Assembly (NCBI GenBank): GCA_016786765.1
Contig: JAEUUZ010000019.1
Span: 62,001-126,000, forward strand
DNA: 64,000 nt
Reading direction: 5' to 3'
From: Chitinophagales bacterium
GTDB lineage: Bacteria; Bacteroidota; Bacteroidia; Chitinophagales; LD1
The translations under genes were made by a program, and so were the position numbers. The notes beneath the pieces are model-generated. The model was not told the DNA's origin. It did no database searches and was given only the letters and a program-made list of their open reading frames with translations. Positions within the stretch are counted from its first letter, which is position 1. Every line of letters begins with the position of its first letter. Positions 1 to 64,000 of the stretch are shown piece after piece.

Positions 1-991
1 GCATGGTGTTGAATCCTTCTAGAATCTTTTCTTTCACTGCACCGGTAGTAACGTTAAAGCCGTTCTCAACTAGCTCAATCCATTCTGTTTGCTCACGCAT
101 GGTTACGCAATTTTTCTGAAAGAAAAATGCTTCTTTCTGCAATCCTCCGCTATCTGTCATAACCAATTTAGCATTGGCCGTTAATTGCACCATATCAATG
201 TATCCAACCGGATCAATGATAGTAAATTCAGGTGTTACACCTTGTTGTTCTAAAATTTTTCGGGTACGTGGATGTAATGGAATTACTACACGTACTCTTG
301 CATTTATCTCATTAAGTGCCGAAACAATATTCTTTAAATTGTGCTCGTCATCAGTATTCTCTTGTCGGTGAATAGTTGCTAAAACATATTCGTTTTTTGC
401 AACTCCTAAATCGGCCAAAACAGTTGACGAAACCTCCGCCTTTTTCGCATAAAACAAAGCGGCATCATACATAACATCGCCCGTTCGCACTACATCACAA
501 GGAATATTAGCATAACCTTCATTCGTTAAGTTTTTAACGGCCGTATCTGTGGGGCAGAACAAATAATCTGAAATTCGATCCGTTAAAATTCGGTTTACCT
601 CTTCAGGCATACGCATATTAAACGAACGGAGTCCGGCTTCCACATGTGCTACTTTTATGTGCATCTTCTTTGCAGCCAAAGCACCAGCTAATGTTGAATT
701 GGTATCGCCATACACTAACAAAACATCAGGCTTTTCTATTACTAACACTTTCTCTATTTCTTCTATCATCCGTCCAGTCATCGCGCCATGCGATAATGAA
801 TGGATCTCCAAATTATACTTTGGGGTAGGAATTTCCATTTCATCGAAAAAAATATCGCTCATATTTTTATCGAAATGCTGTCCGGTATGCACTATTACTT
901 CCTCCACACCGGCAAAACTTTTTACAGCTCTGCTGAATGCCGAAGCTTTAATAAACTGTGGACGTGCACCTACTATTGTTAAAATTTTCAT
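1..991 (-). CDS. wecB: UDP-N-acetylglucosamine 2-epimerase (non-hydrolysing), partial
   Basis: Interconverts UDP-GlcNAc and UDP-ManNAc in the cytoplasm, feeding ManNAc-type sugars into surface polysaccharide. Reading the minus strand from the ATG at 991-989 gives an open frame of about 330 residues that runs off the left edge of the window without a stop, so the C-terminus (roughly 40-50 residues in this family) is missing. Visible family motifs are an N-terminal GARPQFIKA, then GQHFD, GDTNS, HVEAGLRS, PEEVNR and THRQEN, and HP in the nucleotide-sugar binding half. The next gene upstream in transcription, the glycosyltransferase ending at 1035, lies 43 bases away on the same strand, so a shared polysaccharide operon is likely. 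Family assignment is firm; the specific pathway product is inference. Confidence 0.93.
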   Translation of the reverse strand, partial: MKILTIVGARPQFIKASAFSRAVKSFAGVEEVIVHTGQHFDKNMSDIFFDEMEIPTPKYNLEIHSLSHGAMTGRMIEEIEKVLVIEKPDVLLVYGDTNSTLAGALAAKKMHIKVAHVEAGLRSFNMRMPEEVNRILTDRISDYLFCPTDTAVKNLTNEGYANIPCDVVRTGDVMYDAALFYAKKAEVSSTVLADLGVAKNEYVLATIHRQENTDDEHNLKNIVSALNEINARVRVVIPLHPRTRKILEQQGVTPEFTIIDPVGYIDMVQLTANAKLVMTDSGGLQKEAFFFQKNCVTMREQTEWIELVENGFNVTTGAVKEKILEGFNTM

Positions 992-1034
992 TACCGTAAT
1001 TTGATTGCAATTATAAAAAAAGGAAACGGATCCG

Positions 1035-2342
1035 TTACTTCTTCGTTAGTTCATCCAAAATACTGGCCATCTTACAGGTCAATGTTCGTCTGGAATATCG
1101 CGAAATATTAGCTGATGTAGCCACTAACTGCTGCTGTAAATACAAGTTATACCAAGCAATTAATTGTTGTTTCACCTGTGTTACTTCATCATAACCTACA
1201 ACTATACCCGACCCGGCATTATCTATAATCTCAGCAGCATCGCCATCCTTAGGACCAATACATAAAATTGGGCGATTAGACGCCAAATACTCGAATATTT
1301 TTCCGGTTAGAATAGACTTGTTGTTCCAGGTATTATTAATCACTAACAATAATACCTGCGATTGATTCTGCATGCGCAACGCTTCCGCATGTTTCACATA
1401 GCCTACATAATTTACCAATGCTTCTATGCCAAGCTCCTGAACCGACTGCTGCACGGATGCCTCAGGTTTTCCAACCAACTTTACTTCAACATCGTTAATC
1501 AATGGATGATTCTCTTCTTTCAATGCTTTTAGTGCTTTCCACAACACTTTAGGGTCGCGGGCATTGTTCATTGTTCCAATATAGGTGATTGTGAATTTCT
1601 CATCTAAGGTCAAACTCAAATCCGCTTTATCGCTCTCATCAAAACCATTTGTTATTACCTCAGTTCGTGTAGTCGATATTTGTTTTAAGTCTTCTGCCAT
1701 GGTTTTTCCAATAGGAGTAATCACATCGCAAGTATCAAGCACTTTCTTTTCGAGAGATTTATGTCGCCTATCGGCAAGCCAAGTTAAATTCAGTTCTTTG
1801 TAAAAATCAATTTGCGTCCATTGGTCGCGATAGTCTACTATCCACGGCAAACCAAACTCTTCTTTAACGCCCAAAGCAATCAAGTGACAAGAATGTGGCG
1901 GACCGGTGGAAACTATAGCATCGACCGGATGTTGTGTTAAATAATCAGACAAATAACGCACCGATGGTTTCACCCAAAAACAACGCGCATCGGGGATAAA
2001 AAAGTTACCTCGAACAAACACGCCAATCTTCTCTTTCCAACTCCATTTCTTGCCCTCCGACAAAAAATTCGCATCAATTTTTTCACCCTTCTTTTTACCG
2101 GTAATAGTCTTATATAAATCGTAAGGCTCCCATATTGGGGTACGAATTACCTCCACTCCTTCCGGCACTTCTTTCGCTAATGTAGGATCTAAAATGGGAT
2201 AATCGCCATTGGACACTGTGTATACCACAGGCTCCCAGCCAAATTCGCGGAAATACTTCACAAACTTCACCCATCGTTGCACTCCACCACCTCCGGCAGG
2301 CGTCCAGTAATAGGATATGATGAGCACTCGTTTACGCTGCAT
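1035..2342 (-). CDS. Glycosyltransferase (GT4-like, GT-B fold)
   Basis: Predicted cytoplasmic glycosyltransferase that moves a sugar from a nucleotide-sugar donor to a growing surface glycan. I start it at the ATG at 2342 (435 aa, beginning MQRKRVLIISYYWTP). The longer frame to 2393 lies inside the upstream gene and adds residues unlike the family. The N-terminal half has the GGGGVQRW glycine loop typical of GT4 acceptor domains. The C-terminal half has a donor-site pattern (TGKIFEYLASNRPIL near residue 365, with the conserved glutamate). The start overlaps the end of the YfhO-like gene by 11 bases, which suggests translational coupling. Donor and acceptor sugars cannot be told from sequence. 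Confidence 0.88.
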   Translation of the reverse strand: MQRKRVLIISYYWTPAGGGGVQRWVKFVKYFREFGWEPVVYTVSNGDYPILDPTLAKEVPEGVEVIRTPIWEPYDLYKTITGKKKGEKIDANFLSEGKKWSWKEKIGVFVRGNFFIPDARCFWVKPSVRYLSDYLTQHPVDAIVSTGPPHSCHLIALGVKEEFGLPWIVDYRDQWTQIDFYKELNLTWLADRRHKSLEKKVLDTCDVITPIGKTMAEDLKQISTTRTEVITNGFDESDKADLSLTLDEKFTITYIGTMNNARDPKVLWKALKALKEENHPLINDVEVKLVGKPEASVQQSVQELGIEALVNYVGYVKHAEALRMQNQSQVLLLVINNTWNNKSILTGKIFEYLASNRPILCIGPKDGDAAEIIDNAGSGIVVGYDEVTQVKQQLIAWYNLYLQQQLVATSANISRYSRRTLTCKMASILDELTKK

Positions 2343-4836
2343 CTTCTGTTTTACCCTTTTTATTTCTGAATTCCATGAACAAGGCGAACGCAAACAACAA
2401 CAAGATCAACGAAGAACTCGCCATGGCAATGGTTTCACCGGTGTAATATGATTTCGGTTGGAACTTAAACTCAATCTCATGCGCCCCTGCCGGTACATTC
2501 AAAGCACGTAAAACATAATTGGCTCTTGAGATTGGCGCTTCCTTACCATCAATGGTTGCGACCCATCCCGGAGCGTAATATATCTCAGAGAAAATTGCTA
2601 ACGACTGTTTGGCATTACTGGTTTTGTATTTCAAATCGTTCGGCTGGTAAGCCACCAACTGAATAGAAGCCGAAGAATCAAAACCCTCTTGCACACCTTT
2701 CAAATTGTCTGCAAAACGTTTGTCAACATAAGCTATCTGACGTGGATCAATTTTGTCCAATGACTTCAACTCTTCATCTGCATTAGCGACAACTTTATGT
2801 GCAGGTACAAACCAAGCATTCCCACATGCGCCAGGATTTTGTTGCGCCATCGGAGCTCCACCCTGACCTTGCACAATAAAGTATTTCGTATTCAACATAT
2901 CGAACACACCCATATTACCTTTTGCAATGTGTGCATCAATCAATTCTTGATATCTTCTCAATTTCGCAGCATGATAGCCTCCTATTGATTTATGGTGATA
3001 AGATGTAGACGCATCGTTAAATGAATTCACTGTTGTATTATACACTCTATAATTCAACGATTGATCGGCTAAAATTTGCTCATCAGCCGGTGATTTTTGG
3101 AAACGAGCATTCATTTGATTATTCTCCACAAAAACATTTTCGTTAACGAAACGCTTACCCACTCCGGCCATGTCGAACAACACCAAAACAGCAACACCAC
3201 CTATCACCAAATTTTTACTCAATTTATCTTGAACGTATGCCCAAATCAAACCACCCGTTAACGCAATCAATAAAAACGAACGGAATGCATCGCCACGCAT
3301 CAACGAAGCTCTGTCTTCGCGAAGTGCAGGCAATGCCATTTCCCAAAACTGACCTTTCAACTCGGCATCACCGGCACTGGTAAAACTGAATAAGGATGGG
3401 CCTAAAATGGCAATCAACAAACTCAAACCTGCAGTAATACCCAGAGAAATGTAGAGTCCATTAATTAATTTTTCTTTATCCATTTTTTCCGACAAAACTT
3501 TAGAAAGCGCATAAACACCAAGCAAAGGCACTGTTAGTTGCGCAATCACCAACACCATGGTTACTGTTCTGAATTTGTTGTACCCCGGGAAGAAGTTGAA
3601 AAACAAATCGGAAAACCATTGCAAGTTATGTCCGAATGATAACAACACCGATAACAATGTTGCCACGCCCAACCACCAACGCATAGGGCCTTCTACAATA
3701 AACAAACCCAACACAAACAAGAAACACATAATTGCCCCTAAATACACCGGACCCGATGTAAATGGCTGATCACCCCAATAGGTAGGCATTTGTCTGCGAT
3801 ACTGCTCAATTTGTGCTTGTGGAACACCTCCTGCTTGCATCTTTTCCGCTAAGGCACTACTTTCACTTAATTCATAATGCGATGAACCGCCACTAAAATT
3901 CGGAATCATTAAGGTAAATGCTTCTAATTTTCCTAAACTCCATTTGTAAGCATAATCTCTATCCAATCCACCGTTAGATTCTTTGTTGCTGGTCAACTCC
4001 GACTTCCCACGAATCGTTGCATTGCCGTATTCATAGGTACTCCATAGCATCGATAAGTTAGATGCCACACCTATTAATCCTGTAGAAGCCAATAACAATG
4101 AGGAGATAATAAAATGCTTCCAGTCTTTTTCCACTACAACAGTGTACACCAATTGCGCAACACCAAAAACGATTAAAGAAATAATAGAGTAATAAGCAAT
4201 TTGCACGTGGTTCGCATAAATCAACAACGAGAATGCTGCAGCACTTAAAGCTGTTCCTAATAAATATTTGCGTTGCCAAATTAAAAGTGCACCGGCAAAT
4301 GCAAAAGGGGCTAAAGAAATAGCGTGCATTTTTGAGTTGTGGCCCGCTTCCACAATAATGAGGTTGTAAGATGAAAGCGCATAAGCAATGCCCCCTACAA
4401 TGGCCAACCAGGGATTGACTCTGCATACTAACAACAAAATAAAAAAACTGAAACAAGCAATAAATGTGTAAGCTGAATACTCAGGAAAATTCAATGATAT
4501 CAACTGATTTACATATTGCATCATATTTCCTTTGTAGGCCGTTGAAATTTGAAAAGCCGGCATCCCTCCAAACATAGAGTTCGTCCAAAGCGGCTCAGCA
4601 TGGTTCTTTTCACGGAAGTCTTTTACTTCGTGTGCCATACCTTCAAACTGCACAATATCACCTTGCTGAATAACCTTCGAATCGGTTATCATAGGCGAAA
4701 AGAAAATGAAGGTGATAACAATAAACGATAAGATTGCTACTCCGTAAGGAAGCAAACGCGAAAATGGAGAAGGCGCTGAAGTTGTTTCTGCTTTAACGCT
4801 TTTCGTAGTTCCGGTAGCTGCTTTTGTTTTAGACAT
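2332..4836 (-). CDS. YfhO-family multi-spanning membrane protein
   Basis: Large integral membrane protein of the YfhO type, a GT-C-like family linked to lipid or polymer glycosylation. Starting at the ATG at 4836 (MSKTKAATGTT) gives 834 aa; the frame extends to 4971 but those extra residues look non-coding and run into the globin gene. After a basic, Ala/Thr-rich N-terminus there are about a dozen hydrophobic segments through residue 600. A soluble extracytoplasmic domain of about 200 residues follows, with the YfhO-typical phrase YYAPGWVATIDGKEAPI, then a last membrane helix and a charged tail. It overlaps the glycosyltransferase gene and probably acts with it in surface glycan assembly. The exact reaction is unknown. 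Confidence 0.85.
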   Translation of the reverse strand: MSKTKAATGTTKSVKAETTSAPSPFSRLLPYGVAILSFIVITFIFFSPMITDSKVIQQGDIVQFEGMAHEVKDFREKNHAEPLWTNSMFGGMPAFQISTAYKGNMMQYVNQLISLNFPEYSAYTFIACFSFFILLLVCRVNPWLAIVGGIAYALSSYNLIIVEAGHNSKMHAISLAPFAFAGALLIWQRKYLLGTALSAAAFSLLIYANHVQIAYYSIISLIVFGVAQLVYTVVVEKDWKHFIISSLLLASTGLIGVASNLSMLWSTYEYGNATIRGKSELTSNKESNGGLDRDYAYKWSLGKLEAFTLMIPNFSGGSSHYELSESSALAEKMQAGGVPQAQIEQYRRQMPTYWGDQPFTSGPVYLGAIMCFLFVLGLFIVEGPMRWWLGVATLLSVLLSFGHNLQWFSDLFFNFFPGYNKFRTVTMVLVIAQLTVPLLGVYALSKVLSEKMDKEKLINGLYISLGITAGLSLLIAILGPSLFSFTSAGDAELKGQFWEMALPALREDRASLMRGDAFRSFLLIALTGGLIWAYVQDKLSKNLVIGGVAVLVLFDMAGVGKRFVNENVFVENNQMNARFQKSPADEQILADQSLNYRVYNTTVNSFNDASTSYHHKSIGGYHAAKLRRYQELIDAHIAKGNMGVFDMLNTKYFIVQGQGGAPMAQQNPGACGNAWFVPAHKVVANADEELKSLDKIDPRQIAYVDKRFADNLKGVQEGFDSSASIQLVAYQPNDLKYKTSNAKQSLAIFSEIYYAPGWVATIDGKEAPISRANYVLRALNVPAGAHEIEFKFQPKSYYTGETIAMASSSLILLLFAFALFMEFRNKKGKTEDAA

Positions 4837-4888
4837 GCGATTGTGTTTTGGGTAAAAATAGAAAGATTGAAACGAAAAAAAAGAGACC

Positions 4889-5239
4889 TTATTGTTCAGG
4901 AAATTTTGTGGCGAAGGTCCATGCCATAGTTTGTGCCCGTTGAATCGCCATATCAGCCGTTTCGCCTGCATAATTGGCTAGAATGGTTTCAGTAAACAGG
5001 AATACCCAACGCTCAAAATCACGCTTCGTTAGTGCCATGTGCAAGTGCTTCTCCAGCACACTCCCTTTATACCCTTCCTTGCCGAGTAAAATAAAATTCC
5101 AGAAAGCATACATTCGTGGTAAATGTTTCACAAAATCGGTATGCTCAAAAAAATGACCAATTTGCTCATCTTTTGTAGCTCTGGCATAAAATGCCTGTAC
5201 GAGCTGTTCCACATCGGCTTCAGAAGTTATATCTTTCAT
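4889..5239 (-). CDS. Group III truncated hemoglobin
   Basis: Small cytoplasmic heme protein of the 2-on-2 globin group III family; members bind O2 and NO, and some are tied to nitrosative stress. The 116 residues match the usual 110-130. Features seen are the N-terminal helix with VEQLVQAFYARA, an early FFEHTDF stretch, the LPRMYAFWNFILLG segment, HLHMALTKRDFERWVFLF carrying the candidate proximal histidine, and a C-terminal AxxMAWTF helix. It is separated from the YfhO-like gene by 52 bases and preceded by repeat-like DNA, so I expect its own promoter. The window also carries a denitrification (N2O) cluster at 53-60 kb, but linking the two is inference. Confidence 0.9.
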   Translation of the reverse strand: MKDITSEADVEQLVQAFYARATKDEQIGHFFEHTDFVKHLPRMYAFWNFILLGKEGYKGSVLEKHLHMALTKRDFERWVFLFTETILANYAGETADMAIQRAQTMAWTFATKFPEQ

Positions 5240-5528
5240 TGTTTATGGGTTGAGGGTTATGAGTTGAGGGTTGGAAGTGTATAACAGAGGTTGTGAGATT
5301 ATTCCTTCAAATTTTATACTGATCGCATTTATTCGTAAATCATTATCTGCAATCCCAAAAACAGTAAACATTATAAGCATAAATCTTAAATCATTAAAGT
5401 TCAAAGCTCATTTCCAAATCTTCTATTAAAAAATCCTCTCTCGTCCAAATTATCAAATTCTGAATCTCAATTTCCAAATCCTACACTATCAAATTAGCAC
5501 ATTATCAAATCGACTCATTACCAAATCA
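5240..5528. repeat. Low-complexity intergenic repeats
   Basis: No gene is visible in this 289-base gap. The right half is made of repeated AT-rich words: TTTCCAAATC occurs at 5411-5420 and again at 5471-5480, exactly 60 bases later, and TATCAAAT occurs at 5451, 5487 and 5503, with ATCAAATT at 5528. The left edge carries GTTGAGGGTTATGAGTTGA (5249-5267), whose exact complement recurs at 39488-39506. The repeat runs into the stop codon of the symporter gene at 5529-5531. Function unknown. Confidence 0.7.
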
Positions 5529-6878
5529 TCAAATTGCCTCCTCAAACTCCCCCTCACTCTTCGCAATCACCACAGCCGCCAAACAATTACCTATAACATT
5601 CACCGATGTTCTCGCCATATCCATTATGGCATCTATGCCGAAAATCATATATACCGGCCATTCCGGAATATGAAACGAAGCCACTGTACCCAATAAAATC
5701 ACGAATGAAGCCTTCGCCACACCTGCAACGCCTTTGCTCGTGAGCATGAGCGTAAGCATAATATAGAGTTGCGCATTAATCGATAAATCTATGCCGGCAG
5801 CTTGTGCCACAAATATGGAAGCCAACGAAAGGTAAAGCGTAGTCCCATCCAAATTAAAACTGTAACCCAATGGAATCACAAACGAAGACACCTTTTTATG
5901 CACACCAAATTCTTCTAATGCATGCATAGCTTTCGGCAATGCTGCATCCGAAGAAGCGGTTGCAAAAGCTACAGAAACAGGCTCTTTGATGGCCGATAAA
6001 AATTTCCGAACAGGAATTTTAAAGTACAAAGCGATTGGCAACAATACAAAAAACAAGAAGGCCGTTAATGCACAGAATAGGGTCAACAATAACCAGCCGA
6101 AATTGGCAAAAATGCTTATTCCCATAGTGGCAGTGGTAAACGCAATAGCTCCGAAAACGGCTATAGGCGAGAAATACATAATCAAGTTCGTGAACTTAAA
6201 CATCACCTCACTCAAAATTTCGCCAAAACGCAACACCGGTTTTTTAATTTCTTCGGCACACAACGAAACGGCAATAGCGAACAAAATCGAAAACACTACC
6301 ACCTGCAACACATTGTTTTCTGCAATGGCTTTGGCAATGTTTTCAGGCACAATCTCATAAAGTTGAAAATGCTTTCCGGGATCAGGTAAACCCTCCGGTT
6401 TTTCTAAAGTAGAAGGTGCCACAATGCCCACTCCGGCTTTCGATACGTTAATCGCCACTAATCCAATAAACAAAGCAACCGTTGTCACTAATTCAAAATA
6501 AATAATAGCCTTTACGCCCATTCTACCCAATTGCTTTAAATTCGAATGCCCCGCAATGCCCACCAATAATGTAGCAAAAAGCAATGGTGCAATAATGGTT
6601 TTTATGAGTCGAAGGAAAATCTTTCCGAGCACATTCAATTCCTTTGCATACTGCGGAAAATCGTACCCTATAATCACTCCGCCAATCATAGCGGTGAAGG
6701 TCCAAACAGTAAGCGATTTTTTATGATACGCATAAATACCTAACAATAACAAACCCGATAAACGGATTAAAGTCAGCATATTTTCCGGCATCGACCAAAT
6801 GCCCTCAAAATCAATCAGGGAAAGAAAAAGCGCCAATACTAAAACGCTGATGGCTAAGGCCAAAATCTTTTTTTGCAT
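5529..6878 (-). CDS. Dicarboxylate/amino acid:cation symporter (DAACS family)
   Basis: Inner-membrane secondary transporter of the GltP/DctA family, importing glutamate, aspartate or C4-dicarboxylates with H+ or Na+. Length is 449 aa, normal for the family. It has about eight hydrophobic segments. The serine-rich hairpin motif is present as SVAFATASSDAALPKAM (around residues 300-316), followed by the FVIPLGYSFNLDGTTLY segment and by a GVAGVAKASFVIL stretch near residue 385. All of these form the substrate and cation site in characterised members. It stands alone between two repeat-bearing gaps. Substrate cannot be fixed from sequence. Confidence 0.93.
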   Translation of the reverse strand: MQKKILALAISVLVLALFLSLIDFEGIWSMPENMLTLIRLSGLLLLGIYAYHKKSLTVWTFTAMIGGVIIGYDFPQYAKELNVLGKIFLRLIKTIIAPLLFATLLVGIAGHSNLKQLGRMGVKAIIYFELVTTVALFIGLVAINVSKAGVGIVAPSTLEKPEGLPDPGKHFQLYEIVPENIAKAIAENNVLQVVVFSILFAIAVSLCAEEIKKPVLRFGEILSEVMFKFTNLIMYFSPIAVFGAIAFTTATMGISIFANFGWLLLTLFCALTAFLFFVLLPIALYFKIPVRKFLSAIKEPVSVAFATASSDAALPKAMHALEEFGVHKKVSSFVIPLGYSFNLDGTTLYLSLASIFVAQAAGIDLSINAQLYIMLTLMLTSKGVAGVAKASFVILLGTVASFHIPEWPVYMIFGIDAIMDMARTSVNVIGNCLAAVVIAKSEGEFEEAI

Positions 6879-6901
6879 ACCTTTTCTTTTAATGCTTAAA
6901 T

Positions 6902-7033
6902 CAATTTAACGATGGAGCAATGGAATAATTCTACAATCTATTAATGGAACATTACTCGGACAGTATTGTTAAATTGCTTCATTGTTAAATTGTTCTATCC
7001 TCTAATCTCCGACAACTCTCACACCCTCAACCC
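6902..7033. repeat. Intergenic inverted and direct repeats
   Basis: The gap between the symporter and rlmB holds a 12-base direct repeat (ATTGTTAAATTG at 6965-6976 and 6981-6992). It also holds a 19-base near-perfect inverted pair, 6902-6920 against 6974-6992, with 17 of 19 positions matching. The right end is a run of CCCTCAAC words (7023-7038) that belongs to the same family as the copies at 5249 and 39488 and includes the rlmB stop codon. No gene seen. Confidence 0.65.
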
Positions 7034-7783
7034 TCAACTTCTCTGCTTTGCTGCTTCATACAAAATAATCCCCGCACTCACCGATACATTCAGCGATTCG
7101 GTTTTTCCTTTCATAGGTATAGCCACAAAACCATCGAGATATTTTTTGATTTGCGGAGCGATACCTTCGCCTTCAGCACCCATTACAATGGCAATCGGCT
7201 GGTTCAAATCTTCTTGCGCAACAGGAACCGCATTCGTTAAATCGGCTCCCACCACACGAATACCATTGGCTTTGATATATTTAATCACTGTCAAAATACT
7301 CTGCTCGCGGCACACCGGAATATTCATCAATGCTCCGGCAGATACTTTTAATGCTACTGCATTAATTTGAGCAGAACCGGTTTGCTGCATCACAATACCA
7401 TGCGCCCCCATACTTTCAGCCGAACGGGCAATAGCACCCAAATTATGTACATCTGTGATGCCATCCAGCACTATAATTAAGGGATCTTCCTTTCGATCGT
7501 GGGCGTATTGAATAATATCGTCAATCGTGCAATAATCAATCAAAGGCATAAAACCGATTATCCCCTGGTGGTTTGCCTCTCGGATTCGATTTTTATATAA
7601 AACATCCTCAATTTTCTCTTTGGGAACGGCCTGAAGCACCACCTTTTTCTGGCGCGCCAGCTTGCTTATCTCTTCCAGCTCAGGACTTTGCGAGCTTTTC
7701 AGCACCATAATCTTGTCAAAGCGCCTATCGCTCTGCAATGCATCTAAAATCGGTTTCCGACCGAAAATTATTGTTTCTTCCAT
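7034..7783 (-). CDS. rlmB: 23S rRNA 2'-O-ribose methyltransferase, RlmB/SpoU type
   Basis: SAM-dependent SpoU-family enzyme that methylates a ribose in 23S rRNA (G2251 in E. coli). I choose the ATG at 7783, giving 249 aa; a GTG six bases upstream is also possible. The N-terminal substrate-binding domain starts with IFGRKPILDAL. The C-terminal knotted SPOUT domain shows the three family motifs: LDGITDVHNLGAIARSAE (Asn and Arg of motif 1), VMGAEGEGIAP (motif 2) and IPMKGKTESLNVSVSAGI (motif 3). The stop codon at 7034-7036 is embedded in a CCCTCAAC-type repeat. Family certain; target nucleotide inferred. Confidence 0.93.
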   Translation of the reverse strand: MEETIIFGRKPILDALQSDRRFDKIMVLKSSQSPELEEISKLARQKKVVLQAVPKEKIEDVLYKNRIREANHQGIIGFMPLIDYCTIDDIIQYAHDRKEDPLIIVLDGITDVHNLGAIARSAESMGAHGIVMQQTGSAQINAVALKVSAGALMNIPVCREQSILTVIKYIKANGIRVVGADLTNAVPVAQEDLNQPIAIVMGAEGEGIAPQIKKYLDGFVAIPMKGKTESLNVSVSAGIILYEAAKQRS

Positions 7784-7857
7784 TGCCACAAACGTACATA
7801 ATTTTGTTGGGTAAGTGGAAGCACGGGGTTATCGATGGGATTTGCCTTGAAAGCAGC

Positions 7858-7887
7858 TTTGAAGTCTCGATTAAAAGCCTATCTTTG
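7858..7887 (+). promoter_or_regulatory. Bacteroidota-type promoter for rplY
   Basis: TTTG at 7858-7861 is followed after 18 bases by TATCTTTG at 7880-7887, matching the Bacteroidota -33/-7 form (TTTG ... TAnnTTTG). Transcription would start near 7894, leaving a leader of about 30 bases before the ATG at 7927. Confidence 0.75.
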
Positions 7888-7926
7888 CCGTCCAAATTTT
7901 TTTTAACCTTAAATCCGAAGTAAAAG

Positions 7927-8517
7927 ATGGAAACAGTATCAATCGCAGCGCAACCGCGTACCGAATTAGGAAAAAAAGCGGCTAAAGCGTTGAGAAAACA
8001 AGGCTTAGTTCCTTGTAATCTTTATGGCGGTAAGGAAACGATTAACTTCTCAGCTCCTTACACTAGCCTTCAACCAATCGTGTTCACACCTGCATTTAAA
8101 ATTGCAGAAATTGAATTGAACGGTAAAAAAATCAAAGCAATCACTAAAGAATTGCAATTCGACCCGGTGAAAGACACCGTTAAACACGTGGATTTCCAAG
8201 AGTTGGTGGACGATATCAAAGTGAAAGTAGAAGTGCCTTTGAAATTAAGCGGAGTACCTGCAGAAGTAGCTATGGGTGCGAAATTAGAGCAAACTATGCG
8301 TAAATTGAAGATTTTCGCTTTGCCTAAACACTTACCTGAAGTAATCGTTGTTGAAGTGGGCGACTTAACTGTTGGTCAAAACAAACGAATTAAAGACATC
8401 CAAATCGAAGGAATTACTTTATTGCACTCTGCATCTATCCCTGTAGCAAGATTAACCTCTTCTCGTGCTTCTAAAGAAGCAGCAGCGGCAGCAGCAGCTT
8501 CAACAGGCAAAAAATAA
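7927..8517 (+). CDS. rplY: Ribosomal protein bL25 (long, CTC-like form)
   Basis: 5S rRNA-binding protein of the large ribosomal subunit. The 196 residues comprise the N-terminal L25 domain (ARTELGKKAAKALRKQG-type start, NLYGG near residue 33, and KELQFDPVKDTVKHVDFQEL near residue 75). The C-terminal TL5/CTC beta domain follows (residues about 95-180), then an Ala-rich tail ending in GKK. Long forms with this second domain are common outside the enterobacteria. It has a clear promoter upstream and a terminator directly after it, so it is probably mostly monocistronic, though pth follows closely. Confidence 0.96.
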   Translation: METVSIAAQPRTELGKKAAKALRKQGLVPCNLYGGKETINFSAPYTSLQPIVFTPAFKIAEIELNGKKIKAITKELQFDPVKDTVKHVDFQELVDDIKVKVEVPLKLSGVPAEVAMGAKLEQTMRKLKIFALPKHLPEVIVVEVGDLTVGQNKRIKDIQIEGITLLHSASIPVARLTSSRASKEAAAAAAASTGKK

Positions 8518-8541
8518 TTTAATCGGTTATTTACTTTTTGT

Positions 8542-8571
8542 AAAAAGCTATCCAAATCGGGTAGCTTTTTT
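8542..8571 (+). terminator. Rho-independent terminator after rplY
   Basis: Twelve-base stem (8542-8553 with 8559-8570, one G-T pair) with a five-base loop and a T-rich 3' arm, 24 bases after the rplY stop. TACTTTTG at 8571-8578 could serve as a -7 element for pth, though no good -33 element is seen. Confidence 0.8.
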
Positions 8572-8594
8572 ACTTTTGGACAACAACAAAAAGC

Positions 8595-9158
8595 ATGTCG
8601 AACTTTTTAATTGCCGGACTGGGAAACATTGGAGAAGAGTACGTGGACACACGCCACAATATCGGTTTCAAAATTGTGGAAGCATTAGCGGCTCAACACA
8701 AAGCAGAATTTCGTCTCGATAAATTGGCCTATGTAGCACAGTTTCGCTTTAAAGGAAAAAACATCACCCTCATCAAACCCACTACCTACATGAATTTGAG
8801 CGGTAAGGCAGTGCGTTACTGGATGCAGGAAGCCAATGTGAAACCCGAAAATATGTTAGCCATTTTGGATGATTTGGCGATTCCATTCGGCACTATTCGC
8901 TTGCGTCCCAAAGGCAGCGATGGCGGACATAACGGATTAAAAGATATAGACGCTACGTTGGGCAACAACCTCTATCCTCGTTTGCGATTTGGCATCGGGA
9001 ATAATTATCACAAAGGCCAGCAAGTGAATTATGTTTTAGGCAAATGGTCGGCTGAAGAAAACAAAGAACTCATCGATAAAATTATTCTGGCAACACAAGC
9101 AACTGAGAGCTTTCTATTTGAAGGGCTTGGAAATGCTATGACGAAATTCAATAAATAA
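8595..9158 (+). CDS. pth: Peptidyl-tRNA hydrolase
   Basis: Cleaves the ester between peptide and tRNA on prematurely released peptidyl-tRNA, recycling tRNA. The 187 residues match the bacterial Pth family. Active-site residues are in place: Asn11 in GLGNIG, the catalytic His21 in DTRHNIGF, Asn67 in PTTYMN, Asp92/Asp93 in ILDDL, and Asn113 in GGHNGLK. The rplY-pth order is conserved in many bacteria and supports the call. The FAH-family gene follows after six bases and may be cotranscribed. Confidence 0.97.
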   Translation: MSNFLIAGLGNIGEEYVDTRHNIGFKIVEALAAQHKAEFRLDKLAYVAQFRFKGKNITLIKPTTYMNLSGKAVRYWMQEANVKPENMLAILDDLAIPFGTIRLRPKGSDGGHNGLKDIDATLGNNLYPRLRFGIGNNYHKGQQVNYVLGKWSAEENKELIDKIILATQATESFLFEGLGNAMTKFNK

Positions 9159-9164
9159 CTACCC

Positions 9165-9776
9165 ATGAAAATATTCTGCATCGGACGAAATTACAGCGAG
9201 CACACGAAAGAGTTGAACAACGAAACTCCGGAAAGTCCGGTGGTGTTCATGAAACCTGCAACGGCTTTGTTGAAAGATAATCAGCCATTTTTCTATCCGG
9301 AGTGGACGAAAGATTTGCATTACGAAACCGAGTTGGTGCTGCGTGTCTGCAAGCAAGGAAAATACATCAAAGAAAAATTTGCTTCCACTTATTACGATCA
9401 AATTGGATTGGGCATCGACTTCACCGCCCGCGATTTACAAGCCTATCAAAAATCGAAAGGTTTACCGTGGGAAATTGCCAAAGCCTTCGATAATTCGGCA
9501 GTGATTAGTCCATTAAAAAGCATTGAAGCCTTCAATAAAGAAAATGGAATTACATTTGCCATGAAAAAAAACGGCACAGAAGTGCAACGTGGTAACTCCA
9601 CACAAATGCTCTATTCATTCGATACCATTATCGTGTATATCTCCCAATTCTTTACTTTGCAGCAAGGTGATTTGATTTACACAGGAACTCCTGCAGGAGT
9701 TGGTGCCGTGCAAATTGGCGACAAATTAGAAGGGTTTTTAGAAGAGGAGAAAGTGTTTGAGTGTGAGATAAAATAA
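9165..9776 (+). CDS. Fumarylacetoacetate hydrolase family protein (acylpyruvase-like)
   Basis: Single-domain FAH-fold hydrolase of 203 aa, close in size to the YcgM/FAHD1 group that cleaves acylpyruvates or decarboxylates oxaloacetate. Seen are the N-terminal IGRNY motif (residues 6-10), the metal-binding pair in HYETELVLR (Glu54 and Glu56), a third acidic ligand in GIDFTARD (Asp85), then GLPWEIAKAFD. Near the C-terminus is YTGTPAGVG, which lines the active site. It sits six bases after pth, but no pathway partner is adjacent. The substrate is not determined. Confidence 0.9.
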   Translation: MKIFCIGRNYSEHTKELNNETPESPVVFMKPATALLKDNQPFFYPEWTKDLHYETELVLRVCKQGKYIKEKFASTYYDQIGLGIDFTARDLQAYQKSKGLPWEIAKAFDNSAVISPLKSIEAFNKENGITFAMKKNGTEVQRGNSTQMLYSFDTIIVYISQFFTLQQGDLIYTGTPAGVGAVQIGDKLEGFLEEEKVFECEIK

Positions 9777-9794
9777 TCCTATTCAATTTATACC

Positions 9795-10523
9795 ATGAAA
9801 TTTTTTGTATTCCTCGCGCTATTCGTTTTACAAACTAGCATTAATATAAACAGGTTAGTTGCACAAGATACTATTGCTATTCAGTTCTTCATCAGGGGAA
9901 TATATAAACTAAATTACAATAGAGATACTTTAGGTGCATTAGAAGACTTTAATAAATCAATAGATATTGACCCAACGGGTGTAAATTCTATTTTCAATAG
10001 AGGTCTACTTTATGCTTGCAATAAACAATATCGATTAGCCTTATTAGACTTTGATAAAGGTATAGAACTTTACCCCAATATGGCAAACTTATATGGCAAT
10101 AGGGGTAACGTAAGAGCATTGTTGAGTGATATTGCAGGAGCAATTGAGGACTACAAAAGAGCTGCTCAATTACAACCTAAAGATCCATTACCCTATTTGA
10201 ATATAGGCAATCTATAGTTCAACAGAAAAGAATATAACTCAGCTATTAACTCTTTTAATAAATCAATTGAAATTGACTCGACATGTATGATTTGCTATGT
10301 GAGAAGAGCAGATACTAAACGAAAACTAAAAAACTATACAAGTGCACTAGTAGATATTCAAAATGCAATTTCAATTGCTCCAAATTATGGAGAATCTTAT
10401 TCGTTGAAAGGATCCCTGGAATATCTTACCAATAAAAAAAATACAGCCTGTGAAAGTTGGGAGAAAGCAGTAAAACTTGGCTTCTCAGATGCTAAAGAAT
10501 TTTTGAACACCTATTGTCAGTAA
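9795..10523 (+). pseudogene. TPR-repeat exported protein interrupted by an in-frame TAG
   Basis: Reading one frame from 9795 to 10523 gives a single 242-codon protein broken only by TAG at 10215-10217. An N-terminal signal peptide (first 24 residues, ending VAQ) is followed by tandem tetratricopeptide repeats with the usual ALxDFxKxIxxxP spacing. These continue without a shift beyond the stop: the repeat containing NIGNL resumes as FNRKEYNSAINSFNKSIE. A tyrosine is typical where the stop lies, so a single TAT/TAC to TAG change would explain it. The two halves taken separately are 140 codons and a tail starting at an internal ATG (10287). Partner proteins and role are unknown. Confidence 0.75.
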
Positions 10524-10557
10524 GTTGATGTTTAAACTTCTTTGACGAATTTTTGCT

Positions 10558-11340
10558 TTAAATCTCAACACTCCCTTCAAACACCTTTACTGCAGGGCCT
10601 GTCAACCACACATCAGTATACTTTGTTTCCACTGCTTTAAATTTTACAGATAAATTCCCTCCTTTTGTTTTCACAGCAATTTCTTGTAATGCAGACTGTT
10701 GTTTCGTCACGAAAGCCAACACCGAAGCCACAACTCCGGTACCACAACTTAAGGTTTCATCTTCTACACCACGCTCATAAGTGCGTACATAGATTTCGTT
10801 TTCATTAACTACTTGAACGAAGTTTACATTTATTCCTTCCGCTTTGAAACGCTCGTTGTATCTAATCTTTCGCGCTTCTTCCACAATCGAAACCGTATCG
10901 GCATTATCTACAAAAACAACATAATGCGGAGAACCGGTTTGCAATACATAATCAGCACCTACTTGCTCTACACCTAATACATCAATCATCTTTAAACTAA
11001 TCGTACCATTGTTGTTCACTACTCCATCGTGTGGGCCATCCACTGCTAAGAACTGCGTGTGCTCCCCAACAATTTTTTGATCGTTCGCGAATCGAATAAT
11101 ACATCGTCCGCCATTCCCACACATGGTACTTTGTCGGCCATCACTATTGAAATACACCATCTTAAAATCAAACCCCTGTAAGGATTCCAGCAACATCAAG
11201 CCATCTGCTCCAACACCAAAATGCCGGTCGCACAACCATTGAATTTGGGCTGTAGTAAGCGCTGAATAAGTGTTATAGCGGTTATTGAGCACAATAAAAT
11301 CGTTGCCCGCACCTTGGTATTTATGGAATTTAACGTTCAT
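10558..11340 (-). CDS. dapF: Diaminopimelate epimerase
   Basis: Converts LL- to meso-diaminopimelate for lysine and peptidoglycan synthesis, without a cofactor, using two cysteines. The 260 residues include the start motif KYQGAGNDFIV, the first catalytic Cys74 in MCGNGGRC, and the second Cys199 in LSCGTG, with the substrate-contacting YERGVEDETLSCG segment around residues 188-200. It converges with the broken TPR gene (34 bases between ends) and diverges from htrA. Confidence 0.97.
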   Translation of the reverse strand: MNVKFHKYQGAGNDFIVLNNRYNTYSALTTAQIQWLCDRHFGVGADGLMLLESLQGFDFKMVYFNSDGRQSTMCGNGGRCIIRFANDQKIVGEHTQFLAVDGPHDGVVNNNGTISLKMIDVLGVEQVGADYVLQTGSPHYVVFVDNADTVSIVEEARKIRYNERFKAEGINVNFVQVVNENEIYVRTYERGVEDETLSCGTGVVASVLAFVTKQQSALQEIAVKTKGGNLSVKFKAVETKYTDVWLTGPAVKVFEGSVEI

Positions 11341-11382
11341 TAATTTTTCGCTGTTAAATGCAGTTAAAGTAAGGTTTTTAAA

Positions 11383-11415
11383 TTGACAGTATTCAAAACT
11401 CTTGCAATAAATTTG
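11383..11415 (+). promoter_or_regulatory. Bacteroidota-type promoter for the HtrA protease
   Basis: TTG at 11383-11385 and TAAATTTG at 11408-11415, 22 bases apart, fit the Bacteroidota -33/-7 form, 32 bases before the ATG at 11448. Confidence 0.6.
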
Positions 11416-11447
11416 CGGTACAAATCGTTAAAAACAAAATTCAGCAT

Positions 11448-12953
11448 ATGAAAACGAAACAATTGTTCATCACCGCACTATTCTCTTTTGCCAGCGCAAT
11501 GGCGGCAGTAGTGGTTTACAATCACTTTCTGCAGGACACACCTCAGGTGGCCACACTCGACAATCAGGCTAAAGCAAGTTTTGCTTATCTGCCTTCGCCT
11601 AAAAACACCAGTCAGCCCATCGACTTCCGATACGCAGCCGCAGCGGCTACACCTTTTGTGGTACACGTAAAAAGCACCATTAAAGTCGAACCGGTAGCTT
11701 TCCGTGGCGGAAGAGGCCGCGACCCGCTGCAAGATTTTTTTGGCGATGATTTCTCGCAATTCTTCCACGGACAAAATCCGTATCGCAGTCAGCCGCAAGT
11801 GGCAACAGGCTCCGGAGTGATTGTGTCGGAAGATGGTTACATTGTGACCAACAACCACGTGATCAATAATGCCAACGATATCGAAGTAGTGTTGAGCAAC
11901 AACAAATCGTATAAAGCCAAATTGATTGGCCAAGATGCCGATGTAGACTTAGCCCTATTGAAAGTAGAAGCTAAAGATTTACCGGCTGCACAGTTTGCGA
12001 ACTCCGATTCATTGCTAGTAGGCGAGTGGGTTTTGGCGGTTGGAAATCCGTTTAATCTAGCCTCTACGGTTACTGCAGGAATTGTGAGCGCTAAGGGAAG
12101 AAATTTAAATCTTTTGAACGAGAATGGTGCACAACAATCGAACACTGCCATTGAATCGTTCATTCAAACCGATGCGGCTGTAAACCCCGGAAATAGTGGT
12201 GGTGCGCTGGTAAATGTGAATGGGGAATTAGTAGGCATCAACACTGCCATCGCCTCTCCTACAGGAACGTATGCAGGCTATTCGTTTGCTGTGCCGGTGA
12301 ACATCGTAAACAAAGTAATCTTGGACTTGAAACAATTCGGTATCACACAACGTGGATTCTTAGGGGTGAGTATACGCTCGGTGGATGATGAATTAGCTAA
12401 AAAAGAAGGTCTCGATAAACCACAAGGTGTTTATGTAGATGCCGTAAATGCGGGCTCTGCTGGCGAAGAAGGCGGTCTGAAAAAAGAAGATGTGATCACA
12501 AAAATCAATGGAGTAAACGTGAATTCTGCGCCTGAATTACAAGAGCAAATTGCGCAGTATCGTCCCGGAGATAAAATTAGTGTGGAATATTTGCGCAGCG
12601 GAAAAGTAGGCGTAGCCAGCGTTCAGTTGAAAAATAAATACAACACTACAGCAAAAGTAGACGATTCGAAAGATATTTTGAACGAGCTGGGAGTGCAAGT
12701 AGAAAACCTTTCGGCAAAAGAAAAATCAACACTTGGCTTACAAAGTGGAGTACGTGTAACTGAACTGAAAGACGGCAAATTAGCTCAATTCACCGATATC
12801 AAAAAAGGATTTATTATCACACAAATCGATGACCAACCGGTGAACGACACGAACGATTTCTTGAATATGATAAAAAGCAAATCGGGTAAAATTTTACTCG
12901 AAGGTGTGTACCCAAATAAACCGATGAGCTATTTGTATGCGTTTAGGAAGTAA
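11448..12953 (+). CDS. HtrA/DegP-type periplasmic serine protease with PDZ domains
   Basis: Envelope quality-control protease that degrades or refolds damaged exported proteins. The 501 residues begin with a signal/anchor segment (residues 5-25). A trypsin-like domain follows with a complete triad: His137 in NNHV, Asp167 in DVDLALLKV, Ser250 in GNSGGALV. A PDZ domain begins around residue 300 (GFLGVSI) and a shorter second PDZ-like region occupies about 400-500. The glycine/arginine-rich loop before the protease domain (residues 85-115) resembles the LA loop of DegP. Stress induction is typical of the family but no specific operator is visible. A strong hairpin follows the gene. Confidence 0.95.
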   Translation: MKTKQLFITALFSFASAMAAVVVYNHFLQDTPQVATLDNQAKASFAYLPSPKNTSQPIDFRYAAAAATPFVVHVKSTIKVEPVAFRGGRGRDPLQDFFGDDFSQFFHGQNPYRSQPQVATGSGVIVSEDGYIVTNNHVINNANDIEVVLSNNKSYKAKLIGQDADVDLALLKVEAKDLPAAQFANSDSLLVGEWVLAVGNPFNLASTVTAGIVSAKGRNLNLLNENGAQQSNTAIESFIQTDAAVNPGNSGGALVNVNGELVGINTAIASPTGTYAGYSFAVPVNIVNKVILDLKQFGITQRGFLGVSIRSVDDELAKKEGLDKPQGVYVDAVNAGSAGEEGGLKKEDVITKINGVNVNSAPELQEQIAQYRPGDKISVEYLRSGKVGVASVQLKNKYNTTAKVDDSKDILNELGVQVENLSAKEKSTLGLQSGVRVTELKDGKLAQFTDIKKGFIITQIDDQPVNDTNDFLNMIKSKSGKILLEGVYPNKPMSYLYAFRK

Positions 12954-12977
12954 GATTTTCAGTTTTCATTTTGAAGG

Positions 12978-13005
12978 GGGCAGTGAATTTCATTGCCCTT
13001 TTTTT
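12978..13005 (+). terminator. Terminator after the HtrA gene
   Basis: Nine-base stem (12978-12986 with 12990-12998, one G-T pair), three-base loop, then seven Ts. It overlaps the stop codon of the convergent acyltransferase gene. Confidence 0.8.
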
Positions 13006-14111
13006 ATGTCCAATCTATCCCTAAATTTCAAAACAGGTTGCTCCACAAATCGGTAAAAACCATAAGCCATAAGGATGACAAGAAAAACATAAGCTATATA
13101 AACTGCTAGCGTTAACACAACAGACGTAGCAAATAGAGGTTTGAATGGCAAAATCAATGGATAGAGAATAACAGAACGATTCAGTAAATAAACAGCGTAA
13201 GATATAACACTTAAAAATGTCACAACATTGATGATTTGTGACGATGTACATTTCATCGATTCTATTGTTGGAAGCAATAAAAGCAATCCAACACCTACAA
13301 TTGAGAAGTAGAATAACGATAGAAACATAAAACCAAAGGCGTAAAAGTGATAGATTATAGTGGAAGCAAGTAATAACAGCATGCCTAGCGCTTTGTAACT
13401 CCGCATCATTTCCCAACGTTTGTTGTTGTAATATTTCAACCATGCCGCCAATACGCCAAAGCCAATCATATCCAACCGATATACCGTAATGTGGCGCAGA
13501 TATCGGTTCCAATCATCAAGCGACTCAATAGGATGTTGCACAAAAAAAAGAATCCGTAATAGAAAGGGAACAACAAGCATCACTATCGCGAATAAGAATA
13601 CAGCCTTCTTAGGTTGTTGAATGAAACGCAGTAAAAACAATGTAGACAGTGGCATCAATACATAAAACCATTCTTCTACGGATAGACTCCAAGCCTCAGG
13701 ATAGAAATAGTATGGATCCCATTCGGGCACATACATATTTTGAACAAACAAAAAATAGCGCCAAGGAAATGGAAATGTTCCACCCGAAAAATAAAGGCGT
13801 ACAAGAAACAGTAGCGTAATCACAATAAAATAAGAGGGCAATGTTCGCAACCAACGTTTCCAAAAAAAGGTTTTCAAAAGTCCGCTCTCGTTGCGTTCCA
13901 GCATGTCTATCCAAATGCCGCCTACCAAAAATCCACTCAGCACAAAAAACACATCTACCCCATCGGGTAATGAAATAAACGAAATAGATTTAGGAACGAG
14001 TGGCGCTATAATATGAAAGGCGTGCGACCCCAACACCAGCAATATAGCCGTGGCTCGCATTACATCGAGTCCGAAGTTTCTGGTTTTGCTTGCTGCTGTT
14101 GGTATCAACAA
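12990..14111 (-). CDS. Acyltransferase family 3 membrane protein (OafA-like)
   Basis: Inner-membrane O-acyltransferase of the family that acetylates or otherwise acylates glycans and lipids. The 373 residues have about ten membrane segments. The N-terminal hallmark is present: RATAILLVLGSHAF with the catalytic histidine, followed by DGVDVFFVLSGFLVGG. A W(S/T)LSVEEWFYVLMP motif appears near residue 145. There is no C-terminal SGNH domain. It lies only seven bases downstream of the aldehyde dehydrogenase gene and so is probably the last gene of that operon, which is an unexpected partner. It may be a passenger rather than part of the pathway. Confidence 0.88.
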   Translation of the reverse strand: MLIPTAASKTRNFGLDVMRATAILLVLGSHAFHIIAPLVPKSISFISLPDGVDVFFVLSGFLVGGIWIDMLERNESGLLKTFFWKRWLRTLPSYFIVITLLFLVRLYFSGGTFPFPWRYFLFVQNMYVPEWDPYYFYPEAWSLSVEEWFYVLMPLSTLFLLRFIQQPKKAVFLFAIVMLVVPFLLRILFFVQHPIESLDDWNRYLRHITVYRLDMIGFGVLAAWLKYYNNKRWEMMRSYKALGMLLLLASTIIYHFYAFGFMFLSLFYFSIVGVGLLLLLPTIESMKCTSSQIINVVTFLSVISYAVYLLNRSVILYPLILPFKPLFATSVVLTLAVYIAYVFLVILMAYGFYRFVEQPVLKFRDRLDIKKGQ

Positions 14112-14118
14112 ATTCGTT

Positions 14119-15495
14119 TTATTTCGACCAATTTCCGCGCAAATGATAAGCTTTAGGTTTTGTGAAGGCTCTCAATCCGGCATGCGACAAGGTTGCTCCA
14201 AAACCGGAATGATTCCTTCCACTCCACGGCAATGCCGGTGAAACTCTATCGCAGCAATTCCAATAGCTGGTACCGGAATTAACTTTCGACAATATGCTTT
14301 CTGCTCGTGCTTGACTAGCCGTGTAAACGCCTGCCGTTAAACCGTAAGCCGTATCATTCATCAGTGTTACAGCCTGCTCATCTGAACTCACTTTCATGAT
14401 ACCAATTATCGGCCCGAACGATTCTTCTTGCATCACCAACATATCATTCGTTACATCCACCAACACAGTGGGTTCAAAATAATTGCCTGCACGGTCAATA
14501 CGTTTTCCCCCACACAATACTTTCGCGCCTTTTGCCACTGCGTCTTTCACTTGATTCTCTAAAACATGAATTTGTGCTTCTCTTGTTAATGCAGCAATGT
14601 AAACGCCCTCTTCCATAGGCGCTCCGGTCTTCCACGACTTCACTTCTTCTACAAAAGCAGCAACATACTCGTCAAATACTTTTTCGTGAACATAGATTCG
14701 TTCTACAGAACAACAACTTTGTCCGTTATTGTAAAATGCTCCATCCGCTGTACCAATGGCTGTGTTCTTCACATCAGCTATATCATCCGTGATATACAAT
14801 GGATCTTTGCCGCCCAATTCTAACTGACAAGGCACCATTTTCTTCGCCACTTGTTGATAGATATAATTTCCGGTAGCATAAGAACCGGTGAAGAAATAGC
14901 CATCAAAATCCATATGCAATAAGGCTTCTCCAACTTCTCTTGCTCCGGCAGCCAATGCAAATGCATCTTTCGGCACACCTGCAGCATATAAGAGTTCTTG
15001 AATCTTCAATCCGGTTAAAGTTGAAAATTCCGAAGGCTTATACATCACTGCATTCCCGGCCAACAAAGCCGGCACAAACACATTCACCCCCACTAAATAC
15101 GGGTAGTTCCAAGCCGATATATTACACACCACACCCAGCGGTTCATACACAATTTTCTCGCCCATGCCATCTTGCTCTACCATCCAATCGTTCGACAAAT
15201 AGGCCTTCGCATTTTCGCTTAACCATTTGATTCGATTGCGTGCACCGTTTAATTCGTTGTACGATTGTTGTAATGGCTTACCCACTTCACTGGTCAACGT
15301 TTTTGCTAAATCATCTTTGTGCGTATCCAACAAATCGTGAAAACGCAACAAGGTTTGCACACGTTCATCGATAGACACTTGATTCCATTTCACTTGACCT
15401 GCTTTCAGTTGAGCAAATTTTTCATTTAATGTTTCTTTACTATCTGATGCAATATCTGTAATAGTTTCAGCCGTAGCCGGATTGATAATTTTCAT
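14119..15495 (-). CDS. NAD(P)+-dependent aldehyde dehydrogenase
   Basis: Oxidises an aldehyde to the acid; in this operon the proposed substrate is gamma-glutamyl-aminoaldehyde. The 458 residues cover the full ALDH fold. Catalytic residues are all visible: Asn130 in SAWNYP, Glu226 in LELGGKDP and the nucleophile Cys261 in NNGQSCCS. The GSYATG cofactor turn is near residue 204 and a FGPI motif near residue 363. It has the short N-terminus typical of succinate-semialdehyde-type (SAD/YneI-like) enzymes. It follows the gamma-glutamyl hydrolase gene by 23 bases. Family is certain; substrate is inferred from neighbours. Confidence 0.92.
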   Translation of the reverse strand: MKIINPATAETITDIASDSKETLNEKFAQLKAGQVKWNQVSIDERVQTLLRFHDLLDTHKDDLAKTLTSEVGKPLQQSYNELNGARNRIKWLSENAKAYLSNDWMVEQDGMGEKIVYEPLGVVCNISAWNYPYLVGVNVFVPALLAGNAVMYKPSEFSTLTGLKIQELLYAAGVPKDAFALAAGAREVGEALLHMDFDGYFFTGSYATGNYIYQQVAKKMVPCQLELGGKDPLYITDDIADVKNTAIGTADGAFYNNGQSCCSVERIYVHEKVFDEYVAAFVEEVKSWKTGAPMEEGVYIAALTREAQIHVLENQVKDAVAKGAKVLCGGKRIDRAGNYFEPTVLVDVTNDMLVMQEESFGPIIGIMKVSSDEQAVTLMNDTAYGLTAGVYTASQARAESILSKVNSGTSYWNCCDRVSPALPWSGRNHSGFGATLSHAGLRAFTKPKAYHLRGNWSK

Positions 15496-15518
15496 AATTT
15501 ATATGTACTAAATAATTT

Positions 15519-16256
15519 TTAAAATACTTTTCGCTTCTCCCAAGCAGCAGTTAAAAATGCCTTTTTTATGTTCATGGAAAACGGACTGTGTAGATCTAAC
15601 ATTCGCTCCGGATGCCATTGCACAGCGCATAAAAACTGGTGTTTTGGTTCACGCAATTCTACCGCTTCTACCACCCCATCATCGGTAAATGCAACAGCAA
15701 CAAGCTCTTTAGCTAATTTGTCTATCGATTGATGATGCGCACTATTTACCATTCCTTGATCAGCTTGAACAATATCATAAAACAACGAATCTCGATCAAT
15801 TGACACCATGTGTTGCTTATCAATATCATCTTCCTTTTTATGAATCGCATTTTTATCACTTCCGTTATCGAGATGCAAAGTGCCTCGCATATACGAATTG
15901 ATGAGCTGCAATCCTCTGCAGATACCTAAAACAGGCACTCTGCGTGATAATGCCTGCTCCAATAAATTCAACTCGAACTCATCGCGCTTCACATTAAAAT
16001 CTTCAGGAGCAAAAGGATAATGCAACGAATAATTACAACTATGAAACCCCGGATGAATATCCACGCCACCGGTAAACACTATGCCATCACACAAACTCAA
16101 ATCGTGTGCATTCGACTTAGAATACGACAATTCCACAATCTCCACTTCCAATGGCAACGTATCTTCCTCTGCATTTAAAACAGCAGACGAACGTATCCAA
16201 TTCACATAATTGGCGTAGTTCGTAGCAGTTTCTGTAATTCCTATTTTGATGCTCAT
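15519..16256 (-). CDS. Gamma-glutamyl hydrolase, PuuD-like class I amidotransferase
   Basis: Cytoplasmic hydrolase that removes a gamma-glutamyl group from an amide, as PuuD does for gamma-glutamyl-GABA. The 245 residues show the class I glutamine amidotransferase triad: Cys113 in GICRGLQ, His215 and Glu217 in QWHPE. The family-typical NSAHHQSID (residues 171-179) lies near the substrate site. The ATG overlaps the stop of the alcohol dehydrogenase gene by four bases. In the proposed route it would release the final amino acid and regenerate glutamate. Confidence 0.93.
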   Translation of the reverse strand: MSIKIGITETATNYANYVNWIRSSAVLNAEEDTLPLEVEIVELSYSKSNAHDLSLCDGIVFTGGVDIHPGFHSCNYSLHYPFAPEDFNVKRDEFELNLLEQALSRRVPVLGICRGLQLINSYMRGTLHLDNGSDKNAIHKKEDDIDKQHMVSIDRDSLFYDIVQADQGMVNSAHHQSIDKLAKELVAVAFTDDGVVEAVELREPKHQFLCAVQWHPERMLDLHSPFSMNIKKAFLTAAWEKRKVF

Positions 16257-17389
16257 AAAGCCTCTAAATACAATTGTTTAAAATCTTCGCGGCTTACCGG
16301 TTTCGGATTGTTTGGATGCGCGAAATCTGCAAAAGCTAAATCTGCAAGGGTTTCAATATGCTCCGGCTTCACACCCACCGCACTTAATTTATGCGGAATG
16401 TTGATGCGCGAATTCAAATCGAACAAATAATTCACTACTGCTTCGCCACTCAACTCCTTTAAATTCAAGGTTTGTGCCATGCGTTTGAATTTATCTTCAC
16501 TTCCGGCAATGTTGAATTTCATACCGTAAGGAATGTTCACCGCATTAGCTAAGCCGTGGTGTGTATCAAGTAATGACGACATGGGATGCGCCAACGAATG
16601 CACCACACCTAATCCTTTTTGAAAAGCAATCGCACCCATCATAGAACCCAATAACATTTTACTGCGCGATTCTACGTCCGGATTTTTAGTAGCTGTTTCC
16701 AACGACTCGTTGATTAATCGCATACCTTCCAAAGCAATACCATCGCAAATCGGATGATAGTTTTTCGCTAAGAATGCTTCCATGTTATGTGTTAATGCAT
16801 CCATACCGGTTGCTGCCGTAATAAACGCAGGCAATTCCATCGTTAATAATGGATCGGCAAAAACGATTTTCGCTAATAACTTCGGAGAGAATAAAATTTT
16901 CTTTTGATGGGTTTCATCATCAGCAATAATAGCACTTCTTCCTACTTCACTTCCTGTTCCGGCTGTAGTTGGAATGGTGATGAATGGCGGAACATCGTTC
17001 GTTACATACACATCGCCACCTATTAAATCATCGTACTTAAATAAATCTTCACGGTGATTTATACGCAACAAAATAGCACGTGCTACATCTAATCCGGCTC
17101 CTCCGCCAATACCAATAATGCTGTCGCGTTGTGTTTGATCATAAGCATCTGAACCTTTGTAAACATCAGATTTTACGGGATTTTTATGAATATCAGAAAA
17201 CACTTCTACACTGATACCAGCATTTTGCAAATCCGTAACGATGCCTTTAAAGAAAGGCAATTCACGAACCGTTGGATCGGTAACAATCAACGGACGAACC
17301 CAATTGTTCTTTTTTAAATAATCGCCAAGTTCCTTTACTACGCCTGCTCCAAAACGAATGGTAGTTGGAAAATTAAATTGTGAGATCAT
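16253..17389 (-). CDS. Iron-containing (group III) alcohol dehydrogenase
   Basis: NAD(P)-dependent alcohol dehydrogenase with an iron site. The 378 residues show GGGAGLDVARA (cofactor binding, about residues 96-106), TIPTTAGTGSEVG (about 137-149) and the metal-binding set GMDALTHNMEAF, HSLAHPMSSLLDTHHG. The latter carry the Asp and three His ligands. It lies 22 bases after the glutamine-synthetase-like gene and overlaps the hydrolase gene by four bases, so it is translated with the pathway. An alcohol dehydrogenase here argues that the imported amine carries a hydroxyl, as ethanolamine does. Substrate is inferred. Confidence 0.94.
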   Translation of the reverse strand: MISQFNFPTTIRFGAGVVKELGDYLKKNNWVRPLIVTDPTVRELPFFKGIVTDLQNAGISVEVFSDIHKNPVKSDVYKGSDAYDQTQRDSIIGIGGGAGLDVARAILLRINHREDLFKYDDLIGGDVYVTNDVPPFITIPTTAGTGSEVGRSAIIADDETHQKKILFSPKLLAKIVFADPLLTMELPAFITAATGMDALTHNMEAFLAKNYHPICDGIALEGMRLINESLETATKNPDVESRSKMLLGSMMGAIAFQKGLGVVHSLAHPMSSLLDTHHGLANAVNIPYGMKFNIAGSEDKFKRMAQTLNLKELSGEAVVNYLFDLNSRINIPHKLSAVGVKPEHIETLADLAFADFAHPNNPKPVSREDFKQLYLEAL

Positions 17390-17411
17390 GCTTTTACTTT
17401 ATACTTTTTGT

Positions 17412-18770
17412 TTAAATAATTTCGAAATAACGTTTCATCTCCCAATCGGTAACTACACGGCTAAACTGGCGCCACTCCCACTCTCTCGTCTGACTGAAAT
17501 GTTGCACAAACTGCTCACCCAACAATTCGTTAGCCAATTTGGAATCGCGCATTTTCACAGTGGCATCAATTAAATTTTTAGGGAAACGGCCATTGCTTTC
17601 ATCTTTGTAACCATTGCCTAATGTCATGGGTTGTTTCAACGTAAGTTTATTTTTCACACCATACAAACCGGCTGCAAGGCAAGCAGACATAGCTAAATAA
17701 GGATTGGTATCGGAACCTACTACTCGTGTTTCTAATCGACACGATTTACTTCCACCAGGCAATGCACGCAAAGCTACCGTACGATTATCGATACCCCAAG
17801 TTACAGTTGTTGGCGCCCAAGCTCCTTCTACTAAACGCTTGTAAGAATTCACCGTTGGTGCTACCATCGGCAAAATGTGCGGCAAGCAATGCAACTGACC
17901 GGCAATGTAACTCTTCATCACTGCGCTAATCTTGTGCTTGTCTTTATCGTCATGAAATAAATTCTTTGTCGATTTTTTGTCCCACAAACTCTGATGTACG
18001 TGTCCGCTACAGCCCGGCAAATTCTCGCTAATCTTCGCCATGAACGTTGGCATAATACCGCGTTTGTAACCTAACTCTTTAATTGCAGTTTTAAACAACA
18101 CCGCTCTATCAGCCGTTTCTAGCGTTCTACCGTATTGAATAGCCGCTTCATAAACACCGGGCCCGGTTTCTGTATGCAACCCTTCAATAGGGATACCGAA
18201 CTTTTTCAATTCATCAAAAATATCTGAAAAGAAATCGTTGCGTAAGGTGCTACGTAAAATAGAATAGCCAAACATCCCCGGAGTTAGGGGTTTCAAGCCA
18301 CTATAATTTTTATCAGCAGAACTTTGCGGTGTTTCTTCAAAATTAAACCACTCGAATTCTTGCGCTACATAGGGCGTGTAGCCCGCTTGTTCAGCCTCAT
18401 TGGTGATTTTTTTCAACAACTGACGCGGACAAACAGCCAAGGGTTTATTCTTCTCATCAATGAATTCGCCTAAGAAAAACGGAATATCATTTTCCCATGG
18501 AATTTTTCGAAACGTAGATAAATCAATGGTTGCCTTTGCATCGGGATAGCCGGTGTGCCAACCCGTGTAGCTAGCGTTATCGTAGGCCAGATCGCCCATA
18601 TCCCAACCAAAAACTACATCGCAAAAGCCAAATGAATCTTCTACAACAGAAAGAAATTTTTCAGCCGACATATATTTCCCCCGCAACACACCATCGATAT
18701 CTGTGACAGCTAACTTCACTTTGCCTAAAGGATGTTTTCGGACGTAATCTAAAATTTGCTTTTTCTCCAT
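17412..18770 (-). CDS. Glutamine-synthetase-like gamma-glutamyl-amine ligase
   Basis: ATP-dependent ligase of the GS-I/PuuA superfamily, joining the gamma-carboxyl of glutamate to an amine. The 452 residues have the beta-grasp domain followed by the catalytic barrel with EFEWF, ETGPGVYEAAI, the metal/ATP motif GCSGHVHQSLW, NSYKRL and ETRVVGSDTNPYLA. The putative tyrosine adenylylation segment of true GlnA is not evident. Neighbours (amine permease, alcohol dehydrogenase, gamma-glutamyl hydrolase) make it a substrate-charging enzyme rather than the housekeeping glutamine synthetase. Candidates are gamma-glutamyl-ethanolamide synthase (GlnA4-like) or gamma-glutamyl-putrescine synthase; I favour the first. 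Confidence 0.9.
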   Translation of the reverse strand: MEKKQILDYVRKHPLGKVKLAVTDIDGVLRGKYMSAEKFLSVVEDSFGFCDVVFGWDMGDLAYDNASYTGWHTGYPDAKATIDLSTFRKIPWENDIPFFLGEFIDEKNKPLAVCPRQLLKKITNEAEQAGYTPYVAQEFEWFNFEETPQSSADKNYSGLKPLTPGMFGYSILRSTLRNDFFSDIFDELKKFGIPIEGLHTETGPGVYEAAIQYGRTLETADRAVLFKTAIKELGYKRGIMPTFMAKISENLPGCSGHVHQSLWDKKSTKNLFHDDKDKHKISAVMKSYIAGQLHCLPHILPMVAPTVNSYKRLVEGAWAPTTVTWGIDNRTVALRALPGGSKSCRLETRVVGSDTNPYLAMSACLAAGLYGVKNKLTLKQPMTLGNGYKDESNGRFPKNLIDATVKMRDSKLANELLGEQFVQHFSQTREWEWRQFSRVVTDWEMKRYFEII

Positions 18771-18772
18771 GA

Positions 18773-20080
18773 TTAAGACTTATCGGATGAGTTAAAGAGT
18801 TTGTATAAAACGAATGCAAATGTAATCACTGCAAAATAAATAATGGCGAGTTTAATATTAAAATAACTCATGGCCACCAAGGCTACCGATGCAATGGTTA
18901 ATGCGATTATTGGAACTACAGGGTAAAAAGGCGTTCGGAACGGACGAGGCATATCGGGCTCGGTTTTGCGCAAACGTATAATCGCTAAACAAGAAAAGAT
19001 GTAGAGCGTAATAGCGCCAAACACCGAAAGCGTAATAATATCACCTGTTCGCTTGGTAAATAATGCAAAAATACCCAACACCATATTGGCCACTAATGCC
19101 CAATGTGGAGTATTGAATTTTGGATGCACTTCGCCTAAAACACGTGGAAATTGGCCCACTTTCCCGAATTCGTAGGTTACTCGTCCTGCTGCCAACAACA
19201 GGCCATTGAAGGAGGCCACAAAGCCAAACAAACCCACACTCACCAACATGTGATACATCAATCCACTATTGCCTGTAATTTGTCCCAACGCCATAGGTAG
19301 TGGAGAGTCAGAAACCTTACCTGCACTATCGTACACTACTTTTTCCCAGCCGCCTACACCTACTGCAGCACAGAAGGTCATAGCCGCTAAAAGTCCCAAA
19401 GTAGCCATGGAATACATAAATGCCTTTGTAATGTTTTTTTGCGGATCGATGGTTTCTTCGGCAACGTTGGCTATACCTTCCATACCTAGAAAGAACCAAA
19501 TGGCAAAAGGAATGGCCGCAAAAATGCCCTCAATACCATGCGGAAAGGGGTTAGTTTGTAGATTCTGCAACTGAAAATGCGGTAATGTAAGCGATGCGAA
19601 CAAGCTTAATTCGGCAACGGCAATTATGGTAATAATCAGCTCGAACGTGGCGGAAATTTTAACCCCTATAATATTAATGGCTGTGAAAATAAAGTAAGCG
19701 ACTATGGCAAAAACGAGCTCATCTACTGCCGGATAAAGAATGTGGAAATAAGCCCCAATGCCCAATGCAATAGCTGGGGGAGCAAACACAAACTCAATCC
19801 ACTGAGCCATTCCTGCTACGAAACCCAAATCTTTGCCGAAAGCTCTTCCTACATAGTCAAACACACCACCGGCTTTCGGAATGGCGCAAGCCAATTCGGA
19901 ATACGATAACGAAAACGTTATGTACATGATTAAAATAAAAACGGTGGCTATGCCTAACCCGAGCGTTCCGCCCTTGTCTAATCCTATGTTCCAGCCGAAA
20001 TACATGCCGGAGATAACATAACCTACTCCTAGTCCCCAAAGTAAAATAGGGGAAAGCGATTTTTTAAGATGTGTTGACAT
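18773..20080 (-). CDS. APC-family amine permease (ethanolamine permease-like)
   Basis: Inner-membrane amino acid/amine transporter with twelve predicted membrane segments, 435 aa from the ATG at 20080. A TTG nine bases upstream is the only alternative. The first helix has the APC sequence GLGVGYVISGMYFGWN. A later stretch GGVFDYVGRAFGKDLGF and the EGIANVAEETIDP motif after helix 6 closely resemble ethanolamine permeases (Eat type) rather than generic amino acid permeases. It is the first gene of the operon and only two bases separate it from the ligase gene. Assignment to ethanolamine is by recall of the family pattern, not by alignment. Confidence 0.88.
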   Translation of the reverse strand: MSTHLKKSLSPILLWGLGVGYVISGMYFGWNIGLDKGGTLGLGIATVFILIMYITFSLSYSELACAIPKAGGVFDYVGRAFGKDLGFVAGMAQWIEFVFAPPAIALGIGAYFHILYPAVDELVFAIVAYFIFTAINIIGVKISATFELIITIIAVAELSLFASLTLPHFQLQNLQTNPFPHGIEGIFAAIPFAIWFFLGMEGIANVAEETIDPQKNITKAFMYSMATLGLLAAMTFCAAVGVGGWEKVVYDSAGKVSDSPLPMALGQITGNSGLMYHMLVSVGLFGFVASFNGLLLAAGRVTYEFGKVGQFPRVLGEVHPKFNTPHWALVANMVLGIFALFTKRTGDIITLSVFGAITLYIFSCLAIIRLRKTEPDMPRPFRTPFYPVVPIIALTIASVALVAMSYFNIKLAIIYFAVITFAFVLYKLFNSSDKS

Positions 20081-20136
20081 GAAAATCAAGATAGGAATAA
20101 TCCTAAAGAATTATTATTTTTCAAAAAAAATAAGTG

Positions 20137-21600
20137 ATGGAAGCAACTGCAACGGTAATTCCGCCTGTTCAAAAAACGGTTCCTATGAGCCCGAATTCTT
20201 CTTTGGAGGAAATTCTCCGACTATACAATCTTCAGCTAAAAAACGCACAAGCGATAAAAAACGCAACCGCCAAAGAGCGAAAAGAGAAACTAAGCAAGCT
20301 GAAAAATGTATGCATGGATTATCAACAAAAAATCCAGGAAGCCTTATATGCCGATTTGCACAAAGCTGCAGTGGAAGCTGATTACACGGAATTGTACAAT
20401 GTGGTGACTGAAGCCCGTTATGCTATTTCCAACTTGGATGAATGGATGACACCTCATGAAGTAGAAACACCGCTTATGTATATTGGTTCTTCATCAAAAA
20501 TCATTTTTGAACCAAAAGGCGTATGTTTAATTCTATCTCCATGGAACTATCCTTTCCAATTGCCAATGCAGCATTTAGTAAGCTGTGTGGCAGCCGGAAA
20601 CACTGCAATAATTAAGCCTTCGGAGTTTACACCGAATACTTCGGCTTTACTAAAAGAAATTATCGGCAAAATATTTAATGAAAACGAGGTAGCTGTTGTG
20701 CTTGGCGATTACAGTGTTTCATCGGAGTTGTTGAAATTGAAATTCGACCACATTCACTTCACCGGCTCTCCGAATGTAGGCAAAGTAGTGATGCATGCAG
20801 CAGCGGAACACCTTACTACCGTTACGCTAGAGCTAGGGGGTAAATCACCGGCTATCATCGATGAAAGTGCGAATATTGATGCGGCAGTGAAAAAAATATC
20901 GTGGGGTAAATTTGTGAACCTAGGGCAAACCTGCATCGCACCTGATTATGTATTGATTCACGAATCGAAAAAAGACGAGTTTATTGCGAAGTTCAAAACC
21001 AATGCGGAGAAGTTCTTCACCGCAACACCGAAACAAAGTGCCGATTTAGCGCGCATTGTAAACAATAAGCATTTCAACCGTTTGAAAGGATTATTGGAGG
21101 ATGCCGTTTTGCGTGGTGCGAAAGTAGAATACGGGGGCGATTTAGATGAAAGTCAGAATTATATTTCGCCAACCTTGTTGTCGAATGTACCATTAGACAG
21201 CAAAATTATGGAAGAAGAAATCTTCGGACCATTATTGCCTCTAGTTACGTTCAAAACTATGGATGAAGCCTTGAAAATTGTGAACGGAAAAGAAAAACCG
21301 TTAGCGCTTTATGTATTCAGCGGTAAATCAAAAGTATCGGATTATGTGGTAAACAACACCAGTGCCGGAGGAACTTGTATCAACGATAACTTAGTACACA
21401 TTTCGCAACCGAATCTTCCATTTGGCGGCATCAACAATTCAGGTATAGGAAAATCTACCGGCTATTTCGGATTCAAAGAATTTTCGAATGAACGTGCTGT
21501 GCTGAAAGCCTTACACAGTGGAAGTATCGCTACACCACTTTGGTTTCCTTATGGTAAACTCGCCAGAATGGTGACCAACATTATGCTTAAATATTTTTAA
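20137..21600 (+). CDS. Class 3 aldehyde dehydrogenase (fatty/aromatic aldehyde type)
   Basis: Second aldehyde dehydrogenase, divergent from the permease operon with about 56 bases between starts. I use the ATG at 20137 (487 aa); a GTG lies directly before it. Catalytic residues: Asn137 in SPWNYP, Glu232 in LELGGKSP, Cys266 in NLGQTCIAP. The long helical N-terminus, IFEPKGVCLIL phrase and hydrophobic basic C-terminus resemble ALDH3 enzymes, which oxidise medium- and long-chain aldehydes and often sit at membranes. It may belong to the same regulon or simply be a neighbour. Confidence 0.92.
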   Translation: MEATATVIPPVQKTVPMSPNSSLEEILRLYNLQLKNAQAIKNATAKERKEKLSKLKNVCMDYQQKIQEALYADLHKAAVEADYTELYNVVTEARYAISNLDEWMTPHEVETPLMYIGSSSKIIFEPKGVCLILSPWNYPFQLPMQHLVSCVAAGNTAIIKPSEFTPNTSALLKEIIGKIFNENEVAVVLGDYSVSSELLKLKFDHIHFTGSPNVGKVVMHAAAEHLTTVTLELGGKSPAIIDESANIDAAVKKISWGKFVNLGQTCIAPDYVLIHESKKDEFIAKFKTNAEKFFTATPKQSADLARIVNNKHFNRLKGLLEDAVLRGAKVEYGGDLDESQNYISPTLLSNVPLDSKIMEEEIFGPLLPLVTFKTMDEALKIVNGKEKPLALYVFSGKSKVSDYVVNNTSAGGTCINDNLVHISQPNLPFGGINNSGIGKSTGYFGFKEFSNERAVLKALHSGSIATPLWFPYGKLARMVTNIMLKYF

Positions 21601-21620
21601 TTTGCCTTTCAAAGAACACA

Positions 21621-22058
21621 ATGAAAAAAATCACGTTTGCTCTTCTTACTATAGCACTTATTGCTTTTGCTATTTCTTCTTGCAAAAAAGAAACTACTGA
21701 AACGATTTTGGAACCGATTACACTTGTCTCACCCGATTCTACTACGGTTTTCATTAAACGCGGAACTACGCAAAAAATCGATATTAAATACACCACTGAT
21801 CGTCCGATTAACTATGTGCAGATTTTGTATGAAGTAGATACCACAGGCGATGCCAATCACGTGTACACTTATCCTGATACATTGTTCTATTTGAACTTTG
21901 ATTCTACCGGTGCCGCACCAAGTAACAAATACAATTATGTTGGAGCTTACACGTTGCCTGATACTATTAAGTTGTTCGACAAGGTACGCTTCAAAACTAC
22001 TTTCAAAGCACAAAAATTAATCTACCCGAAAGAGTTTAAAATTGTAGCCAACGGCTAA
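21621..22058 (+). CDS. Small lipoprotein of unknown function
   Basis: I do not recognise a family. The 145-residue product starts with a lipoprotein signal ending in the lipobox-like AISSC and CKKE, so it should be lipid-anchored. The mature part is rich in beta-prone and Thr/Asp residues and contains repeated short SPDSTTVFIKRGTTQ-like strands, suggesting an immunoglobulin-like beta domain. It follows the aldehyde dehydrogenase by 20 bases and precedes a DUF4230-like gene by four, so cotranscription is likely. Confidence 0.7.
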   Translation: MKKITFALLTIALIAFAISSCKKETTETILEPITLVSPDSTTVFIKRGTTQKIDIKYTTDRPINYVQILYEVDTTGDANHVYTYPDTLFYLNFDSTGAAPSNKYNYVGAYTLPDTIKLFDKVRFKTTFKAQKLIYPKEFKIVANG

Positions 22059-22062
22059 TACA

Positions 22063-22683
22063 ATGCAAAAAATAACAACCTTCATTCTTGTTCTGTTCTT
22101 TGCCCTGCTTTTATTTCTGACCTATCATTTTGCATTCAACAAAGGAAAATCGGAAGGCACGGAGAGTTTTGTACAGAACTACGAAATGATTAAAGACATT
22201 GCAGAAGTTGCGGCTTTGCAAGTAGATGGAAAAACACAATATCAATTTTCGAACAAACAAGACGAAAGCAGTTGGAGTGGCTGGTTAAGCAATGCGGTAC
22301 TGGAAAAAACGGTACGCCTTGACATTCCTTACACCGCTAAATACGGCATCGATTTAAACAAAGATACATTTGGTATAACGTCAATGGATACGGTGATTAT
22401 TGTCACTTTACCAGAGCCAATGTTATTGAGTTTAGAAATGAAATTAGACAAGGTGCAAGGCTTTGCCAAATCGGGTTTGCTGGTTACTGAAGATTCTGAA
22501 AACTACCTCAAAGCCCAAAAAGAACTGTACTTGAAAACCAGAGCCGACTTGGAAACCAACTCGAGTCACAAAGAAAAAGCAAAGGAAAGCTTAGCGGCTG
22601 TATTCAAAAAATATATGGCACCGAGTGGCAAAAAAGTAATCGTGAAATTTGGCGAAATTCCGGCTAAGAAAGTAGCGGGGTAA
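22063..22683 (+). CDS. DUF4230-like membrane-anchored protein
   Basis: A 206-residue protein with one N-terminal membrane segment (residues 4-25) and a predicted periplasmic domain. The stretch with IPYTAKYGIDL and the later charged helix with KAQKELYLKTRADLE fit the DUF4230 pattern as I remember it, a domain of unknown function seen across Bacteroidota and Firmicutes. Four bases separate it from the upstream lipoprotein gene and 18 from pdxH, suggesting a small operon. No function can be assigned. Confidence 0.7.
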   Translation: MQKITTFILVLFFALLLFLTYHFAFNKGKSEGTESFVQNYEMIKDIAEVAALQVDGKTQYQFSNKQDESSWSGWLSNAVLEKTVRLDIPYTAKYGIDLNKDTFGITSMDTVIIVTLPEPMLLSLEMKLDKVQGFAKSGLLVTEDSENYLKAQKELYLKTRADLETNSSHKEKAKESLAAVFKKYMAPSGKKVIVKFGEIPAKKVAG

Positions 22684-22701
22684 CGATTTAAATAAAGCAA
22701 C

Positions 22702-23328
22702 ATGGACTTAAAAGATCAACGCAAAGTATACGAGAAATTCGAGTTGCATGAAGAAAGTGTGAAACACAATCCTTTCGATCAGTTTAAGAATTGGTTTGTC
22801 GACACCAAAAACTCTGAAATTTTAGAAGCCAATGCCATGACTTTGGCTACTGCCAGCAAAGACGGCAAACCTTCTGCCCGTATTGTTTTACTGAAAGAAG
22901 TGACAGAAACCGGTTTTGTATTTTTCACCAATTATACTAGCCAAAAAGGAATGGATTTAGCCGAAAATCCGCAAGCAGAAATTCTGTTTTTTTGGGATGC
23001 TTTGGAACGCCAAGTGCGTATTGGCGGTAATGTGAAAAAAATCAGCCAAGATGAGAGTAGAGCATACTTTGATACTCGTCCGCCCGAAAGCAGAGCCGGT
23101 GCAATAGCTTCACCTCAAAGCCAAAAGATTGAAAGCCGTGCTGTGATTGAAGAAAAGATAAAAACAGTTTTAGCCGCCAATAAACTCGATATGCCCGAAC
23201 ACTGGGGTGGCTATATTCTTGAACCCAATTATTTTGAGTTTTGGCAAGGCCGTCATTCGCGATTGCACGATAGAATTATTTATGAGTTGATGGAAGGACA
23301 TTGGAAAGTAGGACGATTAGCGCCTTAA
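22702..23328 (+). CDS. pdxH: Pyridoxamine/pyridoxine 5'-phosphate oxidase
   Basis: FMN enzyme that makes pyridoxal 5'-phosphate from pyridoxamine- or pyridoxine-phosphate. The 208 residues match the family's usual 200-230. Recognisable pieces are MTLATASKDGKPSARIVLLKE (FMN barrel), FFTNYTSQKG, FFWDALERQVRIGG, YFDTRPPESRAGA (active-site region), WGGYIL and the C-terminal FWQGRHSRLHDRI and RLAP end. It ends four bases from the convergent T9SS cargo gene. Confidence 0.97.
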   Translation: MDLKDQRKVYEKFELHEESVKHNPFDQFKNWFVDTKNSEILEANAMTLATASKDGKPSARIVLLKEVTETGFVFFTNYTSQKGMDLAENPQAEILFFWDALERQVRIGGNVKKISQDESRAYFDTRPPESRAGAIASPQSQKIESRAVIEEKIKTVLAANKLDMPEHWGGYILEPNYFEFWQGRHSRLHDRIIYELMEGHWKVGRLAP

Positions 23329-23332
23329 TCGC

Positions 23333-25192
23333 TTACTCAACAGCCACTTGCCTACTTAAGTTGGTTCCGTTTTCCCCTTTCACTTTTAGCCAATAATTTC
23401 CTTGTGGCAAATCTGATGTGCTGATAGAAAATTCGTTTACGCCTTTATACCCTTTAGTTTCAAGGAGCATCGACACCAATCTTCCGCTTTGATCCAACAA
23501 AGATAAACTCAGATTTTCATTTTCCTCCAATGTAAAGGTAGTAACGAATCTTTTTTGTTGAACCGGATTCGGATATAGCTCCATCTTATTTTGCTTAGCA
23601 AACTCACGGATTGATGTAGTGGGGTCGTTCACATCAATCTTCGCAACCCATGTTTTCATTTTCCGTGTCTGTCCGAAAGAACCCGCTAGAAACGCCTGAT
23701 GCTGTGTGTTGTAGACCCGTTGAATGTTGGTATAGTCGCCCCATCGCTCAATAGAATCGGTAAAATTATCGATAATGGAAAGTCCACTCTTTACCTCCAC
23801 GATGTCTGAAAAATCGCCATTGGCATCTTTGTACAACATACTCGTACCGGGAAAACTATCGGTGATACAATGCGAAAAAGTATACAACACTTTATGATCG
23901 GTAGGCACATTCCCCATATAGGTTACAGATGGATAGCCATACTCAGTTGTTGCAGAAGAAAACAAAGCTGCAGATACTGTTGGTGTTGCACTACTTACAT
24001 TTTTTATTGTTCCCAAGAAAACGGCAGCATTAATGTAGGAAGGATTAATGGTATTGGAGCCAAAATGAATATAATCGTTTTCATAAATAGCCGCTAACAC
24101 TCGTGCATCGTTGGTCATCAGCTGCTGCGTAATACCACCTGCATTCTTGCCTTGTAAAGCATTGGGCGGAAAGCCATACGGTGTAGGCGACTTCAACACA
24201 CGAGTTATAAGCTGTGCAGCACCCGATGCATGCGAGTTATTGATTTCCAAAAGAAAAATAGAATCATTGGAAGCATCTACATTGCGCACCGATAGGAAAT
24301 ACATATTATCGGTTTGCGTAATTGTATGTTGTTTAGCCGGACAAATATTCCGCAAATTTCTTCCATCTGTTTTGATGTCGCTCCAAAGCGTGTACTGCAA
24401 CGTATCTCCATCGTACCCTCGCTGTTTATCAATTTGCCAGATCACTGATTGTTTGAAGCCAACCGTCCAACTCACATTGTCCCTTACTTGATTAAAGGTG
24501 ATAAATAAATCGCTTCCGGATACAGCTATAATGGGATAATCGCTCCATGTAGAATCTTTAAATGAATTGCCATTCAATTTGTAGAAATTCCATGCCCCGG
24601 CCGGATCATTTGTTTGCGAAAAGCCAACTAGAATAGTAGATTCAGTACTCAATGAACCGGAAAAACAAACAAACACAAAACGATCTTTTGCCGGATCATA
24701 CAACACTCTTGGGTCGGAAGTTTTTGTAAAAGAACCTAATTGAGAAGTAAGCTGTGTAAGCGATCGAGTAAGCAATAACAGCCCTGAATCGGAATACACA
24801 CGTACATTTGTATTAACAGCACTTAATATTTTCCCGCTATCGGAAACGGCAATATCATTATCACTTGGCGCTCCGTTGGCAACATTTCCTTCGAAGCTGA
24901 ACACCACTTGCGGATTTACGGCTACATTGGCTCTTGCACTTTTTTTTTGAGGGTTACTGGTTGCGTTTCGCTGTTCCATTCGCTGACGATGTAGCATTTC
25001 TTTTTTGTCGCCATACTCAGAACTAGGAATAACTTGTTTATCGATAGGGAGAAGTGCGGGATCAAAATCCTTTTTGCTCGTATCGGAAAAGTTTACCACT
25101 TGAGGTGGTGCAGACGAACCTTGCGTTTTGGTTTGTGCAAAACCTACACACGCAATCATCACCATTGGTATAGAGAAAACATATTTTTTCAT
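23333..25192 (-). CDS. Secreted protein with type IX secretion sorting domain
   Basis: A 619-residue exported protein. It has a Sec signal peptide (residues 1-19, ending GFAQ), a basic linker, then a large beta-rich region (about 90-520) in which I see no recognised catalytic motif. Repeated SxDPRVLYDPAKDRFVF-like phrases suggest a beta-propeller. The last 80 residues form a type A T9SS sorting domain: MELYPNPVQQKRF, then LLDQSGRLV and LPQGNYWLKVKG. The protein should therefore cross the outer membrane and be surface-attached or released. It follows the Kazal-like lipoprotein gene by 16 bases. Confidence 0.85.
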   Translation of the reverse strand: MKKYVFSIPMVMIACVGFAQTKTQGSSAPPQVVNFSDTSKKDFDPALLPIDKQVIPSSEYGDKKEMLHRQRMEQRNATSNPQKKSARANVAVNPQVVFSFEGNVANGAPSDNDIAVSDSGKILSAVNTNVRVYSDSGLLLLTRSLTQLTSQLGSFTKTSDPRVLYDPAKDRFVFVCFSGSLSTESTILVGFSQTNDPAGAWNFYKLNGNSFKDSTWSDYPIIAVSGSDLFITFNQVRDNVSWTVGFKQSVIWQIDKQRGYDGDTLQYTLWSDIKTDGRNLRNICPAKQHTITQTDNMYFLSVRNVDASNDSIFLLEINNSHASGAAQLITRVLKSPTPYGFPPNALQGKNAGGITQQLMTNDARVLAAIYENDYIHFGSNTINPSYINAAVFLGTIKNVSSATPTVSAALFSSATTEYGYPSVTYMGNVPTDHKVLYTFSHCITDSFPGTSMLYKDANGDFSDIVEVKSGLSIIDNFTDSIERWGDYTNIQRVYNTQHQAFLAGSFGQTRKMKTWVAKIDVNDPTTSIREFAKQNKMELYPNPVQQKRFVTTFTLEENENLSLSLLDQSGRLVSMLLETKGYKGVNEFSISTSDLPQGNYWLKVKGENGTNLSRQVAVE

Positions 25193-25208
25193 TACCCTCT
25201 TTTAAATA

Positions 25209-25439
25209 TTATTTACAAGAACCTATCGTGTATTGTGTAATAGAAGCACATGCAGCCTCACTTGGATTGCCATAAGTTTTACCATCACATCCACAAACAG
25301 GGTTATACTCCTTTGTAGAAAAACACCCTCCAATCGTTTTCGCTTCGCAAGACTTTTTAGTGCAGGATTGCATTCCCCAAAAAGAGAAAAATACAATTAC
25401 TGCATAAATATAACCCCCTGCTTTTTGTTTTATGTTCAT
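25209..25439 (-). CDS. Kazal-like small lipoprotein
   Basis: From the ATG at 25439 the product has 76 residues: a membrane-spanning signal with lipobox-like GMQSC, then a cysteine-rich domain with EYNPVCGCDGKTYGNPSEAAC and a final Cys in IGSC. The core PVCGCDGKTYGN is the signature of Kazal serine-protease inhibitor domains. One cysteine that normally directly follows the NxC position is shifted (NPSEAAC), so the disulfide pattern may differ. It lies in front of the T9SS cargo gene and behind the RidA gene. Inhibitory activity is inference. Confidence 0.75.
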   Translation of the reverse strand: MNIKQKAGGYIYAVIVFFSFWGMQSCTKKSCEAKTIGGCFSTKEYNPVCGCDGKTYGNPSEAACASITQYTIGSCK

Positions 25440-25467
25440 TATATCGAAGTTACTAAATTTGTGGAAT

Positions 25468-25872
25468 TCAATCGCCACAAGAAGCCACCACTTTCAATTC
25501 AATGGCAATTGGCGATGGCAATGAAACCACTTCGATAGTTGTTCTTGTTGGCTGAACGTCTTTAAAATACTCGGCATACAAACGATTGTAGGCATGAAAG
25601 TCGCGTTTCATATTGGTGAGGAAAACCGTTACATCTACCATTTTCTCCCAGCTACTGCCTGCTTCCTCCAATGCCGTTTTCACATTTTTAAACACAGCAT
25701 GTACTTGCGCTTCAAAATCAAACTCGATGTAATTCCCATACTTATCGAGCTTCAAACCCGGTATATTATCGGTGCCTGCTTCGCGCGGACCAATGCCGCT
25801 CACAAACAAAATAGAACCCACTTTTCTGGTCATCGGATACAAGCCCATTGGTTTCGGTAAATTTTCACTCAT
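25468..25872 (-). CDS. RidA/YjgF-family deaminase, aminomuconate deaminase-like
   Basis: A 134-residue RidA-fold protein starting at the ATG at 25872; the longer frame overlaps the upstream dehydrogenase gene and is not believable. Family signatures: GLYPMTRKVGSILFVSGIGP, a charged EAQVHAVFKNVKTAL helix and PTRTTIEV with the conserved arginine. It sits 20 bases downstream of an aldehyde dehydrogenase resembling 2-aminomuconate semialdehyde dehydrogenase. In kynurenine-route bacteria that enzyme is followed by a RidA-family 2-aminomuconate deaminase, which makes this the best guess. A general enamine deaminase (RidA proper) is the alternative. Confidence 0.87.
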   Translation of the reverse strand: MSENLPKPMGLYPMTRKVGSILFVSGIGPREAGTDNIPGLKLDKYGNYIEFDFEAQVHAVFKNVKTALEEAGSSWEKMVDVTVFLTNMKRDFHAYNRLYAEYFKDVQPTRTTIEVVSLPSPIAIELKVVASCGD

Positions 25873-25892
25873 ATTGCTAATTGATAAATCGA

Positions 25893-27332
25893 CTAATATT
25901 TTATAAATACATTTTTCGCATCCGTGAAGAAACGCATGGCTTCCCAACCACCTTCTCGCCCTACACCTGAGCTTTTCACACCCCCAAAAGGTGTACGTAA
26001 ATCGCGCACCATCCACGAGTTAATCCAAACAATACCGCATTCTAATTTATCGGCCACACGATGCGCACGCTTAATATCGTTCGTCCATAATGAAGCCGCT
26101 AAACCGTATTGTACAGAATTTGCCATTTGCAGCACTTCTTCTTCCGAAGAGAAAGGCGTTATCGTTACCACCGGACCAAAAATTTCTTCTTGATTCGTGC
26201 GGCAATTAAAGGCTAAGCCTTCAATAACGGTAGGGGCTATAAAGTAACCATCGGCACATCGTCCGGGTACATTTACCTTTTCTCCTCCGCATAATATTGT
26301 TCCGCCTTCTTGCTTTGCCAATGTGATATAACTCAACACTTTTTCTTCGTGTTGTTTCGAAACAACTGCTCCTACCCTGCTCTCCGCTTCATTCGGATCG
26401 CCAACTTTCAACTCGCGCACTTTTGCAACAAATTTCTCTTTAAATATGGCATAAATATGTTCATGAATAAACATGCGTGAACCACACAAACAAATTTGTC
26501 CTTGATTGCTGAAAGAGGATAATACAGAGGTGTTCACCGCATCTTCGATATCCGCATCGTCAAAAATGATATTTGGATTTTTACCTCCGAGTTCTAACGA
26601 TATTTTCTTATACATAGGTGCAGCCGTTCGCGCAATATCTTCACCGGCTCGGGTACTTCCTGTAAACGAAATAGCTTTCACGCGTGGGTGTGCTACAATT
26701 TCTTTTCCGGTATCTACCCCACCATGAACGATATTCAATACCCCCTTTGGCAAACCAATTTCCACACATACTTTTGAGAGTAAAAAAGCGGTATATGGTG
26801 TTACATCTGAAGGCTTGGCGACCACACAGTTCCCGGCCGCCAAAGCAGGTGCTATTTTCCAAGTAAACAAATACAGAGGTAAGTTCCATGGCGAAATACA
26901 CCCTACCACTCCTAATGGTTTTCGAATAGTGTAATTGATTCCGGAGTTTGGAGTATAGTGCGATTCAGAAGCAAAATGCTGTGCTGCTCCTGCAAAAAAT
27001 TGAAAGTTGGAAATGGAACGTGGAATATCGACACGTGCAGCAAGCGAAACAGGTTTCCCGTTATCCATTGATTCCGCTTGCGCAAATGCATTAAAATGCG
27101 CTTCAATACCACCGGCAATTTTCAATAACCATTCACAGCGTGCCTCTAATGCTAATCCTGCCCATTTTTCAAATGCAGCATCAGCCGCATGAATGGCTTT
27201 TTCCAAATCAGCAATAGTACTTAATGGTGCAGTTGTATAAGTCTTTCCTGTTGCCGGCTGAACAACTTCGAATTGATTTTGTTCTATTGCCTCAACAAGT
27301 TCTCCGTTAATATAATTGAGAATTTTTTCCAT
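25893..27332 (-). CDS. Aldehyde dehydrogenase, 2-aminomuconate semialdehyde dehydrogenase-like
   Basis: A 479-residue ALDH resembling ALDH8A1/AMSDH, which oxidises 2-aminomuconate semialdehyde in tryptophan-kynurenine breakdown; 2-hydroxymuconate semialdehyde enzymes are close relatives. Catalytic residues: Asn150 in SPWNLP, Glu247 in LELGGKNP, Cys281 in NQGQICLCG. MDIPRSISNF-like sequence around Arg105 matches the region that holds a substrate-binding arginine in characterised AMSDH. The neighbouring RidA gene supports this reading. Other pathway genes (dioxygenases, kynureninase) are not in the window, so the substrate is inference. Confidence 0.9.
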   Translation of the reverse strand: MEKILNYINGELVEAIEQNQFEVVQPATGKTYTTAPLSTIADLEKAIHAADAAFEKWAGLALEARCEWLLKIAGGIEAHFNAFAQAESMDNGKPVSLAARVDIPRSISNFQFFAGAAQHFASESHYTPNSGINYTIRKPLGVVGCISPWNLPLYLFTWKIAPALAAGNCVVAKPSDVTPYTAFLLSKVCVEIGLPKGVLNIVHGGVDTGKEIVAHPRVKAISFTGSTRAGEDIARTAAPMYKKISLELGGKNPNIIFDDADIEDAVNTSVLSSFSNQGQICLCGSRMFIHEHIYAIFKEKFVAKVRELKVGDPNEAESRVGAVVSKQHEEKVLSYITLAKQEGGTILCGGEKVNVPGRCADGYFIAPTVIEGLAFNCRTNQEEIFGPVVTITPFSSEEEVLQMANSVQYGLAASLWTNDIKRAHRVADKLECGIVWINSWMVRDLRTPFGGVKSSGVGREGGWEAMRFFTDAKNVFIKY

Positions 27333-27401
27333 AATATATGTGCAAGATAACTAAGTTTGTTTTCTAAATAATTAATCGTAATCAAAAATAAATAAGATAA
27401 A

Positions 27402-27719
27402 ATGGCCGTAATACTTTCTACCGACAGTGATTTTAAAACCCTCATCGACAGCAACGATAAAGTAGTTGTGAAGTACTTTGCCGATTGGTGTGGCTCTTGC
27501 AAACTTTTTGGGCCTAAATTCAAACGCCTATCGAATGATGAGCGCTTTACCGGAGTTACTTTTATTGAAGTGGATGCCGAAAAAAATGAAGAAGCCCGCA
27601 AAATGGCAGGAGTAAACAATCTTCCTTTCATGGCTACTTTCAAAAACGGACAATTAGTAAAAGGAGAAGCAACTTCCTTGGAAGACGTTGTAGTGAAATT
27701 GATTGAAGAAATTAAATAA
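27402..27719 (+). CDS. Thioredoxin-like protein
   Basis: Cytoplasmic thiol-disulfide protein of 105 residues, the size of thioredoxin. The active site is WCGSC (Cys30 and Cys33) instead of the usual WCGPC, preceded by FAD, and the cis-proline is in NLPF. No signal peptide. Six bases separate it from the next small gene, an arrangement I recall as common in Bacteroidota. A TAAGTTTG at 27352-27359 could be its -7 element. The Ser in place of Pro should raise the redox potential relative to thioredoxin 1. Confidence 0.9.
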   Translation: MAVILSTDSDFKTLIDSNDKVVVKYFADWCGSCKLFGPKFKRLSNDERFTGVTFIEVDAEKNEEARKMAGVNNLPFMATFKNGQLVKGEATSLEDVVVKLIEEIK

Positions 27720-27725
27720 GTAAAT

Positions 27726-27968
27726 ATGCAATTAGCTGTAATCAAACATTTATCGGAAACCTATTCATTGGAACTTTTAAAGAAAGCCGAAGAAGCGCTG
27801 TATGAAGAACAATCACCGGAGATAACTGTGGAAGGGAAAGACGAGGGCGAGCGACTAACACATGTTTTAGCCGCTATCAATATTTTGGAAGATATGGCGA
27901 CCAACGGTGTAGACCACCGAACAGCGCTGAGAAACTATACACAACGCGTCAGAAATTCAATTTCCTAA
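27726..27968 (+). CDS. Small conserved protein (DUF6952-like) after thioredoxin
   Basis: An 80-residue cytoplasmic protein, mostly helical, with no cysteines, signal or membrane segment. The C-terminal half (THVLAAINILEDMATNG and HRTALRNYTQRVR) looks strongly conserved-type. I recall a Bacteroidota family of this size next to thioredoxin genes, with DUF6952 as a tentative name. The tight spacing after the thioredoxin-like gene suggests linked function in thiol redox balance, which is inference. Confidence 0.75.
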   Translation: MQLAVIKHLSETYSLELLKKAEEALYEEQSPEITVEGKDEGERLTHVLAAINILEDMATNGVDHRTALRNYTQRVRNSIS

Positions 27969-27980
27969 TCGTTTGTTTCC

Positions 27981-28024
27981 ATAACTAAAAAAGGCTTCGC
28001 AAATGCGAAGCCTTTTTTAGTTAT
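27981..28024. terminator. Bidirectional terminator, 21-bp perfect stem
   Basis: Perfect inverted repeat (27981-28001 with 28004-28024, two-base loop) with A-run and T-run edges, placed between the convergent small gene and the OmpA gene. It should end transcription in both directions. Confidence 0.9.
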
Positions 28025-28033
28025 AAGAGGTTC

Positions 28034-30016
28034 TTATTTATTAGAACCTGCTTTCAAGCCCGGATGTGGTGCAGGAGGATTACTTTCTCCTGTTTCGCCA
28101 TCTGCGGCATATTTAAATTCAACTTTTCGTGAACGTTTAATCTCCAACGGAGTAGCATTCTTCGCTTTTGTTCCACCTTCGTATTTAACGATAAAGCGAT
28201 CACGAGACACACCATATTTCTCTACCAAGTAATCAATTACTCCTGAAGAACGGTTGTAAGCTAGTTGCTCGTTGTATTTTCTATCGTTTTTCGACTCATC
28301 TTTACCGGTTACCACTAATCTTACATCAGGGCACATTTGTAAACGCTCGGCAATTGTATGTAATGTACCTTCGTTGTTCGGATCTAAATAGTATTTATCA
28401 TCATCGAAATAGATACTAGGCAATTCCATTTTAGAACAATCGTATGCTCCTTTTCCTGAACCATTTCCACCAGCTTTACCTGCTTCCTGACAACATGCTG
28501 GAGGAGGAACTTGAGCAACCCCGAATTTATCGATAGGATATCCCGGAGGAGAGAATGGCTCTTTATCTTCACAATCCACGATTCCGTCTTTATCACTATC
28601 TAACATTACTCCTTTAGCATCAACAGGACAATCTTTTTTGCTTGCAGGCTCTTTATCTAAGCGATTCGGAATTCCATCCTCATCATCGTCTTTGTTCAAA
28701 TCCTCTGCAATTTTATCAGGATCCATATCGCTGATTTTCTTGTAAGTATAATCCATTGGATTCAACCAATACAAAGGCTCAGTACGTTTTTTAGACCCTA
28801 AGAAGAAGCCTAACTTGATACTTGTGTATGAAATATTGTCGTAGTTGTTCGACAAAGCTTTGTGGTCATCTTGTTGCCATCTATAACCATCCAATAAGTC
28901 GTTCATAGTAAGCGATACACGCTCTTCTATACCAATCGACATAAAGTTAGTTGGTCTAAAACTAATTCCTCCACCCACGTTGAAGATAGGAATGAATGTC
29001 CAAAATTTGATACCTAATTTATTGTTGTCTTGCTCCGCCAAGGTTTCGTATTTTCCATCTAATGTATTTTTTAAAGATGCCAAAACGGATTTCTTTACGT
29101 CTTTAGATGCATTCATATAAGGACTAGATTTCCCATTAAGGTAGATATCCTTAATTTCAGAAAAATCATACACTTGTCCATTTTTATCTAAGGCATCATA
29201 ATACGTTTTGGAAAATTGACCACCAACACCCACAAGTCCGTAAACATTCCAACGTGTTCTTTCTCGGTGGAATAAAAGATTTCCAAGATTCACAATTCCT
29301 TCAATGGCAAATTGATGAGCAATGGTTCTATAGTTATACATAAACATTCGGTTCATGTTATAAATACCATTGGCTGCTTTTGTACCAACTGCTATTTGAG
29401 CTACACCGTTAGCATCAACATAAGGGGTTCCTTTCGGCAAAAGTGCAGGATTATCATAATAGTTTGGACCATTTTGATCTAAGTAAGCATCAAAATTTGT
29501 GTTTGGTGATTGATTTAACACCTTGTTGAGTTCTAAATTCTCATCGCGTTGAAAGCTTCTTCCGGTCATGAATGCGAAATTATACCCTAAGCGAAGGGAA
29601 AAGATATACCCTAAAGACTTTCGCAAATCTATTCCAACCCCAAAATTTTGTTCAGGATGTTCCCAATAAGGCCTTACGTCACCACTGATTACCGACATAC
29701 CGAAGTTAACGCCTAACTCCCATTTATCACGCGGTTTCGCAGGATAATGATATTGCTTGGCCAAATAGGCTTTCTGTTGGGTTTCTTTTTTCTTATTTCC
29801 TTTCTGAAAAGGCATAGAATCCGTGTCATACCTGGGTTGTAGCGGCTGACTAATTTTTTTCCGTTCGTAATAATTGTACGTCTTAGACTCTTTGTCAGAG
29901 TTGAAGAATTGATCCTGATTCTGATATTTCAGCTTTTCCCCTCCTTTATCTTGAGCAGAGCCAATGATAGGAAAAAGGAGCAGAGTTAATACGAATAAAG
30001 TAATTGTTTGTTTCAT
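28034..30016 (-). CDS. OmpA-family outer membrane protein
   Basis: Exported envelope protein of 660 residues from the ATG at 30016. Signal peptide residues 1-21 end in GSAQ. A beta-barrel-like region occupies about 100-440 (LGVNFGMSVISGDVRPYW and later aromatic strands). Calcium-binding DxDxDG-type loops follow (KDDDEDGIPNRLDKEP, DSDKDGIVDCEDKEP). The C-terminal 120 residues form an OmpA peptidoglycan-binding domain (CPDVRLVVTGKDESKNDRKY and NRSSGVIDYLVEKYGV). It probably tethers the outer membrane to the cell wall. It is transcribed from its own promoter, divergent from typA. Confidence 0.9.
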   Translation of the reverse strand: MKQTITLFVLTLLLFPIIGSAQDKGGEKLKYQNQDQFFNSDKESKTYNYYERKKISQPLQPRYDTDSMPFQKGNKKKETQQKAYLAKQYHYPAKPRDKWELGVNFGMSVISGDVRPYWEHPEQNFGVGIDLRKSLGYIFSLRLGYNFAFMTGRSFQRDENLELNKVLNQSPNTNFDAYLDQNGPNYYDNPALLPKGTPYVDANGVAQIAVGTKAANGIYNMNRMFMYNYRTIAHQFAIEGIVNLGNLLFHRERTRWNVYGLVGVGGQFSKTYYDALDKNGQVYDFSEIKDIYLNGKSSPYMNASKDVKKSVLASLKNTLDGKYETLAEQDNNKLGIKFWTFIPIFNVGGGISFRPTNFMSIGIEERVSLTMNDLLDGYRWQQDDHKALSNNYDNISYTSIKLGFFLGSKKRTEPLYWLNPMDYTYKKISDMDPDKIAEDLNKDDDEDGIPNRLDKEPASKKDCPVDAKGVMLDSDKDGIVDCEDKEPFSPPGYPIDKFGVAQVPPPACCQEAGKAGGNGSGKGAYDCSKMELPSIYFDDDKYYLDPNNEGTLHTIAERLQMCPDVRLVVTGKDESKNDRKYNEQLAYNRSSGVIDYLVEKYGVSRDRFIVKYEGGTKAKNATPLEIKRSRKVEFKYAADGETGESNPPAPHPGLKAGSNK

Positions 30017-30034
30017 AAATGAAATATATAGTGA

Positions 30035-30064
30035 CAAATTTAAGATAATTAATCAAAGTTCAAA
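30035..30064 (-). promoter_or_regulatory. Promoter for the OmpA gene
   Basis: On the minus strand TTTG (30064-30061) and TAAATTTG (30042-30035) are 18 bases apart, matching the Bacteroidota -33/-7 form, 18 bases before the ATG at 30016. Confidence 0.75.
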
Positions 30065-30099
30065 CTACAGTTTTTTGGGCAAGAGTTGCACTATCCACA

Positions 30100-30135
30100 T
30101 TTGACAAGGAAATATCAAATGCTTTTTTAGCTTTG
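30100..30135 (+). promoter_or_regulatory. Promoter for typA
   Basis: TTTG at 30100-30103 and TAGCTTTG at 30128-30135 with 24 bases between, slightly longer than usual, upstream of the ATG at 30152. Confidence 0.65.
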
Positions 30136-30151
30136 CACCCTTAAATTTGTT

Positions 30152-31945
30152 ATGGAAAAAAGAAATATTGCAATTATTGCTCACGTTGACCACGGAAAGA
30201 CCACTCTTGTAGACAAAATACTTCACCACTGTTCATTATTCAGAGAAAATCAGCAAACCGGAGAACTGATTCTAGATAATAACGACCTAGAAAGAGAACG
30301 CGGAATTACCATTTTGGCAAAAAACGTATCGGTTGAATATAAAGGAGTTAAGATTAATATTATTGACACCCCGGGGCACGCTGACTTTGGAGGCGAGGTA
30401 GAACGAGTGTTAAACATGGCCGATGGTGTTTTGTTGTTGGTAGATGCATTTGAAGGTCCTATGCCGCAAACGCGATACGTATTATCAAAGGCTATTGCTT
30501 TAAAGAAAAAACCTATCGTTGTTATCAACAAGGTAGATAAAGAGAACTGCCGTCCTGATGAAGTTCACGAGCATGTGTTTGATCTAATGTTCAATCTCGA
30601 TGCTACTGAAGATCAATTAGATTTCCCTACTGTATATGGTGCTGCGAAAAAAGGCTGGATGGGTCCGGATTGGAAAACACCTACTGAAGATGTAGATTAC
30701 CTACTACAAACTATCTTAGAATACATTCCTGCGCCACCTATCGTAGAAGGAACTATTCAAATGCAAATCACTTCATTGGACTTTTCGAGTTTTATTGGTC
30801 GAATTGCCATTGGTCGTGTAGCGCGTGGAACCATCACCAACGGACAACCTATTTCATTGGTGAAGCGAGACGGCACTATCCAAAAATCAAGAATTAAAGA
30901 ATTGTACGTTTTCTCGGGCTTAGGAAAAATGAAAGCGGAAAGCGTAGAATGTGGCGATATTTGTGCAGTTGTAGGAGTAGACGGCTTCGAAATCGGAGAT
31001 ACTATTGCCGATTTTGAAAATCCGGAAGCTTTACCTCCAATCGCTATCGATGAACCAACCATGAGTATGGTGTTCACAGTAAACAACTCGCCTTTCTTTG
31101 GTAAAGAAGGAAAATTTGTTACCTCTCAAAAATTGAAAGAAAGATTAGAGAAGGAATTAGAGAAAAACTTGGCATTACGCGTTCACCCAACAGATTCAGC
31201 CGATACCTTTGTGGTATTCGGACGAGGTATCCTCCACTTATCGGTGTTAATTGAAACCATGAGACGTGAAGGATATGAGTTGCAAATCGGTAACCCAAGA
31301 GTTATTACAAAAATCATTGACGGACAAAAATGTGAACCTATCGAGGTTTTAACAATTGATGCGCCTGAAACCGTTGCCGGAAAATGTATCGAGTTGATTA
31401 CACAGCGCAAAGGATCATTAACCGCTATGCAGCCTAAAGGGGATTTGATGCACGTAGAATTTGAAATTCCATCAAGAGGTATTATCGGTTTACGTACACA
31501 AATCTTGAATATTAGTGCGGGTGAGGCCATTATGGGACATCGTTTGAAGGGCTATGAACCTTGGAAAGGAGATATTCCTAACCGTATTGCAGGAGTTTTG
31601 ATTTCTATGGAAAATGGAAAATCGGTAACGTATGCAATGGATAAACTACAAGATAGAGGTAAATTCTTCTTGGATGCCGGTGAAGATATCTATGAAGGTC
31701 AAATTATCGGAGAGCACATTCGCCCGGTAGACATGTGTATCAACATCTCTAAAACTAAGCAATTAACAAACTTCCGTGCTTCAGGAACTGACGACAAATC
31801 ATCGTTGGCTCCGCCAATAAAAATGAGCTTGGAAGAAACAATGGAATATATCCAGGAAGATGAATACGTTGAGGTTACACCGAAAAGTATTCGTTTGAGA
31901 AAGATATTGCTTTCAGAAAACGACAGAAAACGAGCAGCCAAGTAA
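30152..31945 (+). CDS. typA: Ribosome-binding translational GTPase TypA/BipA
   Basis: EF-G-like GTPase that acts in ribosome assembly and stress adaptation. The 597 residues show the G-domain motifs: AHVDHGKTTL (G1, residues 10-19), the RGITI switch (about 50), DTPGHADFGGEVER (G3), NKVDK (G4) and a GAAKKG-type G5. Domain II, III/V and the BipA-specific C-terminal region (residues about 490-590, with GEDIYEGQIIGEHIR) follow. Length and motif order match TypA rather than EF-G or LepA. Confidence 0.98.
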   Translation: MEKRNIAIIAHVDHGKTTLVDKILHHCSLFRENQQTGELILDNNDLERERGITILAKNVSVEYKGVKINIIDTPGHADFGGEVERVLNMADGVLLLVDAFEGPMPQTRYVLSKAIALKKKPIVVINKVDKENCRPDEVHEHVFDLMFNLDATEDQLDFPTVYGAAKKGWMGPDWKTPTEDVDYLLQTILEYIPAPPIVEGTIQMQITSLDFSSFIGRIAIGRVARGTITNGQPISLVKRDGTIQKSRIKELYVFSGLGKMKAESVECGDICAVVGVDGFEIGDTIADFENPEALPPIAIDEPTMSMVFTVNNSPFFGKEGKFVTSQKLKERLEKELEKNLALRVHPTDSADTFVVFGRGILHLSVLIETMRREGYELQIGNPRVITKIIDGQKCEPIEVLTIDAPETVAGKCIELITQRKGSLTAMQPKGDLMHVEFEIPSRGIIGLRTQILNISAGEAIMGHRLKGYEPWKGDIPNRIAGVLISMENGKSVTYAMDKLQDRGKFFLDAGEDIYEGQIIGEHIRPVDMCINISKTKQLTNFRASGTDDKSSLAPPIKMSLEETMEYIQEDEYVEVTPKSIRLRKILLSENDRKRAAK

Positions 31946-32035
31946 CAAAGGCCTTGTGGATAACTAAGTGCTGATTTCAAGTAGATAGTGCAACATTTTT
32001 TGGTATTTCACGTTAACTAACTAAAATACCCGACT

Positions 32036-32182
32036 ATGAAATCAGATAATTCAATCAACTACATCTTAGTTATTTTCTGTTTTGTACTTGTTGCATTTAC
32101 CGTTGTAGGCTCTAAAATGGCCGATAACTTTTTAGCCATGCAGCAAAAAACGGAAAGCAGTTCTACTACATCGGTAAGATAG
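32036..32182 (+). CDS. Small single-span membrane protein, 48 aa
   Basis: Open frame from ATG 32036 to TAG 32180-32182, 48 codons. After a short polar start (MKSDNSIN) there is one hydrophobic helix (YILVIFCFVLVAFTVVGS) and a polar Ser/Thr-rich tail, the profile of a single-pass membrane peptide. It lies in a 319-base space between typA and carB that would otherwise be empty and is followed 25 bases later by a strong terminator. Family unknown; comparison with related genomes would decide whether it is real. Confidence 0.65.
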   Translation: MKSDNSINYILVIFCFVLVAFTVVGSKMADNFLAMQQKTESSSTTSVR

Positions 32183-32207
32183 TTTTGCACAATTTACTAC
32201 CAATATG

Positions 32208-32239
32208 AAAAAGGAATGATACGTATCATTCCTTTTTTT
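32208..32239 (+). terminator. Terminator, 15-bp perfect palindrome
   Basis: AAAAAGGAATGATAC pairs with its exact complement (32208-32222 with 32223-32237) with no spacer, so the tip bases form the loop, followed by Ts. It would end transcription of the small membrane protein gene ahead of carB. Confidence 0.85.
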
Positions 32240-32264
32240 AATTTCGCCCAAATCTTCCCTAAAC

Positions 32265-35087
32265 ATGCCGAGAGATAATTCAATCCAATCCATTTTAATC
32301 ATCGGATCCGGACCTATCATTATTGGACAAGCTTGTGAATTCGATTATTCCGGCTCCCAAGCTGCACGTAGCCTTCGCGAAGAGGGCATAATTGTAACGC
32401 TACTTAACTCTAATCCGGCAACGATTATGACAGATCCTGTAGTAGCCGATCACGTGTATTTACTGCCGATTACAATTGACTCGGTAGTGAAAATTTTAGA
32501 AGAACAAAAGATTGATGCTGTGCTGCCTACCATGGGTGGACAAACAGCGCTTAATCTTTGCATGGAAGCCTACGAAATGGGCATTTGGGAACGCTTTGGG
32601 GTAAAAGTTATTGGAGCTGATTTTGATGCCATTGAGAAAACGGAAAACAGAGAGTTATTCCGCCAATGGATGATTGAACTTGGGATTGGTGTGGCTCCTG
32701 CTATCACAGCCAATTCGTTTTTGGAAGGAAAAGAAGCCGCGCAAAAAATTGGGTTTCCGTTAGTGATTCGTCCGAGCTACACCCTAGGCGGAACGGGCGG
32801 TTCATTCGTGCATACTAAAGACGAATTTGACGAAAAATTGCAACGTGGATTATCAGCCTCTCCAACACACGAAGTATTGATTGAAAAGGCGGTATTGGGG
32901 TGGAAAGAATTTGAACTAGAAGTAATGAAAGACCGCTTGGGCAACTTTGTGGTGATTTGTTCGGTAGAGAATTTCGACCCGATGGGTGTGCACACCGGAG
33001 ACTCTATTACTGTTGCCCCTGCACAAACATTGAGCGATACGGCCTATCAGCGCATGCGCAATTATGCAAAACGCATGATGCAAGAACTCGGTAACTTTGC
33101 AGGTGGTTGTAACGTTCAGTTCGCCATCGATCCGGTTACAGAAGATATTATTTCCATTGAAATGAATCCGCGAGTATCGCGTTCTTCAGCATTAGCGTCA
33201 AAAGCAACAGGATATCCTATTGCAAAGATTGCTGCAAAACTCTCGATTGGATATACCTTGGATGAATTGAAAAATCAAATCACCAAAACTACTTCTGCCT
33301 TCTTTGAACCTTCTTTAGATTATGTTATCGTAAAAATTCCGCGTTGGAATTTCGATAAATTCTTAGGATGTGATGATACCCTTGGTCTACAAATGAAAAG
33401 TGTAGGTGAAGTGATGGGCATCGGTAGAAGCTTTCAGGAAGCATTGCAGAAGGCCTGTCAATCGCTCGAAAACAACCGTATAGGTTTAGGTGCCGATGGT
33501 AAAACATGGGTAAGTACCGATGATATGTTGCAAGGCATAAAAACGCCAAGCTGGGATCGTTTGTTCCGAATTTACGATGCGTTGAAATTAGGCGTGCCAT
33601 TGAAAACTATTCAAGATTTAACGCGTATCGACCCTTGGTTTTTATATCAAATCATGGATTTAGTAGACACCGAAAAACGGATGCGCAAAACCGAATTGGA
33701 AAACATTGATCTTGACACGATGTTTGAGCTAAAGCAAAAAGGTTACTCCGATTTGCAACTCGCCTATATGTTCAAAGTGAGTGAGGACGAGGTCTACAGC
33801 TTCAGAAGAAAACTAGGCGTAAATAGAATCTACAAATTAGTAGATACTTGTGCAGCAGAATTTGAGGCACTTACACCATACTATTATTCATCGTTTGAAA
33901 AAGGAGTAAAAGCTTCTGAGTCGCCAAAAACGGATAAGAAAAAAGTAATCGTGTTAGGCTCAGGCCCAAATAGAATCGGGCAAGGTATTGAGTTCGATTA
34001 TTGCTGTGTACACGGAATTTTAGCGATAAAAGAAGCAGGATTCGAAGCCATCATGATGAACTGTAATCCGGAAACAGTATCTACGGATTTCGATATTGCC
34101 GATAAATTGTACTTTGAACCTGTGTTTTGGGAGCATTTGCGCGAATTAATTGATTACGAAAATCCGGAAGGCGTAATCGTTCAATTGGGCGGACAAACAG
34201 CTTTAAAACTGGCGAAAAACCTGAAAGATAACGGCATTAAAATTATCGGTTCGTCTTATGACAGCATGGATATTGCTGAAGACCGTGAACGTTTCTCCGA
34301 CTTATTGAAAGAACTAGGCATTCCTTATCCTGAATATGGCGCTGCTCAAACAGCTGAAGATGCCATTGAAATTGCGCATACTATTGGTTATCCGGTGTTG
34401 GTACGACCCTCGTATGTATTGGGCGGACAACGTATGCGTATTGTCATTGACGATGAGGAATTGACAAAATCGGTAGTTGGAATTTTAAAACATTTCCCGG
34501 ATAACAATATCTTAATTGACCATTTCCTCGACCGTGCCGAAGAGGCGGAAATTGACGCTATCTTTGACGGAGAGCAAGTGGAAATTATGGGCATCATGGA
34601 ACACATTGAACCTGCAGGCATTCACTCTGGCGACTCTAACTCTGTATTGCCGCCATACAATCTTTCAGAGAATGTGATTTCACAAATGAAAGAGTTCACC
34701 GAAAAAATTGCCAGAGCGCTTAACATCAGAGGACTTATCAATATTCAGTTTGCGATTAAGAAAGAGAAAGTGTATGTGATTGAAGCCAATCCACGCGCAT
34801 CAAGAACTACTCCATTTATTTGCAAAGCCTACAACATTCCGTATTTGAACTATGCGACCAAAGTAATGCTGGGCACCAATAAATTGAAAGATTTCACGTA
34901 CTACAAACGATTAATTGGATACGCCATTAAAGAACCTGTTTTCAGCTTCGATAAATTCCCAAATGTAAGTCGTGAATTGGGTCCGGAAATGAAATCAACC
35001 GGTGAATCCATCCGCTTCATCAAAGATTTATACGACCCTACATTCCGTGAGTTGTATAAGATGAAGAGTATGTATTTAAGTAGATAA
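32265..35087 (+). CDS. carB: Carbamoyl-phosphate synthase large subunit, lacking the allosteric domain
   Basis: Makes carbamoyl phosphate from bicarbonate, ammonia (from CarA) and two ATP, for pyrimidines and arginine. The 940 residues contain both ATP-grasp halves. The first begins with [16 protein letters not shown] and has GGTGGSF and [18 protein letters not shown]. An oligomerisation region spans about 400-550. The second half begins [20 protein letters not shown] and has SYVLGGQRM and [12 protein letters not shown]. The chain then stops at about residue 940, where E. coli CarB (1073 aa) continues into an MGS-like regulatory domain. I recall CarB of about 950 residues in flavobacteria, so this is a lineage form. 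carA is not adjacent. Confidence 0.96.
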
Positions 35088-35133
35088 GAAAGCTGCTAGC
35101 TGTAAGACAATAAGCCATTAGACTTTACAGAAC

Positions 35134-35736
35134 ATGTATATCCCTAAAGAATTTCAACAGCCCAATCAAACGACTGCAATTGAATACATGAAAACGTATT
35201 CGTTTGCCACGCTGATTACTGCATCCGAAAATACTCCTCGAGCCACTCACTTACCATTTGTTATTGAAGCAGAAAACGAAAAAATCATTCTTCATTCCCA
35301 CATGGCGAAAAACAATCCGCAATGGGAGGAATTCGCAAAAGGCTCATGTTTAGTGGTATTCAGCAACCCTAACGCCTACATATCTCCTTCGCTTTACGAA
35401 AAAAACGACAACGTTCCAACCTGGAATTACGTTGCTGTTCATGCGTCCGGAAAAGCGGTAATAATGGAAACAGAAGCAGAAAAAATTACACTTTTAGAAC
35501 GCATGATCCAAACCTACGAACCAGACTATTTCGAACAATGGAAAACGGTAAGCGAACGCTACAAATCCAACTTATTCCCGGATTTGGTAGCCTTTAAAAT
35601 TAATGTTGCACAATTAGAATGCAAAGAAAAGCTCAGTCAGAATAAGAGTAAAAAAGAAAGAGAGCATATCTCCAATTCACTTATAGAAGCGCAAAACGAA
35701 TTAGGTACGATTATGCTGAAAAAGAATACACCATAA
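35134..35736 (+). CDS. PaiB-like FMN-binding protein
   Basis: A 200-residue protein of the PaiB/FMN-binding split-barrel family, described in Bacillus as a negative transcriptional regulator. Family marks: start MYIPKEF, then TRATHLPFVIE-like sequence (ATHLPF), LHSHMAKNNPQW, VVFSNPNAYISPSLY, VPTWNYVAVHASG near residue 108 and a C-terminal helix. It has no DNA-binding motif that I can see, so its actual role may be enzymatic. It is 46 bases after carB with a strong terminator after it. Confidence 0.88.
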   Translation: MYIPKEFQQPNQTTAIEYMKTYSFATLITASENTPRATHLPFVIEAENEKIILHSHMAKNNPQWEEFAKGSCLVVFSNPNAYISPSLYEKNDNVPTWNYVAVHASGKAVIMETEAEKITLLERMIQTYEPDYFEQWKTVSERYKSNLFPDLVAFKINVAQLECKEKLSQNKSKKEREHISNSLIEAQNELGTIMLKKNTP

Positions 35737-35774
35737 AACAAGAAAGGCATCTCTTTGAGATGCCTTTCTTGTTT
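35736..35774. terminator. Bidirectional terminator, 18-bp perfect stem
   Basis: Stem 35736-35753 with 35757-35774, three-base loop, between the convergent paiB-like gene and secA. It starts at the last base of the stop codon of the former. Confidence 0.9.
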
Positions 35775-35788
35775 ATCGTTGAATGCAA

Positions 35789-38700
35789 TTACGCTTCCTT
35801 TCCGTGACACTGTTTAAACTTCTTACCACTGCCGCAAGGACAAGGATCGTTTCGGCCAATTTGTGGTCCAAGACGCACCGGCTCAGGTTTGCGTTGCTCT
35901 TGCATAGGAACATCGCCAGGGTTACCATTGGCTTCCACTTCGGCTTTATTAGTTTGAACATTTCTTACATCCGATTTTGGTAATTGTGCCTCACGCACTT
36001 GTTGTGGATTCTGCTCTTCAGAAGGCAATTGCCCTTTGAATAAGAAAGCCGCAATCTCTTGATTAATGTGCGACATCAACCCCTTGAATAAATTGAATGA
36101 TTCAATTTTGTAAATCACCAATGGATCTTTCTGCTCAAAGTGCGCAGTTTGTACTTCATGCTTTAAATCATCCATTAAACGCAAGTGATGCTTCCATGCA
36201 TCATCGATATAAGCCAAGGATACAGATCGTTCGAAATACGTCCACAAATCCTTTCCATTGCTTTCAATAATATCATGCAACGGCACCAACACATTCAATC
36301 CTTTTTTATTTTCAGTATAAGGAATAGCAACCGTTTTAATCACTTCGCCTCTTTCCTTATGAATGCTTTTCAAAATTGGAAATGCCTGACTTTGTACTGC
36401 CTCTTTTTTCGCCTGATACGCCTCTACTACTTCATCGAATAATTTCTGCGTTAAATCACCCGCATTGCCTTTCGCAAATTCAGCTTCTGTAATAGACGAT
36501 TCAAACGAGAAATATTTAATTACATCTAATTGGAATCCTTCCAAATCCTTCACCGGCAAATGGTTCAACACTATCTCTTCACACAAATCGTAGAACGAGT
36601 TTTGAATATCTAAGGCCAAACGCTCTCCAAACAAAGCATGTCTACGCTTACCGTAAATCACCTCACGTTGTTTGTTCATTACATCATCATACTCCAATAA
36701 ACGCTTACGAATACCGAAGTTGTTTTCTTCCACTTTCTTCTGCGCACGTTCAATCGATTTCGTAATCATACTGTGCTGAATTACCTCGCCATCTTTGTAG
36801 CCCAGGCTATCCATCACTTTCGAGATTCGCTCTGAGCCGAACAAACGCATCAACTCATCTTCCAACGAAACATAGAATTGCGAAGAACCCGGATCTCCCT
36901 GTCGACCGGCACGACCTCTCAACTGACGGTCAACACGTCTAGAATCGTGGCGCTCAGTACCTATAATCGCCAAACCTCCAGCCGCTTTTACTTGGTCGTT
37001 AATCTTAATATCCGTACCACGACCCGCCATGTTCGTTGCAATAGTTACAGCCGATGGATTTCCTGCTTCAGCCACAATTTCTGCCTCGCGCTTATGATGT
37101 TTCGCGTTCAATACATTGTGCTTGATTTTGCGAATCGTAAGCATTCTGCCCAACAATTCCGATACTTCCACGTTGGTTGTACCCACCAACACCGGACGAC
37201 CGGCATCACTCAATTGCTGAATATCGTCAATAATCGCGTTGTACTTTTCGCGCTTCGTTTTGTAAATCAAATCTTCTTTATCGTCACGAATAATCGGACG
37301 ATTGGTAGGAATAGTCGAGACATCTAATTTGTAAATATCCCAGAACTCACCTGCCTCTGTAATCGCAGTACCCGTCATACCACACAACTTATGGAACATA
37401 CGGAAGTAGTTCTGTAACGTAATGGTAGCCAAGGTTTGCGAAGCCGCTTCTACCTTCACATTCTCTTTCGATTCAATCGCTTGGTGCAAACCGTCAGAGT
37501 ATCTACGTCCGTCCAAAATACGACCCGTATTCTCATCCACAATTTTCACTTTTCCATCCATCACCACATACTGAATGTCTTTTTCAAACAAGGTATAGGC
37601 CTTCAACAATTGCTGAATCGAGTGAATACGCTCTGTTTTCAAAGAGAACTCGTTCATCAACGCCTCTTTGCGATGCAATTTTTCTTCAGCACTTAAGCCC
37701 TGTTTTTCAATTTCCGCAACCGTAGCCCCAACATCCGGAATCACGAAGAAATGCGGATCTTCTCCTGCTCCCGTAATCAACTCGATTCCTTTATCCGTAA
37801 GGTCTACCGAGTTATTTTTTTCGTCAATCGTGAAATACAATTCCTTATCAGCTAAAGGCATATTTTTCTGCTGCTCTGCCAAGAAATAATTTTCGGCATT
37901 ACGCATCACTTGCATCACACCCGGCTCCGATAAATATTTAATCAATGCTGTATTTTTCGGCAAACCTCTAAAGGCTCTGTACAAGGCCATTCCGCCCTCT
38001 CCCTCTTTCGTTCCGGTGTTGCCTTCGTTGATTAATCGCTTCGCTTCCGTTAAAAACTGATTACATACTTTACGCTGCGTATCGTACAATTTCACAATGC
38101 GAGGCTTCAATTCAAAGAACTGTTGCTCGTCATCGCTTTCTACTTGTCCCGAAATAATCAAAGGTGTTCTGGCATCATCCACCAAAACCGAATCCACCTC
38201 ATCCACCATCGCAAAATGGTGTTTGCGTTGTACCATTTCCGCAGGGTTGCTCACCATGTTATCGCGCAAATAATCGAAACCAAATTCGTTGTTGGTGCCG
38301 TACGTAATATCGGCATTGTAAGCATTCTTACGTTCTTCCGAATGCGGCTGATACAAGTCGATACAATCTACTCGCAAGCCCAAGAAATTAAACAACACGC
38401 CATTCCACTCGGCATCACGTCTAGCCAAATAATCGTTCACCGTAACCACGTGAACCCCTTCACCCGCAAGGGCATTGAGGTAAGCCGGCAATGTTGCTAC
38501 CAACGTTTTTCCTTCTCCTGTGGCCATCTCCGATATCTTTCCGGAGTGCAACACCATACCACCCACTAACTGTACATCGTAGTGTACCATGTTCCACTTC
38601 ACAGTTGTTCCCGCAGCTTGCCATTCATTCGCGTAAATCGCATCGTCTCCTTCAATTTTGATGCTCGGATTTTTCAATGCAATCAAACGGTCTAAATCGG

Positions 38701-39103
38701 TTGCTTTTGAACGAATTTGTTCGTTATTGGCGAAACGGAAAGCAGCTTCTTTCACCACCGCAAACGCCTCCGGCAGCAACTGATCCAAGATTTCTTCGAT
38801 TTGTTTATCGCGTTCTTTTTTCAGTCCGTCAATATCTTTGTACAAGGTTTCTTTGGTATGCAAATCTTCTTCCGCTTCAGCTTGTGTGTTGATATTGGCA
38901 ATCTGTGCATCCACATCGGCTAAATACGTTTTAATGCGCTCGCGGAATTCGTTTGTTTTGTTGCGCAGCTCAGTGTGTGAAAGCGATTTCAGCTTTTCAT
39001 ATTCGGCATTAATTTCAACAACACGCGATTGCATGCCTTTCAATTCGCGGTCGTTTCTCGACCCGAAAACGGAGGTAAGGAATTTTTCTATAAAGTTTGC
39101 CAT
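35789..39103 (-). CDS. secA: Preprotein translocase ATPase SecA
   Basis: Motor ATPase that pushes preproteins through SecYEG. The 1104 residues are long for SecA because of insertions common in Bacteroidota. Motor motifs are visible: [16 protein letters not shown] (Walker A), [20 protein letters not shown] (DEAD-type box), [11 protein letters not shown] and [14 protein letters not shown] (motifs V and VI). The C-terminal tail is proline/glutamine-rich and ends in a zinc SEC-C motif ([17 protein letters not shown]), which binds SecB and ribosomes in other species. Transcribed alone with a terminator shared with paiB-like gene. Confidence 0.98.
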
Positions 39104-39257
39104 CTCAATTTATTTTGACATTTGGGCGATGATTTAAGTGGGTGGCTTGGTAGGAAGCGAATCGCACGAATAACAACGCTATGTTTGGTTTTTTAAAAGT
39201 CCGCTAAAATAGTTTTTTGTACGGATATTGCAGTTCAAAGCATATACCAAATTCGTT

Positions 39258-39512
39258 TTTAGTACATTTTGACAGATTCTCTCCCAAAAACGGTACTAAA
39301 TGACCGAAATCGCCTTTTTGTAAGCATTGATGTGTCCGTGTTCCGCTAAGAAGCGGCACCGGGTGTTTCGCTGCAATCTTTTCCAATAAGCATTGGCAAA
39401 GGATTTCCGCTGCACCCCCTCACGGGGCATTGTGCACATCTTGACATTACAATTTGCATGAACCTCACAACCCTCACTTCCCAACCTTCAACTCATAACC
39501 CTCAACTCCCAA
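39258..39512. repeat. Structured intergenic element with nested hairpins and repeats
   Basis: The 398-base gap between secA and the desaturase gene (39104-39501) holds no credible gene. It contains a spaced inverted repeat TTTAGTAC/GTACTAAA (39258-39265 and 39293-39300). Three short hairpins follow: CCGCT/AGCGG (39343-39356), CCAAT/ATTGG (39383-39396) and CCCC/GGGG (39416-39427). Near-identical words TTTCGCTGCA (39366-39375) and TTTCCGCTGCA (39404-39414) flank the middle hairpin. The right end (39464-39512) is a CCCTCAAC-type repeat containing the desaturase stop codon. The rest of the gap (39104-39257) shows nothing I recognise. Confidence 0.6.
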
Positions 39513-40596
39513 CTTCCTCAGGCCACTTATGCGCCCCATCACAAAAAGGAGCATTCTTCGTTCGTTTACAGTTACACAACGTGCATTTTTGTTGCTTGTC
39601 CAACTTAAACAATAGCGGTTTGTGTTTTGTACCGTGGTGACAGCCATCGCAAAACGGTTGCGTTTTACTGAATCCGCACCGGCACCACAAATAATTTCCT
39701 TGTGCTAAATCAACAATAGTAGGTGCATCAACTTTTGTATCTGTTACATTAAATTCACTCGATAATGGGCTGTTCCTATTTTCGCTTTTCAATACCGGAA
39801 AGAACATTTGCGTGTACCATGCATCATGCGTATCGGTTTGAATACCAAACTTTTCCGGGTATTGACGGGTGAAATAAGCAGAGCCAAAAAGAATATCCCA
39901 AAAGGCAAACATATTCCCGAAGTTGCCATTGGGCTCACTTATTTCATCAACTTGTGAAACACCATGATGTGCAAAATGAAAAGCAGGAGTAACAATGGTT
40001 CGCTCTACAACCCAAGCCAATGGCGAGAGCCATGCAGAACGATACAACCACTGATCCCATTTGGTGGTACTATGCGAACCAATAATCACCAATTGTTTTA
40101 GCACTAAACCAACAACAACCGCACTCCCTGCTCCCCAAAACGTGAATAAGGCTAACCACCAAATATTAGGCATCAACACATAATATAATGCTGCATTACG
40201 GTAAGACACCAGCAATCCCATTTCTGTAGACGCATGGTGTGCACGATGCAACTTCCAAAGAAATAAATATTCATGTGCTGAACGATGATACCAATACTGC
40301 ATCACATCATCCACCAACAAAAAAAGGGGCAATTGAAAATAGAAGGGCATTGCATTCAATAATGTGTTGCCATAAGGGAAGAGTATATTGCCTAAATAGA
40401 CAACCAGAACAACTATCACTGGCTTTGTAACCACACTCAACAGAAAAAAGCTAAAAAACTCTTGAATATAATCGCCTGTTGATCTTTTGCTATTGGAGAG
40501 ATGTCCGGTAATAAATTCAATCAAACCGAATACGACTAAAATGCCTAGCACTAAATACTCGTTATACAAACGAAAAAACAAAATAACCGATTCCAT
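39502..40596 (-). CDS. Fatty acid hydroxylase/sterol desaturase fused to two CDGSH domains
   Basis: A 364-residue fusion. Residues 1-260 form a membrane di-iron hydroxylase of the sterol desaturase superfamily, with several membrane helices and histidine clusters HRSAHEYLFLWKLHRAHHAS and HFAHHGVS that bind the two irons. After a linker come two zinc-finger-like iron-sulfur motifs of the CDGSH type: CRCGFSKTQPFCDGCH and CNCKRTKNAPFCDGAH, each fitting C-x-C-x2-(S/T)-x3-P-x-C-D-G-x-H. These should hold two [2Fe-2S] clusters and could pass electrons to the di-iron site. Substrate unknown. Confidence 0.88.
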   Translation of the reverse strand: MESVILFFRLYNEYLVLGILVVFGLIEFITGHLSNSKRSTGDYIQEFFSFFLLSVVTKPVIVVLVVYLGNILFPYGNTLLNAMPFYFQLPLFLLVDDVMQYWYHRSAHEYLFLWKLHRAHHASTEMGLLVSYRNAALYYVLMPNIWWLALFTFWGAGSAVVVGLVLKQLVIIGSHSTTKWDQWLYRSAWLSPLAWVVERTIVTPAFHFAHHGVSQVDEISEPNGNFGNMFAFWDILFGSAYFTRQYPEKFGIQTDTHDAWYTQMFFPVLKSENRNSPLSSEFNVTDTKVDAPTIVDLAQGNYLWCRCGFSKTQPFCDGCHHGTKHKPLLFKLDKQQKCTLCNCKRTKNAPFCDGAHKWPEEVGS

Positions 40597-40620
40597 CGTT
40601 ATTGATTTTTGATGAAACGT

Positions 40621-41364
40621 TTAAAATTTCAGTTTCAAAGAAAACCCTGTAATAGACGATCTATCATTCAGAGCCGTATAGTTGGGCAACACACTCGGTT
40701 CAAAGCTCAAAATTGCTTTGGCATCATCCGCTCTATGTTTTGCATTTCTAGCCATGGCAAATTTTATACCGCCTGCTACTGTAAATCCAAGCCCGGTATA
40801 GAGCATAAGTACCCCCGGAATAAGTGAGCCAAGTGCAGCCCCTAAATTACCGGTTGGCTTTTTGTATCCAACACCGTAATCATATCCACCCGGGTCATAT
40901 TGCTCCATTAAATATCCGCCAAGTGCTGTCAATCCAATACCACCAACAAACACAGTAGGCCCAGCTATAAGCATTGATCGTGCTCCTTTTATCCTCCGAT
41001 TATATATTTGCATATAACGCTCGTAATCCAACTTCGCTTTCTCGATTCGCTCTAATCTTCTCTTTTCTTTGTTTATTGCTATCTCTTCGAGTTTTTGCTT
41101 TCTTGCAGCGCTCATAGATTGCGTACTATCAATCGACTCTTTAACGCCATTCGCATAGGTAATTTCTACCGCATCGGCTTTATCAATAGTGTAGGTCGGA
41201 CCATCTTGATTTTCATATAATTTGTACTTAATTTCTGTTTGAGAAACTTCAACAACCTTTACTTTAAGGAGCTGCTCATTTTTCAACTTCATCACATCTT
41301 GTGCTTGTAATTGAGCATGAAACAAAAACACAATAAGCACATAAAAAGGTAATCGTAAATGCAT
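40621..41364 (-). CDS. Exported protein with two membrane segments, unknown function
   Basis: A 247-residue protein with a signal peptide (residues 1-21, ending LQAQ). A beta-rich N-terminal part contains VKVVEVSQTEIKYKLYENQDGPTYTI, a pattern I recall from many Bacteroidota proteins that start with a short strand domain. A lysine/glutamate-rich coiled-coil-like stretch follows (about 85-125), then two glycine-rich hydrophobic segments. The C-terminal end FSLKLKF has the alternating aromatic look of an outer-membrane strand. I do not recognise the family. Confidence 0.75.
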   Translation of the reverse strand: MHLRLPFYVLIVFLFHAQLQAQDVMKLKNEQLLKVKVVEVSQTEIKYKLYENQDGPTYTIDKADAVEITYANGVKESIDSTQSMSAARKQKLEEIAINKEKRRLERIEKAKLDYERYMQIYNRRIKGARSMLIAGPTVFVGGIGLTALGGYLMEQYDPGGYDYGVGYKKPTGNLGAALGSLIPGVLMLYTGLGFTVAGGIKFAMARNAKHRADDAKAILSFEPSVLPNYTALNDRSSITGFSLKLKF

Positions 41365-41410
41365 AGAATTAATATTTTAAGATTCTAAATCCTCCCACTA
41401 AACCACTTTC

Positions 41411-41518
41411 TCAGTAGTTATTGAAATCAAACCCGACAAACACTACTTTTTTTTCATCTTTTTGCGCGAATAGCATATTCGCTAAAAACAGGGTAAAGAA
41501 CAACAACTTTGCTTTCAT
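41411..41518 (-). pseudogene. Possible remnant of an exported protein gene
   Basis: From the ATG at 41518 the frame encodes a signal peptide (MKAKLLFFTLFLANMLFAQ) and only 16 further residues before TGA (41411-41413). Reading on in the same frame gives a 13-codon tail ESGLVGGFRILKY before the next stop. A signal followed by almost nothing, then an outer-membrane-like terminal strand, suggests a gene that lost its middle, or a very short secreted peptide. The rest of the 316-base gap (41365-41680) shows only the GGGP synthase promoter. Confidence 0.35.
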
Positions 41519-41635
41519 AAATTTAGTTTTTTGTAAACCTAATGTTCTAAAGCAAAATAATAATACATTCCCCAAAAGCAAATTGAAATGAGTATCCAAT
41601 CAAAACCTTACTATTCCCCATTCCCGCTAAACTTA

Positions 41636-41643
41636 TATCTTTG
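41636..41643 (+). promoter_or_regulatory. -7 element for the GGGP synthase operon
   Basis: TATCTTTG matches TAnnTTTG exactly, 37 bases before the GTG start at 41681. A clear -33 element is not evident. Confidence 0.5.
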
Positions 41644-41680
41644 AAGCGTTACAGACAAAGCAATCAGTAAATAATGTAGA

Positions 41681-42415
41681 GTGAACAGTATATCTCTTTT
41701 TTACGAACCATTTCTTTCTACCTCAAAAGGGGTAGAAGTGGCCGTATTAATCGATCCTGAAAAGGCAGATGAAAGCTATTTAGCAAAACTGTTAGCTATT
41801 GCCGCAGCACAAAACGTGAATTGGTTGTTTGTAGGCGGCAGCACAGTTACTGCCGAACAATTTAAAGCTACTGTAGATTTTTTAAAAACACATAGCCGCA
41901 TTCCTGTAATAATTTTTCCGGGCAGTGAAACGCAATTGCACCCAAAAGCGGATGGATTGTTGTTCTTAAGTTTAATTAGCGGACGAAACCCCGACTATTT
42001 AATTGGTAAGCAAGTGCAATCGGCTTCGTACATTTTGCAATACAACATACCGGTTATTCCTACCGGATATATTTTGGTAGATGGCGGTCGAACATCAACA
42101 ACAGCATCTGTTTCAAACACAATAGCATTGAGCGATAATACAGAAATACTGTTTACAGCTATGGCAGGCGTTTTACTAGGGATGAAAGCCCTTTATTTAG
42201 AAGCGGGCAGCGGTGCCAATAATGTGGTAAATATTGATTTGATTCGCAATATAAAAGCACAATTGCCTGCAAAGCTGATTGTGGGTGGAGGTATTCGCCA
42301 TGGAGCTGATGCAAGGAGAGTGGCAGATGCCGGAGCCGATGTAATTGTAATTGGCAATGCACTGGAAGAAGATGTAACTAAATTGAACGAAATAATGTTT
42401 GAACTAAGGAAATGA
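41681..42415 (+). CDS. Geranylgeranylglyceryl phosphate synthase-like prenyltransferase
   Basis: Joins a polyprenyl chain to sn-glycerol-1-phosphate by an ether bond; the family is best known for archaeal lipids but has Bacteroidota members with GGGP synthase activity. The 244-residue TIM barrel shows VAVLIDPEKA, FVGGSTVT, PVIIFPGS, YLEAGSGA and the phosphate-binding GGGIRHG and VIGNA. The GTG at 41681 is the only usable start: the nearby ATG upstream is followed at once by a stop. It overlaps rsgA by four bases. What the cell makes from the product is not known. Confidence 0.92.
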   Translation: MNSISLFYEPFLSTSKGVEVAVLIDPEKADESYLAKLLAIAAAQNVNWLFVGGSTVTAEQFKATVDFLKTHSRIPVIIFPGSETQLHPKADGLLFLSLISGRNPDYLIGKQVQSASYILQYNIPVIPTGYILVDGGRTSTTASVSNTIALSDNTEILFTAMAGVLLGMKALYLEAGSGANNVVNIDLIRNIKAQLPAKLIVGGGIRHGADARRVADAGADVIVIGNALEEDVTKLNEIMFELRK

Positions 42416-43353
42416 TAAAAGGACTGGTGCTTAAATCTACAGGGAGTTGGTACGAAATACTTACCGAAAACAACGAACGCATCAATGCACGTTTAAAAGG
42501 GGTATTGCGCTTAGAAGACACCAAAGATACCAACCCTGTTGCAGTGGGCGATAAAGTAATTTTACAGAAAGAAGATGACGGACAGGATTGGATGATTGCA
42601 GCTGTGGAGGAGCGCGAGAATTATATTATACGCTCTTCACCAAAACACAAAGGCGCACGCCAAGTGATTGCTGCAAATATAGACCAATGTTTGCTGATTG
42701 CCACCATCGATGCACCGCGCACGTCTACCGGTTTTATCGATCGTTTTTTAATGGCCACCGAAGGCTTTCGCATTCCGGTGATCATTGTGTTCAACAAACA
42801 AGATTTACTCGATCAAAAAGGATTGAAGAAACAGGAGTTTACAGCCAATCTTTATTCTTCTATTGGGTATAAAACCATATTCACATCAGCAACCGAAAAG
42901 CAAGGTATTACAGAATTAGAAGCTTTGCTAAAAGATAAAACCACGCTTATTTTCGGGCATTCCGGAGTTGGAAAATCTTCGTTAATGAATGCCATCGACA
43001 GTAACCTGCAATTGAAAACGAATACGCTTTCCCGTTTTTCTAATCGAGGTATGCACACTACCACTTTTGCCGAAATGTATTTACTGGAAAATGGCGATAG
43101 GATTATCGACACTCCGGGCGTTCGCGAATTCGGGCATTACAACATTTCCCCGGAAGAAGTAAGCCATTATTTTGTTGAAATGCGCGAACGACTCAACGCT
43201 TGTAAATTCAACAATTGCACGCACAGCTACGAACCCGATTGTGCCGTGAAAGCCGCATGGATGAATCACGAAATTAGCGATGAACGCTACAAAAGCTACT
43301 TGAATATTTACGAAGAAATTAAGGCACACTACAAACACTGGGAACAAAAATGA
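42412..43353 (+). CDS. rsgA: Ribosome small-subunit GTPase RsgA
   Basis: Circularly permuted GTPase that helps mature the 30S subunit. The 313 residues have an N-terminal OB domain, then the G motifs in permuted order: NKQD (G4), GHSGVGKSSLMN (G1) and DTPGVREF (G3). A C-terminal zinc motif follows, CKFNNCTHSYEPDC. It overlaps the GGGP synthase gene and the dtd gene by four bases each (ATGA junctions), giving strong translational coupling across all three. Confidence 0.97.
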   Translation: MIKGLVLKSTGSWYEILTENNERINARLKGVLRLEDTKDTNPVAVGDKVILQKEDDGQDWMIAAVEERENYIIRSSPKHKGARQVIAANIDQCLLIATIDAPRTSTGFIDRFLMATEGFRIPVIIVFNKQDLLDQKGLKKQEFTANLYSSIGYKTIFTSATEKQGITELEALLKDKTTLIFGHSGVGKSSLMNAIDSNLQLKTNTLSRFSNRGMHTTTFAEMYLLENGDRIIDTPGVREFGHYNISPEEVSHYFVEMRERLNACKFNNCTHSYEPDCAVKAAWMNHEISDERYKSYLNIYEEIKAHYKHWEQK

Positions 43354-43802
43354 AAGTAGTCATACAACGTGTAACAGAGGCAAGTGTTACTATTGACGGA
43401 CAACTGAAAGGTGCTATCGGTAAAGGTTTACTGTTACTGATCGGCATTGCACAAGACGACAGCTTATCCGACATAACATGGACTGTTCGCAAAATTGCTG
43501 CCATGCGAATTTTCAACGATGCAGACAATAAAATGAATTTATCGCTGAAAGACATAAACGCTGAAGTATTAGCCATTTCGCAATTCACCTTATATGCCGA
43601 TACAAAAAAAGGGAACCGACCTTCGTTTGTAAAAGCCGCTCCGCCAGCTATTGCAAACGAATTGTACGAACAATTTTTAACGCATATGGAACAAGAACTT
43701 GGCCAACCTATCCAATCGGGTATTTTTGGTGCCGATATGAAAGTGCGATTACTCAATGACGGTCCGGTAACTATACTTCTCGACTCAAAAAACGAAAACT
43801 AA
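43350..43802 (+). CDS. dtd: D-aminoacyl-tRNA deacylase
   Basis: Removes D-amino acids (and glycine from tRNA-Ala) attached to tRNA. The 150 residues match Dtd length. Motifs: start VVIQRVTEASVTI, then SQFTLYADTKKGNRPSF containing the catalytic SQFTL, and the C-terminal NDGPVTI, the cross-subunit Gly-cisPro motif. It overlaps rsgA by four bases, and a membrane protein gene follows after five. Confidence 0.96.
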   Translation: MKVVIQRVTEASVTIDGQLKGAIGKGLLLLIGIAQDDSLSDITWTVRKIAAMRIFNDADNKMNLSLKDINAEVLAISQFTLYADTKKGNRPSFVKAAPPAIANELYEQFLTHMEQELGQPIQSGIFGADMKVRLLNDGPVTILLDSKNEN

Positions 43803-43807
43803 CCTAT

Positions 43808-44191
43808 ATGCGTTCATACCTAATTAAACATGGCATTGTAGCATTTGTAGCCGCCTTTCTTCTTGCATTTTCCATTGCAAAGTTTGAAGCCATGCGCACC
43901 ATTCAATTTCCTCTTTGGGCTAGCTTTGCATTTCTAAACCTATTGTTCTTGTTTGCTTTCGCCCTCTTGAACCGCAGTTTAACAATGGCATCGCAACAGT
44001 ATTTCATGACCTTTTTCGGAACCACCTTTGCAATCAAATTTTTTGCCGCATTAGGATGGATGTTGTATTGGGGATTATTGGAAGGGGTTAAAAGCAATGC
44101 GTTTATCCTATCCTTTTTTGCGCTTTACTTTGCCTTCCTTTTGGCAATGATGATAGAAATTTGGTTTTCTACAAAGCGAAAAGCACTTTAA
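43808..44191 (+). CDS. Four-helix membrane protein of unknown function
   Basis: A 127-residue protein with four predicted membrane helices spread over the whole length, a short basic C-terminus and no recognisable motif. It is separated from dtd by five bases, so it is the likely fourth gene of the GGGP synthase-rsgA-dtd operon. The size and topology fit small ATP-synthase-linked or general helper membrane proteins, but I do not assign a family. Confidence 0.7.
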   Translation: MRSYLIKHGIVAFVAAFLLAFSIAKFEAMRTIQFPLWASFAFLNLLFLFAFALLNRSLTMASQQYFMTFFGTTFAIKFFAALGWMLYWGLLEGVKSNAFILSFFALYFAFLLAMMIEIWFSTKRKAL

Positions 44192-44288
44192 TCGATTTGA
44201 ATTTGGGGAGAGACTGCTTAGAATCTTTTCTTCTTACTCAATACTTGTATATACGATTTTTTTTATATTTAAGGAATAAAACAACGTT

Positions 44289-45338
44289 ATGCAGTTCAAA
44301 CTCCCTGAAAAACTGTTACTGATTTTACTCATCAGTATACTAGGTGCATGTAAAAAAGACAAAACACCTGTTACTTTACAATCGAATGTTTGGGAGCGCA
44401 AAGAAACTTTTGGAAGTAGCTACATTTATTTTTTACCCAACGGAAATGTTAGCCAATTCACCAGCTTCTTGTATAACTTCCATGCAAAATCCTATGGCCA
44501 TTATTCATCTTCCAACGGACAGGTTGAGTTAACCACCTCTCCGAGCAGCAATGTCACCCTATACAACATTGCTATTAGTGGCGACACGCTTTATCTAGAA
44601 GATGGAGCAAACATTACCTATTATACCAAAGCTACCACTCCGCCCGACACTGCAAACTGGGTGAGAAATTTAACCCTATCAGATAAACATCTATTAGGCC
44701 ATTACGGACAGTATGGTTCAGTAGAAACGGATGGAACTGATTTGTTTATTCGGACCTATTCCAGCACCAAACGGCTATATCGCTTTTCCATGACAACCCA
44801 TCAAATTGAAGATTCAGTAACATTGGTTCAAAGTGGATCAGGGACAGGGTATGCCGGAGGAGGATTATGGATAAACGATTTGAGTGCAAGCCCATATCGA
44901 TTGTTCAAATACAATTATGTAGCAGCATCGGTAGTGAACAACTCGCCCGTGTTAACGAATAATGCAATTGCAATGACCGGTAGTGGCGGCAAAGTTTGGT
45001 TGCTTACAACTAACATGGAGTTACAAACATTTGACCCGGTTACCAATACGTTTGAAACCAAAGCAAGCTTCCCTTATCTCCAATATTTTTTAGTGGGAGG
45101 AGGGTTTCTTGATATTGCACTGGATGGTAACACACTCTATTTCTCTACTTTTCAAGGTTTAATGGCCATGGACTTAACCACCAATACGTTTACATCAACA
45201 TATTTCAGACCCAATACATTTATTACCGGCATAACGAAACTCAATGGTGAATTGTGGGCGACCGTGATTGAAACGCAAAATGGCTCATCAAGTATAAGTA
45301 ACGCTACAATTTCAGTTAGTAAAATCACCTTAAACTAG
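44289..45338 (+). CDS. Lipoprotein, first of three tandem paralogues (beta-propeller-like)
   Basis: A 349-residue predicted lipoprotein: signal ending LGACKKDK, then an N-terminal domain of about 90 residues (WERKETFGSSYIYF) and a C-terminal domain of blade-like repeats. The repeats have phrases such as HQIEDSVTL, GGLWIND, GKVWLLT and GNTLYFS, suggesting a beta-propeller of the NHL/Kelch kind. The two following genes share this layout. All three are read in one direction with gaps of five to seven bases, so they should form one operon. Ligand or partner unknown. Confidence 0.75.
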   Translation: MQFKLPEKLLLILLISILGACKKDKTPVTLQSNVWERKETFGSSYIYFLPNGNVSQFTSFLYNFHAKSYGHYSSSNGQVELTTSPSSNVTLYNIAISGDTLYLEDGANITYYTKATTPPDTANWVRNLTLSDKHLLGHYGQYGSVETDGTDLFIRTYSSTKRLYRFSMTTHQIEDSVTLVQSGSGTGYAGGGLWINDLSASPYRLFKYNYVAASVVNNSPVLTNNAIAMTGSGGKVWLLTTNMELQTFDPVTNTFETKASFPYLQYFLVGGGFLDIALDGNTLYFSTFQGLMAMDLTTNTFTSTYFRPNTFITGITKLNGELWATVIETQNGSSSISNATISVSKITLN

Positions 45339-45343
45339 TCCCA

Positions 45344-46354
45344 ATGAAATTTCGATATATATTGCTCAGTTGCTCACTATTGTTGGGCATTACAACGATG
45401 AACTCTTGTAAAAAGGACAACCCGACAGGTCCTTCTATTCAACAAAATTGGCGTGTCATAAAAAGCGATTATCCGGAGTTGAAATACGCTGTTTCCTTTG
45501 ATGGAAGTAGCTTTTGGCTGTTAAACGAAAACCCAATTACACTTAGCCACGAAAAGAAAAAAACGTTGTACAAAGAAGATGGCGAATTGTTAACCACCAA
45601 TATTGATAATAGTTTGTACCATTTTCGAAAAAAATTTTCCGGTGATACACTTTTCCTTTTAGCCGATGAAAACAATGTGTCGAGTTTAGATAATGTTTGG
45701 TTGTTGAAGGATAATAGTGCTCCCAGCGAAAAAGAATGGGTTGTAGAAGTGAGTGGCACAGAACTAATGAACAGCATAACAAAATCTGCATTGTGTTGGA
45801 CAGATGGAAAACTAACCATCTTAAATCAGCAAAGTGCTCAAAGTCTTAATTTCACAACTAAATCAATTGTTTCTAATACTGATTTGGGTGTAAATTACAG
45901 CTGCATCGAATACAATGGAAGTAAATGGTGGGTTTCAACAGGTGGCGACTTGAAACTTATCAATACAAGCACAGGAATTGCAAGTGTGGTGTCCGGTGCC
46001 GCACCGGGCACAATTTTTGCCATTGCCTTTAACGGAACCAATAGTGTGTATTGCTATTCCTACTCCGGTTCAACGCCAAAACTCTTTGAATACAACATTT
46101 TAACGAACACTTTTGGACCTGAATTTGACGCTCCGGGTGATCAAATTATGGATATGGCGTTCAAAGGGGGTAAGCTCTATGCAATTGCTCAAAAATATAT
46201 CTATCGCATTGATCCAACTTCATGGAAAGTAGATAAAACCTACACCATGCCGGATTATTTCACAGAAGGCATCGCCACAGACGGAGTTGATTTTTATGTA
46301 GTGGGATGGAATTACTACGGTAGTTCCAAGTACTTCAAAGTAACATTAAACTAA
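45344..46354 (+). CDS. Lipoprotein, second of three tandem paralogues
   Basis: A 336-residue lipoprotein with the signal ending TTMNSCKKDN and the same plan as its neighbours: a short N-terminal strand domain, then propeller-like repeats (SKWWVSTGGDLKLINTST, AFNGTNSVYCYS, DMAFKGGKLYAIAQKYIYRID, EGIATDGVDFYVVG). It is 5 bases after the first paralogue and 7 before the third. Sequence identity to the neighbours is visible in the DxxFxGGKLY-type blade pattern but looks moderate, so the duplications are not recent. Function unknown. Confidence 0.75.
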   Translation: MKFRYILLSCSLLLGITTMNSCKKDNPTGPSIQQNWRVIKSDYPELKYAVSFDGSSFWLLNENPITLSHEKKKTLYKEDGELLTTNIDNSLYHFRKKFSGDTLFLLADENNVSSLDNVWLLKDNSAPSEKEWVVEVSGTELMNSITKSALCWTDGKLTILNQQSAQSLNFTTKSIVSNTDLGVNYSCIEYNGSKWWVSTGGDLKLINTSTGIASVVSGAAPGTIFAIAFNGTNSVYCYSYSGSTPKLFEYNILTNTFGPEFDAPGDQIMDMAFKGGKLYAIAQKYIYRIDPTSWKVDKTYTMPDYFTEGIATDGVDFYVVGWNYYGSSKYFKVTLN

Positions 46355-46373
46355 CCCTAAAATGTGCAGCAAT

Positions 46374-47384
46374 ATGATTAAACGAATATCAATACTTTTC
46401 GCAACAGCTATTCTTCTTTTGGGCGGATGCAAGAAAGAAACCAAAACTACAGTACCTGAAATTGATGGACAATGGCAAGTACTCAATTTTGCTGGCGTTT
46501 TATCGAATGAATACTACCTATTTAATTCAACTAATAAAACCGTTTATAATTTATCAAAAGAATCAGGGTTTGAATTTCGCGATTATCAAAAAGGAGTTTT
46601 TAATATTAAAGGAAACATTTTAGAAATGAGCTTGTATTCAACTGACCTTTATTCCTTTTCTATTACCAATGATACCCTCACATTAACGAATGCCTATAGC
46701 GGAAGTGTAACGAGAGCTTTACGCAGCAATATCGCTCCAAAGTCTATTGATGTGTGGATAAAACCAGCAAGCATAAAGTCAGAAATAAGAGACTCCTTTT
46801 CTTCACAAGCAATCACTATCTATAACGGAAAAATCTATTCTTTAATTTCAATGGAAGCGAAACGGATTAAGATTTTTGATGTGAATAGTTTAATGGAAAC
46901 AGGGAGTCTTAATCTAACAAATGAATATACAGCATGTGAATTTGTTGGTCCCTATTTGTTTACCGCACGAAAAGTGGATGAAAAATTAGAGCGAATTAGT
47001 GAGGTAGATGGTTCTGTTATGGCCACAAGTGGCGCCAGCGGGGCTTTCAACTATATCCGAGGAATGGCATTTAATGGATCGGATTTAGTTTTCACTTCTA
47101 GTTACAACTTTTTTACCTACGATATCTCGGCAAGTATTTTTTCCAATAAACCGGGACCCGGAGATATAACCGAGATGGCCTATTACGATGGAAAGTTATA
47201 TACTGTAGACCAAGGTTCTAATGTCATACATCAAATAAATGCGAGTACATTAGTAGAAGAAAAATCGTGGCGTTTAGAACATTATCGTTTGGATGCTATT
47301 GCCTTTGATGGAAGTAACTGTTGGGTGCACGGAACTTATAGCGGAAGTTCGTTTTCCAAATTCATGAAAATAGAGTTACAGTAA
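46374..47384 (+). CDS. Lipoprotein, third of three tandem paralogues
   Basis: From the ATG at 46374 (336 aa) the lipoprotein signal MIKRISILF ends in LLLGGCKKET; an ATG 12 bases upstream is possible but adds four residues to the signal. The blade pattern recurs: GKIYSLISMEAKRIKIFDVNS, YIRGMAFNGSDLVFTS, EMAYYDGKLYTVDQG and DAIAFDGSNCWVHG. It closes the tandem array; the convergent accC gene ends 14 bases later. Function unknown. Confidence 0.75.
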   Translation: MIKRISILFATAILLLGGCKKETKTTVPEIDGQWQVLNFAGVLSNEYYLFNSTNKTVYNLSKESGFEFRDYQKGVFNIKGNILEMSLYSTDLYSFSITNDTLTLTNAYSGSVTRALRSNIAPKSIDVWIKPASIKSEIRDSFSSQAITIYNGKIYSLISMEAKRIKIFDVNSLMETGSLNLTNEYTACEFVGPYLFTARKVDEKLERISEVDGSVMATSGASGAFNYIRGMAFNGSDLVFTSSYNFFTYDISASIFSNKPGPGDITEMAYYDGKLYTVDQGSNVIHQINASTLVEEKSWRLEHYRLDAIAFDGSNCWVHGTYSGSSFSKFMKIELQ

Positions 47385-47398
47385 AGAATGTCAATGGA

Positions 47399-48787
47399 TT
47401 AATGCCCTAAGTGATGATGCTCATCCAAATGCATTTCTTTGATGGCTGCAACGTAATCGAATCGCTCTAACAATCCTGTATCATAAATGCCGGAACGGAA
47501 TTCTTCGTTCTTCATCAGCGCCAAACTGAATGGTATCGTGGTTTTCACGCCTTCGATTATAAATTCGCTCAACGCACGCTCCATTTTCACAATACATTCT
47601 TCACGAGTTTTTGCACGGCAAATTACTTTCGCCAATAACGAATCGTAATAGGGTGGCACGGTGTACCCAGCGTAAATGTGGGTATCAACACGCACACCAT
47701 ATCCTTTAGGCGTATGTAAAGCTGTAATTTTACCCGGACTTGGTGCAAAGTTATTCAACGGGTCTTCTGCATTTACGCGACATTCAATCGCATGCATTTT
47801 ATCAGGGAAATATAATTCGCCTGAAATAGGCGTTCCGGAGGCAATTAAAATTTGTTCTTTAATTAAATCGAAGTCCATTACTTCCTCAGTTACAGGGTGC
47901 TCTACCTGAATACGGGTATTCATTTCCATGAAGTAAAAGTTCTTGTATTTATCTACCAAGAACTCAATAGTACCTACGCCTTCGTAACTAATAGCAGTAA
48001 CCGCTTTTACTGCAGCATCGCCCATACGTTTACGCAAATCGGCATCTACAAAGGCTGATGGCGCTTCTTCTACTAACTTTTGATGTCGTCTTTGTACCGA
48101 ACAATCGCGTTCTGACAAGTGACAACCCGCACCGTACTGATCTCCGGCTACTTGAATTTCGATGTGGTGAGGCTCTTCAATAAATTTTTCAATATATACA
48201 GCACTGTTGCCAAACGATGCACCGGCTTCGGTTCTTGCCGCATCGTAAGCGCGCTCCAAACCATCATCATCGCGCACAATACGCATACCTTTTCCACCAC
48301 CACCTGCAGTGGCTTTCAAAATGATTGGGTAGCCAATTTGAGCCGCTATTGTTTTAGCATCAGCAACAGATTCTACCAAACCTTCCGATCCCGGAATACA
48401 AGGCACTCCCGCCTTTATCATCGTTTCTTTGGCGGTTATCTTATCGCCCATTTTGCGAATTTGTGCCGCAGTTGGTCCGATAAATTTTATACTATACTTT
48501 GCACACAACTCAGCAAAATCCGCATTTTCAGCCAAGAAACCATAGCCCGGATGTATAGCATCCGCACCGGTTAACTCGGCTGCAGCCATAATATTCTGCA
48601 TATTCAAATAGGAATCTCTTCCTCTGGGCGGGCCTATACATACCGCTTCATCAGCAAAACGCACATGTAAACTATCGCGATCGGCAGTGGAATATACAGC
48701 CACTGTTTTGATGCCCATTTCTTTGCAAGTTCTGATAATCCGCAAAGCAATTTCGCCTCTATTGGCGATTAAAATTTTCTTAAACAT
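47399..48787 (-). CDS. accC: Acetyl-CoA carboxylase, biotin carboxylase subunit
   Basis: ATP-dependent carboxylation of biotin on AccB, the first half of malonyl-CoA synthesis. The 462 residues follow the family: start [33 protein letters not shown], the glycine-rich loop [14 protein letters not shown], the [12 protein letters not shown] region, [12 protein letters not shown] with active-site residues, and [16 protein letters not shown]. It lies 17 bases after accB, the common pairing. The C-terminal tail DEHHHLGH is rich in histidine, an oddity outside the conserved domain. Confidence 0.97.
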
Positions 48788-48804
48788 CCTGTAAATTGAA
48801 TGGA

Positions 48805-49278
48805 TTAGGCTTTCTCAATCAAAAATAACGGTTGGTCGTATTCTACCGGAGATGCGTCATCTACCAATATTTTTACGATTTTTCCTGCACCGCCATCAAA
48901 TTCAATTTCATTGAACAACTTCATCGCTTCCACGATACAAAGTACATCACCGTTTTTAATAGAGTCGCCAACTTTCACAAAAGGTTCCTTATCGGCTCCC
49001 GGTTTGCGGTAAAATGTTCCAATCATTGGCGAACGGAATGTAAACACATTATCGTTGGTAGGAGTTGCTGCTGCCGCTACGGCTGTAACGGCTTCTTCTT
49101 TCTTCGCTGTTTCTGCAATAGCTTGCGGAGCTACTTGCTGGTAAGGCATTTGCACCATCGGTGTTCCGTTCGAAACACTTTTGATTGTAATTGAAAAATC
49201 TCCTTCTTTTACTTTCAATTCAGCGATGCCGGACTTAGTCACCAACTTCACCAGTTCTTGTACCTGTTTTAAATCCAT
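48805..49278 (-). CDS. accB: Acetyl-CoA carboxylase, biotin carboxyl carrier protein
   Basis: Carries biotin between carboxylase and transferase. From the ATG at 49278 it has 157 aa; the longer frame to 49353 is in untranslated sequence. The N-terminal helix ([13 protein letters not shown]) is followed by a beta-strand [11 protein letters not shown] flexible Ala/Thr-rich linker then leads to the biotinyl domain with [19 protein letters not shown] and the biotinylation site [10 protein letters not shown] (Lys in EAMKL). Transcribed ahead of accC. Confidence 0.97.
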
Positions 49279-49370
49279 AATAGTGTATTGCTTATGTAAA
49301 CGAAAGTAAAAATTTCTGCTATAAAACAAGATATTCCTATTTTGCAGATACATTTATTAACGACCGATTT

Positions 49371-49736
49371 ATGTTTGATATTGAAACATTAAGAGAATAC
49401 TGCCTTTCAAAAAAGTGCGCTACCGAAGATTTACCCTTTGGCCCTGATGTTCTTGTGTTTAAAGTGATGGGCAAAATGTTTGCTTTGGTACCACTTGATA
49501 CTGAGCGATTGCAAATTAATCTAAAAATGGATGCTGAACTGGTACCCGAATACCGTGAAAAGTATAGTGGAGTTATTCCGGGTTATCACATGAATAAATC
49601 GCTGTGGAACACGGTTTTAGTCGAAAACTCAGACCTTAGTATCAAAGAGATAAAATGGATGATCGACCATTCGTATGCAGAAGTAGTGAAAAAGCTTACT
49701 AAAAAATTACAAGCAGAATTGAATTCAATTGACTAA
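49371..49736 (+). CDS. MmcQ/YjbR-family protein
   Basis: A 121-residue cytoplasmic protein of the YjbR (CyaY-like fold) family, often annotated as DNA-binding though its role is poorly known. The family pattern LPFGPDVLVFKVMGKMFALV and the later PGYHMNKSLWNTVLV are clear. It is divergent from accB with 92 bases between starts and is followed ten bases later by a membrane protein gene. Confidence 0.88.
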   Translation: MFDIETLREYCLSKKCATEDLPFGPDVLVFKVMGKMFALVPLDTERLQINLKMDAELVPEYREKYSGVIPGYHMNKSLWNTVLVENSDLSIKEIKWMIDHSYAEVVKKLTKKLQAELNSID

Positions 49737-49745
49737 CTTCGGAGC

Positions 49746-50120
49746 ATGATAGAACTTGTTTTAATTGTACTTTTTGCGTGGAGAATTTACCACATGGCGT
49801 TGGAAAAAGGGCTTTCTGCGTGGCGTTGGGTAACTAATTTCCTTTCGGGCTATTTTGCTTTCGGCATTTTAATTTCAGTAGCATTGGTTGTTGTATACGG
49901 AAAAGATGCTTTTCAAGACATCAATAAAATTCAAGATGTACTAAAAAATTGGACGCCTTTTGTATTGCTTTTTTTAGTCGTATGGTTTATGTTTTTACGC
50001 TCCAGAATTTTGAAGCAAAAAGACGTTGATAACGATTCATTTAACGACAACGACCAATATTTCCCGGACTTAGAAAAGGAGCCGAAACCTGAAAAGAAAG
50101 ACCTCTCCTATTTCCGATAA
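49746..50120 (+). CDS. Small membrane protein of unknown function
   Basis: A 124-residue protein with three hydrophobic helices (about residues 1-17, 28-50 and 70-86) and an acidic cytoplasmic tail of about 35 residues ending LSYFR. The tail's coding sequence overlaps the presumed start of the next gene. No motif recognised. Confidence 0.65.
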   Translation: MIELVLIVLFAWRIYHMALEKGLSAWRWVTNFLSGYFAFGILISVALVVVYGKDAFQDINKIQDVLKNWTPFVLLFLVVWFMFLRSRILKQKDVDNDSFNDNDQYFPDLEKEPKPEKKDLSYFR

Positions 50121-51156
50121 TTATGCATATCATGTTGTTGGTGCAGGCATTGCCGGCTTGCTCACCGCTTGGTTTTTAGACCAAGAAGGCTGTGATGTTA
50201 CCTTACACAACAACCCTGAAATACAAGCTGCATCGGGCATTGCAGCAGGCTTGATTAATCCCATTACCGGAAAGCGATTCGCTAAAACTTGGATGGCCGA
50301 TGCACTATTTCCATTCGCCAACGCTACGTACGAAAGCATTCAACAAACTATCGGGCAGACGTTTTTTCAACCCATAAACATAATGCGCTTGGCCGATACA
50401 ATCAGCCAGGTAAACGATTGGGAAGCTCGTGCGCAAAACGATGCCTTCAAACCCTACATTGGAACACATGCTATCTCCACTGAAATCATTGGAAAACTGG
50501 CAGAATCAAAAGGTGTCTTTAATATCAAAGGCGGAGCGAAAATCAATACCGCTATTCTTTTGAAAGGTATCAAGGACTATTTTGAACAGAAAAATAAACT
50601 CGTAAACGAGGCATTCTCCACAACCACTTATCGCGAAAACGAGCGCATTATTTATTGCAACGGAACGGCTATTCATAGTGTTGAAGGACTTTCCGGCATT
50701 CCTGTTATTCCGGTGAAGGGCCATTATTTAGTGTGTTCCATTCCAGATTTGAATGCCAAAGAAGTGATTCAAGGCGCAGTCAGTATTATCCCGCAAGAAG
50801 ATGGCTTGTACCGCATTGGCTCTACCTATCAATGGGAATTCGCGCACAACGAATCAGAGCAAATGCAAATTGATATACTGAAACAAAATTTAGAAAAAAC
50901 AATTCGAGTTCCTTATACAATTGAGGATGTAATGGTAGGTATTCGCCCTACCTCCGATGACCGAAGACCTATACTTGGTGAGCATCCTACCCATTCGAAT
51001 GTATACATTTTAAATGGCTTTGGAACGAAAGGCTATTCCTTAGCTCCCTACTTTGCAAAGCAATTAGTTGACTACATTGTTCGCGACACGCCCATAGAAA
51101 AAGAAGTAAACATCTCTCGTTTTTTGAATGCAAATTATCATATTCGTTCTCTATAA
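50110..51156 (+). CDS. FAD-dependent oxidoreductase (DAO family), unusual start codon
   Basis: Flavoprotein of the DadA/MnmC-C-like amine oxidoreductase family; it probably oxidises an amino acid or related amine. The N-terminal FAD motif is HVVGAGIAGLLTAWFL. The first ATG, GTG or TTG in frame is a TTG at 50158 inside that motif, too late to be the start. Upstream the frame is open to 50074, and the ATT at 50110 places a short, natural N-terminus (SDNYAYHVVGAG), giving 348 aa and an 11-base overlap with the preceding gene. Further marks: MVGIRPTSDDRRPILGEHP and LNGFGTKGYSLAPYFA near the C-terminus, which bind FAD. Exact substrate unknown; start is inference. Confidence 0.8.
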   Translation: MSDNYAYHVVGAGIAGLLTAWFLDQEGCDVTLHNNPEIQAASGIAAGLINPITGKRFAKTWMADALFPFANATYESIQQTIGQTFFQPINIMRLADTISQVNDWEARAQNDAFKPYIGTHAISTEIIGKLAESKGVFNIKGGAKINTAILLKGIKDYFEQKNKLVNEAFSTTTYRENERIIYCNGTAIHSVEGLSGIPVIPVKGHYLVCSIPDLNAKEVIQGAVSIIPQEDGLYRIGSTYQWEFAHNESEQMQIDILKQNLEKTIRVPYTIEDVMVGIRPTSDDRRPILGEHPTHSNVYILNGFGTKGYSLAPYFAKQLVDYIVRDTPIEKEVNISRFLNANYHIRSL

Positions 51157-51165
51157 TACATCGCC

Positions 51166-51846
51166 TTGGACTTAGCTATTTTATATGAAGACAACCACCT
51201 GATTGCAGTGAACAAACCTGCAGGCGTGCTTTCGCAAGGCGATAAGACCGGAGATATCGTATTAGCAGATATTGTAAAAGAATACTTAGTCAAAAAATAC
51301 AACAAACCGGGCGAAGCTTTTCTGGGCGTAATCCACCGACTCGACCGCCCTGTAAGTGGTGTAGTGCTTTTAGCGAAAACGAGTAAGGCGTTAGCGCGCA
51401 TGAATGAATTGTTTAAAACACGTGCCGTTCAAAAAACCTATTGGGCAATTGTAGAACAAAAGCCTGCCATCGAAAAAGCAACGCTCGTCCACTGGTTGAA
51501 AAAAAATGAAGCGAAAAACATGTCGTTTGCTTCCAAAACCGAAAGTAAAGATGCTTTGAAATGCGAGTTGGAATACGAATACAAAGACAGCAGCGATAAA
51601 TATCATTTGTTGGAAGTGAATCCGCACACAGGCCGCCACCACCAAATTCGTGTACAATTGTCAACCATCGGTTGTAAGATAAAAGGAGATTTGAAATATG
51701 GCGCAAAACGCAGTAATCCTGATGCTTCTATTTCGTTACATGCACGAAAACTCACCTTTGTACATCCGGTATCAAAAGAGCCGGTGGAAATTATAGCACC
51801 TGTACCGGAGGAAGTGGTGTGGAAATTCTTTGAGAATAGGCAATAA
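51166..51846 (+). CDS. RluA-family pseudouridine synthase
   Basis: Isomerises uridines in rRNA or tRNA. The 226 residues have the family's catalytic motif HRLDRPVSGVVLLAKT with the nucleophilic aspartate, preceded by YEDNHLIAVNKPAGVLSQ, and NPHTGRHHQIRVQL near residue 155. There is no S4 domain. The TTG at 51166 is the first usual start codon in frame, nine bases after the upstream stop; an ATC at 51160 is less likely. It probably shares a transcript with the oxidoreductase gene. Confidence 0.92.
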   Translation: MDLAILYEDNHLIAVNKPAGVLSQGDKTGDIVLADIVKEYLVKKYNKPGEAFLGVIHRLDRPVSGVVLLAKTSKALARMNELFKTRAVQKTYWAIVEQKPAIEKATLVHWLKKNEAKNMSFASKTESKDALKCELEYEYKDSSDKYHLLEVNPHTGRHHQIRVQLSTIGCKIKGDLKYGAKRSNPDASISLHARKLTFVHPVSKEPVEIIAPVPEEVVWKFFENRQ

Positions 51847-51871
51847 AAAAGGCCCCGAATTCGGAGCCTTT
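51845..51871 (-). terminator. Terminator for the fasciclin gene
   Basis: Stem of nine pairs with one mismatch (51848-51857 with 51862-51871), four-base loop, followed on the minus strand by a run of six Ts (51850-51845). It lacks a T-run on the plus strand, so it mainly serves the minus-strand gene. Confidence 0.75.
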
Positions 51872-51893
51872 GTAGGGGTTGGGTCACAGGTAA

Positions 51894-52451
51894 TTATTTT
51901 GCTGGTGACAACAATACCGCATCAATCACATATACCATTCCATTGGAAGCAGGAACAGCCGCCAACACATTAGCATCGTTTATTTTGATTTTACCATCGG
52001 CACCTTTACTCACTTTCACATTACCACCATTTACCATACCAATGGTCATACCGTCTTTTAGATATTCCTCTTTTAATGCAGAAGTAGTTACATGGTATTC
52101 TAACACATTGCGTAAATCTTTTTTGGCTTCAGGTTTTAATAAACCATCAACAGTTCCTGCTGGCAATTTATCGAAAGCTGCGTTCGTTGGCGCAAACACA
52201 GTAAAGGGACCGGCATTCGACAATACATCCACATAATCAGCTGCTTTAACAGCTGCCACAAGGGTTGTGTGATCCTTTGAACCCACTGCTACCTTTACCA
52301 CATCTTTTTGTGATTGGTCGTCTTGCACAGCCGATTGGCCTACAGCAGGAGTTGAAGCTTCTGCCTCAGTTGAAGTTTGTTCTGTACTTGCATTATTGTT
52401 GCACGATGTAAAAGCTGCTGCAACCATCAGCGTAAAAAATAATTTTTTCAT
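51894..52451 (-). CDS. Fasciclin-domain lipoprotein
   Basis: A 185-residue lipid-anchored protein. The signal ends in AFTSCNNN with the lipid cysteine, followed by a Ser/Thr/Glu linker. One FAS1 domain (about residues 53-183) follows, with GPFTVFAPTNAAFDKLP, the LKPEAKKDLRNVLEYHV segment and GMVYVIDAVLL. FAS1 domains mediate adhesion. It has its own promoter (TACTTTTG) upstream and a terminator after it. Confidence 0.92.
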   Translation of the reverse strand: MKKLFFTLMVAAAFTSCNNNASTEQTSTEAEASTPAVGQSAVQDDQSQKDVVKVAVGSKDHTTLVAAVKAADYVDVLSNAGPFTVFAPTNAAFDKLPAGTVDGLLKPEAKKDLRNVLEYHVTTSALKEEYLKDGMTIGMVNGGNVKVSKGADGKIKINDANVLAAVPASNGMVYVIDAVLLSPAK

Positions 52452-52470
52452 ATATTTGTTTTATAAAGGA

Positions 52471-52502
52471 CAAAAGTATCTTTTATTCTTTTTTCAAACA
52501 AA
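52471..52502 (-). promoter_or_regulatory. Promoter for the fasciclin lipoprotein gene
   Basis: On the minus strand TTTG (52502-52499) and TACTTTTG (52478-52471) are 20 bases apart, matching the Bacteroidota form, 19 bases upstream of the ATG at 52451. Confidence 0.7.
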
Positions 52503-52530
52503 TGAGTAATCTCATAAAACACTACAAATT

Positions 52531-53016
52531 ATGTCATGTCACATCCGTCTCGTACCTAACAATACTTTTTTGAAAATTGTATTGTTGCCTTTACTTCTCT
52601 TTTGTTTTTCTTCTTGTAACCACTCAGAAGCAAGTGAAAATGGGCTTATCACAAAAGAAGAAACATTTTCTTCAACACAAGTAAATGGGAAATGGACTAC
52701 CGATTTTAAAACTGCTGAAGAATTAAAAGTGATGCGAAACACTATTGAAAACTTCACTTTGCTCAACAAAAAAAAGTTTGAGAATTTAAAAGCTTACCAA
52801 GAGTTTGGCGATTTAATAGCCATGCATATTGAAAGAGTATTAAATAATTGTGGGTTAGACAAAAAAAGCAAAGCAATACTCCATTCGAAATTGGAAAAAA
52901 TGAGTGTTGAAGTGAATATACTTCACGGCAGTGATATGGAAAAATCAAAGCTTTCTGTTAAAAAGGTCAACGAAGCACTTGCAGATATCGACTCTACATT
53001 TACATACACAAATTAA
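52531..53016 (+). CDS. Lipoprotein of unknown function next to the nos cluster
   Basis: A 161-residue predicted lipoprotein. The N-terminus has a positively charged start and hydrophobic core ending in CFSSCNHSEAS, with the lipid cysteine at about residue 29. The rest is charged and helical (KLEKMSVEVNIL, KSKLSVKKVNEAL), with no recognised domain. It is read towards the Rrf2 regulator with 75 bases between, including a probable promoter, so a link to N2O reduction is possible but unproven. Confidence 0.65.
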   Translation: MSCHIRLVPNNTFLKIVLLPLLLFCFSSCNHSEASENGLITKEETFSSTQVNGKWTTDFKTAEELKVMRNTIENFTLLNKKKFENLKAYQEFGDLIAMHIERVLNNCGLDKKSKAILHSKLEKMSVEVNILHGSDMEKSKLSVKKVNEALADIDSTFTYTN

Positions 53017-53035
53017 TAAAAAGAAAAAGGCTTTT

Positions 53036-53069
53036 TTTGCAGTTTCTTTTAGCATATATACTAGATTTG
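53036..53069 (+). promoter_or_regulatory. Promoter for the Rrf2 regulator
   Basis: TTTG at 53036-53039 and TAGATTTG at 53062-53069, 22 bases apart, 22 bases before the ATG at 53092. Confidence 0.65.
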
Positions 53070-53091
53070 CAACATCATAAACCGCTAAAAG

Positions 53092-53526
53092 ATGATGTTT
53101 TCCAAAAGTTGTGAGTATGCGATTAAAGCAGTTATTCATTTATGTATGGAAACACACGCAGGTGGACGTTTAAGCATTAACGATATTGCCATTGCCATTG
53201 ATTCACCTGAACCTTTTACGGCAAAGATTCTTCAAACACTCTCGAAACATAAAATCATTTCCTCAGCCAAAGGTCCGGGGGGCGGATTCTATGTAGAGCA
53301 AAAGAAGAAGCCCATTTATGTTATGGATATTGTTCACCTTATGGATGGAGAAGATGCCCTTAACCGCTGCGGCCTTGGACTAAAAGAATGTAGCGAAGAT
53401 CATCCATGCCCTATTCATAACGAATTTAAGAGCTACTCATCGCGATTAAAAAAACTATTGGAAACCAAAACGATACAGCAATTCGCGGCTGAAATTAAGA
53501 CTGGAAAAGCTTTCCTCAACAATTAA
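53092..53526 (+). CDS. Rrf2-family transcriptional regulator with cluster-binding cysteines
   Basis: A 144-residue winged-helix repressor of the Rrf2 family. The DNA-binding part shows SKSCEYAIKAVIHLC and IAIAIDSPEPFTAKILQTL, then AKGPGGGFYV of the wing. The C-terminal part has three cysteines, Cys93, Cys100 and Cys106, plus His109, spaced as in IscR and NsrR (three Cys spaced by about six residues) that hold an iron-sulfur cluster sensing NO, oxygen or Fe-S demand. It sits directly ahead of the cytochrome c-nosZ genes, so it is the prime candidate to control them. Two adjacent ATGs start the frame (53092 and 53095). Confidence 0.9.
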   Translation: MMFSKSCEYAIKAVIHLCMETHAGGRLSINDIAIAIDSPEPFTAKILQTLSKHKIISSAKGPGGGFYVEQKKKPIYVMDIVHLMDGEDALNRCGLGLKECSEDHPCPIHNEFKSYSSRLKKLLETKTIQQFAAEIKTGKAFLNN

Positions 53527-53546
53527 CCCTATTTTTTTGTTTCAAT

Positions 53547-53567
53547 AAAAGACTAAAAGGTCTTTTT
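53547..53567 (+). terminator. Weak terminator after the Rrf2 gene
   Basis: Seven-base stem AAAAGAC with its complement (53547-53553 with 53560-53566), six-base loop, T-rich 3' arm, 21 bases after the stop. Confidence 0.5.
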
Positions 53568-53568
53568 A

Positions 53569-53582
53569 TTGATTTTAATCAT
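53569..53582 (+). promoter_or_regulatory. FNR/CRP-like binding site ahead of the cytochrome c-nosZ genes
   Basis: TTGAT-TTTA-ATCAT is one base away from the FNR consensus TTGAT-N4-ATCAA. It lies 77 bases upstream of the cytochrome c start, where an activator responding to oxygen or NO would be expected. A CACTTTTG at 53627-53634 (seven of eight positions of TAnnTTTG) and a TATCCTTTG at 53608 are possible -7 elements. Confidence 0.5.
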
Positions 53583-53658
53583 ACTTTTACATAACGAGGC
53601 TCATATAATATCCTTTGGGGACTGAGCACTTTTGCATCGTAACAAAAAATATAAATAT

Positions 53659-54156
53659 ATGCGTAACAAAATGTTTTCCATTGTGGCACTAGCTGCCGTA
53701 GTTTTTATGAATAGCTGTGGAAATGGCGATACAAAAAACGAAAATGAAAGTACTGAAGCGGCTCCGCAAAGTATGATTAAAGACACTCCAAAAGACGATG
53801 GACAGGGTATCGGAAAATTTAAAGATGTGACTTTAACAGCCTTAGATAGCAAATTAGCAGCTGAGGGGATGGCGATTTTTGAATCAAAATGTGCTGCTTG
53901 TCACAAAACAACCGATCAAAAAGTGGTTGGACCTGGACTAAAAGGAGTTACTACCAGACGTCAGCCGGCTTGGATTTTGAATATGATGACTAACCCTATA
54001 GAAATGACGCAAAAAGATCCAACTGCAAAAGAACTGTTAGCGGAGCATCTTACACAAATGACATTCCAAGATGTTTCCGATGAGCAAGCAAAACAAATCT
54101 TGGAATACCTCCGCCAAAACGATGCGGATGAAACAACTGCGGAAGCCAAAAAATAA
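53659..54156 (+). CDS. Lipid-anchored cytochrome c
   Basis: Electron carrier, 165 aa from the ATG at 53659 (an upstream in-frame start would lie in the leader). The lipoprotein signal ends in VFMNSC (Cys20). A polar linker follows, and the single heme site is CAACH (residues 78-82). The later VVGPGLKGVTTRR is typical of small class I cytochromes, and several Met residues (NMMTNPIEM, LTQMTFQDV) can supply the axial ligand. It precedes nosZ by 29 bases, so it probably donates electrons to N2O reductase. Confidence 0.93.
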   Translation: MRNKMFSIVALAAVVFMNSCGNGDTKNENESTEAAPQSMIKDTPKDDGQGIGKFKDVTLTALDSKLAAEGMAIFESKCAACHKTTDQKVVGPGLKGVTTRRQPAWILNMMTNPIEMTQKDPTAKELLAEHLTQMTFQDVSDEQAKQILEYLRQNDADETTAEAKK

Positions 54157-54185
54157 GTATTAAATAATTTAATAAACAAACAACA

Positions 54186-56150
54186 ATGAAAAATATTTCG
54201 ATCAAACAGGGACTGCTTGTTGCAGTCGGGATACTATCGGCAGGGCTCTTCAATAGTTGCAAGCCACCGAAAGTAGATTCAGCAATGGCAGGAGACGCTG
54301 CCAAAAAAGTATATGTAGCTCCTGGCAAGAAGGATGAATTGTATTTATTCACTTCAGGTGGTTTCAGTGGTCAAGTTGGGGTCTATGGATTGCCTTCCGG
54401 CAGAATGTTGAAAAACGTACCTGTATTTTCTCAAGATGCAGAAACTGGTTATGGCTACAGCGAAGAAACAAAACCGATGCTAATGACTTCGCACGGGTAT
54501 ACTCCTTGGGATGACAGCCACCATCCGCAATTATCGCGCACCGATGGACAAGATGATGGTCGTTGGTTATTCATTAATGCCAACAATACACCACGTATAG
54601 CGCGAATGGATTTAGGCATTTTCAAAACAACAGAAATAATAGAGTTGCCTAACTGTGGAGGAAATCACGCATCCCCATTCACAACACAAAACACAGAGTA
54701 TGTTGTTGGTGCTTCGAGATTCTCGGTACCATACGATAAAGATGGCGATGCCTCTATTGCAGAATACAAAGACAAATTTAAAGGCACTATTTCGTTTGTA
54801 AAAGTTGATAAAGAAACGGGTAACATGAAATTGAATTTCCAATTGCTTGTGCCGGGTGTAGACTACGACTTAGCAAGAGCAGGAAAAGCAGCATCACACG
54901 GTTGGGTATTTTTCAGTTGCTACAACAGTGAAAAAGCACACACGCTTTTAGAAGTAAATGCTTCGCAACGCGACAAAGACTTCATTATGGCCGTGAACTG
55001 GAAAAAAGCAGAGGAATATCTATCTCAAGGAAAAGGCATGAAATGGGCAGCTAACTATGCGCATAACGTAATGGATGAAAAAACACATACTGCTACTTCA
55101 ACAATGGAAAAAGAAGTAACCGTTTTAGATGTGAAAGATTTACCGGGTGTTTGTTATTTTATTCCATGTCCGAAATCTCCACACGGTTGCGATGTTGATC
55201 CAACAGGTGAATATATTTGTGCTTCAGGAAAATTGGCCGCTGTTATTCCTGTATACTCATTCAGCAAAATGATTAAGGCTATTGATGCGAAAACATTTGA
55301 TGGCGATTATGATGGTATTCCGGTAATTAAGTACGAAGCCGCATTAGATGGTGAAGTTGAAAAACCGGGTTTAGGTCCATTACACACTGAATTCGATAAC
55401 GAAGGCAATGCATACACATCCTTCTTTGTTTCTTCAGAAATTGTAAAATGGAATGTAAAAAGCAAACAAGTCTTAGATAGAGTTCCAACGTATTACTCTA
55501 TTGGCCACTTGTGTGTGCCAATGGGCGATAACATCAAACCGTATGGCAAATATGTAATTGCATTAAACAAAATTACGAAAGATCGCTACTTACCTACAGG
55601 GCCTGAGTTAACGCAATCGGCTCAACTCTATTCCATTGATGGTCCTAAAATGCAATTGTTACTTGACTTCCCTACCATTGGCGAACCGCACTATGCACAA
55701 GCTATTCCGGCTGAGTTGGTAACACGTCACGAAGTTAAGTTCTACAAATTAGACAACAACAATCACAAATATGCTGCGAAAAACGAAAAAGAAGCAAAAG
55801 TGGTTCGCAACGGAAATGATGTACACGTGTACATGACAGCCATTCGTTCACACTTTACACCCGATAATATTGAAGGGGTAAAAGTTGGAGATGTGGTGTA
55901 CTTCCACGTAACCAACCTTGAACAAGATTGGGATGTACCGCACGGATTTGCTGTAAAAGGAGCGCTTAACTCTGAGTTATTGGTTCTTCCGGGTGAAACA
56001 TCTACAATCAAATGGGTTCCTGATCATGCAGGGGTTTATCCAATGTATTGCACCGATTTCTGTTCAGCTCTACACCAAGAAATGCAGGGTTATGTGCGGG
56101 TTTCGCCTGCCGGCACCAATACTGCTATAAAATTCTCTACAGGCGACTAG
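54186..56150 (+). CDS. nosZ: Nitrous oxide reductase, Sec-type (clade II)
   Basis: Reduces N2O to N2 in the periplasm at a CuZ cluster with electrons entering at CuA. The 654 residues start with a Sec-type lipoprotein signal (Cys25 in LFNSC; no twin-arginine motif). A seven-bladed propeller follows with CuZ ligands such as the pair in DSHHPQLS. The C-terminal cupredoxin domain holds the CuA set Cys622, Cys626, His630 and Met633 in CTDFCSALHQEM. The missing TAT signal and gene order place it in clade II. It follows the cytochrome c and precedes an uncharacterised membrane gene. Confidence 0.98.
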   Translation: MKNISIKQGLLVAVGILSAGLFNSCKPPKVDSAMAGDAAKKVYVAPGKKDELYLFTSGGFSGQVGVYGLPSGRMLKNVPVFSQDAETGYGYSEETKPMLMTSHGYTPWDDSHHPQLSRTDGQDDGRWLFINANNTPRIARMDLGIFKTTEIIELPNCGGNHASPFTTQNTEYVVGASRFSVPYDKDGDASIAEYKDKFKGTISFVKVDKETGNMKLNFQLLVPGVDYDLARAGKAASHGWVFFSCYNSEKAHTLLEVNASQRDKDFIMAVNWKKAEEYLSQGKGMKWAANYAHNVMDEKTHTATSTMEKEVTVLDVKDLPGVCYFIPCPKSPHGCDVDPTGEYICASGKLAAVIPVYSFSKMIKAIDAKTFDGDYDGIPVIKYEAALDGEVEKPGLGPLHTEFDNEGNAYTSFFVSSEIVKWNVKSKQVLDRVPTYYSIGHLCVPMGDNIKPYGKYVIALNKITKDRYLPTGPELTQSAQLYSIDGPKMQLLLDFPTIGEPHYAQAIPAELVTRHEVKFYKLDNNNHKYAAKNEKEAKVVRNGNDVHVYMTAIRSHFTPDNIEGVKVGDVVYFHVTNLEQDWDVPHGFAVKGALNSELLVLPGETSTIKWVPDHAGVYPMYCTDFCSALHQEMQGYVRVSPAGTNTAIKFSTGD

Positions 56151-56163
56151 GTTCATAATTGAC

Positions 56164-56198
56164 AAGGAGGAGGTCTGTTTAGGCTTCCTCCTTTTTTT
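56164..56198 (+). terminator. Hairpin after nosZ, possible attenuator
   Basis: AAGGAGGA (56164-56171) pairs with its exact complement TCCTCCTT (56186-56193), 14-base loop that can add more pairs, then a T-run to 56198. It separates nosZ from the accessory genes starting at 56250, so it may let nosZ be expressed above them. Confidence 0.7.
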
Positions 56199-56249
56199 CT
56201 CCACTTATTGTACGCAAGTTCATGAAACGTACAACGCTCAAACTCTTAT

Positions 56250-56822
56250 ATGTCGAAACTTAAAACATATACACGAATCATCATTTTTGTTTGCGCATTA
56301 GGGATGATTCCTGCCAACTATCTTTCAGTATGGCAGATACAACTCGAGGCACCACAATATCCGGAAGGATTAAAAATGGAAATTTGGAGTCATAAAATTG
56401 CAGGTGATTTCGATAAGATAAATGGCTTGAATCACTACATTGGTATGGCAGAAATAAAGCAAGAAAACTTTCCTGAGTTTAAAGTTATGCCCTGGTTGAT
56501 TTGGTTGTTTGTTGCATTTGGACTACTTACTGCTTTAGTAGGCAAACGGTTTTTGCTCTGGATATACGTTATTATTCTTTCTGCTAGCGGAGCATGGGGG
56601 ATCTACGATTTCTGGAATTGGGAATACCAATACGGACATAATTTAAATCCGCATGCAGCCATCAAAATTCCGGGCATGGCTTATCAACCCCCACTAATTG
56701 GTTGGAAACAATTGTTGAACTTTTTAGCCGGATCGTTCCCAGATGTAGGCGGTTGGTTGATTATTGGTGCATCGGTAATTATTGTGGGTGTTTTAGTATT
56801 CGAACAATTCAGAAAAAAATAA
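56250..56822 (+). CDS. Uncharacterised nos-cluster membrane protein
   Basis: A 190-residue membrane protein with a helix near the N-terminus (residues 8-27), a soluble loop (about 30-80), two helices in the middle (81-98, 102-120), a polar loop with YQYGHNLNPHAAIKIPGM, and a last helix ending in a basic tail. Histidines and methionines in the loops (NPHAAIKIPGMAY, HYIGMAEI) could bind copper, but that is speculation. It lies between nosZ and nosL, where I recall an unnamed membrane protein in other Bacteroidota nos clusters. Function unknown. Confidence 0.85.
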   Translation: MSKLKTYTRIIIFVCALGMIPANYLSVWQIQLEAPQYPEGLKMEIWSHKIAGDFDKINGLNHYIGMAEIKQENFPEFKVMPWLIWLFVAFGLLTALVGKRFLLWIYVIILSASGAWGIYDFWNWEYQYGHNLNPHAAIKIPGMAYQPPLIGWKQLLNFLAGSFPDVGGWLIIGASVIIVGVLVFEQFRKK

Positions 56823-56832
56823 ATTAAACGCA

Positions 56833-57273
56833 GTGTATAAATTTCTTAAAGCATTACTCTTTATTGTATTTACAGCTATAAGTATTGAATCGTGCAACAA
56901 CGAAACGCCAAAAATTAATTTCGGGAAAGACATGTGTGCCTTTTGTAAAATGACAGTGATTGATGAAAAATTCGGTGCATTGCTCATCAACAACAAAGGG
57001 AAAACATTATGCTTCGATTGCACTGAATGCATGGTAAATTACATGAAGATGGACAAAGATTTTCATCCCGAAAAAATATTAACGATAGACTACTGCAACC
57101 CTAGAATACTCATCGATGCTGAAAAAGCGCATTATCTTCATGGCGAAAACATAAAAAGCCCTATGGGAGGAAACATTGCATCGTTCAAAACAAGAGAAGA
57201 TGCGGAACGCTTTCAAAAAACTTTACAAGGCGATTTAATCCTTTGGAATAAAGTACTTGAAATAAAATTCTGA
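56833..57273 (+). CDS. nosL: NosL, copper-binding accessory lipoprotein
   Basis: Cu(I)-binding lipoprotein that delivers copper for the CuZ site of NosZ. 146 aa from a GTG start at 56833, ten bases after the previous gene. The lipoprotein signal ends IESC (Cys21). The NosL copper motif is MCAFCKM (Cys35, Cys38, Met40), and three more cysteines lie in CFDCTEC (Cys60, Cys63, Cys66), a cluster richer in cysteine than the classical NosL. nosD starts six bases later. Confidence 0.92.
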   Translation: MYKFLKALLFIVFTAISIESCNNETPKINFGKDMCAFCKMTVIDEKFGALLINNKGKTLCFDCTECMVNYMKMDKDFHPEKILTIDYCNPRILIDAEKAHYLHGENIKSPMGGNIASFKTREDAERFQKTLQGDLILWNKVLEIKF

Positions 57274-57278
57274 TATTC

Positions 57279-58514
57279 ATGAAACTTCGATGCTTGTTCT
57301 ATACTCTTTTTTTTTCATTGTTCTGTAAAGCAACAACCGTAACACTTTGTAAAGATTGTCCGGTTCAAAACTTCAAACAAGCATTACAAGTTATAAAACC
57401 CTACGACACCCTTGTTATCAAAAAAGGAACATATACTTGCATCAACGAAACGATATACAAACCCATAACTATTATTGGAGAGAGCCTTCCTGTTTTGGAC
57501 GGGAAACAAATGGATGAAATACTTGTAGTTATGAGTAACGATGTGCATTTGTTTGGATTAGCTATTGCTAACAGCAAATGTGGCAGTATGAAAGATTACG
57601 CAGGTTTAAGAGTTTTCAAAGCGCGTAATGTGATTATAGAAAACTGTCAGCTTACCAATACATTTTTTGGTATTTATCTCAGCGATTCGAAATGTATAAC
57701 CGTAAAAAATTGTTCGGGGAAAGGAGCGCATTATGGTAAAAGCGATACCGGTAACGGAATTCACCTTTGGAAGTGCGATAGTATTAGCATTACAGGCAAT
57801 CATTTGGAAGGACATCGGGATGGGATTTACCTAGAATTTGCAAAACACTGTACCATTGAATCTAATCTATGTGAGCGTAATTTTCGTTATGGTTTGCATT
57901 TCATGTTTTCCGATAACGACACCTATTCGAATAACACTTTCACCGGAAATGGAACAGGTGTAGCGGTAATGTACAGCAAAGGCGTTCATATGTTCAACAA
58001 TAAATTCTTGAATAATTGGGGCGATGCTGCTTACGGCTTGTTACTTAAAGACATGAGCAATGGAATAATTAAAAATAACATCTTCCAAAACAACACCATT
58101 GGAGTAACAATGGAAGGTGGTACAAATATGCGTTTTGAAAAGAATGATTTTGTTCAAAATGGTTATGGATTGAAAGTTATGGCCAACTGCCGACTCGATA
58201 CGTTTGTATTGAACAACTTCTCCGGCAATACTTTTGATGCTTCTACTAACGGAGAATTAAAAGAAAATTTATTCGAAAAAAATTATTGGGATAAATATGA
58301 AGGGTACGATTTGAACCACGATGCGATAGGGGATATCCCCTATCGCCCGGTGAGTTTGTACTCCGTATTAGTTGACCAAATGCCATATGCAATCATGCTG
58401 ATGAGAAGTTTTACCATTGATTTGCTTAACAAAGCAGAGAAAAATATTCCGAGCATAGTACCGGAAACATTCATCGATAATAAGCCCATTATGAAAATGA
58501 TTAAGAGAAGATGA
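57279..58514 (+). CDS. nosD: NosD, periplasmic beta-helix protein
   Basis: Periplasmic partner of the NosFY ABC transporter required for CuZ assembly. The 411 residues have a signal peptide (1-19) and then a right-handed parallel beta-helix made of repeats such as NVIIENCQLTNTFFGIYLSD, SISITGNHLEGHRDGIYL and HCTIESNLCERNFRYGLHF. These are the carbohydrate-binding/sugar-hydrolase-type repeats of NosD. It ends four bases into nosF (ATGA overlap). Confidence 0.96.
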   Translation: MKLRCLFYTLFFSLFCKATTVTLCKDCPVQNFKQALQVIKPYDTLVIKKGTYTCINETIYKPITIIGESLPVLDGKQMDEILVVMSNDVHLFGLAIANSKCGSMKDYAGLRVFKARNVIIENCQLTNTFFGIYLSDSKCITVKNCSGKGAHYGKSDTGNGIHLWKCDSISITGNHLEGHRDGIYLEFAKHCTIESNLCERNFRYGLHFMFSDNDTYSNNTFTGNGTGVAVMYSKGVHMFNNKFLNNWGDAAYGLLLKDMSNGIIKNNIFQNNTIGVTMEGGTNMRFEKNDFVQNGYGLKVMANCRLDTFVLNNFSGNTFDASTNGELKENLFEKNYWDKYEGYDLNHDAIGDIPYRPVSLYSVLVDQMPYAIMLMRSFTIDLLNKAEKNIPSIVPETFIDNKPIMKMIKRR

Positions 58515-59224
58515 TCGAAATACAAAAAATAGAAAAGCAATTCGGTAATTTATCGGTACTCAAAGGAGTAGACGCCTCCTTTAATGCCGGTAATGTGGTG
58601 AGCATTATTGGCCCGAACGGTTCGGGGAAAACAACACTTATTAAATGTATTTTAGGAATGGTAGTTCCCGATAATGGCAGTATACAATTCGCAGGCAAAA
58701 ACATTCTTAACGATTATTCCTATCGACAGCAGTTGGGCTATATGCCGCAAATTGGTCGATATCCAGAAAACATGAAAATGGGTCAGCTTTTTGCGATGAT
58801 GAAAGACCTCCGAAAATCGGCACATGTGTTGGATGAAGAACTTATCAATGAATACCAATTGATGGCTATGCAAGACAAACCCATGCGAACGCTTTCAGGA
58901 GGAACAACACAAAAAGTAAGTGCAGCGCTCGCCTTTCTATTTAACCCAAAAGTATTGATACTGGATGAACCCACTGCTGGCTTAGATCCTCTTGCCGCTG
59001 AAATACTTAAAGCCAAAATAACAAAAGCAAAAGAGGAAGGGAAACTCATCATCATCACTTCACATATTATGAGCGAAGTGGAAGAAATTGCGGATAGCAT
59101 CATGTATCTCTATGAAGGGAAAGTTAACTTTTATAAAACGATTACAAGTTTAAAGCAAGAAACCGGAGAAGAAAAACTAGGAAAAGCCATTGCCAAAATC
59201 ATGAAAAGTCAAAGCCATGCTTAA
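58511..59224 (+). CDS. nosF: NosF, ABC transporter ATPase
   Basis: Cytoplasmic ATPase of the NosDFY complex. The 237 residues contain the Walker A GPNGSGKTT (34-42), the signature LSGGTTQKVSAALAF (with a slightly diverged core) and Walker B VLILDEPTAGLDP, then the H-loop in ITSHIMSEVEEIA. Overlaps nosD by four bases and nosY by eight. Confidence 0.96.
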   Translation: MIEIQKIEKQFGNLSVLKGVDASFNAGNVVSIIGPNGSGKTTLIKCILGMVVPDNGSIQFAGKNILNDYSYRQQLGYMPQIGRYPENMKMGQLFAMMKDLRKSAHVLDEELINEYQLMAMQDKPMRTLSGGTTQKVSAALAFLFNPKVLILDEPTAGLDPLAAEILKAKITKAKEEGKLIIITSHIMSEVEEIADSIMYLYEGKVNFYKTITSLKQETGEEKLGKAIAKIMKSQSHA

Positions 59225-59984
59225 GATTGCCAAATATGTCATTTATGATATACTGAGAAGCAAAGTCCTCATTGCATATACACTGTTCTTACTTGTGATT
59301 TCATTTTCGCTTTTTGCACTAGAAACAGATGGCGCAAAAAGCATTGTGAGTTTGTTAAGCATTGTATTGATTATTGTACCGCTCATTAGTATTATTTTCA
59401 CTACTACCTATTTCTACAACTCTTACGAATTTATTGAATTACTCGTTGCGCAACCATTGGCCCGAAACACTATTTTATTGGGCGAATTTTTAGGCGTAGC
59501 CCTTTCTATGGCGGCTACATTTTTTATCGGCATAGGCATCCCGGTTCTAATTTATGCCTCCTCATCCACCGGAATGATACTGTTACTTGCAGGAATTGTC
59601 TTAACGCTGTCTTTTATCTCTATTGCTTTTTTTGCCTCAGTAGCCATGCGCGATAAAGCCAAAGGAATTGGACTATCGTTGCTTCTATGGTTTTATTTCT
59701 CGGTGATTTATGATGCCATTGTACTTGCGTTTTTATTTTCATTCAGCGATTATCCCCTCGACCGTGCAGTTATAGCCCTAGCATCGCTCAACCCTATAGA
59801 TATGGCGCGCTTAATGGTGTTAATGAAACTCGACATTAGTGCACTAATGGGTTTCACAGGTGCGGTATACAAGCAGTTTTTCGGAAGTAGTTTTGGATTA
59901 TTTTATACAATAGGTATAATGCTCTTCTGGATTACGCTACCTCTTTTGGCATCTGTTCGCATTTTCAAAAAGAAAAATCTGTAA
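59217..59984 (+). CDS. nosY: NosY, ABC transporter permease
   Basis: Membrane part of the NosDFY complex. The 255 residues have six predicted membrane helices, an SYEFIELLVAQPLARNTILLGE segment after helix 2 typical of ABC-2 permeases that couple to the ATPase, and a short basic C-terminus. It is the last gene of the cluster; no nosR- or nosX-like gene follows. Confidence 0.95.
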   Translation: MLKIAKYVIYDILRSKVLIAYTLFLLVISFSLFALETDGAKSIVSLLSIVLIIVPLISIIFTTTYFYNSYEFIELLVAQPLARNTILLGEFLGVALSMAATFFIGIGIPVLIYASSSTGMILLLAGIVLTLSFISIAFFASVAMRDKAKGIGLSLLLWFYFSVIYDAIVLAFLFSFSDYPLDRAVIALASLNPIDMARLMVLMKLDISALMGFTGAVYKQFFGSSFGLFYTIGIMLFWITLPLLASVRIFKKKNL

Positions 59985-60091
59985 AACATTCCCTTTAAAA
60001 AACTATTACACTTAGCCAATAGCAGAACAGCTATAAGCTATTTACTTGGTTTTCACTTTCTAAAAAGTTATTAATCATCAGTCCAAAAACA

Positions 60092-60121
60092 AAAATGACC
60101 GACATTGATGTCAGCCATTTT
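60092..60121 (-). terminator. Terminator for tRNA-Glu
   Basis: Fourteen-base stem (60121-60108 with 60105-60092 on the minus strand, two G-T pairs) with a two-base loop, followed by a T-rich stretch on the minus strand, ten bases past the tRNA 3' end. Confidence 0.75.
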
Positions 60122-60130
60122 GCTTCGAAG

Positions 60131-60202
60131 TAGCTCGTAGGGGAGTCGAACCCCTCTTTAGCGGATGAAAACCGCTTGTCCTAACCGATAGACGAACGAG
60201 CC
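60131..60202 (-). tRNA. tRNA-Glu (anticodon TTC)
   Basis: The minus strand folds as a cloverleaf. The acceptor arm is GGCTCGT with ACGAGCT; the first pair is a G-U in this reading. The D-arm has GGTTAGGAC, the anticodon stem AGCGG/CCGCT carries loop TTTTCAT with anticodon TTC, and the T-arm is GAGGGGTTCGACTCCCC. The 72-base reading includes the discriminator A; CCA is not encoded. It lies between nosY and pgk. Confidence 0.93.
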
Positions 60203-60289
60203 GTATTGAATCGGAGCGCAAATATAGAGTTTCACTTTAATTCTCCAAAAACTTTAAAAAAATTATTTTCGCAATCACAATTTTAGCAT

Positions 60290-61510
60290 ATGTCATTAAA
60301 AACTGTAGACACCATTAATTTTGCCGGAAAACGTGCGCTAATCCGCGTAGACTTTAACGTTCCGCTCGATAAACAATACAACGTAACTGACGATACGCGT
60401 ATTCGTTCAGCCATTCCTACCATCAAAAAAATATTAGCCGATGGAGGTTCGGTGGTGTTGATGAGCCATTTAGGTCGTCCGCTCAAAAAATTGAATGAAG
60501 ATGGATCAGTAAACTTCGAGAAACACTCTTTAAAACACACACTTTCTACTTTAGAAGGCTATTTAGGTGTCAAAGTTCAGTTTGCCACAGATTGTGCCAG
60601 CGAAGAAGCATTCGCACTTTCTGCACATTTAAAAGCAGGCGAAGTGTTATTACTCGAAAACCTCCGTTTTTATAAAGAAGAAGAAAAAGGCGATGCAGCT
60701 TTTGCCGAAAAATTGGCTAAACACGGAGATATCTATGTGAATGATGCCTTTGGTACTGCTCACAGAGCACATGCTTCTACAACAATTGTAGCGAACTATT
60801 TTACGGATGATAAAAAAGTGTTCGGATACTTAATGGCTGCAGAGGTAGCGAATGCCGATAAAGTATACAACAAAGCTGAAAAGCCGTTTACCGCTATTAT
60901 TGGAGGGGCAAAAGTATCAGATAAAATTTTGATTCTGGAAAACTTACTAGATAAAGCAGATAATATTCTGATTGGAGGAGGAATGGCGTATACCTTTTTG
61001 AAAGCATTAGGCAAAAAAATTGGCAACTCGCTCTGCGAGGAAGATAAATTGGATTTAGCCTTAACTATTTTAGAGAAAGCAAAAAGCAAAGGAGTGACCA
61101 TTTATTTGCCGGTGGATCATGTGTTGGCCGATAAATTTGATGCCAACGCAAATACACAAACGGTAAGTGTTGACGACACACCGGATGGCTGGATGGGTCT
61201 TGATATTGCCGAAAAAACGATTGAGCAATATAGTGCCGTTATCACAGCGTCTAAAACAATTCTTTGGAACGGACCAATGGGCGTTTTCGAAATGGAAAAA
61301 TTTCAGAAAGGCACAGTGGCTATAGCCAATGCTGTGGCTGCAGCAACCGGAAACGGGGCATTCTCGCTTGTTGGAGGAGGCGATTCTGTAGCTGCGGTGA
61401 ACCAATTCGGCTTGGCCGACAAAGTAAGTTATGTATCGACCGGTGGAGGTGCATTACTCGAAATTTTCGAAGGCAAAACATTGCCTGGTGTTAAAGCAAT
61501 TACCGGCTGA
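60290..61510 (+). CDS. pgk: Phosphoglycerate kinase
   Basis: Glycolytic enzyme making ATP from 1,3-bisphosphoglycerate. The 406 residues show [13 protein letters not shown] (residues 14-26), [38 protein letters not shown] and the C-terminal nucleotide loop GGGDSVAA and [15 protein letters not shown]. Length and motif order are canonical. It is 87 bases after the tRNA gene and read the other way. Confidence 0.98.
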
Positions 61511-61578
61511 TTTGAACCAGTCAAAAATCGTTTCGCTTCAACGAAAACAATATATTTGATAAACTAACAACCAAACGC

Positions 61579-63036
61579 ATGAATAAACGAATACTCTTCC
61601 TTGCATTTTTTGCGCTACTCACTAGCAGAATTACGTTTGCCCAAAATGGCACGTACCCATGGATGGTAGCCTATGGCTTAAGTGGAGCCCAACTCACCAT
61701 TGGTGACGATAAATTCTACAAAGAATATTTCAGAGCAAAGAATTGGAACATTGTTCCAAGTTTGCACTTCAAAGCCAGTCGCCACGTAGGTTACGGATTT
61801 TCGCCACAAGCTACTTTATCGGTAGGATATGCCGAAAGACGTCCGCAAATCGACAATACAGGTGGTGCTTTTGTTGATTTCGATTTAAACATTAAATACA
61901 GTTTTGCAAACGGCTACATTTTGAAAGAAAAATGCTTCTTCGATCCATACATTGTAATTGGCGGTGGAGTGAATTATGTATTAGGCAAAGTGGGCGGTGA
62001 CGTGGATTTGGGATTAGGAACCAACATTTGGATTTTCAAAAACTTCGGAGTGTTTATTCAAGCGTCTTACAATTATGTGCCGCATAAATTTGATGTTGCT
62101 AACCCGCAAGATTTCAGAGGATATATGCACCATACAATGGGTTTTGTAACCCGCTTTGGACAAGGTAAAGACCGCGATAAAGATGGTGTTGCAGATATTG
62201 ACGATAAATGCCCTGATGTACCGGGATTGAAAGAGCTGAGTGGTTGTCCGGATACAGACGGTGATGGCATCACGGATGCTATTGACCTTTGTCCGCTTGT
62301 TCCAGGATTAGCAGCATTTGCAGGTTGCCCTGATACCGATGGTGATGGTATTATCGATAGTCAGGATAAATGCCCAACTGAAGCCGGCACAAAAGAACTG
62401 AATGGTTGCCCTGATAAAGACGGAGATGGAGTTGCCGATAAAGATGATGTATGTCCAACAGTTAAAGGCGTTGCTTCATTGAGAGGCTGCCCGGATAGCG
62501 ATGGCGATGGCTTAGCAGATAAAGACGATAAATGCCCGAATGAAAAAGGACCAATGGTGAGCAATGGATGCCCTGATTCGGATGGTGACGGTATTTCTGA
62601 TAATGAGGATAAATGTCCTACTGTACCGGGAATTGCAGCTAACAATGGCTGTCCTGCAACAGATTTAGCGCCTGAAGTAAAAACCGAAGTGCAAAACAAA
62701 TTGAACTTTGCAGCTAAAAACATTGAGTTCGAAACAGGAAGCGACAGAATCAGAACAACATCGTTTAAAGATTTGGATAATGTTGTGGCTATTATGAATC
62801 AGTACAAAGACTTAAAAGTAAACATTGACGGCCATACGGATAACGTGGGTAAAGAATCGGCCAACGTTGATTTATCAATGCGGAGAGCTATTGCCGTAAA
62901 CGATTATTTGGTGAAAAAAGGAATCAATCAAAACCGCTTAGCAGCCTCAGGTTTTGGTCCTAGCAAACCGGTTGCAACAAACAACACGGCTGAAGGCAGA
63001 CAGAAAAACAGACGGGTAGAATTGAACATTAAGTAG
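61579..63036 (+). CDS. OmpA-family protein with TSP3-type calcium repeats
   Basis: Outer membrane protein of 485 residues. A signal peptide (1-21, ending FAQ) is followed by a barrel-like domain with aromatic strands (about 30-195). Six tandem calcium-binding repeats of the DxDGDGxxDxxDxCP type with a GCPD linker run over about 200-370, and a C-terminal OmpA domain is at about 375-485 (DGHTDNVGKES and RRAIAVNDYL). The repeat array is a rod that spaces the peptidoglycan-binding domain from the barrel. The coding repeats are not CRISPR. A terminator follows. Confidence 0.92.
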   Translation: MNKRILFLAFFALLTSRITFAQNGTYPWMVAYGLSGAQLTIGDDKFYKEYFRAKNWNIVPSLHFKASRHVGYGFSPQATLSVGYAERRPQIDNTGGAFVDFDLNIKYSFANGYILKEKCFFDPYIVIGGGVNYVLGKVGGDVDLGLGTNIWIFKNFGVFIQASYNYVPHKFDVANPQDFRGYMHHTMGFVTRFGQGKDRDKDGVADIDDKCPDVPGLKELSGCPDTDGDGITDAIDLCPLVPGLAAFAGCPDTDGDGIIDSQDKCPTEAGTKELNGCPDKDGDGVADKDDVCPTVKGVASLRGCPDSDGDGLADKDDKCPNEKGPMVSNGCPDSDGDGISDNEDKCPTVPGIAANNGCPATDLAPEVKTEVQNKLNFAAKNIEFETGSDRIRTTSFKDLDNVVAIMNQYKDLKVNIDGHTDNVGKESANVDLSMRRAIAVNDYLVKKGINQNRLAASGFGPSKPVATNNTAEGRQKNRRVELNIK

Positions 63037-63062
63037 ACATTATCAATAATTTACATTCGTTT

Positions 63063-63091
63063 GAAAAGCCATCGAAATTCGGTGGCTTTTC
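63063..63091 (+). terminator. Terminator after the OmpA gene
   Basis: Thirteen-base stem (63063-63075 with 63079-63091, one G-T pair), three-base loop, then TGTTTTT. Confidence 0.85.
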
Positions 63092-63134
63092 TGTTTTTGG
63101 TACATAAGTTGCTAAGTAATGTGAAAACTAAAAA

Positions 63135-63950
63135 ATGGAAACAACACAAATTGAATCTATGATTCATAATTACACAACAAACCTACTTAACTTCATTCCA
63201 AGTTTGGTGGGTGCTATTGTTGTACTCATCGCTGGACTATGGGTGATTAAACAATTAGAAAAAGGAATTACGAAATACTTCGAACGCAAAGATTTTGATG
63301 TATCGCTTGAAACCTTTCTTAGAAGCTTAACCACAACCGGATTATAATTATTCCTTATTGTTTCGGTAGCAGGAATGGTAGGCTTCCCCACTTCATCATT
63401 ATTCGCCATTTTAGGTGCTGCAGGTTTGGCCGTTGGTTTGGCGTTGCAGGGCTCGCTTTCTAACTTTGCAGGGGGAGTGCTTGTATTGATTTTTAAGCCT
63501 TACAAAGTTGGAGATTTAGTGACTTTGATGGATAAATTTGGTGAAGTGCGCGAAATTCAAATCTTCAACACCATTATTGTTACACCTGATAATAAAACTG
63601 TGATTCTACCGAATGGTGCTGTATCCAACGGAGTAATTATCAATCACAGTAAACAAGGGCGTTTGTTAGTAGACCTAAGAGTGAAAGTAGATTTTGGTTC
63701 AGATGTAGACAAAGTAAAACGCATCATTTTAGATACGTTGAATGCCGACCCGAAAGTATTGAAAGATCCTGCTGCTACCGTTAATGTATTTGATTATGCT
63801 GAAGGGGCTGTAGTGTTGTGTGTTCGTCCACAAGCTACTGTTGCCAACTATTGGGATGTATATTTTAATTCTCTAGAAAACATCCAAAAAGCATTGAACG
63901 CGAATGGTATTGAAGGGCCGAGAGTGGTTAGACATGTCCTCGATAAATAA
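63135..63950 (+). pseudogene. MscS-type mechanosensitive channel gene interrupted by an in-frame TAA
   Basis: A single frame from 63135 to 63950 encodes 271 residues of a small-conductance mechanosensitive channel. TAA at 63345-63347 breaks it after residue 70 (in LTTTGL). Reading on gives LFLIVSVAGMVGFPTSS, then the pore helix GAAGLAVGLALQGSLSNFAGG and the beta domain with VGDLVTLMDKFGEV. N-terminal helices are in the first part (IPSLVGAIVVLIAGLWV). No frameshift is needed; the expected residue at the stop is a Lys, Gln or Leu. An ATG at 63375 could restart the second part, but without the first helices a working channel is unlikely. Confidence 0.85.
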
Positions 63951-63977
63951 TAGTTTCAATATTAATAGAATAAGGAG

Positions 63978-64000
63978 AGCCACCATTGGGTGGCTTTTTT
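63978..64000 (+). terminator. Terminator after the MscS gene
   Basis: Seven-base stem AGCCACC/GGTGGCT (63978-63984 with 63989-63995), four-base loop, then Ts running to the window's end. Confidence 0.85.

Follow-up and report, generated by a model that had tools for sequence, protein, structure and literature searches.

Fusion of a membrane di-iron-type hydroxylase with a tandem CDGSH domain in a Chitinophagales bacterium and its relatives

Domain organization of the fusion protein

The window (the whole stretch of 64,000 nucleotides of Chitinophagales DNA analysed here) includes a gene for a 364 aa protein in which a membrane hydroxylase of the di-iron type is joined to a complete tandem CDGSH domain, a redox-carrier-type domain and a membrane di-iron-type domain being found by Pfam on one chain. 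The initial annotation had recognized a membrane hydroxylase and two CDGSH motifs in a single open reading frame, and this is borne out, as both Pfam families are over their cut-offs and all eight predicted cluster ligands of the tail (3 Cys and 1 His per motif) are present. The FA_hydroxylase match (PF04116, residues 91–239) scores 79.5 bits against a curated cut-off of 31, and zf-CDGSH (PF09360) is matched in two stretches toward the C-terminus with 57.5 bits against a cut-off of 29.5. The features of the gene and its upstream neighbour, all on the minus strand, are as follows.

39502..40596 (−): whole gene for the FA_hydroxylase/tandem-CDGSH fusion, 364 aa, including the stop codon (ORF and Pfam)
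40327..40596 (−): N-terminal membrane part, residues 1–90, predicted long helices (hydropathy and models)
39880..40326 (−): FA_hydroxylase catalytic domain, residues 91–239 (PF04116, 79.5 bits)
40273..40287 (−): histidine motif HX3H (H104, H108), invariant in 77 aligned sequences
40234..40248 (−): histidine motif HX2HH (H117, H120, H121), invariant in 77 aligned sequences
40072..40074 (−): single histidine H175, invariant in 21 fusions and present in at least 90 % of 77 sequences
39964..39978 (−): histidine motif HX2HH (H207, H210, H211), invariant in 77 aligned sequences
39721..39783 (−): variable stretch and linker, residues ~272–292 (column identity)
39637..39684 (−): CDGSH motif 1, CRCGFSKTQPFCDGCH, residues 305–320, ligands C305, C307, C316 and H320 (Pfam, six-frame search and alignment)
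39529..39576 (−): CDGSH motif 2, CNCKRTKNAPFCDGAH, residues 341–356, ligands C341, C343, C352 and H356 (Pfam, six-frame search and alignment)
40621..41364 (−): neighbour gene for a 247 aa protein, 24 bases upstream (no Pfam family over cut-off)

Hydropathy peaks in the N-terminal part start at residues 15 and 50, and helices are modelled at residues 2–29 and 40–72. The motifs HX3H, HX2HH and HX2HH represent the histidine pattern of the di-metal site in the FA_hydroxylase superfamily, and their eight catalytic histidines are invariant in the alignment of 77 sequences, which includes the window protein and takes in both tailed and tail-less members. The start of the linker, up to residue ~279, is still alignable with the tail-less orthologues. 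The gap between the two CDGSH motifs is 20 residues, and neither motif ends in a literal CDGSH; the endings are CDGCH and CDGAH, each the sole instance of its kind among 43 distinct fusions.

Only PF04116 and PF09360 were matched in Pfam at E 0.01, and the AGMP_C domain of alkylglycerol monooxygenase (PF24858) was absent. In NCBIfam, the core matched a single model, that of the OlsE ornithine-lipid hydroxylase (NF052566), which 77/77 aligned members matched. The scores, 41.9 bits for the full-length protein and 42.8 bits for the core alone, fall below the equivalog cut-off of 475.

Structure models and relationship to known CDGSH proteins

The model of the full-length protein, built from 21 alignment rows, is of moderate quality (pLDDT 78.7, pTM 0.75), and a separate model of the core, based on 77 rows, has a pLDDT of 93.4. 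When compared with known structures, the tail model matched 3tbn, the type 6 CDGSH protein of Magnetospirillum (Z 12.1, 77 residues, 2.5 Å, 43 % identity), and human MiNT, 6avj (Z 11.8, 75 residues, 2.4 Å, 40 % identity), and as modelled the tail has the MiNT/3tbn fold. The top match of the core model was the hydroxylase domain of yeast Scs7p, at a Z of 6.1 that is below the tool's secure level (rmsd 5.2, 165 residues; the next, unrelated, match scored 2.2), and the two share 17–18 % identity over the aligned part. A Foldseek search with the core alone returned no match with E <0.001, Scs7p being found at E 6.9.

Type 6 CDGSH proteins are defined by two motifs approximately 20 residues apart with 3 Cys and 1 His each, according to the available text of PMC3174974. 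The members 3tbn and MiNT/CISD3 resemble the tail of the window protein in the motif distance, the 3-Cys/1-His sets and the modelled fold. However, type 6 proteins are stand-alone and small, whereas the unit found here is the tail of a 364 aa membrane protein, and the fusion relatives also differ from them in that motif 2 mostly ends in CDNSH (18) or CDDSH (16), together 34 of 42. Motif 1 ends in CDGSH in 22 of the 43 distinct fusions. Type 5 proteins, like the window protein, combine a tandem CDGSH with a redox enzyme but, unlike it, their partner is the glutamate-synthase FMN domain and the CDGSH part is N-terminal.

Further CDGSH layouts were seen in other genomes. Two that also have the hydroxylase fusion (G742 and G466) include proteins with the type 5 layout (L161 and L162, Pfam on L162). 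In G622, L163:557–1195 encodes DUF1801 and OmdA (YdeI-type) together with one C-terminal CDGSH motif slightly below the Pfam cut-off, and the layout of L164:1045–1743 in G554 is similar by eye.

Distribution of the fusion

A search for the domain pairing across genomes, as suggested in the initial annotation, showed that, in the order, 23 of 396 genomes carry the fusion, as do seven of 395 in the class, the window's own genome being counted in each. In these surveys and in that of the phylum, no more than five candidates were scored per genome, hence misses are possible; the three samples overlap, so that their counts are not additive, and the label 'fused' was assigned by motif pattern. The 69 genomes of the order sample with a match at E 1e-40 comprise the 23 that are fused over the whole model, two further fused copies interrupted by contig ends (G530 and G576), 42 that match the hydroxylase part only and two fragments. 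In the family to which the window belongs, 14 genomes matched: the tail was present in the own genome and in the interrupted copy of G530, ten were without it, one of these belonging to the same genus as the window, and two were fragments. A match was found in 22 genomes of the class sample, and four of the six fusions other than that of the own genome were identical over the last 200 residues to loci from a separate pattern scan of genome_contigs. That scan identified 25 relatives, 20 fused and five tail-less, the tail-less ones (Neomarinimicrobiota-type and MED-G176) ending at 279 residues. In the phylum sample (395 genomes), the fusion was found only in the own genome among the matches listed. 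Proteins labelled unfused have no more than 36 residues beyond the hydroxylase and, thus, no decayed tail is hidden in them.

Among mobile elements, 27 plasmid records matched, none over 80 % of the query. The best was from Methylocystis (43.9 %), and CDGSH was absent both from the matching gene and from the next gene. Phages gave zero matches to the fusion.

One locus, L004 (JAFMKE010000040.1), is titled Verrucomicrobia. It is identical in 2,630/2,630 bases to L086, which is from a genome of the window's order, and the title is therefore probably wrong. Another genome, G604, has two fused copies, which lie on opposite strands with approximately 7 kb separating them; the second (L132) is divergent.

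Proposed role of the tail

For each O2, membrane di-iron monooxygenases require two electrons from outside. The core of the fusion would be an O2-dependent di-iron monooxygenase of the FA_hydroxylase superfamily, embedded in the membrane, and the C-terminal tail would be a MiNT-like tandem CDGSH domain with two predicted [2Fe-2S] clusters, presumably on the cytosolic side. Tethered by the short variable linker, the tail could dock to the core and, once reduced, its [2Fe-2S] clusters would pass electrons to the di-iron site. In the own genome (G000; 3.62 Mb, estimated 100 % complete), a single FAD_binding_6 reductase was identified, an FAD/NAD/Fer2 protein at G000:C3:79694. It bears a Fer2 [2Fe-2S] domain itself and is a candidate upstream donor that would reduce the tail. 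The enzyme probably adds oxygen to lipid-like molecules, a putative activity for which a lipid or alkyl chain is the likeliest substrate; the initial annotation had pointed to hydroxylated fatty acids or hopanoid-type lipids as possible products. By analogy with the cytochrome-b5 and AlkB–rubredoxin fusions, we consider it on balance probable that the tail is a tethered [2Fe-2S] electron donor of the hydroxylase.

Two known systems underlie the analogy. Scs7/FA2H are likewise membrane enzymes of the fatty-acid-hydroxylase kind that include a redox domain in their chain, but their donor is an N-terminal cytochrome b5-like domain, whereas the window protein has a C-terminal tandem CDGSH. The rubredoxin donor of AlkB can be fused C-terminally via a disordered linker (PMC10113152, available text), and the natural AlkB–AlkG fusion of Fontimonas thermophila resembles the window protein, with its putative donor, in that a small iron-sulfur donor is tethered by a flexible linker to the C-terminus of a membrane di-iron monooxygenase. 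AlkG is a one-iron rubredoxin whereas the tail of the window protein is a tandem CDGSH, and the Pfam matches of the window protein are to FA_hydroxylase and zf-CDGSH only (E 0.01), which do not identify it as an AlkB. A loose parallel may be found in Rhodococcus AlkB9, where a gene for an iron-sulfur domain, labelled CDGSH in a figure legend, lies upstream in 9/9 tested regions (PMC11854999, available text).

Genetic context

The 247 aa protein encoded upstream of the fusion gene belongs to a protein cluster that has zero members in the other loci compared, and the two genes are possibly co-transcribed. After the fusion gene comes secA. A gene of the PcrB/GGGP-synthase family lies upstream on the opposite strand (window 41681–42415), with no link to the fusion shown.

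A six-frame search of the own genome found CDGSH at three places, two of which are those of the fusion gene. The free CDGSH is on contig C34, approximately 2.4 kb from a paralogous FA_hydroxylase gene. The two are on opposite strands with two unrelated genes between them and were not accepted as a linked pair. In all, the own genome includes 11 FA_hydroxylase (PF04116) matches, five of them on C34, and one paralogue (L031) has a weak match, below the cut-off, to the alkylglycerol-monooxygenase C-terminal domain.

The immediate neighbours were compared in 43 fused and 31 unfused loci. A Crp-type cNMP-binding regulator is directly upstream on the same strand in 14/43 fused loci, which are related so that the counts are not independent, and is within 400 bases of 0/31 unfused loci. 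A TetR-type regulator adjoins the gene in five of the fused loci. Five of the Crp-type regulators and one of the TetR-type were tested with Pfam, the rest being assigned by clustering, and the window locus includes neither type. The Crp-type regulators bear on a different reading of the tail, one that we regard as unlikely, namely that it is a redox or O2/ROS sensor whose cluster state switches the hydroxylase on and off and does not supply electrons. The Crp-type regulators of the related loci would fit a regulated enzyme, and the tail-less orthologues show that the core can be powered otherwise. However, donor fusions are the documented pattern in membrane di-iron enzymes, and the texts consulted describe no enzyme of this type to which a cluster sensor is fused.

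No reductase family was recurrent beside the fusion in the 43 loci, in a comparison made by clustering with some neighbours named by Pfam. Genes within 400 bases of the fusion include, in 8/43 fused loci, an aldehyde dehydrogenase (L004), GMC oxidoreductases (L079, L120), SDRs (L022, L131), an AMP-binding enzyme (L129) and FMO-like flavoproteins (L134, L135), those of L120, L131 and L135 being assigned by clustering. An aldehyde dehydrogenase or SDR is also within 400 bases in 6/31 unfused loci (L115 and L112 by Pfam and four by clustering). Such neighbours recall an alkane or fatty-alcohol oxidation set but, as these are raw counts and the window locus has no such gene, they were not taken as evidence of the substrate.

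Conservation of the tail

Seven of the eight ligands (C305, C307, C316, H320, C341, C343 and C352) are invariant in the 21 aligned fusions, and H356 is present in 20, missing only from L012, which ends just before this position. Of the 43 distinct fusions, 42 share a motif spacing of 36 residues. Mean column identity is 0.80 for the catalytic part, 0.77 for CDGSH1 and 0.74 for CDGSH2, and falls to 0.65 between the motifs and 0.58 in the linker. When close pairs were compared, dN/dS of the CDGSH part was ≤0.12 in seven of eight and 0.29 in the eighth and most distant (L015/L020), several dS values of this short part being near saturation. Judged from these ratios, the tail is under strong purifying selection in the seven pairs.

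The pattern of conservation makes it improbable that the tail is mainly structural or serves in partner docking (dimerisation or membrane-surface anchoring), with the clusters incidental. CDGSH units can indeed dimerise (Lin et al. 2011, PMC3174974, available text), but the cluster ligands do not vary, in contrast to the lower conservation of the linker and of the residues separating the two motifs.

Tail-less relatives and the origin of the fusion

A PF09360 search was performed in 51 genomes, 22 fused and 29 unfused. Eight of the 29 unfused genomes (completeness 61–100 %) had zero hits, three (G441, G670 and G632) have a free tandem CDGSH unit, and the other 18 have single-motif hits. Among the fused genomes, 8/22 also have a free two-motif frame, and in three others a single hit falls within a frame of 82–87 residues. 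The CDGSH motif was absent from the 31 unfused loci, 178,891 bases in total, and PF09360 was found in 0/5 Neomarinimicrobiota-type genomes with the tail-less form (1.6–2.4 Mb). Hence, the absence of the tail in the unfused forms is not simply made good by a CDGSH gene nearby. As tail-less orthologues are common and eight unfused genomes are without a CDGSH hit, the tail looks like an add-on module, and the core appears to occur also without a CDGSH partner. The tail-less orthologues must have other donors, and the tail is therefore dispensable for the enzyme family, a point against the donor reading.

A tree of the cores was built from 44 fused and 45 unfused rows. The fused rows do not form a single group in it, and the fused label needs two changes with paralogues included and three without them. 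In the tree as drawn, L132, the second copy of G604, falls outside the main fused clade. A single origin of the fusion was not rejected (AU p 0.231), and we claim neither independent origins nor a single one.

NEET proteins have been reported to hand over clusters, and the tail could on that ground be thought to deliver or store iron or [2Fe-2S] clusters, loading or repairing the di-iron site. This is very improbable, as the catalytic histidines are invariant in tailed and tail-less proteins and unfused genomes free of CDGSH hits exist, so that di-iron loading does not generally need the tail. An assembly artefact, one of the outcomes that the initial annotation had named as refuting its reading, an annotation artefact or a chance read-through has nothing in its favour at the window, although the related L092 breaks at a contig end and L012 stops before the last ligand, and can be dismissed because the fusion is conserved across genomes, 20/25 relatives being fused with the ligands kept and independent genomes agreeing in ORF layout, spacing and low dN/dS.

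Discussion

The redox targets of CDGSH/NEET proteins are an old question. Though CDGSH proteins had been viewed in the initial annotation as mainly separate and small, this holds only in part, since fusions of tandem CDGSH units with further domains have already been described: the available text of Lin et al. 2011 (PMC3174974) lists the glutamate-synthase FMN-binding domain and DUF1271, and that of Sengupta et al. 2018 (PMC5859297) Fer4_19, Glu_synthase, ferritin-like and Rieske_2. Neither main text contains the word 'hydroxylase'. The further view that the arrangement is under-described agrees with our search of the open-licence full-text literature, in which the CDGSH–FA_hydroxylase pairing was not found, though domain databases may list it. 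Donor-fused membrane hydroxylases are already known and, as far as searched, what is new is a CDGSH unit as the putative donor. Whether a CDGSH (NEET) domain is here the dedicated electron donor of a membrane di-iron hydroxylase, to which it is covalently tethered, is, in our judgement, evenly balanced.

The natural fusion names a partner for CDGSH that is testable in one polypeptide, and the fused and tail-less orthologues provide a natural comparison. If the proposed role is true, a further type of donor would stand beside cytochrome b5 and rubredoxin for membrane di-iron hydroxylases, and the MiNT-type CDGSH unit would have a defined physiological redox target. The fusion also offers a membrane hydroxylase with what may be its own donor, and a route to how bacterial FA_hydroxylase enzymes are powered.
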